Below, one piece after another: positions 1 through 20,232 of a DNA stretch of 20,232 nt (the stretch's first letter is position 1; the number at the start of each line of letters is the position of its first letter). A program made the position numbers and the translations under genes. Below the pieces are notes generated by a model. That model was not told where the DNA came from and did not search any database. It saw only the letters and a program-made list of their open reading frames with translations. Origin of the DNA: a virus; IMG/VR virus record IMGVR_UViG_3300045240_000042, positions 1 to 20,232 of that record. The stretch is one strand, 5' to 3'.

Positions 1-1316
1 CAGCGCGACACGCCGAGCTGCCAGCGGTCGAGGAAGTCGGCCTCCTTCGCCAGCGTGCGCGAGAAGCGGCGGAACATGGCGCCGTCGTCGGTGAGGAACG
101 CCGGGCCGGGCTGGTCACCGTAGAGCTGGAACGAACTCTTGTCGATGAAGCGGAGCCCGTTCTTCTTCGCCTCCGGCTCCTTGATCAGCGGGAACGGCGC
201 GTCGCCGCCGTCGTAGACGGGGCCGGCGAAGCCGGACTTGAGCACGCTCGTCTGCCCGTCGTAGCGCACCGAAGCGTAGAGGGACTGCTTGTACAGGTCG
301 ATCACGGCGGGGTCGCCGATCGCGAAGTCCCACTTGCCGAGCCCGGCCCTGCGGCCCCTGCGGACACCACCGTCGAGCATCTGCGTCGAGAGCGGCAGCG
401 AGGTGGTGTCACCGCCACGACCGTCGATGCCCTGCCAGAAGGCGTTCCCGGCCGCGGCCTTGTCGAGCGTCTCGAACGTGCCCGTCGAGGCGAGCGCCTG
501 CTCGATCCCCTGGGCGACGAGGTTGCCCGGGGCGGTCGTGGTGCCGGCGGAGCCGTTCGACCACGAGCCCGGGATGTAGATCCCCTCCGTCGCGGCATGG
601 ACGATGTTGCCCGAGCCGCCGTCCGAGGCCTGCTGCGTCGTCAGCCAGGTGACCACGCCGGTCGTCTCGTTCACCGAGCTGATCTTGCGGCGGAGCCCCT
701 GGCCCGGGTCGGCGCCGCTCGAGCGGGTGAGGACATCCCAGACGGTGCCGGGAAGGAGGACATCGAAGTTCGCCCCCGCCGCGAGCGTCGTCGTCAACGA
801 TGTCGCCGCGTCGGTGACCGTCGCCATCAGCCCGGTGCCGTCACCGAGCATCTGCCTGTTCTCCAGGCGGGCGGTCGCCGAGCGGGTCTCGTCGATCAGC
901 TTCCCGAGCACCGCCCCCATCGAGTTGTCCATCGAGTCGCGCTCGACGTCGACGGTGATCGTGAACGGGTACAGCGTCCGCACCAGCGAGATGTGGACCT
1001 CGGTGACGGGGAGCACGTGCGCGACGTTCCAGGTCGAGCTCTCCTGGATCTGGCCGCCACCGGGGAGCCCGGCGGTGACGATCGCGTGCTTCACGTACTT
1101 GCCGCTGAACTGCTCCCGGTTCGAGCCCATCGGCCCCTCCCGGGTGATCCTGCTGACGGCGCCCTGCGGGTTCGTGCCGCCGCGACCGTCGTTCACCGCC
1201 GTCTCGTAACCGCTCATCTCGGCGAGGAACACCGCCTCGGAGGCGAACACGTCGAACACCTGACCTTGCTTCTCCATCAGGTACGGCTGAAGGGTGGAGA
1301 GCGCGTTGTCGGCCAC
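1..1316 (-). CDS. Major capsid protein, HK97-fold type (3' end outside window)
   Basis: An open frame of 438 codons starts at GTG 1316 (VADNALSTLQPYL) and runs off the window edge, so the C-terminus is missing. It follows a scaffold-like gene, the usual order portal, scaffold, capsid. The protein has the look of tailed-phage capsid proteins: an acidic N-terminal helix, a long beta-rich middle (about residues 90-110, VTEVHISLVRTLYPFTITVD), then RDSMDNSMGAVLGKLIDETR and RQMLGDGTG, which resembles the spine helix and the nucleotide-free P-domain loop seen in HK97-fold coats. Near the end of the visible part, residues around FRRFSRTLAKEADFLDRWQLG match the closing strand-helix of such proteins. 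A purine-rich site (GAGAGAGGTAG) lies 11-14 bases upstream of the GTG. The family is inferred from position and general pattern, not from a search; a related non-HK97 coat is unlikely. Confidence 0.82.
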   Translation of the reverse strand, partial: MADNALSTLQPYLMEKQGQVFDVFASEAVFLAEMSGYETAVNDGRGGTNPQGAVSRITREGPMGSNREQFSGKYVKHAIVTAGLPGGGQIQESSTWNVAHVLPVTEVHISLVRTLYPFTITVDVERDSMDNSMGAVLGKLIDETRSATARLENRQMLGDGTGLMATVTDAATSLTTTLAAGANFDVLLPGTVWDVLTRSSGADPGQGLRRKISSVNETTGVVTWLTTQQASDGGSGNIVHAATEGIYIPGSWSNGSAGTTTAPGNLVAQGIEQALASTGTFETLDKAAAGNAFWQGIDGRGGDTTSLPLSTQMLDGGVRRGRRAGLGKWDFAIGDPAVIDLYKQSLYASVRYDGQTSVLKSGFAGPVYDGGDAPFPLIKEPEAKKNGLRFIDKSSFQLYGDQPGPAFLTDDGAMFRRFSRTLAKEADFLDRWQLGVSR

Positions 1317-1398
1317 TGTGAAAACACCTACCTCTCTCGGACACGGCAGGCATCAGCCCCGTGGCCTCGTCATGGGTTGGACGTACGAAGGGGCGGGC

Positions 1399-2016
1399 TT
1401 AGCCGCCGAAGAAGCGCCGCTCGACCGCGCCGGGCACGTTCCCGTACCCGCCCGCCGTCACCGTCTGGGCGCCGTTGGTCTGCGCCGGGATCCCCCGTGG
1501 GGCGCCGGCGATCGTCTGGATCTGCTCGATCTGCTGCTGGTGGTAGGCCTCGCCGACCCGCTTCTCGTACTCGCGGGTGTCCTTCGCGGCCTGCTCGAGG
1601 GCGCGCTCGGCCGCGCGGGCGTCGGAGCCGTACTGACCGACCAGCTGGTTCGCACGAGCCCAGGCCATCTCACGGTCGAACTCGCCGAGCGAGGTGGCGT
1701 GCTGGTTCAGGATCTCCATCCCGCGCTCCTCGGCTTCCTGCATCTGCAGCTGCTGCTGGAACTGCGCGTACGGCTCCAACTGCGCCTGGACGAACTGCTG
1801 GAGATCCTGCGAATAGGTCTCCGAGAACGGGTCGGGGATCGGCGGCCCCTGCTGCTCGTAGCTCGGCTGCTGCGGGGTCAGGGCCTGCTCGAACTGCTGC
1901 AGCCGCTCCTGGGTCGCCTGCCACTCCTCCGGTGACGGGCCGCTCCACCCGACTTCCTGCTCGGGCGGCAGCTCGACCGACTCTGCCGGTGCCCCCTCCG
2001 GGACGATCTCTGACAT
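1399..2016 (-). CDS. Capsid assembly scaffold-like protein
   Basis: The protein has 205 residues from ATG 2016, preceded by a strong ribosome site (GAGAGGAGAA, 4 bases away). An in-frame extension further upstream is open but would overlap the preceding gene and looks like noise. The N-terminus is acidic and proline-rich, and the middle is very rich in Gln and Glu (for example LQQFVQAQLEPYAQFQQQLQ) with long predicted helices. The C-terminus is short, basic and glycine-rich, ending in VERRFFGG. Acidic helical proteins directly before the major capsid gene are usually scaffolds that fill the procapsid and leave or are degraded during packaging. The basic C-terminal tail would suit binding to the coat shell. 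No protease motif is visible. The call rests on composition and gene order. Confidence 0.72.
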   Translation of the reverse strand: MSEIVPEGAPAESVELPPEQEVGWSGPSPEEWQATQERLQQFEQALTPQQPSYEQQGPPIPDPFSETYSQDLQQFVQAQLEPYAQFQQQLQMQEAEERGMEILNQHATSLGEFDREMAWARANQLVGQYGSDARAAERALEQAAKDTREYEKRVGEAYHQQQIEQIQTIAGAPRGIPAQTNGAQTVTAGGYGNVPGAVERRFFGG

Positions 2017-2027
2017 CGATTCTCCTC

Positions 2028-2360
2028 TCAGATGTACGGGGCGTCGCCGATCGCAAGCACCCTGGCGACCGTGGTCGTCTGGTTGCCGGTCGGCTCGGCG
2101 AGCCCGACCCCCGAGGCGGCGCCGCCGTGGAGCTTCAGCTTGCTGTTGGGAATATCGACGCCGACGACGAAGGCGGTGTTCGACGCTCCGGCTGCGCCCC
2201 CAGCGTCGATGTGGTTGACGGTCGAGAGCCCGAACTGCGCCGGGGTGAAGGTGTCGCCGCCGGAGGCGTACGAGCTCGACCAGGTGACATCGGCGATCAC
2301 CGAGCGGGCGGTGCCGCCCATCGGTTGACGCTTGACGATTGCGACTGTGAGTGCGCCCAT
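2028..2360 (-). CDS. Small conserved phage head-region protein
   Basis: The protein has 110 residues, starts at ATG 2360 and is preceded by AAAGGAG at a normal distance. It begins MGALTVAIVKRQPMGGTARSV and continues with alternating hydrophobic residues, a run of short beta strands: IADVTWSSSYASGG, FTPAQFGLSTVNHIDAGG, then an aliphatic C-terminus. Many phages carry proteins of this size and pattern next to their capsid genes; they are usually left unnamed, and some are found in virions. It has no signal peptide, membrane segment or catalytic motif. It ends 11 bases before the scaffold start, so the two are probably co-translated. A head decoration or stabilising role is inference from position. 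Confidence 0.75.
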   Translation of the reverse strand: MGALTVAIVKRQPMGGTARSVIADVTWSSSYASGGDTFTPAQFGLSTVNHIDAGGAAGASNTAFVVGVDIPNSKLKLHGGAASGVGLAEPTGNQTTTVARVLAIGDAPYI

Positions 2361-2387
2361 GCGGGTCGCTCCTTTCGAGTAGGTGGG

Positions 2388-2867
2388 TTACGCGCCGACC
2401 GAGAAGTTGATGTTGCTGAGCGAGACGTAGTGCGGGCTGGTGACCAGCTGCCCTGCGTAGTAGATCGACCCGTCGGGCCACACTTCCTTGCGCGCCAGGT
2501 ACACGCTGCTGCCGTCCTGCGTCACCATGTAGGCCGGAAAGACCAGCTTGCCGCCGGGCCGCGCCCCCACCGGCAGCGAGCCAACCAGGATCGGGAGCGT
2601 CTCGTTGCCGGTATAGGCGCCGTGAGCGAGCCATCCCTCGCAGTGAACGACGTTGTTGAGGGTCAACCGGTAGCGAGCCGGCGAGTAGCCCTGGCCGACA
2701 TTCGTGAAGCGGGACTGAAGCGAGACGTTGTGCCAGTCGACATGCGCGACCGACGCCAGGATCGCGTCGAGGTCTGACTGGCCGACGCTCGAGGCGAGGA
2801 ACGCATTCAGGTCGTCCCAGTTGCCCGGGTTGATCGGCCCAAACTCCGTGTACTGCTGGCTCGACAT
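2388..2867 (-). CDS. Virion protein with fibre-like C-terminal beta domain
   Basis: The protein has 159 residues from ATG 2867 (MSSQQYTEFGPINPGNW). The start overlaps the stop of the upstream gene (TGATG), which points to coupled translation since no good ribosome site is seen. Residues 1-60 look helical (DLNAFLASSVGQSDLDAILA). From about residue 70 the protein is beta-rich and follows the pattern of C-terminal domains of phage tail fibres and receptor-binding proteins: a YRLTLNNVVHCEGWL strand pair, a LPVGARPGGKLVFPAY turn, and a closing WPDGSIYYAG and VSLSNINFSVG. In the known pattern this reads roughly as: text about the ligand, height of a plateau, then a final hydrophobic strand. Its position between portal and capsid genes suggests a head fibre or capsid-surface protein and not a tail fibre. 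Function is inferred. Confidence 0.68.
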   Translation of the reverse strand: MSSQQYTEFGPINPGNWDDLNAFLASSVGQSDLDAILASVAHVDWHNVSLQSRFTNVGQGYSPARYRLTLNNVVHCEGWLAHGAYTGNETLPILVGSLPVGARPGGKLVFPAYMVTQDGSSVYLARKEVWPDGSIYYAGQLVTSPHYVSLSNINFSVGA

Positions 2868-3157
2868 CAGATCAGGTAGGCGATGTTGATGACAGCGGCC
2901 GCGGCTGCTGTCGAGGCGAACTTGAGCGTGCTGCCTTGCCCGACCGGGATGAACCACGGCATCTGGTCCTTCTGCAGGATCAGGCCAGTGGTGGTGGTCG
3001 GGTCACCGGCAGAGGTGAGCGTCATCCGGCAACTCGTCGTCTCCACCGCGACGAGGATCCCGCTCGCCCCGGCGGGCACGGTCGCCGTCTGCGTGTCGCT
3101 CGTGCCGCTGCTCGAGAGCCGCTGTTGGCTGACGCACTGAAAGGTGGACGGCTTCAA
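2867..3157 (-). CDS. Small virion-like beta protein, TTG start
   Basis: The protein has 96 residues. The start is TTG at 3157, chosen because GAGAGGAG lies about 6 bases upstream and no ATG or GTG fits the frame. The sequence alternates short polar and hydrophobic strands (SDTQTATVPAG, GILVAVETTSCRMTLTSAG, WFIPVGQGSTLKFASTAAAA), typical of a small beta sandwich such as capsid decoration proteins. Its last codon overlaps the start of the next gene (TGATG). No enzyme motif, signal peptide or membrane span is seen. The place in the head module and lack of charged helices suggest a structural role; nothing in it allows a firmer name. Confidence 0.66.
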   Translation of the reverse strand: MKPSTFQCVSQQRLSSSGTSDTQTATVPAGASGILVAVETTSCRMTLTSAGDPTTTTGLILQKDQMPWFIPVGQGSTLKFASTAAAAAVINIAYLI

Positions 3158-3170
3158 AGAAGGCTCCTCT

Positions 3171-3719
3171 CTAGCTGAAGATCGGAATGAACGACGCCGG
3201 GTTGGGACTCACCGACCCGCCACCACCGCCACCACCACCGGCGGTGACGACCGCCCAGACGGTGTAGGCGCGGGTGCTGCCGCTCGCGGTCGGTGACCCG
3301 AACGGGTCAGGGGGCGGGTTCGGGACGCCGCTCGCAATCCCCTTGTAGGTGCCGCCGTTACCGGCGTAGACGGCTGCGCTGGTGCCGGAGCCCGTGACGC
3401 CCAGGAACCCGATCCAGTAGTCGGCCGCCGGCAGCGCCACGTTGAACCCGGCCTCCTGCACCTCTATGTCGGCGGCACCGGTCGCGGTGGAGAGGACGCT
3501 CGTGTAAGCGATGCGGGCGCCGGGGCTCCCGGAGCCGTTGTCGGCGTAGATGACGACCCGTAACGTGCCGGCGGCGCCTCCGTTGTTCAGCGTCCAGGCG
3601 TGCAGCTCGGTCATGGTCGCGGCACTCGCGAGCGTGTACTTCGATGCGTACATGAGCCCGGAGGCGATCGTGGTCTGATCCCAGCTCGTGTCGTGAACGG
3701 GGTAGCCAAGGGTCGCCAC
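3171..3719 (-). CDS. Virion protein with jelly-roll-like domain and glycine hinge
   Basis: The protein has 182 residues from GTG 3719; the stop of the 53-aa gene before it lies 8 bases upstream. Residues 1-130 fit a beta-sandwich of the kind found in carbohydrate-binding and surface domains: an SGLMYASKYTLASAATMTELHAW opening is followed by LRVVIYADNGSGSPGARIAYT, a pattern (IYxDxGxxPGxxI) shared by many bacterial surface jelly rolls, and then ADYWIGFLGV. Near residue 160 there is an uninterrupted run of eight glycines, encoded by CCACC-type repeats at about 3219-3240, followed by a proline-rich end (SVSPNPASFIPIFS). The poly-Gly stretch looks like a flexible hinge joining the domain to a short anchoring tail. 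A glycan-binding capsid decoration protein is a reasonable guess, not shown. Confidence 0.66.
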   Translation of the reverse strand: MATLGYPVHDTSWDQTTIASGLMYASKYTLASAATMTELHAWTLNNGGAAGTLRVVIYADNGSGSPGARIAYTSVLSTATGAADIEVQEAGFNVALPAADYWIGFLGVTGSGTSAAVYAGNGGTYKGIASGVPNPPPDPFGSPTASGSTRAYTVWAVVTAGGGGGGGGSVSPNPASFIPIFS

Positions 3720-3727
3720 TTACAGTG

Positions 3728-3889
3728 TCACTTCCCCTTCGCTGCGAGCGACTGGAACCGCTTCTTCCCGAGTTTCTTGCGGCCGATCGACGCGGCCAAC
3801 GCCTTCGGGTCCTTGACCTTGGGATCGGACGCGAGCGACTTCGTGAGCGCGCTGAAGCGGGCGCCGCTACCGAGCTTCGGTTGGGCCAT
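3728..3889 (-). CDS. Small basic phage protein downstream of portal
   Basis: The protein has 53 residues, starting at ATG 3889 after AAAGG at 6 bases. It reads MAQPKLGSGARFSALTKSLA, then SDPKVKDPKALAASIGRKK and LGKKRFQSLAAKGK. It is very basic at the C-terminus and helical. Small proteins of this form (PKLGSGxRFxxL..., AAxIGRKKxGKKKFQxLAAKG) recur next to portal and head genes in many phages and metagenomic phage contigs, nearly always as hypothetical proteins. It is tightly packed between portal (24 bases) and the next gene. It could bind DNA or an acidic scaffold. No function is known to me. Confidence 0.72.
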   Translation of the reverse strand: MAQPKLGSGARFSALTKSLASDPKVKDPKALAASIGRKKLGKKRFQSLAAKGK

Positions 3890-3913
3890 GAGGAACCTTT
3901 CTCTAGTGACGGG

Positions 3914-6016
3914 TTAGCCGGGCGGACGCGCCGGCGGGGAAGCAACCCCGGGCTGTCTCGGCGGGCTCGGCGCGTTCGCGCCCGGAGATCCCCCGCCGGG
4001 CGCGGCAGCTCCCGGCGGGGTTGCGGCTGCCATCTGCATCTGCGCCTCGGCCTGCGCCTGCGCCGCCTGCATGTGCAACTGGCAATGCTGCTCGACGAGC
4101 TGCCAGAGCTGCATGTCCTGCCCGAACATCGCCATGTCCTGCAGGCGGCGGTGGATCGGGAGGTGGACGGCGTGGACGTCGTAGTAGGCGATCGGCATCG
4201 GCACGCCCTGCTGCAGGTAGTGGTTCTCGTACTCGGCCTTCTCGCCGGGGTTCTCCCCCGTCTCGGCGGGGAGCTCGAGCGCCTCGCCGGACTCGAACGA
4301 GTCCTTGTACCACTGGATCCACGCGCCCGGGCTCGACTGCACCGCCGCCGACAGGACCGCCGCGTTCCAGATGTCGGTGACCTTCTGCAGCTCGGCGGCC
4401 GGGGAGCGCGGCTTCGCGACCCCCTTGCCGATCTGGACGATGAAGAACGTCGGCGTCTTGGTCGCGTCGAAGGTGATCGCCTCGAGCCGGTCGTCGTCGC
4501 CGGCGAGGGCGATCTGCTTCTCGCGCCCCCAGTAGGAGCGGATGTCGTAGACGGTGTCCTCGACGAGCTGGCTGATCGCCCGCTTGCGCTCCAGGTAGAT
4601 CGGCTCGCGCTTCGCGGTGTCGGCCTCGTTCAGGAGCGAGAGCTGCGCGTAGGTGGTGACCCCGGGCGGGTTCTCTCCGCGCCTCGGCCCCGCGATACCG
4701 CTCGCGTGCGCCAAGTCCTCCCTGAGGGCTTCGATGTCGCCCTGCATCCAGGGGCCGGGGCCGATCCCGTTCACCGGCTGTGGTGCCCGCTCGGACGGGT
4801 CGATCTCCACGATCTCGTTGATCAGACCCTGCCTGCGTTTCGCCTCCGAGTTCTTCTGCACGATCACGTAAGGCATGTTCCGGTCGATGATCTCGTTCAT
4901 CTGCGTCCGGCGCTTGTTGATGCCCCTTTGGCCGTCCTTGAGCACGTCCATCAGGGCACGGCTCCAGAACCGGCCGGTGACCCTCCACCAGTGGAAGTAC
5001 GCGATCCCCGAGCGGTGCGTCCCGTCGGGCGCCAGGTACGGGAGCGTCTCCTTGTACTCGACCAGCTTGAAGTCGTTGCCGGCGAAGGTGACCTCGCGCC
5101 CCTGCGGGTAGCGCTGCGTCGGGCGCTCGTAGTAGGTGAACAACCAGACGTGGTCGCGGAGCCGGTTCTCCTGCGCGTCCCCCGCCATGTAGGTCGAGGC
5201 GTTCAGGGTCGGGCTCGAGGTCGAGATCCCGAGCGCGGTCGAGATGTCCTTGTCCTCCGTCAGCAGCGCCGCCTGCGGGTAGAGCTCCCTCACGTCGGCG
5301 AGCAGGGTGGGACGGACGATCGCCTCCCAGGCGAAGCTCTTCTCGTGGACGGCGCCGGGGGGGACGATGATGTTGAACGCGCTCAGCGGCTCCCAGCAGA
5401 TCCGGCCGGTGCGGACAGCCTGCATCGTCACCGCCGGGTTCGGGCCGCCGCTCATCAGGTCGGTCGCCTGCCCGATGTCCAGCACCGGCTTGCCGTCGAG
5501 GTGCGGGATGTTCTCGTCCATCACCGGCCCGCTCGTGGGGTCGAAGCGGCAGCGGATCGCGCCGGTGCCGAGATCGACGACGTAGCGGTCGACCTGCGCG
5601 AGCGCGTCGTCGCCGTCCCACTCGTGATCCCACCCGTACGCCAGGGCCCGGTTGAGCTGCTCCTGGAAGTCCTCCGAGACCTGGTCGTCGCGGCGCAGCA
5701 TCAGCTCGGGCCGGTCGTTGTCGGAGCCGAGCTCGCCGAGCGCGGTCAGGCGGTACTCGGTGATCGCGTCGGCGGTGACGAGCTCGCGCCCCCGGTACTT
5801 GGGGTCGAGCTCCTGGATCGTGCGGAGCGTCCGGGTCTGCCCGTGCCAGACGAGCCAGTGGTTCCCGGCCGCGTAGGCGAGGTTGACTTGCCAGCCGGGC
5901 TCGTAGTGGCGGCGCCGGTAGTCGCGGCCCTGGCGGACGCGGTCTCGGAGCGGCTTCACCTGCTCGTCGAGCAGCGACATGGAGCCGTTCTGGTCGACGT
6001 AGGCGAGCGATGTCAT
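3914..6016 (-). CDS. Portal protein
   Basis: The portal forms the dodecameric ring at one head vertex through which the terminase pumps DNA and to which the tail attaches. The protein has 700 residues from ATG 6016 with GGAGG upstream. Features visible are an N-terminal helical region (LLDEQVKPLRDRVRQGRDYRR), the HYEPGWQVNLAYAAGNHW segment typical of large portals, a wing with ICWEPLSAFNIIVPPGA, the repeated WxR pattern around HRSGIAYFHWWRVTGRFW, and a long helix with NKRRTQMNEIIDRNM. The last 90 residues are Gln/Ala-rich (LVEQHCQLHMQAAQAQAEAQ) and then Pro/Gly-rich, like the barrel tail of P22-type portals. Length and pattern favour the long P22-like kind. The order, terminase about 1.6 kb upstream and scaffold downstream, supports the call. 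Confidence 0.88.
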   Translation of the reverse strand: MTSLAYVDQNGSMSLLDEQVKPLRDRVRQGRDYRRRHYEPGWQVNLAYAAGNHWLVWHGQTRTLRTIQELDPKYRGRELVTADAITEYRLTALGELGSDNDRPELMLRRDDQVSEDFQEQLNRALAYGWDHEWDGDDALAQVDRYVVDLGTGAIRCRFDPTSGPVMDENIPHLDGKPVLDIGQATDLMSGGPNPAVTMQAVRTGRICWEPLSAFNIIVPPGAVHEKSFAWEAIVRPTLLADVRELYPQAALLTEDKDISTALGISTSSPTLNASTYMAGDAQENRLRDHVWLFTYYERPTQRYPQGREVTFAGNDFKLVEYKETLPYLAPDGTHRSGIAYFHWWRVTGRFWSRALMDVLKDGQRGINKRRTQMNEIIDRNMPYVIVQKNSEAKRRQGLINEIVEIDPSERAPQPVNGIGPGPWMQGDIEALREDLAHASGIAGPRRGENPPGVTTYAQLSLLNEADTAKREPIYLERKRAISQLVEDTVYDIRSYWGREKQIALAGDDDRLEAITFDATKTPTFFIVQIGKGVAKPRSPAAELQKVTDIWNAAVLSAAVQSSPGAWIQWYKDSFESGEALELPAETGENPGEKAEYENHYLQQGVPMPIAYYDVHAVHLPIHRRLQDMAMFGQDMQLWQLVEQHCQLHMQAAQAQAEAQMQMAAATPPGAAAPGGGSPGANAPSPPRQPGVASPPARPPG

Positions 6017-6036
6017 AGGGCCTCCACTCGCACGAA

Positions 6037-6054
6037 CGCCCGCCTAAACGGGCG
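6037..6054. repeat. Short inverted repeat before the portal gene
   Basis: CGCCCG and CGGGCG form a perfect 6-bp stem around a 6-base loop (CCTAAA). It lies in the 101-base gap between the 76-aa gene and portal, 10 bases upstream of the portal ribosome site. No run of T follows on the minus strand, so a classical intrinsic terminator is not supported. It could be an mRNA processing or stability hairpin at the head of the portal message. Confidence 0.35.
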
Positions 6055-6117
6055 CCCGCGCGCATGTATCACCTACGTCTGATTTGACACCAATCAAAGC
6101 CAGACGAGACGAGAAGT

Positions 6118-6348
6118 TTAGTAGTTCGACAGAGCGCCGGCGTCGTACTCAGGAAAATCCGCCGGCTCCTCCACGTCGGGCTCGGCGGTGGGCGGCGGCG
6201 TCCACGTCCGCCCAGCGAGGTGCATCAGCTTGTCGAGCAGCATGTCTCGCTCCCGCGCCTGCTGCCGGATCAGCGAGCGGACGAGCCCAGCGAAAACCAT
6301 CGTGAGCGCCACCAGCGCCACAGCCTCGAGCGCCGCGACATAGATCAC
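6118..6348 (-). CDS. Small single-span membrane protein
   Basis: The protein has 76 residues starting at GTG 6348. The start is fixed by the 4-base GTGA overlap with the stop of the 36-codon gene before it; no ribosome site of its own is visible. Residues 3-26 form one hydrophobic helix (VAALEAVALVALTMVFAGLV), followed by a positively charged amphipathic helix (RSLIRQQARERDMLLDKLM) and a proline-rich acidic tail ending ALSNY. The likely topology is N-out, C-in. It is the last of a chain of five overlapping small genes before portal. Similar one-span proteins are common in phage packaging modules and are unnamed. Confidence 0.66.
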   Translation of the reverse strand: MIYVAALEAVALVALTMVFAGLVRSLIRQQARERDMLLDKLMHLAGRTWTPPPTAEPDVEEPADFPEYDAGALSNY

Positions 6349-6455
6349 GCCCGCGGCCCGACCCGGACGCCCCAGCGGCAGACCACGATCCGCCAGCGAA
6401 GCACGTCACGAGCGACCCAGCGCCTGCCGCGCCTCGTCGGGCGGCCGATGATCAT
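6345..6455 (-). CDS. 36-codon Arg/Trp-rich basic peptide gene
   Basis: ATG 6455 overlaps the stop of the upstream membrane-protein gene (ATGA) and its TGA overlaps the GTG of the downstream gene (GTGA). The peptide begins MIIGRPTRRGRRWVARDVLR and ends WGVRVGPRA. Of 36 residues 13 are Arg and 3 are Trp, with no Lys, giving a very strong positive charge. The two flanking 4-base overlaps match the other junctions of this chain and also explain how the next gene, which has no ribosome site, gets translated. A basic peptide could touch DNA or membranes, or it may serve only to keep ribosomes moving. Function unknown. Confidence 0.55.
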   Translation of the reverse strand: MIIGRPTRRGRRWVARDVLRWRIVVCRWGVRVGPRA

Positions 6456-6616
6456 CCCTGCATCGCCGGGAACGGGAACGTGCTCGCGACCCAGCAGGCG
6501 AGCCCGGAGGCCTGCAGGCCGAAGATCGTGCTGAGCGAGACGTTGCCGAGCCCGAAGAAGAACAGCGCGGCGAGGATGAAGAGCACGAGCGCGGCGACAC
6601 GCAGAAGCAGGCTCAC
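6452..6616 (-). CDS. Small two-span membrane protein
   Basis: The protein has 54 residues from GTG 6616, which overlaps the preceding stop (GTGA). The sequence is almost entirely hydrophobic: helix one at about residues 3-23 (LLLRVAALVLFILAALFFFG), a short polar turn (GNVSLST), helix two at about 31-46 (IFGLQASGLACWVASTF), and the end FPFPAMQG. The size and double helix are the same as in small unnamed membrane proteins often found in actinophage packaging regions. A holin-like role is possible, but it lies far from the endolysin at 12.9-13.2 kb and in a packaging operon, so this is only a possibility. Confidence 0.66.
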   Translation of the reverse strand: MSLLLRVAALVLFILAALFFFGLGNVSLSTIFGLQASGLACWVASTFPFPAMQG

Positions 6617-6852
6617 GGCACGATCTCGCCGAGACCGGAGAGGTCGCCCTCGAGCCGGTCGAGCCTCTCGTTCATCTCCCGCACGAGCACGAGCAGCTCG
6701 TCGACGGCCATCTCGGTCAGCGAGTTGTAGCCCTGCTTCATCGCCTCCTGCTGGTGGCGCCAGTCGGCGTCCCGCAGCGAGGTCAGCGCCGGGGTGCCGA
6801 GCTTGGCCGGGTCCGTCTCGAGCAGCAGGGAGCGGTCGACCCGGTGGCTCAC
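6613..6852 (-). CDS. Small helical protein, unknown
   Basis: The protein has 79 residues from GTG 6852, overlapping the stop of the gene before (GTGA). It starts SHRVDRSLLLETDPAKLGTP, then has two helices: TSLRDADWRHQQEAMKQGYN and a leucine-repeat segment MAVDELLVLVREMNERLDRL that looks like a short coiled coil. No enzyme motif is seen. The coiled coil suggests it acts as an oligomer. Close packing with the membrane proteins on both sides suggests joint expression with portal. Confidence 0.65.
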   Translation of the reverse strand: MSHRVDRSLLLETDPAKLGTPALTSLRDADWRHQQEAMKQGYNSLTEMAVDELLVLVREMNERLDRLEGDLSGLGEIVP

Positions 6853-7223
6853 TTGCTCGCGGCCTTCGCCGTCGTCGGCTTCGGGTTCGCCGCGATCTTC
6901 GCCTCGTCCGCCGCGGACTTCTCCTCGTCGGCCTGCGCCTTCGCCTCGGCCTCCTCGTCCTTCTTGCGCTGCTTCTCCGCCTCGTCGGCGTCCTTCTTCG
7001 ACTGCGCCTCCTCATGGGGGCTCAGCAGGCTGATCCCGGTCGCGCGCGCGAGCTTCTGGAACTTCCACTCGTTCTGCTCGTCCTGGCTCATCGACTGCTC
7101 GGTGAACTGAACCTCGACCGTCGGCTGCGGCAGGCTCGACGGGTCCGGCTTCGTCTCCGTCGACGGGTCGACCGGCTTCGTCTTCACCACTGTCGAGGTG
7201 TCAGGATCTGTGTCTGTGGTCAT
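6849..7223 (-). CDS. Charged coiled-coil protein
   Basis: The protein has 124 residues from ATG 7223, with AGGGGAC upstream. The N-terminal 40 residues are disordered, rich in Thr, Asp and Pro (MTTDTDPDTSTVVKTKPVDP). The middle contains a short folded helix (SQDEQNEWKFQKLARATGIS), followed by a long uninterrupted Lys/Glu/Ala helix (residues 72-113, repeats such as KKDADEAEKQRKKDEEAEAK) and a basic Ala-rich tail. It has no signal peptide or membrane helix. Such low-complexity proteins near portal may be minor head proteins or injected proteins; the role here is not known. Confidence 0.65.
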   Translation of the reverse strand: MTTDTDPDTSTVVKTKPVDPSTETKPDPSSLPQPTVEVQFTEQSMSQDEQNEWKFQKLARATGISLLSPHEEAQSKKDADEAEKQRKKDEEAEAKAQADEEKSAADEAKIAANPKPTTAKAASK

Positions 7224-7245
7224 CTTGTCCCCTCTCTCGTAGGTG

Positions 7246-7647
7246 TCATGCCGCGACGACGTCCTTCGCCCTCGCGGCCGTCTCGTTCGCGAACGCCCGG
7301 AACACCTTCAGCTCCCCGTCGCGACGCTCGAGCTCGGCGCGCAACGACTCGATCAGTGCTTCCCGCTGCCCGTTCGTCCTAGTCAACTCGTCGACCTGCG
7401 CCTGCCGCTCCGCGATCTCCTTCGAGGCCTGGACGAGCTCGTCGGCGGCGTGCTCCAAGCGGTCCATCTCGGCGCCCTTCGCGATCCCGAGCGCCCGCGC
7501 GAGGCGCTTGGTGCATTGCAGGCAGATGTAGACGTGCCCGTAGTCGCGCTTGACCATGTGGGTGTCGACGAGCGGCGCCTTCTGGCTGCCGCAGATGCAC
7601 ATCGCGGGGAAGTCGGTCGGCGTCTCGATCCGCTCGTACTCACGCAC
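7246..7647 (-). CDS. Zinc-ribbon and coiled-coil protein
   Basis: The protein has 133 residues. Its start GTG 7647 has GAGGAG 7 bases upstream. Residues 15-50 carry two cysteine pairs, MCICG and YICLQC, about 28 residues apart, arranged as a treble-clef or ribbon zinc site. After that comes a long helix with heptad leucines and alternating charges (residues 55-110, e.g. LEHAADELVQASKEIAERQ), likely a coiled coil, and an Ala-rich end (AKDVVAA). It begins 11 bases after the large terminase stop. It may tether terminase or portal to DNA, but this is a guess. Unrecognised family. Confidence 0.66.
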   Translation of the reverse strand: MREYERIETPTDFPAMCICGSQKAPLVDTHMVKRDYGHVYICLQCTKRLARALGIAKGAEMDRLEHAADELVQASKEIAERQAQVDELTRTNGQREALIESLRAELERRDGELKVFRAFANETAARAKDVVAA

Positions 7648-7658
7648 TCGGGTTCTCC

Positions 7659-9197
7659 TCAGGTCGTGTAGCTCGGGCGGGCGTCGCGCTGATTTTCCCA
7701 GCGCTCGTCCATCGCCTTCAGCAGTTCGGAGCGCATCCACCGCTCCGCCGCGGCCGGGTCGTTCTCGAACGTGTCCTCCGGCTCCTGGCTCGCCCCCGGA
7801 CGGCTCATCGCACCGTAGCGGCAGGCGGCGTGGGCGTGCCCGTGCGCGCCCTCCCACTTGACCGCCACCGCCTCCAGCGGGTGCGGCCCGCTCGTCGGCC
7901 CCGGCTCGCTCGTCTCCAAGGGAGCGTCTCGGAGCTGCTCGATCAGGTTCGTGCAGCGGTCGCTGACGAAGAAGCTCGGCGCCGAGTCCTCGCCCGCCCT
8001 GGGGTGCCAGGCCGGGAAGCGCCGGTTCTCGTCGAGCCGGATCAGCTCGCTCAGGCGCAGGTAGCCGGCACGTCGATCGTTGTTGGCCTTGACGATCGAG
8101 ACCCCGGACTCGTGGAACTCGTCGGCCGAGTTCGCCTCGCGGCCGAACTTGTTCGTGATCCCCTTGCCGATCCACAGGCTCGGGTCGGCCCAGCAGACCG
8201 ACGAGCGCCACCACTTCCTGCGGGCGAGGATCTTCGGCGCGATCTCCGACGGCAAGCCCGGCTCGTAGAACTCGTCGTAGATGACCAGGTTGCCGTCGTA
8301 GTCAACGCACCAGGCGAGCCAGCAGGTCGGGTTGTTCGAGCCGTAGTCGCAACTCTCGAAGCGCTCGAACGACGCCGGCGGCTCCCAGGCGCCGTGAATC
8401 ACGTGCGCATGCTCCGAGAAGCGGTAGGCGAGCCCCTCGTCCTCGAGCAGCTCCGCGTCTAGCTCTTGCCGCCCGAGTCTCGTTCCTTCGTAGCGACGAA
8501 TGATTGCAGTAGCAAAGGCGGGAGCAAGGTTACTGAGGTTGTCGTAAGTGGTGCCGTGCGTGACGACACAGTGCTCGTCCCGGACAAGATCACGTATGAG
8601 CCTGATCGGCTTCGGGGTGGTGGTGACACACGCTCGAGGGTCAGGGCCCAGCCGAAGACCGAGCATCGCCATGTCCCACGTCTCCATCGGGTACTGCCAG
8701 GCAGCGATCTCATCGGCCCACAAAGCTTCGCATTGCAATCCTCTCACGCCCTCGGGGTCCTCGCCGGTGCGGAACTCGCTGATCGCCCCGTTCGGCCACT
8801 TCAAGATCCGCTTGGAGGCCTGGTAGTCGGGGCGCTCGTGCCTCGGGCAGACCGCCAATATCCCCGACTCGCCCTCGATCATGACGGCGCGCATGTCGCC
8901 GGCGTCCTTGCCCAGCAGCGCAACCCGCTGGTGAGCCCTGACCTTCTCCCGAACCCACTCCGCACCGACCCTCGTCTTCCCGAACCCGCGGCCCGCCATC
9001 ACGAGCCAGTAGCGCCACTCGCCCTCGGGCTCAACCTGGTTCGGCCGTGCCGCCCACCCCCGCCAGCGCCAGGCCAGCTCCGCCTTCGCCTCGCTCGACA
9101 AGGTCGCGAGGATCGTCTCCCGCTCCTCGACCGGCAAGGCCGCGAGCTGCTGCAGCGGTGACCATCTCGGTGAGCCGGTTGAGGTCGTCGCTGACAT
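7659..9197 (-). CDS. Terminase large subunit (packaging ATPase and nuclease)
   Basis: The protein has 512 residues from ATG 9197, preceded by GAGGTGAGG. It should drive DNA into the procapsid at the portal and cut concatemers. The N-terminal ATPase shows the WRYWLVMAGRGFGKTRVGAEW segment with Walker A AGRGFGKT at residues 68-75, and Walker B ending LWADEIAAW with Asp162 and Glu163. A coupling motif ACVTTTPKP follows at 189-197. The C-terminal RNase H-like nuclease begins at about residue 280 with FESCDYGSNNPTCWLAW, whose Asp284 is the expected first metal ligand; Asp338 (VCWADPS) is a plausible second. The final conserved motif, usually HDALRYG, reads HAHAACRYG here, so its Asp is an Ala (residue 457). 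Length and architecture are normal otherwise. The 5' end overlaps the small-terminase frame by 167 bases. Confidence 0.92.
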   Translation of the reverse strand: MSATTSTGSPRWSPLQQLAALPVEERETILATLSSEAKAELAWRWRGWAARPNQVEPEGEWRYWLVMAGRGFGKTRVGAEWVREKVRAHQRVALLGKDAGDMRAVMIEGESGILAVCPRHERPDYQASKRILKWPNGAISEFRTGEDPEGVRGLQCEALWADEIAAWQYPMETWDMAMLGLRLGPDPRACVTTTPKPIRLIRDLVRDEHCVVTHGTTYDNLSNLAPAFATAIIRRYEGTRLGRQELDAELLEDEGLAYRFSEHAHVIHGAWEPPASFERFESCDYGSNNPTCWLAWCVDYDGNLVIYDEFYEPGLPSEIAPKILARRKWWRSSVCWADPSLWIGKGITNKFGREANSADEFHESGVSIVKANNDRRAGYLRLSELIRLDENRRFPAWHPRAGEDSAPSFFVSDRCTNLIEQLRDAPLETSEPGPTSGPHPLEAVAVKWEGAHGHAHAACRYGAMSRPGASQEPEDTFENDPAAAERWMRSELLKAMDERWENQRDARPSYTT

Positions 9198-9528
9198 CCG
9201 TCCTCACCTCCAGCTCGACCCTTTCGGCCCCTCTGCCGGCCATGTTCGCGTGGTAGCGGTGGAAGTACACCTTGAGCGCGTCGCTCGCCTCGGCCCGGGT
9301 GACCCAGTCCTCGAGACGGCGGTCGGCCTCGTCGGCCCGCGCCTCCCTCGACATCGCGAGCAACTCGCGTTGCCGCTGGTGGTCCGCCCTGCGGTAGTTC
9401 GAGAGCGAGAGCCTGCGCGCGTTCGCCGCCTGCTGCGGGTCTTCGCCTTCCAGGATCCTCCGCTCGAAGTCCTCCCAATCGGCTGGGGAGGGCAACGCAT
9501 GGTGCCCTCGTAGCTCGATGGTGCTCAC
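9031..9528 (-). CDS. Terminase small subunit-like protein
   Basis: The small terminase recognises the packaging site on phage DNA and hands it to the large subunit. The protein has 165 residues, from GTG 9528, which overlaps the preceding stop (GTGA). Residues 15-60 look like the N-terminal helix-turn-helix region of actinophage small terminases: WEDFERRILEGEDPQQAANA, then LSLSNYRRADHQRQRELLAM. A charged helix with SREARADEADRRLEDWV follows and then LKVYFHRYHANMAG. The frame keeps going 167 bases into the large-terminase gene, and the last 55 residues are Gly/Ala-rich and lack any pattern, unlike the rest. Either the overlap is genuine or the frame was extended by a mutation that removed an earlier stop. 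Confidence 0.7.
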   Translation of the reverse strand: MSTIELRGHHALPSPADWEDFERRILEGEDPQQAANARRLSLSNYRRADHQRQRELLAMSREARADEADRRLEDWVTRAEASDALKVYFHRYHANMAGRGAERVELEVRTDVSDDLNRLTEMVTAAAARGLAGRGAGDDPRDLVERGEGGAGLALAGVGGTAEPG

Positions 9529-9710
9529 GACTCGGCCTCCACCGGCGTCCCCGTCAGGGTGAGCCGGATCTCGAGCAGCCGGTCGACCTCCAACCAAATC
9601 ATCCCTCTCTCGGCCCCGTCAACCCTGACCAGAGACGCCGAGAGCACTCGCAGGGCCTCGTCGACCCGCTCGATCGAACCGGGGGTGTGCCGCACCAACA
9701 GCGTTGGCAT
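9525..9710 (-). CDS. Small protein upstream of small terminase
   Basis: The protein has 61 residues from ATG 9710 with GGAGGT 4 bases upstream, a strong site; a longer in-frame extension has no such signal. It reads MPTLLVRHTPGSIERVDEAL, a helix with heptads (RVLSASLVRVD), and an acidic end. It starts the packaging-side run of overlapping genes: its stop overlaps the small-terminase start. No motif or family is recognised. It looks like a compact alpha/beta protein. Confidence 0.6.
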   Translation of the reverse strand: MPTLLVRHTPGSIERVDEALRVLSASLVRVDGAERGMIWLEVDRLLEIRLTLTGTPVEAES

Positions 9711-9744
9711 GCGCACCTCCGATGAAGACACGAGTCGACAGGAC

Positions 9745-9772
9745 ACTTGACAAGATAAACCCCCTGTCAAGT
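9745..9772. repeat. Inverted repeat at the junction of replication and packaging genes
   Basis: ACTTGACA and TGTCAAGT form a perfect 8-bp stem around a 12-base spacer holding AGATAAACCCCC. It covers the stop codon of the 158-aa gene and lies 35 bases upstream of the ATG at 9710. The arms contain TTGACA in both orientations, so each arm could also be a -35 box; on the minus strand I see no matching -10 at 16-19 bases. A twofold operator or an RNA hairpin at a module boundary are both reasonable. Confidence 0.45.
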
Positions 9773-10243
9773 CGTAACCAGAAACGACAACGGCAGCATC
9801 GGCTCCTGCTCCAGCCCCCAGGCGTCCGCCAGCCAGGAAACCCCTGCATCGACGAGCATCTGGTCGGACTTGTCGCGCTCGCGCTCCAGCCTCGGCTCCG
9901 CCACCGTCACGTGCTTCCCGTGCTTCGCCTTGCGACGGACGTAGACAACGCGATGCACCCAGACCGCCGCGAGGTAGTGCTCGTTCAGGTGCCACCAGAG
10001 CCGGCGCTCCGAGGAGCGCATCTCGACGAGCAGGCGCTCCAGCTCGGCACCGCAGCGATACGCGCAACTGCAGCGCGGCGGCCTGCCCTCCCAGACCCGG
10101 CAGCCCGGCTCGTGCGGTGTGAGCCCTCCGAGCCCCCTGTCCCCACCGCTCCCCGCCTGCCAGGGGTCGTGCAGATCGTCGAACCGCTCCAGGAGCGCGA
10201 TGATGGCGCGCTCACGAGTTGCCAGCGGCGACAGCGTCGGCAC
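9767..10243 (-). CDS. Conserved phage protein with cysteine cluster, unknown
   Basis: The protein has 158 residues if it starts at GTG 10243 (PTLSPLATRERAIIALLERF); a GTG at 10261 would add six residues. I prefer 10243 because TACACT, a good -10 box, ends 6 bases before it, the spacing of a leaderless start, and no ribosome site is seen. Residues 38-58 hold cysteines in the pattern HEPGCRVW, then RCSCAYRC, a likely zinc site. A helix (AELERLLVEMRSSERRLWWH) and a basic segment (RRKAKHGKHV) follow. Phages of high-GC hosts often carry a protein of this pattern between replication and terminase genes, with no known role. Confidence 0.6.
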   Translation of the reverse strand: MPTLSPLATRERAIIALLERFDDLHDPWQAGSGGDRGLGGLTPHEPGCRVWEGRPPRCSCAYRCGAELERLLVEMRSSERRLWWHLNEHYLAAVWVHRVVYVRRKAKHGKHVTVAEPRLERERDKSDQMLVDAGVSWLADAWGLEQEPMLPLSFLVTT

Positions 10244-10367
10244 GGGGCGAGTGTAGAACACGCCCCGGTCGGAGGGCGGCGTCTCGCCGCTCAACGCAAC
10301 GGGACTCCGCCGTCGTCGCTCGGCCTCCCCCCTTGCCCCCCTGCCCTGGCTTCGGCTCGAGCGCTCG
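10244..10367 (-). promoter_or_regulatory. Gap with G-runs and possible leaderless -10 box
   Basis: This gap lies between the 176-aa gene and the 158-aa gene. On the minus strand it holds two runs of six G separated by CAA, then at 10255-10250 the hexamer TACACT, 6 bases before the GTG at 10243. I see no -35 box at 17-18 bases. A 26-codon frame starting at the GTGA overlap (10371) ends inside it and has no features. The promoter call is weak. Confidence 0.3.
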
Positions 10368-10898
10368 TCACCAGTCGATGTCCGCATCAGCGCTGTGGGC
10401 ACTAACAGCCGTTAGTGCCGTGCTTGTTTGGCTTGAATGCTCGCTTTGTGGGGTGGTAGCAGCGCTCGTGCGCTCGCTGCCTATGGCTTGCATAGACGCT
10501 TGACCCTTGCGCCATCGCTCGGCCCGCTCGGAGCGTTCGACGTCGACGAGCTCGGCTTGCGGCTGCCTGGCGCGCCAAGCGTCGAGCATCCGCGACTCGA
10601 GCTCGGGCCACGCTCGGAGCCGGCCTCGAGCGCTGAAGAGCTCGTCGAGCAGCTCGGACTCGGGCATGAACAAACCCGCAGTGGCGATGAACCTCTCGGC
10701 TAGATGAGTGTTGCGCGCTCTGTCAACATACTTGTCCGAGTGCGGAGGAGCGCCAGAGCGAACCCCAGCGAGAAACCAAGCCGCAGGGTTCCTCACTGCC
10801 GGGGTGAGCGCGTCGAGCCACGCATCCGCCAAGGCCTCATCCAGGCCGGACACCTCGGCGAGCTGCAGCGGGGTCAACCCGAGCTCCTCGAGGCTCAC
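10368..10898 (-). CDS. Probable replication accessory protein
   Basis: The protein has 176 residues from GTG 10898, overlapping the stop of the replication-initiator-like gene (GTGA). The N-terminal half is helical, with a segment resembling replication initiators and helicase loaders: LTPLQLAEVSGLDEALADAW and then AVRNPAAWFLAGVRSG, a motif (VxNPxxWLxxxxRxG) I associate with DnaD-type and RepA-like proteins. The middle is rich in Arg/Glu helices (RAERWRKGQ). The last 45 residues are rich in Ser, Thr and Ala (TSAATTPQSEHSSQ, TALTAVSAHSADADIDW) and look disordered. A primosome or helicase-loading role is inferred from position and this motif. The C-terminal coding part contains a perfect 9-bp hairpin. 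Confidence 0.55.
   Translation of the reverse strand: MSLEELGLTPLQLAEVSGLDEALADAWLDALTPAVRNPAAWFLAGVRSGAPPHSDKYVDRARNTHLAERFIATAGLFMPESELLDELFSARGRLRAWPELESRMLDAWRARQPQAELVDVERSERAERWRKGQASMQAIGSERTSAATTPQSEHSSQTSTALTAVSAHSADADIDW
10398..10419. repeat. Perfect 9-bp hairpin inside a coding region
   Basis: GGCACTAAC and GTTAGTGCC pair perfectly around the loop AGCC. It lies in the 3' part of the 176-aa gene, 30 bases before its stop. No T-run follows on the minus strand. Such a long perfect stem is unlikely to result from codon choice alone, so it may act in the RNA (processing, attenuation) or as a protein-binding palindrome. Confidence 0.4.
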
Positions 10899-11344
10899 GG
10901 CAGGTCTCGCAGGATCTTGTCGAAGTCGAAAGTTTTTGCGTCGTCGTCGTGTTCTTCGCTTCTACTGCGCGACGTCTTAAGAACACGCTCGTCTAAGAGC
11001 TTTAGATCTACGTCTTTATCTACTTCTCGCGAACGCGCGCGTGACGCTAGCACTTTGCTAGCAGAGAACTCGATGAAACCCGCATGGTTAAGCGCTTCTA
11101 GCTGACCTCTAGTGACCTTCATGTGGAACTCAGCACGACACCAACTGGAACTCAGCGGGACCTGATGACGACCTCTGGCGAACTGCAACCACAGACAGAG
11201 GAGGAGCGCGCGCTCGCCTGCAGTGAGCGCCAGGAAGTTCGGGTCATCGAGTAATTCGCAGTAGACCTTGATCCAACTGGGTTGCCGATCTTTGTAGTGC
11301 TGGAACTTCTGCCAGTTACGAATGTGGATCCACTGCTCAGGCAT
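10895..11344 (-). CDS. Replication initiator-like protein (DnaD/winged-helix type)
   Basis: The protein has 149 residues from ATG 11344. It begins MPEQWIHIRNWQKFQHYKDR, then SWIKVYCELLDDPNFLALTAGERALLLCLWL, a pattern well known from phage replication proteins of the DnaD or replisome-organiser kind, in which a winged-helix domain is at the N-terminus. Later segments VTRGQLEALNHAGFIEF continue the winged helix. The C-terminus is basic and acidic in blocks (ASRARSREVDKDVDLK, RSRSEEHDDDAKTFDFDK) and probably disordered. The codons there use more A and T than elsewhere in the window, as in recently acquired or fast-evolving tails. The ribosome site is weak (GAGAG, 9 bases away). It leads the replication gene pair. 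Confidence 0.68.
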   Translation of the reverse strand: MPEQWIHIRNWQKFQHYKDRQPSWIKVYCELLDDPNFLALTAGERALLLCLWLQFARGRHQVPLSSSWCRAEFHMKVTRGQLEALNHAGFIEFSASKVLASRARSREVDKDVDLKLLDERVLKTSRSRSEEHDDDAKTFDFDKILRDLP

Positions 11345-11367
11345 ATGCCGACGCTCTCGTCGTAGGT

Positions 11368-11379
11368 GTCGAGTCCACT
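11368..11379 (+). repeat. 12-bp direct repeat, copy 1 (GTCGAGTCCACT)
   Basis: GTCGAGTCCACT occurs here and again at 11454-11465, 86 bases apart in the same orientation, on either side of the plus-strand promoter at 11418-11446. This copy is followed by CGGAGGAG. It lies in the leader region of the minus-strand replication gene (start 11344). A regulator binding site serving both divergent genes is a reasonable reading. Confidence 0.45.
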
Positions 11380-11417
11380 CGGAGGAGCGCCGGCACCCAT
11401 ACCTTAGTCCAGTTCTC

Positions 11418-11446
11418 TTGACAACCACGCATGTCAGGAGTAGGGT
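11418..11446 (+). promoter_or_regulatory. Sigma-70-type promoter for the plus-strand operon
   Basis: TTGACA at 11418-11423 matches the -35 consensus exactly. After a 17-base spacer comes TAGGGT (11441-11446), which fits the actinobacterial -10 pattern TANNNT. Transcription would begin near 11453 and give a leader of about 30 bases with AGGAG before the ATG at 11484. The downstream copy of the 12-bp repeat would then lie at the very start of the mRNA. Confidence 0.65.
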
Positions 11447-11453
11447 GGTTCCC

Positions 11454-11465
11454 GTCGAGTCCACT
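11454..11465 (+). repeat. 12-bp direct repeat, copy 2 (GTCGAGTCCACT)
   Basis: This is an exact copy of the 12 bases at 11368-11379. It lies between the -10 box at 11441-11446 and the ribosome site AGGAG at 11471-11475. A protein bound here would block early transcription of the plus-strand operon. The sequence was not seen elsewhere in the window. Confidence 0.45.
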
Positions 11466-11483
11466 ACCTGAGGAGAAGTCGTA

Positions 11484-11672
11484 ATGAAGACCTTTGGCGT
11501 TTACCTCCACTCGTCCGGCACGCAGGGCGGCTACGTGGTGCGCACGATGCGCGACGGCACCGCAGCTGCCCCGTACCTGCACGTTCGCCCGGTCCACACC
11601 TACAAGCGCGAGTACCTCGCGCAGCTGATGGCCGACAAGCTCAACCTCGACCGCTTCGGAAAGGTGGCATAG
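11484..11672 (+). CDS. Small protein, unknown (first of plus-strand operon)
   Basis: The protein has 62 residues from ATG 11484, with AGGAG 8 bases upstream. It reads MKTFGVYLHSSGTQGGYVVR, an opening strand pair, then YLHVRPVHTYKREYLAQLMA and DKLNLDRFGKVA, a helix and basic tail. It looks like a compact beta-beta-alpha fold with many aromatic and basic residues. Its stop TAG is directly followed by the ATG of the next gene. It is run by the promoter at 11418-11446. No family is recognised. Confidence 0.62.
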   Translation: MKTFGVYLHSSGTQGGYVVRTMRDGTAAAPYLHVRPVHTYKREYLAQLMADKLNLDRFGKVA

Positions 11673-12005
11673 ATGCCCACTGACGAGACCTACAATGGCT
11701 GGAAGAACTACCCGACCTGGGCTGTGAATCTGTGGCTCTCGAACGACGAGGGCCTGTACCGGGAAGCGACGGCAATGGCGGAGACGTGGTCCCGCGGAGA
11801 TCATCCGAGGGTCGTCCTTGCTGATCGCTTCAAGACCTGGGTCACGGACATGGGCGTCTCGGTGGTAAACCGCTATGCCGGTGATGCCGCAACGGGCGAT
11901 CCCACGGGCTTCGGGGCCGACTTGTACGGATGGGCGCTCGCTCAGGTCGACTGGTACGAGATCGCCGACGCTTGGATCGAGTCGGCCTCCGAAGTCGAGG
12001 CCTAG
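11673..12005 (+). CDS. Conserved NGWxNYxTW-type phage protein (possibly DUF7249)
   Basis: The protein has 110 residues; its ATG at 11673 follows the previous TAG with no gap. It starts with MPTDETYNGWKNYPTWAVNL and WLSNDEGLYREATAMAE, matching a widespread uncharacterised family with an N-terminal YNGWxNYxTWNVALW motif and a following NDEGLY. I believe this is the DUF7249 family, from memory. The C-terminal half has GADLYGWALAQVDWYEIADAWIE, two helices ending in acidic residues. Members occur in phages and other mobile elements, usually in non-structural regions. Function unknown; aromatic motif and acidity would suit a protein-binding or DNA-mimic role, but that is a guess. Confidence 0.68.
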   Translation: MPTDETYNGWKNYPTWAVNLWLSNDEGLYREATAMAETWSRGDHPRVVLADRFKTWVTDMGVSVVNRYAGDAATGDPTGFGADLYGWALAQVDWYEIADAWIESASEVEA

Positions 12006-12209
12006 GTGCCCTCGTTCGACCAGGTCCGGCGGCGTCGGCGCGCGTACGATCGCGCGCTCGGCGCCTACCGTGCCGCGATCCTCGCCGAGCTCGAGCGTGG
12101 GACCAGCTACGCGGAGCTCGCACGGGCGCTCGGCGTCTCGCGGCAGACGATCAGGCAACTTGCCCTCCGAGCACGTAACCCCCACCAAATCCCGAAGGAG
12201 AACCGATGA
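12006..12209 (+). CDS. Small helix-turn-helix DNA-binding protein
   Basis: The protein has 67 residues from GTG 12006, directly after the preceding TAG. The N-terminus is strongly basic (VRRRRRAYDRALGAYRAAI). At residues 31-52 there is a clear helix-turn-helix, GTSYAELARALGVSRQTIRQLA, as in resolvase/Hin-type and sigma region 4-like folds. The end (RARNPHQIPKENR) is basic. It probably binds DNA and may regulate its own operon, perhaps through the 12-bp repeats at 11368 and 11454. The TGA stop overlaps the next ATG (ATGA). Confidence 0.7.
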   Translation: MPSFDQVRRRRRAYDRALGAYRAAILAELERGTSYAELARALGVSRQTIRQLALRARNPHQIPKENR

Positions 12210-12391
12210 CCACCAGCGAAATGCGCTCAACCTACGATCGGGTCTACGAAGCCATGTATTACGCAGGCCGCGACGCACTGAAATCCTGCTCGGATGCCGA
12301 GCTCTCACTACTGATCGGCCTTGCCGAGGATGAGGAGAACGGCTGGATCCAGGATGTGGCGACAGACGAGCTCGAACACCGCAGCTCATAG
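12206..12391 (+). CDS. Small acidic helical protein, unknown
   Basis: The protein has 61 residues from ATG 12206, overlapping the stop of the HTH gene, with GAAGGAG upstream. It reads MTTSEMRSTYDRVYEAMYYA, then ALKSCSDAELSLLIGLAEDEENGW and ATDELEHRSS. It is helical and acidic, without motifs. It closes the plus-strand operon and its TAG abuts the stop of the RuvC-like gene coming from the other side, so the two transcripts must meet head-on here with no terminator between them. Confidence 0.6.
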   Translation: MTTSEMRSTYDRVYEAMYYAGRDALKSCSDAELSLLIGLAEDEENGWIQDVATDELEHRSS

Positions 12392-12856
12392 CGCTCTCGC
12401 GTTGACCTCACGCGCGTAGAACGCCACGGCATACGCATCGAGCGCGTCCTGCGTCCACACGACGCTCCCTGGGCCGCGGAGGGCATCCACAGCCTCCGCG
12501 GCCTGCTCCTTGCTCGCGTGCCCGCTCAGGCCGAGCTCCTTGCGCCATTGCACGGGCGCGACCTCCCACACCTCGACGCCGGCGGGCAGGCAAGCCACGA
12601 TGGCGCCGAGCACGCGCGAGAGCTTCGCCATCGTCCCCTGCTGCCCTCGGCTCATCGGGGCCTCGACGGCGATCAAGTAGACGCTCTCCCAGTACAGCGA
12701 CCTGCGCGGCATCACGCGCGGCACCTGCCGCAGGCGCTCGAGCGCGGTCTTACCCTCGAGATGGAAGTGGTCCCAGACCGCGTGATTGCTGGTCTCGTCT
12801 AGTCGGACCAGGTCGATAGCGCGCGTGCTCAGGTCGATCCCGACAACACAACTCAT
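12386..12856 (-). CDS. RuvC-like Holliday junction resolvase
   Basis: The protein has 156 residues from ATG 12856, close to the usual size of RuvC-type nucleases. The RNase H-like fold shows in the order MSCVVGIDLSTRAIDLVRLD with Asp8 as first metal ligand, a central YLIAVEAPMSRGQQG with Glu65, and WTQDALDAYAVAFYA with Asp137 and Asp140. PVQWRKELGLSG at 101-112 resembles the RuvC/YqgF loop used in DNA contact. It would cut four-way junctions made during recombination or replication, thereby preparing DNA for packaging, together with the ERF protein. It has no clear ribosome site; a three-codon frame (ATGAACGCATGA, 12864-12853) overlaps the start. Confidence 0.78.
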   Translation of the reverse strand: MSCVVGIDLSTRAIDLVRLDETSNHAVWDHFHLEGKTALERLRQVPRVMPRRSLYWESVYLIAVEAPMSRGQQGTMAKLSRVLGAIVACLPAGVEVWEVAPVQWRKELGLSGHASKEQAAEAVDALRGPGSVVWTQDALDAYAVAFYAREVNARAL

Positions 12857-12894
12857 GCGTTCATGCGGGAGCTACTAGATGAGTGCTATCACCC

Positions 12895-13215
12895 TCAGCA
12901 CCCGTCGTAGGGGCACCACGCATCGCAGCCGACCTGCTGCCAGAGCATCCACGCGCGGTAGTCCTGCTCGGCCTCGCTCGCGGCGCCGGCGTCACCTCGC
13001 CCGCCGAGCGTGCGCCACGTCGATGACTGGAACTGCCACTTGCCACCGCTGATGTGCGCGAGCCCGCGCGACTCCCGGTAGACGACGCAACGAACGATCG
13101 GGGAACGGAGCCACGTCGCCGGCGGGTCGGGCCAACGAGCGGCCCGCGCGGTGACCGTGAGGGTGAGAGCGAGGATGTAAACGCTGAAAAGGATGGGGGC
13201 GACATAGCGGATCAG
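12895..13215 (-). CDS. Endolysin, RPF/lysozyme-like with N-terminal membrane anchor, probable CTG start
   Basis: The protein has 106 residues. In the reading frame no ATG, GTG or TTG occurs before residue 90, but AAGGAG lies 5 bases before CTG 13215, so CTG is the likely start. Residues 4-23 are one hydrophobic helix (YVAPILFSVYILALTLTVTA), then ARAARWP, a signal anchor. From residue 40 it fits the resuscitation-promoting-factor or transglycosylase-like domain: VRCVVYRESRG with Glu48 as catalytic acid, ISGGKWQFQSSTWRTLGG, ASEAEQDYRAWMLWQQVG, and the end CDAWCPYDGC. Four cysteines (43, 97, 101, 106) may form disulfides. It would break peptidoglycan at lysis. No holin is adjacent. The CTG overlaps the TGA of a 38-codon frame (13328-13212). 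Confidence 0.7.
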   Translation of the reverse strand: MIRYVAPILFSVYILALTLTVTARAARWPDPPATWLRSPIVRCVVYRESRGLAHISGGKWQFQSSTWRTLGGRGDAGAASEAEQDYRAWMLWQQVGCDAWCPYDGC

Positions 13216-13263
13216 TCCTTCTCCTTGTGAGGGGTCACGTCCTCGAGGCTTCGGCCTCGGCGT

Positions 13264-13536
13264 TCACGTGCAGGGGTTTTCCAGGCCGGCCCCCGCGCCT
13301 GGCTCGGAGGCAGCGTCGGGGGAGTCACGGGCTGCGGCCCCCGCCCGGCCTGGAAGCTTGTAACACCAGTTCGAATCCGCTAGGCGCTTTGGGCACGTCG
13401 TGTAATGCTCATTCCAAGCCTCGAAGTTCCATCCCCAGGGCTTGCCGACTGGGTGCTCTGCACACCCGCAGCACCACTGACCGACGCAAGCTGCGTCGAG
13501 GTACTCGTGCCGCTCGATCCCCGGCTCGTCGCTCAC
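13264..13536 (-). CDS. Cys/Trp-rich protein with element copy 1 in its frame
   Basis: The protein has 90 residues from GTG 13536. The GTG overlaps the stop (GTGA) of the frame through element copy 2. Residues 1-50 look like a zinc-binding unit: YLDAACVGQWCCGCAEHPVG with cysteines at 17, 22, 23 and 25, then HYTTCPKR with a further cysteine. At KRLADSNWCYKLPGR the frame passes through copy 1 of the repeated element, giving the peptide RLADSNW. The last 30 residues are Ala/Gly/Pro-rich and without pattern (AAARDSPDAASEPGAGAG), so the natural end may differ. No family is recognised. Confidence 0.5.
   Translation of the reverse strand: MSDEPGIERHEYLDAACVGQWCCGCAEHPVGKPWGWNFEAWNEHYTTCPKRLADSNWCYKLPGRAGAAARDSPDAASEPGAGAGLENPCT
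13361..13387 (-). repeat. 27-bp element, copy 1
   Basis: The core GTTCGAATCCGCTAGGCG lies at 13369-13386, preceded by TAACACCA. It matches copy 2 at 20 of 21 core positions. It lies within the frame of the 90-aa gene, read as RLADSNW on the minus strand. Confidence 0.7.
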
Positions 13537-13541
13537 GGCCG

Positions 13542-13568
13542 TTTACACCAGTTCGACTCCGCTAACCT
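13542..13568 (+). promoter_or_regulatory. Possible leaderless promoter formed by element copy 2
   Basis: TTTACA (13542-13547) and TAACCT (13563-13568) look like -35 and -10 boxes, though with a short 15-base spacer. TAACCT lies 7 bases before GTG 13576, the distance seen in leaderless actinobacterial mRNAs. Most other copies of the element read TAGGCG where this one has TAACCT, so only this copy carries a good -10 box. The short spacing keeps confidence low. Confidence 0.35.
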
Positions 13569-13569
13569 T
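13543..13569 (-). repeat. 27-bp element, copy 2
   Basis: The core GTTCGACTCCGCTAACC is at 13551-13567. It precedes the plus-strand zinc-ribbon gene and, read on the minus strand, gives RLAESNWCKRP, whose stop overlaps the start of the 90-aa gene. The CGC-to-AGG and CTA-to-TTA changes relative to other copies keep Arg and Leu. Confidence 0.7.
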
Positions 13570-13575
13570 GGCTGT

Positions 13576-13740
13576 GTGGACGATCCGAAGCTCGCGTATC
13601 TCCGCGATGACGCTCCGTACGTCGTGTGCTCCTCATGCGGGCGTAGTAGCTGGGCGGGGCCAGCAGGCTCGACATGCGGGATGCCACAGCCGGACGGCAC
13701 GAAGTGCGAAGGCGTCTTCAGCCTTCTCCGACGCCCATAG
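13576..13740 (+). CDS. Small zinc-ribbon protein on the plus strand, framed by element copies
   Basis: The protein has 54 residues from GTG 13576 (VDDPKLAYLRDDAPYVV). Cysteines are arranged as YVVCSSCGRSSWAG, then STCGMPQPDGTKCEGVF, a typical four-cysteine zinc ribbon (CxxC, then C and C). This meaningful pattern is why I take the plus strand as coding; the minus-strand frame through the same bases is a plain antisense reading. Between the leftmost element (copy 2) and the rightmost (copy 3) there is nothing except this gene; its TAG is the first three bases of copy 3. It is the only plus-strand gene between 12.4 and 18.7 kb. Function unknown; regulation or RNA/DNA binding is typical for such ribbons. 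Confidence 0.6.
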   Translation: MDDPKLAYLRDDAPYVVCSSCGRSSWAGPAGSTCGMPQPDGTKCEGVFSLLRRP

Positions 13741-13764
13741 CACCAATACGAATCCGCTAGGCGC
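13738..13764 (-). repeat. 27-bp element, copy 3
   Basis: It contains CACCAATACGAATCCGCTAG at 13741-13760 followed by GCGC. It holds two stop codons of convergent genes: TAG (13738-13740) of the plus-strand ribbon gene and CTA (13757-13759) of the methyltransferase-like gene on the minus strand. It reads RLADSYW on the minus strand. Confidence 0.68.
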
Positions 13765-14392
13765 ACGCCGCCACCCCAGCCGTGCGGGCCATCTCGAGCA
13801 GGACGTCACGGAACGCCGGCGGGCTAGTCGCGGTCAGACCGTGATGACCGCCGCGATGCTGGCTATTCAGCCACTGCTCCTGTCGACCTTGGAAGCGATC
13901 CCGCCAGGTCGCGATAGTCCAATCCCCACCCCGAACCTCGCGGTTCAAGTCGCGGCCCCAGCGAAGCTCAGGCAGCTCTACTCCATAGGCGTAGAGCCAC
14001 GTCCCTTTCTTGATCGGCAACCCGTAGCGTCCCTGTTCGACGTAGCAGGATGCACCGCCGTCAAGACCGAGCGTCCAGCCTCCGTCCCAGATCGGCTTCG
14101 GCAGCCCGTAGCAGGCCCACGCCGCGCTATAGGCCGGATGCTCGAGGACGCCGCCGTAGGTGCGTACAGCCTTGAGTGCCGAGGCGAAGCAGCCTTCATC
14201 GGCGCCGCGTTTGTAGCCGAACCTCGCCTCGGTGAACCCGGCAAGCATCGACCAGCGGGCGCACGGCGGGTGCGCCACCACCGGCCACGGCCCCGCATAC
14301 AGCCGCGCATCACGCGCCTCGTCCCACACCTCGACGCCGGGGAGGCCCGCGTAGACGCCGTTCGGATCGACGTACAAGGCGGCGACGGTCAC
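13757..14392 (-). CDS. Cytosine-C5-methyltransferase-like phage protein
   Basis: The protein has 211 residues from GTG 14392, which overlaps the stop of the 45-aa gene (GTGA). The pattern belongs to a common phage family: VVAHPPCARWSMLAGF at residues 38-53, DEGCFASALKAVRTYGGVLEHPAYSAAW at 75-103 and YVEQGRYGLPIKKGTWLYAYG later. The HPPC motif at 41-44 resembles motif IV (PC) of DNA cytosine methyltransferases, where Cys attacks the base. The classic motif I for S-adenosylmethionine and a target recognition domain are not visible, and the protein is shorter than full enzymes (300 or more residues). So it could be a degenerate methyltransferase or an unrelated base-modifying enzyme. The Cys is preserved. 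Confidence 0.62.
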   Translation of the reverse strand: MTVAALYVDPNGVYAGLPGVEVWDEARDARLYAGPWPVVAHPPCARWSMLAGFTEARFGYKRGADEGCFASALKAVRTYGGVLEHPAYSAAWACYGLPKPIWDGGWTLGLDGGASCYVEQGRYGLPIKKGTWLYAYGVELPELRWGRDLNREVRGGDWTIATWRDRFQGRQEQWLNSQHRGGHHGLTATSPPAFRDVLLEMARTAGVAACA

Positions 14393-14526
14393 GCTTCCCG
14401 CCTTGAACGCTCGTTCTGTTCCGGAAGGTTCTCGGCGGGGAGGGGTCGGTTTATCTCGGCGTCCCGGTACCCGGTGGCCTCCCCGCCAAGCCGTTTACGC
14501 TCGTTCTGATCCGCTAGGCGGGTCAT
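14389..14526 (-). CDS. 45-aa protein containing two element copies
   Basis: The protein has 45 residues from ATG 14526. The start overlaps the stop of the membrane peptide gene (ATGA) and the stop overlaps the start of the methyltransferase-like gene (GTGA). It has an internal repeat: TRLADQNERKRL near the N-terminus and LPEQNERSRREA at the C-terminus, encoded by element copies 4 and 5. Between them lies an inverted repeat (14434-14487) encoding GGEATGYRDAEINRPLPAEN. It is hydrophilic and helical, without motifs. The fully overlapped context argues that it is translated; its function may be to carry ribosomes over the element. Confidence 0.5.
   Translation of the reverse strand: MTRLADQNERKRLGGEATGYRDAEINRPLPAENLPEQNERSRREA
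14405..14431 (-). repeat. 27-bp element, copy 5 (degenerate)
   Basis: It contains ACGCTCGTTCTG (14407-14418), identical to copy 4, then TTCCGGAAGG in place of ATCCGCTAGG. On the minus strand it reads LPEQNER and leads to a stop that overlaps the start of the methyltransferase-like gene. Confidence 0.55.
14434..14487. repeat. 10-bp inverted repeat between element copies 4 and 5
   Basis: GGCGGGGAGG (14434-14443) and CCTCCCCGCC (14478-14487) pair perfectly with a 34-base loop. The stem lies between two direct element copies, all within the 45-aa gene. On the minus strand it would form an RNA hairpin in front of the methyltransferase-like start. A pairing in single-stranded DNA, as at some recombination sites, is also possible. 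Confidence 0.5.
14495..14521 (-). repeat. 27-bp element, copy 4
   Basis: It reads ACGCTCGTTCTGATCC (14497-14512) followed by GCTAGGCGG. It begins CCGTTTAC just outside, as copy 2 does. It encodes RLADQNER on the minus strand, at the N-terminus of the 45-aa protein. Confidence 0.68.
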
Positions 14527-14603
14527 GAGTAGATCCACCACCAGAACACAGCCGCAGCGCAGACCGCGATAACAACGCCTGCAAGCACCATGAAGCCGAT
14601 CAC
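14523..14603 (-). CDS. 26-aa single-span membrane peptide
   Basis: GTG 14603 overlaps the stop of the acetyltransferase-like gene (GTGA), and the TGA overlaps the ATG of the 45-aa gene (ATGA). The peptide is one hydrophobic helix, MIGFMVLAGVVIAVCAAAVF followed by WWWIYS. The run of three Trp is unusual and would sit at the membrane interface. A small phage membrane peptide might affect lysis or the host membrane, but it lies far from any proven lysis gene except the endolysin 1.3 kb downstream. The two overlaps and the hydrophobic helix support translation. Confidence 0.52.
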   Translation of the reverse strand: MIGFMVLAGVVIAVCAAAVFWWWIYS

Positions 14604-15052
14604 GCCACGACCTCCCAGAGTTGCCGCTGCGAACTCCGGTATGTCTTATTCGCACGGGGGCGAGAAGGCGCCGACCACCCGACACGCGCGGGCCGCTGAG
14701 CAATCACATGGAACCCAGACGCGCGGAGCGACGAGCCGCTCTCATCGGCCTGCGTGTAAGTGATGACGCGCCGGTAGCCGAGCGCGAACGCAGCCCGCTG
14801 GCAGGCGCCATAAAGCATCGAGCAGGCGTTCCGGGAACCGTCCGACGCGACCCGGTTCACCTCGATCGTCATCCCGTCGTCAAACGCTCGAGCGACAGGC
14901 CGACCCGCGATCGCGACGGCGCGTAGAACCCCGTCGCCGTCAGCTGCGCCGACGCAGAACTTCGCGCCGGGAACCGGGCGGTTGTGGCGGTGCCACGCGG
15001 CGCAATGCTCGTTCGCCTGGGCGAGCGTCACCGGGACGAGGTGCAGGCTCAT
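14600..15052 (-). CDS. XF1762-family acetyltransferase-like protein
   Basis: The protein has 150 residues from ATG 15052, with a GAGG site 8 bases upstream. It matches a phage family with GNAT-like architecture: LAQANEHCAAWHRHNRPVPG, AVAIAGRPVARAFDDGMTIE and a very conserved core VNRVASDGSRNACSMLYGAC, then ALGYRRVITYTQADESGSSL followed by GFHVIAQRPARVGWS. The VNR...DG...NACSxLYGA segment and GYxRVITYT are recognisable. Members probably transfer an acetyl or similar group from a CoA donor to an unknown target, perhaps DNA bases or host proteins; the reaction is not established. Upstream, element copy 6 separates it from the integrase. Its stop overlaps the start of the membrane peptide. Confidence 0.74.
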   Translation of the reverse strand: MSLHLVPVTLAQANEHCAAWHRHNRPVPGAKFCVGAADGDGVLRAVAIAGRPVARAFDDGMTIEVNRVASDGSRNACSMLYGACQRAAFALGYRRVITYTQADESGSSLRASGFHVIAQRPARVGWSAPSRPRANKTYRSSQRQLWEVVA

Positions 15053-15178
15053 GCCTTCGGCCTCGAAGCCTGGTTCTGTTCCGCTAGGCGGCTGCGTGCA
15101 GCGGTTTGGCGACTAACCTGGGAAGGTTGGCTCAAACACTTTGACGCCTTTAGATAACCGGTCGGAGCGCGCACGAGA
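15053..15178 (-). other. Integrase-acetyltransferase gap with element copy 6; possible attP region
   Basis: This gap of 126 bases follows the integrase, where attP often lies. It holds a 5-bp inverted repeat AACCT/AGGTT around GGGA (15115-15128) and element copy 6. A 28-codon frame from TTG 15135 runs through the element, ending RLAEQNQASRPKA, with its stop overlapping the ATG at 15052. Its ribosome site is weak (AAAGG 11 bases away). No tRNA-like stretch is present. An attP core cannot be named without the bacterial side. Confidence 0.35.
15065..15091 (-). repeat. 27-bp element, copy 6
   Basis: It contains GGTTCTGTTCCGCTAGGCGG at 15072-15091. It reads RLAEQNQ on the minus strand, leading to a stop that overlaps the start of the acetyltransferase-like gene. 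It is the copy closest to the integrase gene. Confidence 0.68.
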
Positions 15179-16156
15179 CTATGAGCGGGTTCCAGCGTCG
15201 GAGCTGTGGGAACTTTGGATTCGCTCCTCGATTTCGCGCATCGCCTCACGGCGCGCGCCCTTGTTCCGGTGGTGGTAGATGTCGCGAGTCGTGCGGATCG
15301 ACTCGTGCCCCAGCCAGTCCTGCACGTAGCCCTCGTCGATCCCCGCCTCGAGCCAGAAGGTCGCGAACGAATGCCGCGTCGTGTGCGGCTTGCGGTACTC
15401 CACCCCCGCGGCCTCGAGCGCCAGCCGCCACCAGCGAGCGAACGTCGAGGTCGGCACCGGCGTCGCACGCCGCGTCAGATGCCCACCGCCCGGATGGGAG
15501 GCCCAGAAGTGATCGTCCGGGCCGAGCCCGTCGGTCAGGATCAGCTCATGGAAGGCGCCGGCCGCGGCCTGGGTCAGGTCGACCAAGCGCTCCTTGCCGC
15601 CCTTCGCGCCCTCCCGCACCAGCAGCTCCTCCTGGTCGAAGTCGACCCGCCGGACGGTCAGCTCGCGGGCCTCCTGGTTGCGGATCCCGGTCTCGATCAG
15701 GATCGTCATCAGCTCGCCGTCGGGGTACGGCAGCGCCTTGAGCGCGTGCCGCTCGATCTCGGTGAACACGTCGATGTTCCGGTTCGGCTTGTAGCGGATG
15801 TCGGGCAGCCACTCGGCCGGGTTCTCCTTCAACCGGCGGGTCTTGTAGCCCCAGCGGAACCATTGGTTCAGCGGGGCCTTGTAGATGTGGCGTGACTTGT
15901 CGGGCGCCGTCGCGAGCACCGCGAGCAGGTCGGCGTCGGTGAACTCGTCGAACCGCTTCTCCGGGTAGGCCATGAGCAGCCGGGCGGCGTTCCGCTCGTA
16001 CGCCTCGAGGGTCCTCGGGCGCTTGTTCGCGACCTTCATGTACTCGAGCCAGGCGAGCAGGTCGGGCCACGCTTTCGCACTGTGGTGTTTCGCGTTGTAG
16101 ATCATGACGCCGGACGGTAACCGCAAACCGCCGCGGGCAAGCGTGAGCGTGCTCAC
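15179..16156 (-). CDS. int: Tyrosine recombinase (phage integrase)
   Basis: The protein has 325 residues from GTG 16156, which overlaps the stop of the nuclease gene (GTGA). The N-terminal SAM-like domain is at about 28-115 (WPDLLAWLEYMKVANKRPRT, LNQWFRWGYKTRRLKENPAE). The catalytic domain holds every expected residue: Arg159 in LIETGIRNQEAREL, Lys188 in GAKGGKER, His258 and Arg261 in KPHTTRHSF, His284 in WLGHESI, and Tyr294 as nucleophile in RDIYHH. The arm-type N-terminal domain of lambda integrase is short or absent. It should carry out site-specific integration and excision through a DNA-tyrosine bond. It has no integron-type insertion near the third catalytic patch. Co-transcription with the ERF and nuclease genes is unusual. 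Confidence 0.92.
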   Translation of the reverse strand: MSTLTLARGGLRLPSGVMIYNAKHHSAKAWPDLLAWLEYMKVANKRPRTLEAYERNAARLLMAYPEKRFDEFTDADLLAVLATAPDKSRHIYKAPLNQWFRWGYKTRRLKENPAEWLPDIRYKPNRNIDVFTEIERHALKALPYPDGELMTILIETGIRNQEARELTVRRVDFDQEELLVREGAKGGKERLVDLTQAAAGAFHELILTDGLGPDDHFWASHPGGGHLTRRATPVPTSTFARWWRLALEAAGVEYRKPHTTRHSFATFWLEAGIDEGYVQDWLGHESIRTTRDIYHHRNKGARREAMREIEERIQSSHSSDAGTRS

Positions 16157-17262
16157 GCGATCACCTCCGTGGCGCGCTCGAGCTGGGCTTGCAGCCAGGC
16201 GACATGCTCGGCGAGCGGCCGGGACTTCATGTTCGAGTCGATCGCCGCGACCACGGTCGGCAAGGAGCCGCGCTTGTCGCCGATGTCGAGGAGGGTGCGG
16301 GTCAGAGCGAGGCGCTCCTCTTCGAGCGCGGCCGGCGTGGCCGTGACCCCGGCGAGCGTGTCACTGAACCCGGGCAGCGCTAGGTCGGCCACTGGCACGG
16401 AGCCTTCCCACCATGAGCACTCGGGCCGGAACCCGCACATGTCGCAGACCGGCATGTTCCACGCCATCGTCCCGATCGCGTCCGGCCACGGCTCGTCCGG
16501 CCCGCGCTCGTTCCACAACGAGAGCAACGTCCGGGCGCGCGACGCGATGATGCGTTCCGCCTGCCCCGCCATCGAAGCGAGCCACGGCCGCAGCTCGAGC
16601 CCCGGCACCTCCAGCGGCGTGTAGACGGCAGGCCGAGCGGTGCGGGTCGAGATGTGGAGCTCGACCGGCCGGGAGCGGGCGAGCCCGTACCCGAGCACCT
16701 GAAACCTGTAGTGCGGCGGGATCGTCTTCGATGACCCTCGTGCCGTCTTCCGCTCGATCGTGTACGCCTCGGTCGAGACGTCGATGTAACCGATGAACGG
16801 CACCGGCACACCGGGGATGTCGAGCGAGAAGCGCTCCTCGGTCGCGGTCGGCTGCACCCTCGGGGAGACCTGCTGGTGGTAGTGCGCCACGAGCGCGACG
16901 CCCTGATCCTTGATCTTCGCGGGGTCGTCGTCACGCCAGTCGATCTCCGAGGCGCCGCCGTTCTTCTCCACTTCCTCGTCGAGGATCGTCGCGAACGCCT
17001 CCTTCACCTCGGCGACCGGGGCGTCCTCGTGGCTCACGATCTTCTGGTTGAAGTTCGCCTCCGCGTGAGCGCGCCCGTCCGAGGTGCCCCACAGCATCGC
17101 GCCCGAGGGCGCCTCCTTCTTCCCGAGCACGTAGCGCTGCCGGTACTGCTCCGGGCAGCGCTCGAGCATTGACAGCGACGAGGCGCTCAGGTGGTCCGGG
17201 AGCCCGGACGGCCACGCGAGCGTGGGCGCCTCACTCGGGAACAGCTGCTCGAGGATGCTCAC
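16153..17262 (-). CDS. Cas4/RecB-like PD-(D/E)XK exonuclease with Fe-S cysteines
   Basis: The protein has 369 residues from GTG 17262, overlapping the ERF stop (GTGA). The N-terminus has LSASSLSMLERCPEQYRQRY with Cys36, as in the cluster-binding helix of RecB/Cas4 enzymes. The nuclease core includes VPFIGYIDV with Asp161, TIERKTA with Glu170 and Lys172, and HYRFQVLGYG with Gln188. Three more cysteines at 273, 276 and 282 (VCDMCGFRPEC) would complete a four-cysteine [4Fe-4S] site with Cys36. It probably degrades one strand of DNA ends to expose single strands for the ERF protein. The C-terminal 70 residues are an added helical domain (EEERLALTRTLLDIGDKR). No Walker A box is present, so it is not a helicase. 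Confidence 0.84.
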   Translation of the reverse strand: MSILEQLFPSEAPTLAWPSGLPDHLSASSLSMLERCPEQYRQRYVLGKKEAPSGAMLWGTSDGRAHAEANFNQKIVSHEDAPVAEVKEAFATILDEEVEKNGGASEIDWRDDDPAKIKDQGVALVAHYHQQVSPRVQPTATEERFSLDIPGVPVPFIGYIDVSTEAYTIERKTARGSSKTIPPHYRFQVLGYGLARSRPVELHISTRTARPAVYTPLEVPGLELRPWLASMAGQAERIIASRARTLLSLWNERGPDEPWPDAIGTMAWNMPVCDMCGFRPECSWWEGSVPVADLALPGFSDTLAGVTATPAALEEERLALTRTLLDIGDKRGSLPTVVAAIDSNMKSRPLAEHVAWLQAQLERATEVIA

Positions 17263-17858
17263 GACTCCTCCTCGCCAGCGGCCTTCTTCAGCCGGGTGAT
17301 GAACTCGGCGGCCTGCTCCTTCGTCAGCTTCGTCGTGATCTGGGTGCCGTACACCCTCTGCATCCCAGCGCGAAGCTCTGACTCGGTGACGCCGAACTCC
17401 TTCTCCATCTTCGCGATCAGCCGGTGGATGTGGTCCTTCTGCGCCTTTGTCGCGAGCACCTCGGCGGGACCCGTCGAAGCGGCGTTCCCGTCGTCGTCCT
17501 CCTGCTCGCTGATTCCGAGCAAAGCAGCCCAGGCGTAGCGGCGGGCGTAGGTGAGCGCCGCCCCGAGCTTCTGCATGTCGCTGCCCGAGAGAATCAAGGG
17601 CATCGTGTCGGTCGCCGACTCGCCGCTCGAGTGGTAGATCGTGGTCGCGAGCGCCGGGACACCGTCGATGTGGGTGGGTGCCTGCGTGATCGCGAGGCCG
17701 TGCCTGTTCAGGACCGGCCGTGTGCGCGCGATCAGGTTGTCGAGCGTGACGAACTTCGAGTGGAAGTGGGGGTTGACACCGTCGGCTTCGACCTTCGGCA
17801 TCTCGCTCTGGGCGGCGACCAAGGCGGCGGCGAGCGAGCCGGTTCCGTTCTCGCTCAT
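17259..17858 (-). CDS. ERF-family single-strand annealing protein
   Basis: The protein has 199 residues from ATG 17858, which overlaps the stop of the 46-aa gene (ATGA). The N-terminal core fits the ERF recombinase pattern: MPKVEADGVNPHFHSKFVTL at 20-39, RPVLNRHGLAITQAP at 47-61, a TTIYHSSGE strand pair and GAALTYARRYAWAALLGI at 99-116, where YARRY is the most conserved element. An acidic DDDG loop follows. The C-terminus (KAQKDHIHRLIAKMEKEFGV, LTKEQAAEFITRLKKAAG) is a helical domain found in many members. It should pair complementary single strands made by the nuclease encoded next to it, for recombination or genome circularisation. It forms an exonuclease-annealase pair. Confidence 0.86.
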   Translation of the reverse strand: MSENGTGSLAAALVAAQSEMPKVEADGVNPHFHSKFVTLDNLIARTRPVLNRHGLAITQAPTHIDGVPALATTIYHSSGESATDTMPLILSGSDMQKLGAALTYARRYAWAALLGISEQEDDDGNAASTGPAEVLATKAQKDHIHRLIAKMEKEFGVTESELRAGMQRVYGTQITTKLTKEQAAEFITRLKKAAGEEES

Positions 17859-17995
17859 GGCCGGCCTCCGAAGAACCGCTCCCACAGTTCTCGGTCGCGC
17901 TCGTCCTGCTTGCGCTCCCACTCGTGCGCGATCGGGACGGAGCCAACCAGGAGGACCGCCAGGATGAACAGGCCCCAGTACAGCCAGTCGTTCAT
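17855..17995 (-). CDS. Small single-span membrane protein
   Basis: The protein has 46 residues from ATG 17995 with GAGGAGAGAG upstream. The start overlaps the preceding stop (TAATG) and the end overlaps the ERF start (ATGA). It reads MNDWLYWGLFILAVLLVGSV, one hydrophobic helix, then IAHEWERKQDERDRELWERF, a highly charged helix, and FGGRP. Small spans joined to a charged helix are common in phages. Its role next to recombination genes is unknown. Confidence 0.62.
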   Translation of the reverse strand: MNDWLYWGLFILAVLLVGSVPIAHEWERKQDERDRELWERFFGGRP

Positions 17996-18297
17996 TACTC
18001 TCTCTCCTCGTCTGGCCCGTGCGGTGCTCTTTGATCGGTGTGCCGTACGGGCCGGTCGTATTTCAGGGTCAGGTTCGCGCCGCAGACGTCGCAGTACGGC
18101 TCGCTCCAATCGAGCAGGCAGGCGCGGCAGAAGAAGGTGAGCGCGCCTTCCCGGGGCGAGGTGATGCGGGGAACCGGGCTGGGCGCGCTCGGCGATGCGC
18201 CGCCAGCCACAAGCCCCCCGTGGGAGGCCGACGACGCATCGCCCAGCTCGCCGTACGGCTCGTCGGGCGGGATCGGATACCAGGGCTCGGAGGTCAC
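17995..18297 (-). CDS. Zinc-ribbon protein with disordered N-terminus
   Basis: The protein has 100 residues from GTG 18297, overlapping the regulator stop (GTGA). The first 55 residues are Pro/Gly/Ser-rich (EPWYPIPPDEPYGELGDASS). A clear two-knuckle zinc ribbon follows, FFCRACLLDWSEPYCDVCGANL at 56-77, with CxxC and CxxC 11 residues apart. The end is basic and polar (KYDRPVRHTDQRAPHGPDEE). It probably binds zinc and contacts nucleic acid or another protein. Unrecognised family. Confidence 0.66.
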   Translation of the reverse strand: MTSEPWYPIPPDEPYGELGDASSASHGGLVAGGASPSAPSPVPRITSPREGALTFFCRACLLDWSEPYCDVCGANLTLKYDRPVRHTDQRAPHGPDEERE

Positions 18298-18617
18298 GCG
18301 AACCTCTGCGCCTTCATCTCAGCGCGGACGACGTCGCGGACGTGGACGCGCAGCAACTCGACCAGCGCGGAGGCGAGTTGTAGATCCTCCTCCTTGGCGT
18401 CGGGATCGATGGACTGCGGTTCGCGTCCCGTCGCCTCGGCGATCCGGGCGAGCATCGGCCTACCGGGCCTGTGCTCTCCGTGCTCGAGGCGAATCATGTG
18501 TCGCCGTGACGTTCCGATCTTGGCTGCTAGCCCTTCCTGGGACAGGCCCGCGCCGAGGCGGGCGTCCCTGATCCGGGCGCCGATCGCGACCCACTGGTTG
18601 TTTGAAGTAGCGCTCAT
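18294..18617 (-). CDS. XRE-family regulator, probable phage repressor
   Basis: The protein has 107 residues from ATG 18617. Residues 12-66 are a lambda-repressor-like helix-turn-helix: IGARIRDARLGAGLSQEGLA, AKIGTSRRHMIRLEHGEHRP and PMLARIAEATG. The C-terminal 40 residues (KEEDLQLASALVELLRVHVR) form helices for oligomerisation. It lacks the LexA-type self-cleavage domain. It leads the leftward operon and is divergent to the second HTH gene. The start fits a leaderless mRNA: a -10 box TACCCT ends 8 bases before the ATG and no ribosome site exists, like the repressor-maintenance transcripts of some phages. The palindromic operator at 18632-18643 lies in its promoter, so it likely controls itself. 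Repressor or Cro-type role cannot be told apart. Confidence 0.78.
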   Translation of the reverse strand: MSATSNNQWVAIGARIRDARLGAGLSQEGLAAKIGTSRRHMIRLEHGEHRPGRPMLARIAEATGREPQSIDPDAKEEDLQLASALVELLRVHVRDVVRAEMKAQRFA

Positions 18618-18625
18618 ACGTGACC

Positions 18626-18655
18626 AGGGTACGTCACGTGACGCTACGTTGTCAA
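18626..18655 (-). promoter_or_regulatory. Leftward leaderless promoter of the regulator operon
   Basis: On the minus strand TTGACA (18655-18650), an 18-base spacer and TACCCT (18631-18626) form a strong sigma-70 promoter. The ATG at 18617 comes 8 bases after the -10 box, so the mRNA should start at or near the first codon. The spacer contains the palindrome CGTCACGTGACG. Confidence 0.72.
18632..18643. promoter_or_regulatory. Operator palindrome in the leftward promoter
   Basis: CGTCACGTGACG is a perfect 12-bp palindrome lying in the spacer between -35 and -10 of the leftward promoter. A repressor here would block it directly. The 13-mer GTCACGTGACGCT (18633-18645) recurs exactly at 18698-18710 in front of the divergent gene. 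Confidence 0.65.
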
Positions 18656-18664
18656 GGAGTGTCC

Positions 18665-18694
18665 CTGACGAAAGGTGCCCAAAGTCGGCACAGT
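18665..18694 (+). promoter_or_regulatory. Rightward leaderless-type promoter
   Basis: CTGACG (18665-18670), an 18-base spacer and CACAGT (18689-18694) precede GTG 18703 by 8 bases, the same spacing as on the leftward side. CACAGT is a weaker -10 than TANNNT. The second operator overlaps the start codon, so a bound regulator would cover it. Confidence 0.45.
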
Positions 18695-18696
18695 CG

Positions 18697-18708
18697 TGTC
18701 ACGTGACG
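18697..18708. promoter_or_regulatory. Operator palindrome over the rightward start codon
   Basis: TGTCACGTGACG contains the perfect 10-bp palindrome GTCACGTGAC (18698-18707) and includes the start GTG at 18703-18705. It shares 13 bases with the operator in the leftward promoter. Their centres are 65 bp apart, about six helical turns, so cooperative looping or joint control is possible. Confidence 0.6.
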
Positions 18709-18975
18709 CTGACGGAGTTAATTCGCGAGCGCCGGCTCGCGCTCAAGCTGACGCAGGCGGGAGCGGCAAGGCGCGCCGGGATCTCGCGCGAGGAGTGGAA
18801 CCAGATGGAGAACGGCGTCCGCGGGATCGGTCCGCGGAACGCCGCTCGGTTCGTCGAGGTGCTCGGTGGCGATGTCGACGATTACCTGTCACGCCCGAGT
18901 CGGCCCGAGATCGTGGAGCTGCGACGGGAGTTGGCCGAGCTTCGGGCGAGGGTCGAGAGGCTCGAAGGAAAGTGA
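18703..18975 (+). CDS. Small helix-turn-helix protein, Cro-like
   Basis: The protein has 90 residues from GTG 18703, inside the operator. No ribosome site is seen, in line with a leaderless start. Residues 5-60 form a lambda-type helix-turn-helix, LIRERRLALKLTQAGAARRA, GISREEWNQMENGVRGIG and RNAARFVEVLG. Residues 65-90 are a leucine zipper (RPEIVELRRELAELRARVER) for dimerisation. It is divergent to the XRE regulator, so the pair forms a two-protein switch; which one maintains lysogeny is not evident. Being first in the rightward operon with the ParB-like gene suggests an early lytic regulator. Confidence 0.74.
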   Translation: MTLTELIRERRLALKLTQAGAARRAGISREEWNQMENGVRGIGPRNAARFVEVLGGDVDDYLSRPSRPEIVELRRELAELRARVERLEGK

Positions 18976-18995
18976 CGTTGCATCCCGTGACGTTG
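18972..18995 (+). promoter_or_regulatory. Two direct GTGACGTTG repeats at the ParB-like gene promoter
   Basis: GTGACGTTG occurs at 18972-18980 and 18987-18995, 15 bp apart in the same orientation. GTGACG is also half of the operators at 18632 and 18697, so these may be weaker sites for the same regulators. The first overlaps the stop of the HTH gene. Confidence 0.5.
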
Positions 18996-19007
18996 TTCTG
19001 CTACCGT
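18978..19007 (+). promoter_or_regulatory. Candidate promoter of the ParB-like gene
   Basis: TTGCAT (18978-18983), an 18-base spacer and TACCGT (19002-19007) fit a promoter with TANNNT as -10. The mRNA leader of about 55 bases would contain a hairpin with GCGGCC (19008-19013) and GGCCGC (19030-19035), then GAAAGGAG 8 bases before the ATG. Confidence 0.5.
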
Positions 19008-19070
19008 GCGGCCACTCAGACGGCTAACAGGCCGCTTGAGTATCACCTCCAACGGAAAGGAGTAGCCCTG

Positions 19071-20057
19071 ATGGCTACTACCGAGCAGAACATCGAACAC
19101 GAAGTGACTCGCAGGGCGATCGCGCTGAGCGAGCAGCTCTTCGGTGAAGCACCGACACTCGACGCCGAGTACGACTACACCCAGATCAACCTCGGTGATC
19201 GGCTTCAAGTCCGGTTCGACAAGAACAACGCGCCTGCGGAAATGGTGGCTCGCTACGTGTGGCAGATGAGCGAGTCGCGGTTTCCGCCGATCGTGGTGAC
19301 CCAGGATCACAGGATCGTCGACGGTAATACCCGCGCGAAGGCGAGGCGGCTCCGCGAAGACCGCTATGCGCCGGCGCTGGTGCTACCTGTGAACGGTCAG
19401 GACACCGACGACGAGACCCGTGAGCGGCTCCTGTTCATGGGTCAGGCGTTGAACTCGGTCAACGGGAAGCCTCTCGACAAGAAGGAGCAGCGCGAGATGG
19501 TCCGCCACTCGCTCGCGCTCGGGATGAGCGCGAAGGAGATCCAGAGTGCGGCGGGTGTGAAGTTGAACGTGATCACGGCGGTCCGCAACGAGATCGCCGG
19601 CGAGGACAAGTTGCTCCACGTCGGACTGCCCGCCGATCTGGTGCGGGAGACGTCGCTGCGGGCGTTGGGCAAGGCGTCGGATCTGAACGACGAGCCGTTC
19701 GCCGAGCTCGCGAAGCTGACCGCAGATGCTGGCTTCAACGCCACCGAGGTCGGTGGGCTTGCATCGACGGCACGCAAGCTCGGCTCCGACTCGCTCGCGC
19801 TCGAGCGGATCAGCGCGGAGCGGGATGCGAATGCGACCCGGATCGCGCAGCGGGAGGAGGGCGGTAACGGGCACCCGCCCGCGAGCCGTCAGCTTCGACA
19901 GAGGCTCGGGTACATCAAGGCGAAGCCTGCAGAGGCATTCGTCGAGACGAACCCGGAGATGATGGTCGACTACCTGGCCGATCTGAAGACGGCCGTCGCG
20001 ATCCTCACGGAGACGATTGGTCTGCAGGAGGCGCGGCTCGCTGCGGCGGCGGCCTGA
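19071..20057 (+). CDS. ParB/sulfiredoxin-fold DNA-binding protein
   Basis: The protein has 328 residues from ATG 19071 with GAAAGGAG upstream. Residues 70-95 carry the ParB-like pattern, FPPIVVTQDHRIVDGNTRAK, where VDGNTR matches the family's (I/V)DGNHR nucleotide-binding box. Next, a helix-turn-helix at about 151-175, GMSAKEIQSAAGVKLNVITA, follows KPLDKKEQREMVRHSLAL, the usual order in ParB-like proteins. The C-terminus (MMVDYLADLKTAVAILTETI) is helical and Ala-rich, for dimerisation. Known relatives bind DNA at specific sites and may hydrolyse CTP; phage members serve partitioning, transcription control or nuclease roles. No ParA is in the window. The stop overlaps the next start (TGATG). 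It may be a regulator or plasmid-like partition protein. Confidence 0.74.
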   Translation: MATTEQNIEHEVTRRAIALSEQLFGEAPTLDAEYDYTQINLGDRLQVRFDKNNAPAEMVARYVWQMSESRFPPIVVTQDHRIVDGNTRAKARRLREDRYAPALVLPVNGQDTDDETRERLLFMGQALNSVNGKPLDKKEQREMVRHSLALGMSAKEIQSAAGVKLNVITAVRNEIAGEDKLLHVGLPADLVRETSLRALGKASDLNDEPFAELAKLTADAGFNATEVGGLASTARKLGSDSLALERISAERDANATRIAQREEGGNGHPPASRQLRQRLGYIKAKPAEAFVETNPEMMVDYLADLKTAVAILTETIGLQEARLAAAAA

Positions 20058-20232
20058 TGGCCGTCAAGACAAGCGGGAACCGTGGCGGCTGGTTCTCAGC
20101 CGTGACGGTGCTGCTGATGGACAGGGGCGATACGCCCCTGTCCATCGAACAACTGACGACGCTGGCTGCCCGTCGTGTCGGTCCGACGGCTCGCAACGAC
20201 GGCTACGTCACCTCTCGTGAGAACGGTGGCGA
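20057..20232 (+). CDS. Partial protein, unknown (cut by window end)
   Basis: The frame starts at ATG 20057, overlapping the ParB-like stop (TGATG), and runs out of the window after 58 codons. The visible part reads MAVKTSGNRGGWFSAVTVLL, then MDRGDTPLSIEQLTTLAARR and VGPTARNDGYVTSRENGG. It looks like the start of a small helical DNA-binding domain (LSIEQLTTLAARRVG resembles a winged-helix recognition element), but this is uncertain. Codons 21-30 coincide with a perfect 14-bp hairpin. Coupling with the ParB-like gene suggests a shared function. Confidence 0.5.
   Translation, partial: MAVKTSGNRGGWFSAVTVLLMDRGDTPLSIEQLTTLAARRVGPTARNDGYVTSRENGG
20116..20146. repeat. Perfect 14-bp hairpin in a coding region
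   Basis: GATGGACAGGGGCG (20116-20129) and CGCCCCTGTCCATC (20133-20146) pair over all 14 positions around a 3-base loop (ATA). Nine of the 14 pairs are G-C. It lies 60 bases into the partial gene. No T-run follows on the plus strand, so ordinary termination is not indicated. Confidence 0.6.

Follow-up and report, generated by a model that had tools for sequence, protein, structure and literature searches.

The window, that is, the whole stretch of 20,232 nucleotides of viral DNA that was analysed, carries a tyrosine integrase gene and, beginning about 90 bp past the stop of that gene, an array of accessory genes separated by six copies of a short element, here called a linker. In the order of transcription of the minus strand, the locus comprises:

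15179..16156, minus strand: tyrosine integrase (Pfam PF00589, 4.6e-26; phrog_1)
15049..15094, minus strand: linker copy 1, type Q (profile 40.4 bits)
14600..15052, minus strand: array gene, Mom-like DNA modification / XF1762 family protein (phrog_1384, 1.9e-33; NF045478, 2.3e-56)
14479..14524, minus strand: linker copy 2, type E, RLADQNERKR... (45.7 bits)
14428..14497, minus strand: GC-rich hairpin between the two E linkers (-35.5 kcal/mol)
14389..14434, minus strand: linker copy 3, type E, NLPEQNERSRREA and stop (35.3 bits)
13757..14392, minus strand: array gene of unknown function (phrog_12600)
13722..13767, minus strand: linker copy 4, type W variant, RLADSYWCY... (28.7 bits)
13576..13740, plus strand: candidate zinc-ribbon ORF of 54 aa, slot flanked by copies 4 and 5 (Cys pattern only; no family match)
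13527..13572, minus strand: linker copy 5, type W, RLAESNWCKRP and stop (39.1 bits)
13264..13536, minus strand: small Cys-containing ORF, last slot (ORF only; no family match)
13345..13390, minus strand: linker copy 6, type W, RLADSNWCYKLP... (42.3 bits)

The six linkers and the genes between them

The initial annotation described a six-copy element confined to this accessory patch, and it has been confirmed in part. The copies (at 13361, 13543, 13738, 14405, 14495 and 15065) are present and share a single orientation, on the minus strand, and in a window scan with a 46-nt profile they score 28.7-45.7 bits, with no other site in the window reaching the 16-bit cut-off; with a similar profile, none of 138,112 positions in shuffled sequence reached 20 bits, which places the family far above chance. 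The proposed consensus is inexact: CCGCTAGGCG occurs in four copies only, while those at 13543 and 14405 read CCGCTAACC and CCGGAAGG, and the copy at 13738 carries ATAC in place of the supposedly shared GTTC. The 11-mer CGCCTAGCGGA has exactly four exact matches in the whole record, all of them within the six copies.

The placement at gene boundaries holds, since the copies at 15065, 14495, 14405 and 13543 touch a minus-strand start codon, the copy at 13738 (copy 4) includes the stop codon, TAG, of the gene before it (13757-14392) and the copy at 13361 (copy 6) lies within the 3' part of the small ORF. The hint of coding was also correct, all six copies keeping the frame L(A/P)(D/E)(S/Q)(N/Y) open on the minus strand. 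Copy 1 is a minicistron ending in RLAEQNQASRPKA and a stop, the TGA of which shares bases with the start codon, ATG, of the gene that follows; copy 2 has an ATG two codons upstream that overlaps the preceding stop; and the TGAs of copies 3 and 5 overlap the GTG starts at 14392 and 13536, respectively.

The gene at 13757..14392 has homologues within the array of contig G007 and adjoining that of G002, and the relatives of this 211-aa gene in other phages (L047-L057) have no array. The hairpin is 97% identical to a segment of the L189 array (blastn). No Rfam family was found in the window or in five array loci, and no tRNA gene in the window (ARAGORN). When the array region was compared with known phages by blastn, only two weak matches emerged, both to one gene, and the matches of the linker consensus stayed at chance level, the annotated ones being tRNA-Glu genes.

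A family of ordered and translated linkers

The family to which these copies belong numbers 96 array copies, spread over 26 viral contigs from a group of soil and water phages, and several of these contigs share backbone ancestry, so the counts given here are not independent. The copies were collected with patterns that fix parts of the core, and many exact matches of the first patterns were single chance or tRNA matches and were removed; genes were called with a simple codon-usage caller. The element is a gene-junction linker of approximately 30-45 nt between accessory genes, several of which appear to be DNA-modification or anti-restriction genes. The units of the arrays are single genes in one orientation behind an integrase-proximal site, with opposite-strand genes in a minority of slots. 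Nearly always the copies cluster in a single patch that lies downstream of the gene for a tyrosine integrase, and none was found elsewhere in the records; neither a scatter over random positions nor a single tandem duplication that would explain the copies was found.

The linker types follow an order along the arrays: type Q is followed by E and after that by W/G, or else by P. For the order Q<E<W/G, there is one inversion in 52 pairs (0 of 200,000 shuffles), and type Q leads in 11 of 11 arrays when 2.4 would be expected. This order is kept although the genes between the linkers vary from phage to phage. A tentative proposal, which we consider unlikely, is that the integrase or a dedicated recombination pathway swaps single genes between two linkers only if these are of one type, in which case Q, E and W would be ordered, mutually incompatible joints whose shared frame keeps the inserts translated.

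The linkers of the arrays (class II, as opposed to the class I form described below) have one frame open in 92 of 93 distinct copies: stops interrupt frame 0 in a single copy and the other two frames in 54 and 50, compared with 37 (minimum 26) in a column-shuffled null. Within the open frame, synonymous changes affect Leu, Arg, Asp and Asn, the Leu codon being CTA (53), CTT (21), TTA (6), TTG (3), CTC (2) or CTG (1), and the alternatives for the others CGG/AGG, GAT/GAC and AAC/AAT. An ATG or GTG stands one or two codons upstream in 58/96 copies (5% of random positions), an xTGA start overlap occurs in 54/96 (1.6% at random positions), and the stop of the linker overlaps the next start in 36/96 (11% at random). 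The class II linker is a minicistron that overlaps the start codon of the next gene (xTGA), or an N-terminal extension of that gene.

Three readings had been offered initially for the element, namely a recombination site of gene cassettes, a start-associated or translation-coupling element and a dispersed mobile peptide-coding repeat, and as a set they are partly supported. Translational coupling is supported by the start codons and overlaps just described. The peptide-coding part of the third reading stands, and its independent mobility does not, being unnecessary for copies limited to one patch and one orientation. A selfish repeat that inserts at gene ends, like the Rickettsia palindromic elements, would agree with the in-frame coding and with the fusion to N- or C-termini, and is nevertheless very improbable, given the single patch per genome, the uniform orientation, the ordered types and the lack of copies elsewhere in the records.

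It could also be argued that the linkers are purely translational or regulatory, the minicistron setting the translation of the next gene, and that the mosaicism at their boundaries arises from illegitimate recombination and selection. The coding constraint, the xTGA overlaps and the position at start codons favour this notion, and there is a precedent in the SAS/ESAS of cluster K mycobacteriophages, a 13-bp, Shine-Dalgarno-containing, GGGATAGGAGCCC-like motif located 3-7 bp before the ATG and spread over half the genome (PMC3203893). Both are short repeats in one orientation that adjoin the starts of small genes of temperate actinophages, and these genes are non-structural and belong to different families. 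Unlike SAS, the linkers are translated, occupy one patch beside the integrase, resemble attP and tRNA-Cys and are ordered by type, and the GGGATAGGAGCCC-like motif is absent from their consensus. An exclusively translational role seems improbable, as it leaves unexplained the attP/tRNA-Cys match, the restriction to the integrase side, the half-linker exchanges described below and the type order, and some slots hold opposite-strand genes.

Relation to the probable attachment site

The core of the linkers matches the antisense of the T-arm and acceptor of Thermoleophilia tRNA-Cys, and 29 of 33 consensus positions are alike between the linker core and attP/tRNA-Cys. Many array contigs hold a second form (class I), in most cases close behind the integrase gene, which has an intact T-stem and arm-like flanking repeats, AAACCC(G/T)GCA-like, and up to 28 nt of identity to Thermoleophilia tRNA-Cys. 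Its central 7 nt are no longer tRNA-Cys-like in G007, G019, G013, G016, G011 and L192. The T-stem, with its five pairs, is intact in 12 of 14 class I sites as opposed to 1 of 96 class II copies. Identity to a tRNA 3' part beside the integrase gene, together with arm-type repeats, suggests that class I is probably the attP of a tRNA-targeting tyrosine integrase. Relatives of the integrases adjoin tRNA-Cys or tmRNA in four Thermoleophilia genomes, and the sampled genomes held no array-carrying prophage; arrays in bacterial chromosomes were likewise rejected, since the Thermoleophilia genomes gave only tRNA-type sequences with the pattern. Repeated sequences like tRNA 3' ends also bound variable gene content in the tRNA-Lys repeats of Methylophilaceae and in tycheposons, which are islands in bacterial chromosomes, 330 bp to 42 kb in size (PMC10872708); the linkers differ in that they separate single phage genes and their copies are diverged and coding.

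The main rival reading, possible although doubtful, is that the arrays work like integrons, with the phage tyrosine integrase recombining attP (class I) with attP-like class II sites and thereby inserting or excising single-gene cassettes. The likeness to integrons (attI, attC and IntI) consists of an integrase, a special adjoining site and single-gene units, mostly in one orientation, between related sites. The resemblance of the core to attP, cassettes common to different contexts and exchange points within the core add to it, as does the first gene after class I, common to L192 (integrase 91% to G007) and G006 (integrase distantly related). Against it, the symmetric half-site is absent from 95 of 96 class II copies; the central 7 nt of class I and class II in one phage are often different, as are those of class II copies from each other; the dialect (CCC vs TGG/GAG) is independent of the integrase subfamily; and random capture would not predict a fixed type order. 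All four integrases tested score at most 70.6 bits with the integron integrase model TIGR02249, far under its cut-off of 265, and there are no attC-like paired arms, given the single class II copy with five T-stem pairs and no Rfam match. The idea that the class II copies are several working attP sites was rejected, their half-site being lost and their central sequences different, and a folded attC-like or RNA structure was rejected because they lack the T-stem. Integrons also differ from the arrays in having neither ordered site types nor translated sites.

Proposed exchange of genes at the linkers

Among close relatives, the genes that flank the linkers vary and it is within the element that similarity starts or breaks off, which favours the cassette-site reading; the missing symmetric half-site and the ordered types count against it, and together these two properties make exchange at conserved linkers a better fit than integron-type capture. 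The integrases of G004 and G007 are 99.4% identical and their arrays are nonetheless unrelated, and in junction alignments of G004, G007 and G019 similarity returns at the last linker. G000 and G007 have in common a downstream gene and the right half of its linker, the left half being different, as between copy 3 of the window and G007; G004 and G011 share the end of the upstream gene, the left half and the middle, and not the right half. Against such exchange, the whole linker, and not a half, differs for the VLGALVPV gene of G001 and G009. Movement between slot types also occurs, since some genes follow different types: the Zn-ribbon gene stands behind an E linker in G004 and a Q linker in G005, and the Dam gene behind Q in G007 and W in L189. 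Linkers of the same type in different phages share up to 49 identical nt. Within contigs, identity is raised only in the right half of the linker (z 10.1), and site-specific exchange through phage-specific central sequences was rejected, as identity in the central block is not raised (z 1.1). No exchange event was observed, nor was any pair of near-identical phages found that differ in one slot.

Taken together, these comparisons of sequence suggest that the linkers derive from attP, are translated, are typed by position and mark the points where one accessory gene is swapped for another, most likely through homologous recombination of the phage. We favour this account with about even confidence. 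The linkers would have originated as duplicates of the attP core (the T-arm and acceptor of tRNA-Cys) that then lost the symmetric half-site, a loss that would protect the array from cutting by the integrase. When phages co-infect a cell, or a phage meets a prophage, linkers of one type may serve as short homologies for a phage single-strand annealing recombinase (there is an Erf gene in the window and RecT-like genes in relatives), and the gene of one slot would be replaced with operon order, orientation and translational coupling undisturbed. Alternatively, the order of types could result simply from the descent of the linkers, the genes being replaced by other means.

Boundary mosaicism in phages is usually put down to illegitimate recombination, since boundaries with a sequence in common are seldom observed. 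Short conserved junction sequences, termed boundary (linker) sequences, have been proposed as sites of homologous recombination that give rise to modular mosaicism (PMC3029335), and the linkers of these arrays are likewise conserved junctions that, in relatives, are flanked on either side by unrelated sequence (G004, G007 and G019, and the half-shared linkers). Unlike the boundary sequences described earlier, they are interrelated, related to an attachment site, repeated between successive genes, coding and typed by position. With a family of boundary sequences that recur, resemble one another, keep an order, are translated and lead back to an attachment site, the old boundary-sequence hypothesis becomes directly testable. 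The family also outlines a possible route from an attachment site to a cassette array, which is the question behind the origin of integrons, and several of the genes that the linkers separate look like anti-restriction functions.

Linkers in the window and in related contigs

All six copies that the initial annotation had placed between 13361 and 15091 were found there, all on the minus strand; extended to 46 nt, they score 28.7-45.7 bits against a profile made from the whole family. The consensus proposed for them is approximate only: CCGCTAGGCG is exact in four copies and the rest deviate. The suggested search of the remaining window and of relatives bore the element out, as it recurs in viral contigs and the same 46-nt profile, run over the whole window, finds no further copy at or above the 16-bit cut-off (with a similar profile, 0 of 138,112 shuffled positions reach 20 bits).

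Relatives were collected by exact-pattern scans of the viral collection, keeping contigs in which the element recurs; 18 contigs were retrieved almost whole, together with shorter loci (contigs and loci carry G and L handles). Leaving aside class I sites (the related form near the integrase) and single chance or tRNA matches, there are 96 array copies (class II) in 26 contigs, which are metagenomic fragments of uncertain completeness and partly of common ancestry, so that counts are not independent. The search patterns fixed parts of the core, and conservation of those letters therefore comes partly from the selection of copies; the frame, overlap and order tests depend mainly on letters left free. 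In each contig the array copies are confined to one patch in a single orientation, in most directly downstream of a tyrosine integrase. No record with the element was found in the phage collection. The window record, an IMG/VR virus of 20,232 bases, is probably a fragment; its gene set includes portal, large terminase, RuvC-like, Erf and integrase genes (genes were called by a simple codon-usage script).

Most of the 55 array proteins scanned for families belong to no recognised one. Those that are recognisable include Dam, MT-A70 and other DNA methyltransferases, Mom-like modification proteins, ParB-like proteins, DUF1643 and DUF5131, and several look like anti-restriction functions.

Two hairpins also recur among these phages. 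A GC-rich branched one of ~80 nt (about -50 kcal/mol), 91-98% identical in six phages, sits at non-corresponding places (oriented contig coordinates outside the window):

13273-13361, minus strand, window, directly after the last linker
25562, G007
5592, G009
11336, G004
18008, G019
32644, reverse, G001

It has no match in the phage database or Rfam; three bacterial genomes from the presumed host class contain weaker relatives of it (77-90%). A second hairpin (window 14428-14497) fills the slot between two E linkers and has a 97% identical copy in the L189 array (oriented 6021-6084).

Translation and order of linker types

On the coding strand, class II reads approximately (A/G)TGACC-SGCCTAGCGGA-YYM-GAAC-NNNNGTNNNMGGC; the stop of the preceding gene commonly overlaps its start, and the next gene starts at its end or reads through it. 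The frame L-A/P-D/E-S/Q-N is free of stops in 92 of 93 distinct copies, compared with stops in 54 and 50 in the other two frames and an average of 37 (minimum 26) in this frame of column-shuffled copies. The early hint of coding selection holds. Synonymous variation is seen in leucine, arginine, aspartate and asparagine codons, first-position changes (CTA/TTA, CGG/AGG) included. ATG or GTG lies one or two codons 5' of the linker in 58/96 copies (5% expected), an xTGA start overlap is found in 54/96 (1.6% expected), and 36/96 have an overlap between the linker's stop codon and the start that follows (11% expected).

Two dialects are split by the right half. Linkers with TGG, GAG or CAG form minicistrons some 11-15 codons long, and those with CCC usually supply the N-terminus of the protein encoded next. 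An example is the MT-A70 protein of G005, which opens with VTLPESNPS-YRTIVADPPWEY; in G008 and G012 its homologues carry the YRTIVADPPW motif and lack the linker tag.

Naming the right halves Q (CAG), E (GAG) and W/G (TGG/GGG), the window array reads QEEWWW, other arrays of its dialect QEWWWW, QEEWG, QEW, QEEWWWW, QWW and QGEW, and the other dialect QPP.... All 11 arrays begin with Q (2.4 expected), and one inversion was counted among 52 comparable Q/E/W-G pairs, a degree of order that 0 of 200,000 shuffles within contigs reached. For the central block the trend is weaker (183/20,000 shuffles), and for position 4 there is none. Greater similarity among copies of one contig than among copies of different contigs is limited to the right half (z 10.1). 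Between phages, identical stretches reach 49 nt in linkers of the same type and at most 24 nt in those of different types. Part of the order may reflect descent, with linkers staying put while genes change.

The class I site and its tRNA-Cys resemblance

Class I (GGCGCCTAGCGGATTCGAACCGCTGTTACAGGC, or variants differing in central bases) is present in a dozen contigs, in most immediately after the integrase gene, and 12 of 14 sites keep an intact 5-bp T-stem palindrome. A conserved ~75-nt segment often follows, and in several contigs AAACCC(G/T)GCA-type repeats, which may be arm-type sites, flank it on both sides. In the G004 site (oriented 5950-5997) one half is class II-like and inverted, making it a chimera in which the element can be read on both strands.

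When 84,980 bacterial and archaeal genomes were scanned, the linker pattern matched the reverse strand of tRNA genes, namely tRNA-Cys in Solirubrobacterales/Thermoleophilia and one tRNA-Glu in rumen bacteria; a few further matches were of other kinds. In the class of one matched genome every strict match is a tRNA-Cys-type sequence; the G008 class I site matches such a tRNA-Cys over 28 nt, and four of five integrase relatives in that class adjoin tRNA-Cys or tmRNA genes. Given the tRNA match and these neighbours, class I is probably the attP. Bacterial loci L198, L199, L201 and L202, of the presumed host class, hold family-A integrase relatives, beside tmRNA in three and tRNA-Cys in one. L135 has a tRNA-Cys and, 2.7 kb away, a repeat of ~44 nt of its 3' end region (positions 1162 and 3866), as an integrated element would leave them.

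Out of 33 positions of the class II consensus, 29 agree with the antisense of tRNA-Cys, and the two halves have lost their pairing (5/5 pairs in 1 of 96 copies); we read class II as derived from the attP core with the symmetric integrase half-site lost. A Thermoleophilia host is likely, an assignment that is supported by the resemblance of the conserved phage hairpin to three genomes of that class and is not proven, since the tRNA match takes in the generic T-loop.

Proposed exchange of genes at linkers

G004 and G007, whose integrases are 99.4% identical, have similar backbones, and blastn finds no common gene from the left junction to the last linker. Their left-side similarity stops inside the class I site; right-side similarity, shared with G019, restarts at the last linker. 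Array genes recur in differing contexts: G007 and the flank of the G002 array both have the 211-aa gene of the window; G004 and G005 share a zinc-ribbon gene, G001 and G009 a VLGALVPV gene, and G007 and L189 Dam; a Mom-like gene is common to the window and L187.

Window copy 14405 agrees with G007 in the right half and in the downstream gene, and differs from it in the left half and the upstream gene; G004 and G011 have the upstream gene end, left half and centre in common, with right halves of different dialects. These two junctions would locate exchange inside the linker core. In one case (G001/G009) the whole linker is replaced, so no single point of exchange would hold for every case. A ~90-bp segment lies before class I in L192 (7299-7540) and before a class II linker in G005 (14746-14846), as if moved between linkers.

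An integrase-driven cassette system acting at the linkers is possible. We favour homologous exchange at translated linkers, which would explain frame conservation, order, single orientation, half-linker junctions and loss of the integrase half-site. Translated linkers would keep the operon coupled and act as short homologies for Erf/RecT-type annealing with co-infecting or resident phages, single genes being replaced slot by slot. The annealing protein is Erf-type in the window (17259-17921) and RecT-like at that place in G004, G007 and G019.

Cluster K phage SAS, the boundary-sequence idea and chromosomal islands bounded by tRNA 3' ends each share part of these features; in none of them do an origin from the attachment site, translation and ordered types occur together. 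The open-access literature searched yielded no account of phage arrays of this kind. The main result is a set of linkers that would stay in place while the genes change.

Follow-up and report, generated by a model that had tools for sequence, protein, structure and literature searches.

A candidate integrase-linked cassette array with attP-like, translated junctions in a family of uncultured phages

The window (the whole 20,232-nt stretch of viral DNA analysed here, IMG/VR record IMGVR_UViG_3300045240_000042) carries next to its integrase gene a run of small genes separated by related elements of 30 nt, and the element recurs in other phage contigs, where it resembles the attP-like site of the integrase and is open in one reading frame. 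The best explanation, which we rate at an even chance, is an integrase-linked, integron-like cassette array in an uncultured phage family, whose attP-derived junctions double as translational couplers.

A PWM scan of the window identified six copies of the 30-nt element, each on the minus strand, with 5' ends at 15090, 14520, 14430, 13763, 13568 and 13386; an earlier note on this DNA had counted three and missed the other three, as well as the attP-like relatives of the element and its reading frame. All six fall in the interval from 13357 to the integrase end (15179), on the same strand as the integrase. The 21-mer CACCAGTTCGAATCCGCTAGG, with up to 3 mismatches, gave 3 matches in the window vs 0 in 100 shuffles. 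The first element (15061–15090, type C, PWM score 29.5) is located 89 bp past the integrase stop. It is followed by CGCCTAGCGG-ATCAGAA-CGAGCGTAAACGG at 14491–14520 (score 40.0), the frame of which begins at an ATGA overlap at 14526, and by a type A element with a diverged left arm, AACCTTCCGG-AACAGAA-CGAGCGTTCAAGG, at 14401–14430 (score 27.4). Copy 3, CGCCTAGCGG-ATTCGTA-TTGGTGCTATGGG at 13734–13763 (score 27.9), supplies the TAG that terminates a 211-aa gene; copy 2, type B, AGGTTAGCGG-AGTCGAA-CTGGTGTAAACGG at 13539–13568 (score 34.7), runs into a GTGA that is the start of a 90-aa ORF; and copy 1, CGCCTAGCGG-ATTCGAA-CTGGTGTTACAAG at 13357–13386 (score 38.6), ends the array. Directly past copy 1 there is a GC-rich, strongly foldable stretch (13271–13360; fold z-score only −1.5) that is 92–96% identical to stretches of G006 and G009 outside their arrays. 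Neither a tRNA nor a known RNA was found in the window.

The tyrosine recombinase that the earlier note had placed near the array was confirmed as an integrase of 325 aa (15179–16156, minus strand; PF00589, E 4.6e-26; PHROGs integrase, E 4.6e-45); by tblastn all its matches were below 60% identity, with 24–32% among the matches listed. The cassette genes of the minus strand comprise a Mom-like DNA-modification protein (14600–15052, 150 aa; phrog_1384, E 1.9e-33), a 45-aa ORF MTRLADQNERKR...LPEQNERSRREA (14389–14526) in which two elements are joined in one frame and which is coupled by ATGA and GTGA overlaps, the 211-aa gene (13757–14392; phrog_12600, unknown function, E 6e-51) and, past copy 2, an ORF of 90 aa as read (13264–13536) with a Cys-rich N-terminal part, in frame through copy 1. 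The 211-aa gene is also present in another array (G005) and in element-free phages; its first-retrieved relatives (L003–L013) were without elements, and the closest full-length one (L003, 69%) adjoins an apparent large serine recombinase, likewise without elements (2980–4347 and 5001–5672).

Opposite to the other array genes, a 54-aa Cys-rich, zinc-ribbon-like gene with a GTG start and the pattern CxxC...C...C is located on the plus strand at 13576–13740. Reading frame and element coordinates bear out that it lies exactly between copies 2 and 3, that its GTG at 13576 is 7 bases past TAACCT (13563–13568) and that its TAG (13738–13740) is the first triplet of copy 3; the further claim that it is the only plus-strand gene of the region holds for about 12.4–18 kb and fails beyond, where plus-strand ORFs are found at 11484–12391. 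Searches of the protein against Pfam and PHROGs gave no match, and the protein search returned a single relative, in an element-free stretch of a phage contig (L014). The plus strand is probably coding here, because the Cys-bearing part (residues 13–48) is 62% identical to the C-terminus of that relative, a 149-aa protein. The proposal of the earlier note, a cassette tied to the recombinase, is well supported for the array as a whole, in 23 contigs: arrays adjoin the integrase, their contents are unrelated between conserved flanks, and the right border occurs with and without an extra cassette. For this particular gene the expected empty site with one element copy was not found. We rate it at an even chance that the gene is a reversed cassette of the array; as such it would require its own promoter. 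No sigma-70-like promoter was found for it; TAACCT is peculiar to copy 2 among the window copies (left arm AGGTTAGCGG vs the usual CGCCTAGCGG) and could, as a guess, allow a leaderless start. Reversal of a cassette would not necessarily interrupt the translational coupling of the operon, since in the element frame of the minus strand no stop codon interrupts the path from copy 3, antisense to the zinc-ribbon gene, to copy 2 and its GTGA (13533–13766, 77 codons). This 77-aa ORF is possibly only a translational path, and its openness may be chance.

For the survey of relatives, IMG/VR was scanned with a DNA pattern made from the window copies, with variants of this pattern and with an attP-like pattern, and matches were checked by PWM. 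The element was found in 22 further contigs, so that with the window 23 contigs hold 91 cassette copies and 13 attP-like sites. Fifteen contigs (G000–G014) were scanned whole by PWM and gave 81 sites above threshold, with 0 in the reversed-sequence control; 80 of these 81 share the strand of the integrase, and with few exceptions they are no more than about 4 kb away from it. Arrays are downstream of the integrase, G001 being the one case of an array just upstream; that of G006 is at the far contig end and is near the integrase only if the contig is circular. The exceptions are a weak match in G001, far off from its integrase, and an opposite-strand match at the attP-like site of G003. PF00589 integrases are encoded in 15/15 contigs, 10 found via the element and 5 via the attP pattern, and the association is not built into the search because the first ten contigs were found by the element alone. 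Among eight later element-found contigs, two encode an integrase; in the other six, fragments of 6–27 kb, no tyrosine recombinase was found. No serine recombinase was found in the 23 contigs. No host was identified, because the two matches in cellular genomes (L037 and L038) appear to be isolated chance hits within coding sequence; terminase relatives were too distant to call a host. Identical integrase matches at both ends of G002 (348–845 and 42724–43221) suggest a terminally redundant or circular genome. A conserved stretch at the integrase N-terminus was considered as a further element copy and rejected; divergent integrases share this stretch, LADNKKPG...ARARHRR, located at their likely start or immediately ahead of it (e.g. 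L049 8376–8500, L072 12596–12720).

In 12 of the 15 whole-scanned contigs a dyad version of the element, GCCTAGCGG-N7-CCGCTGTTNNAGGC, follows the integrase, with conserved arms and a 7-bp spacer that varies between phages (ATTCGAA, AGTCGAA, AACAGTT, AACAGTA, AGTCCTT, ATCACAT, ATTCCAT, AACTTTA). Conserved arms around a variable 7-bp centre, adjoining int, are the signature of a tyrosine-integrase core site, and the integrase-proximal sites have inverted arms around a 7-bp overlap in just this place, as expected of an attP core. The cassette copies retain one arm only: they share with the dyad the left arm, the outer GCC/GGC and the placing of the spacer, and have CTGG, CGAG, CCAG or CCCA where the right arm of the dyad has CCGC. 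A PWM trained on cassette copies only scored the clear dyad sites at 17–40 and the unusual site of G003 at 9–16; among 286,234 control positions 3 exceeded 10, the highest reaching 20. Mean identity of cassette copies to attP was 0.63–0.65 vs 0.27 for random 30-mers. In eight other phages the attP-like dyad is located 48–111 bp past the integrase stop; in the window the type-C cassette element occupies this position, at 89 bp, which is what recombination of attP with an element would leave. Read on the opposite strand, the ATTCGAA version of the dyad resembles a tRNA T-arm, and the palindromic AGCGG-TTCGAAT-CCGCT is thereby similar to attP cores in tRNA T-arms in general, from which the present case differs in that many diverged copies flank cargo genes within the phage genome. 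BLAST of the element against a phage database gave only tRNA genes, with weak matches to tRNA-Thr and tRNA-Cys, and other weak matches. Some integrase-type sites (L043 5954–5993; L079, minus-oriented, 2015) have an extra inverted half-site CTAGCGGA...TCCGCTAG, which makes three half-sites or a long dyad.

Cassettes are roughly 90–900 bp long, mostly with one small gene each, and are separated by elements of about 30–45 nt. G003, G005, G007 and G009 come from related phages. The integrases of G003, G005 and G007 are 90–96% identical and the right-flank proteins of G003, G005 and G009 are 91–98% identical; no shared cassette genes were detectable among the arrays of these four contigs. The last element of G007 abuts the backbone gene directly (TGGTGTGACCGGCC|GTGACGGCGG), whereas G003, G005 and G009 have one further gene, different in each, between element and backbone gene, so that the right border is seen both occupied and unoccupied. 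A cassette with a 39-aa membrane protein is common to G001 and G006, and one with a CxxC protein to G003 and G008, in both cases with different neighbours; the 211-aa gene of the window likewise has other neighbours in G005. Comparison of the contigs thus shows wholesale change of array content while both flanks stay.

Exchange at the elements mediated by the integrase is favoured, at about even odds; its catalysis we infer, whereas the turnover is shown by the comparison. The elements would descend from attP/attB core sites, and the phage integrase or a relative would recombine two elements, or one element and attP, within the 7-bp spacer. Genes would be gained, lost and reordered as cassettes consisting of a right half-site, a gene and the next left half-site, and the element would then act as translational coupler, with the newly placed gene expressed from the shared transcript. 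More tentatively, and on balance doubtfully, this may be a phage cassette-capture system of its own kind, in which the prophage integrase uses attP-derived half-sites as cassette junctions. Whenever phages integrate, excise or superinfect, they would then trade small genes that act against the host or raise fitness, each junction being a translational relay or N-terminal tag that makes the incoming gene expressible. Doubt about the role of the integrase arises because the spacers within an array differ, often being unlike those of their neighbours and unlike that of the attP, and because the elements are no closer to the attP of their own phage (0.653) than to those of others (0.634). That no tyrosine recombinase was found in six of the eight later contigs also counts against it, though these are fragments. 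Nor does right-arm type track integrase clade. CTA is present in the left arm of 13/13 attP sites and cassettes are looser (CTA/CTT/TTA/TTG) with Leu, Asn and Arg retained, which hints at a coding constraint beside or instead of a site constraint.

The alternative that survives best, itself rather unlikely, is that the elements are short conserved patches of homology at gene borders, exchanged by phage annealases or host enzymes, and that the resemblance to attP is ancestry only. The window does encode an ERF annealase, element copies can be near-identical in phages whose neighbouring genes are unrelated (49 bp at 100% in G001 vs G005), and mosaicism driven by homology, through Rad52-like recombinases such as Erf, has been documented in other phages (PMC3945230). 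ERF, the one annealase family scanned for, was however found in only 2/23 contigs, the elements occur only beside the integrase or attP and are absent from gene borders elsewhere, and the retained attP-like architecture would be needless for simple homology.

The reading frame of the element bears on a second alternative, which we regard as unlikely, namely that selection maintains the elements for coding or coupling and that the turnover is ordinary phage mosaicism; the junction peptide L-[AP]-[DE]-x-N-x-x-x-R would couple genes (types A/B/C) or serve as an N-terminal tag (type D, MTLPDSNPSKRP...). One frame (CGC CTA GCG GAT ...) crosses the element without a stop in 67/67 cassette copies tested, and no other frame does so in all of them. 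In 25 of these the start codon overlaps the upstream stop (NTGA) 6 nt before the element, and in others translation reads through from the gene upstream or begins 3 nt before the element. Types A/B/C usually end in a TGA overlapping the start codon of the next gene, which in most type A/B copies is GTG (GTGA). Type D copies are the N-terminus of the next gene, so that unrelated proteins (those of G008, G013, G014 and L085) have MTLPDSNPSKRP-like starts and an N-terminal peptide in common. The codons are degenerate at Leu, at Asn (AAC 60, AAT 25) and at Arg (CGG 55, AGG 22), which speaks for the coding alternative; against it, two bases at third codon positions are fixed, G9 in nearly all copies and T24 in most, and codon position 3 does not clearly stand out as the one of highest entropy. 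It also leaves unexplained the arm, spacer and outer ends shared with the dyad, and the confinement to the integrase. We favour exchange by the integrase and consider that the element probably has a double role as recombination site and translated junction. In the type-D arrays (L049, L072, L074, L078, L084, L085) unrelated small proteins share the element-encoded peptide, e.g. MSLPDSNPSKRP, which may be a tag for targeting or a by-product of the junction.

That the elements are structured RNA signals at gene junctions, a riboregulator or processing hairpin, is very improbable: in some copies of types A and B, GGCC...GGCC or CCCGCC...GGCGGG could base-pair over a Shine-Dalgarno-like stretch, but the folding z-score of cassette elements averages 0.16 with 2% below −2, the window has no Rfam match, and the outer arms are without covariation visible by eye; this near-zero z-score and the lack of visible covariation disfavour the hairpin. 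Chance repeats around an ordinary small gene can be dismissed, short and diverged as single copies are, by the recurrence of the element in 23 contigs with 0 matches in shuffles and reversed controls.

Among known systems, integrons have been described in phages, with attC sites and IntI (PMC9892861). The array is similar to an integron in its tyrosine recombinase, in the distinct primary site alongside, in its one-directional small-gene cassettes split by related sites, which do adjoin the recombinase and that site, and in methylase-type cargo. It is not classed as an integron because its integrases are far below the cut-offs of integron-integrase models (TIGR02249, best 70.6 bits, cut-off 265; PRK15417, 58.6, cut-off 435) and because its sites resemble phage attP; XerC-like models score somewhat higher on these integrases, also below cut-off. 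The array sites are moreover about 30 nt long with an open reading frame, have arms and a 7-bp spacer where no GTTRRRY-type architecture was seen by eye, and run in the same direction as the integrase. The dif/pdif modules of Acinetobacter plasmids likewise consist of small gene modules shuffled between short two-armed tyrosine-recombinase-type sites with a central spacer; they depend on the XerC/XerD of the host and on dif-like sites carried by plasmids and chromosomes (PMC6449649), whereas here a phage integrase adjoins the array and the sites are one-directional and attP-like. The nearest known phage intergenic elements are the SAS/ESAS of Cluster K mycobacteriophages, also repeated, one-directional and at gene starts in the non-structural genome part. 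SAS is a 13-bp non-palindromic sequence, GGGATAGGAGCCC, found across the right genome half and largely tied to the same gene families, for which neither a tie to attP nor turnover of cassettes is described (PMC3203893); the present element is unrelated to it in sequence and is confined to the neighbourhood of the integrase. The array would function like an integron or dif modules yet is classed as neither, and no description of such an integrase-linked phage cassette arrangement was found in open-licence papers.

The finding touches the question of how small accessory genes turn over rapidly at precise borders in temperate phages. A phage family with recognisable cassette borders, which are similar to integration sites, lie beside the integrase and bring their own translation junction, makes this question directly testable. 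Mom-like and other methylase-like genes are already among the array cargo, and the element would be a marker for finding many small phage cargo genes.
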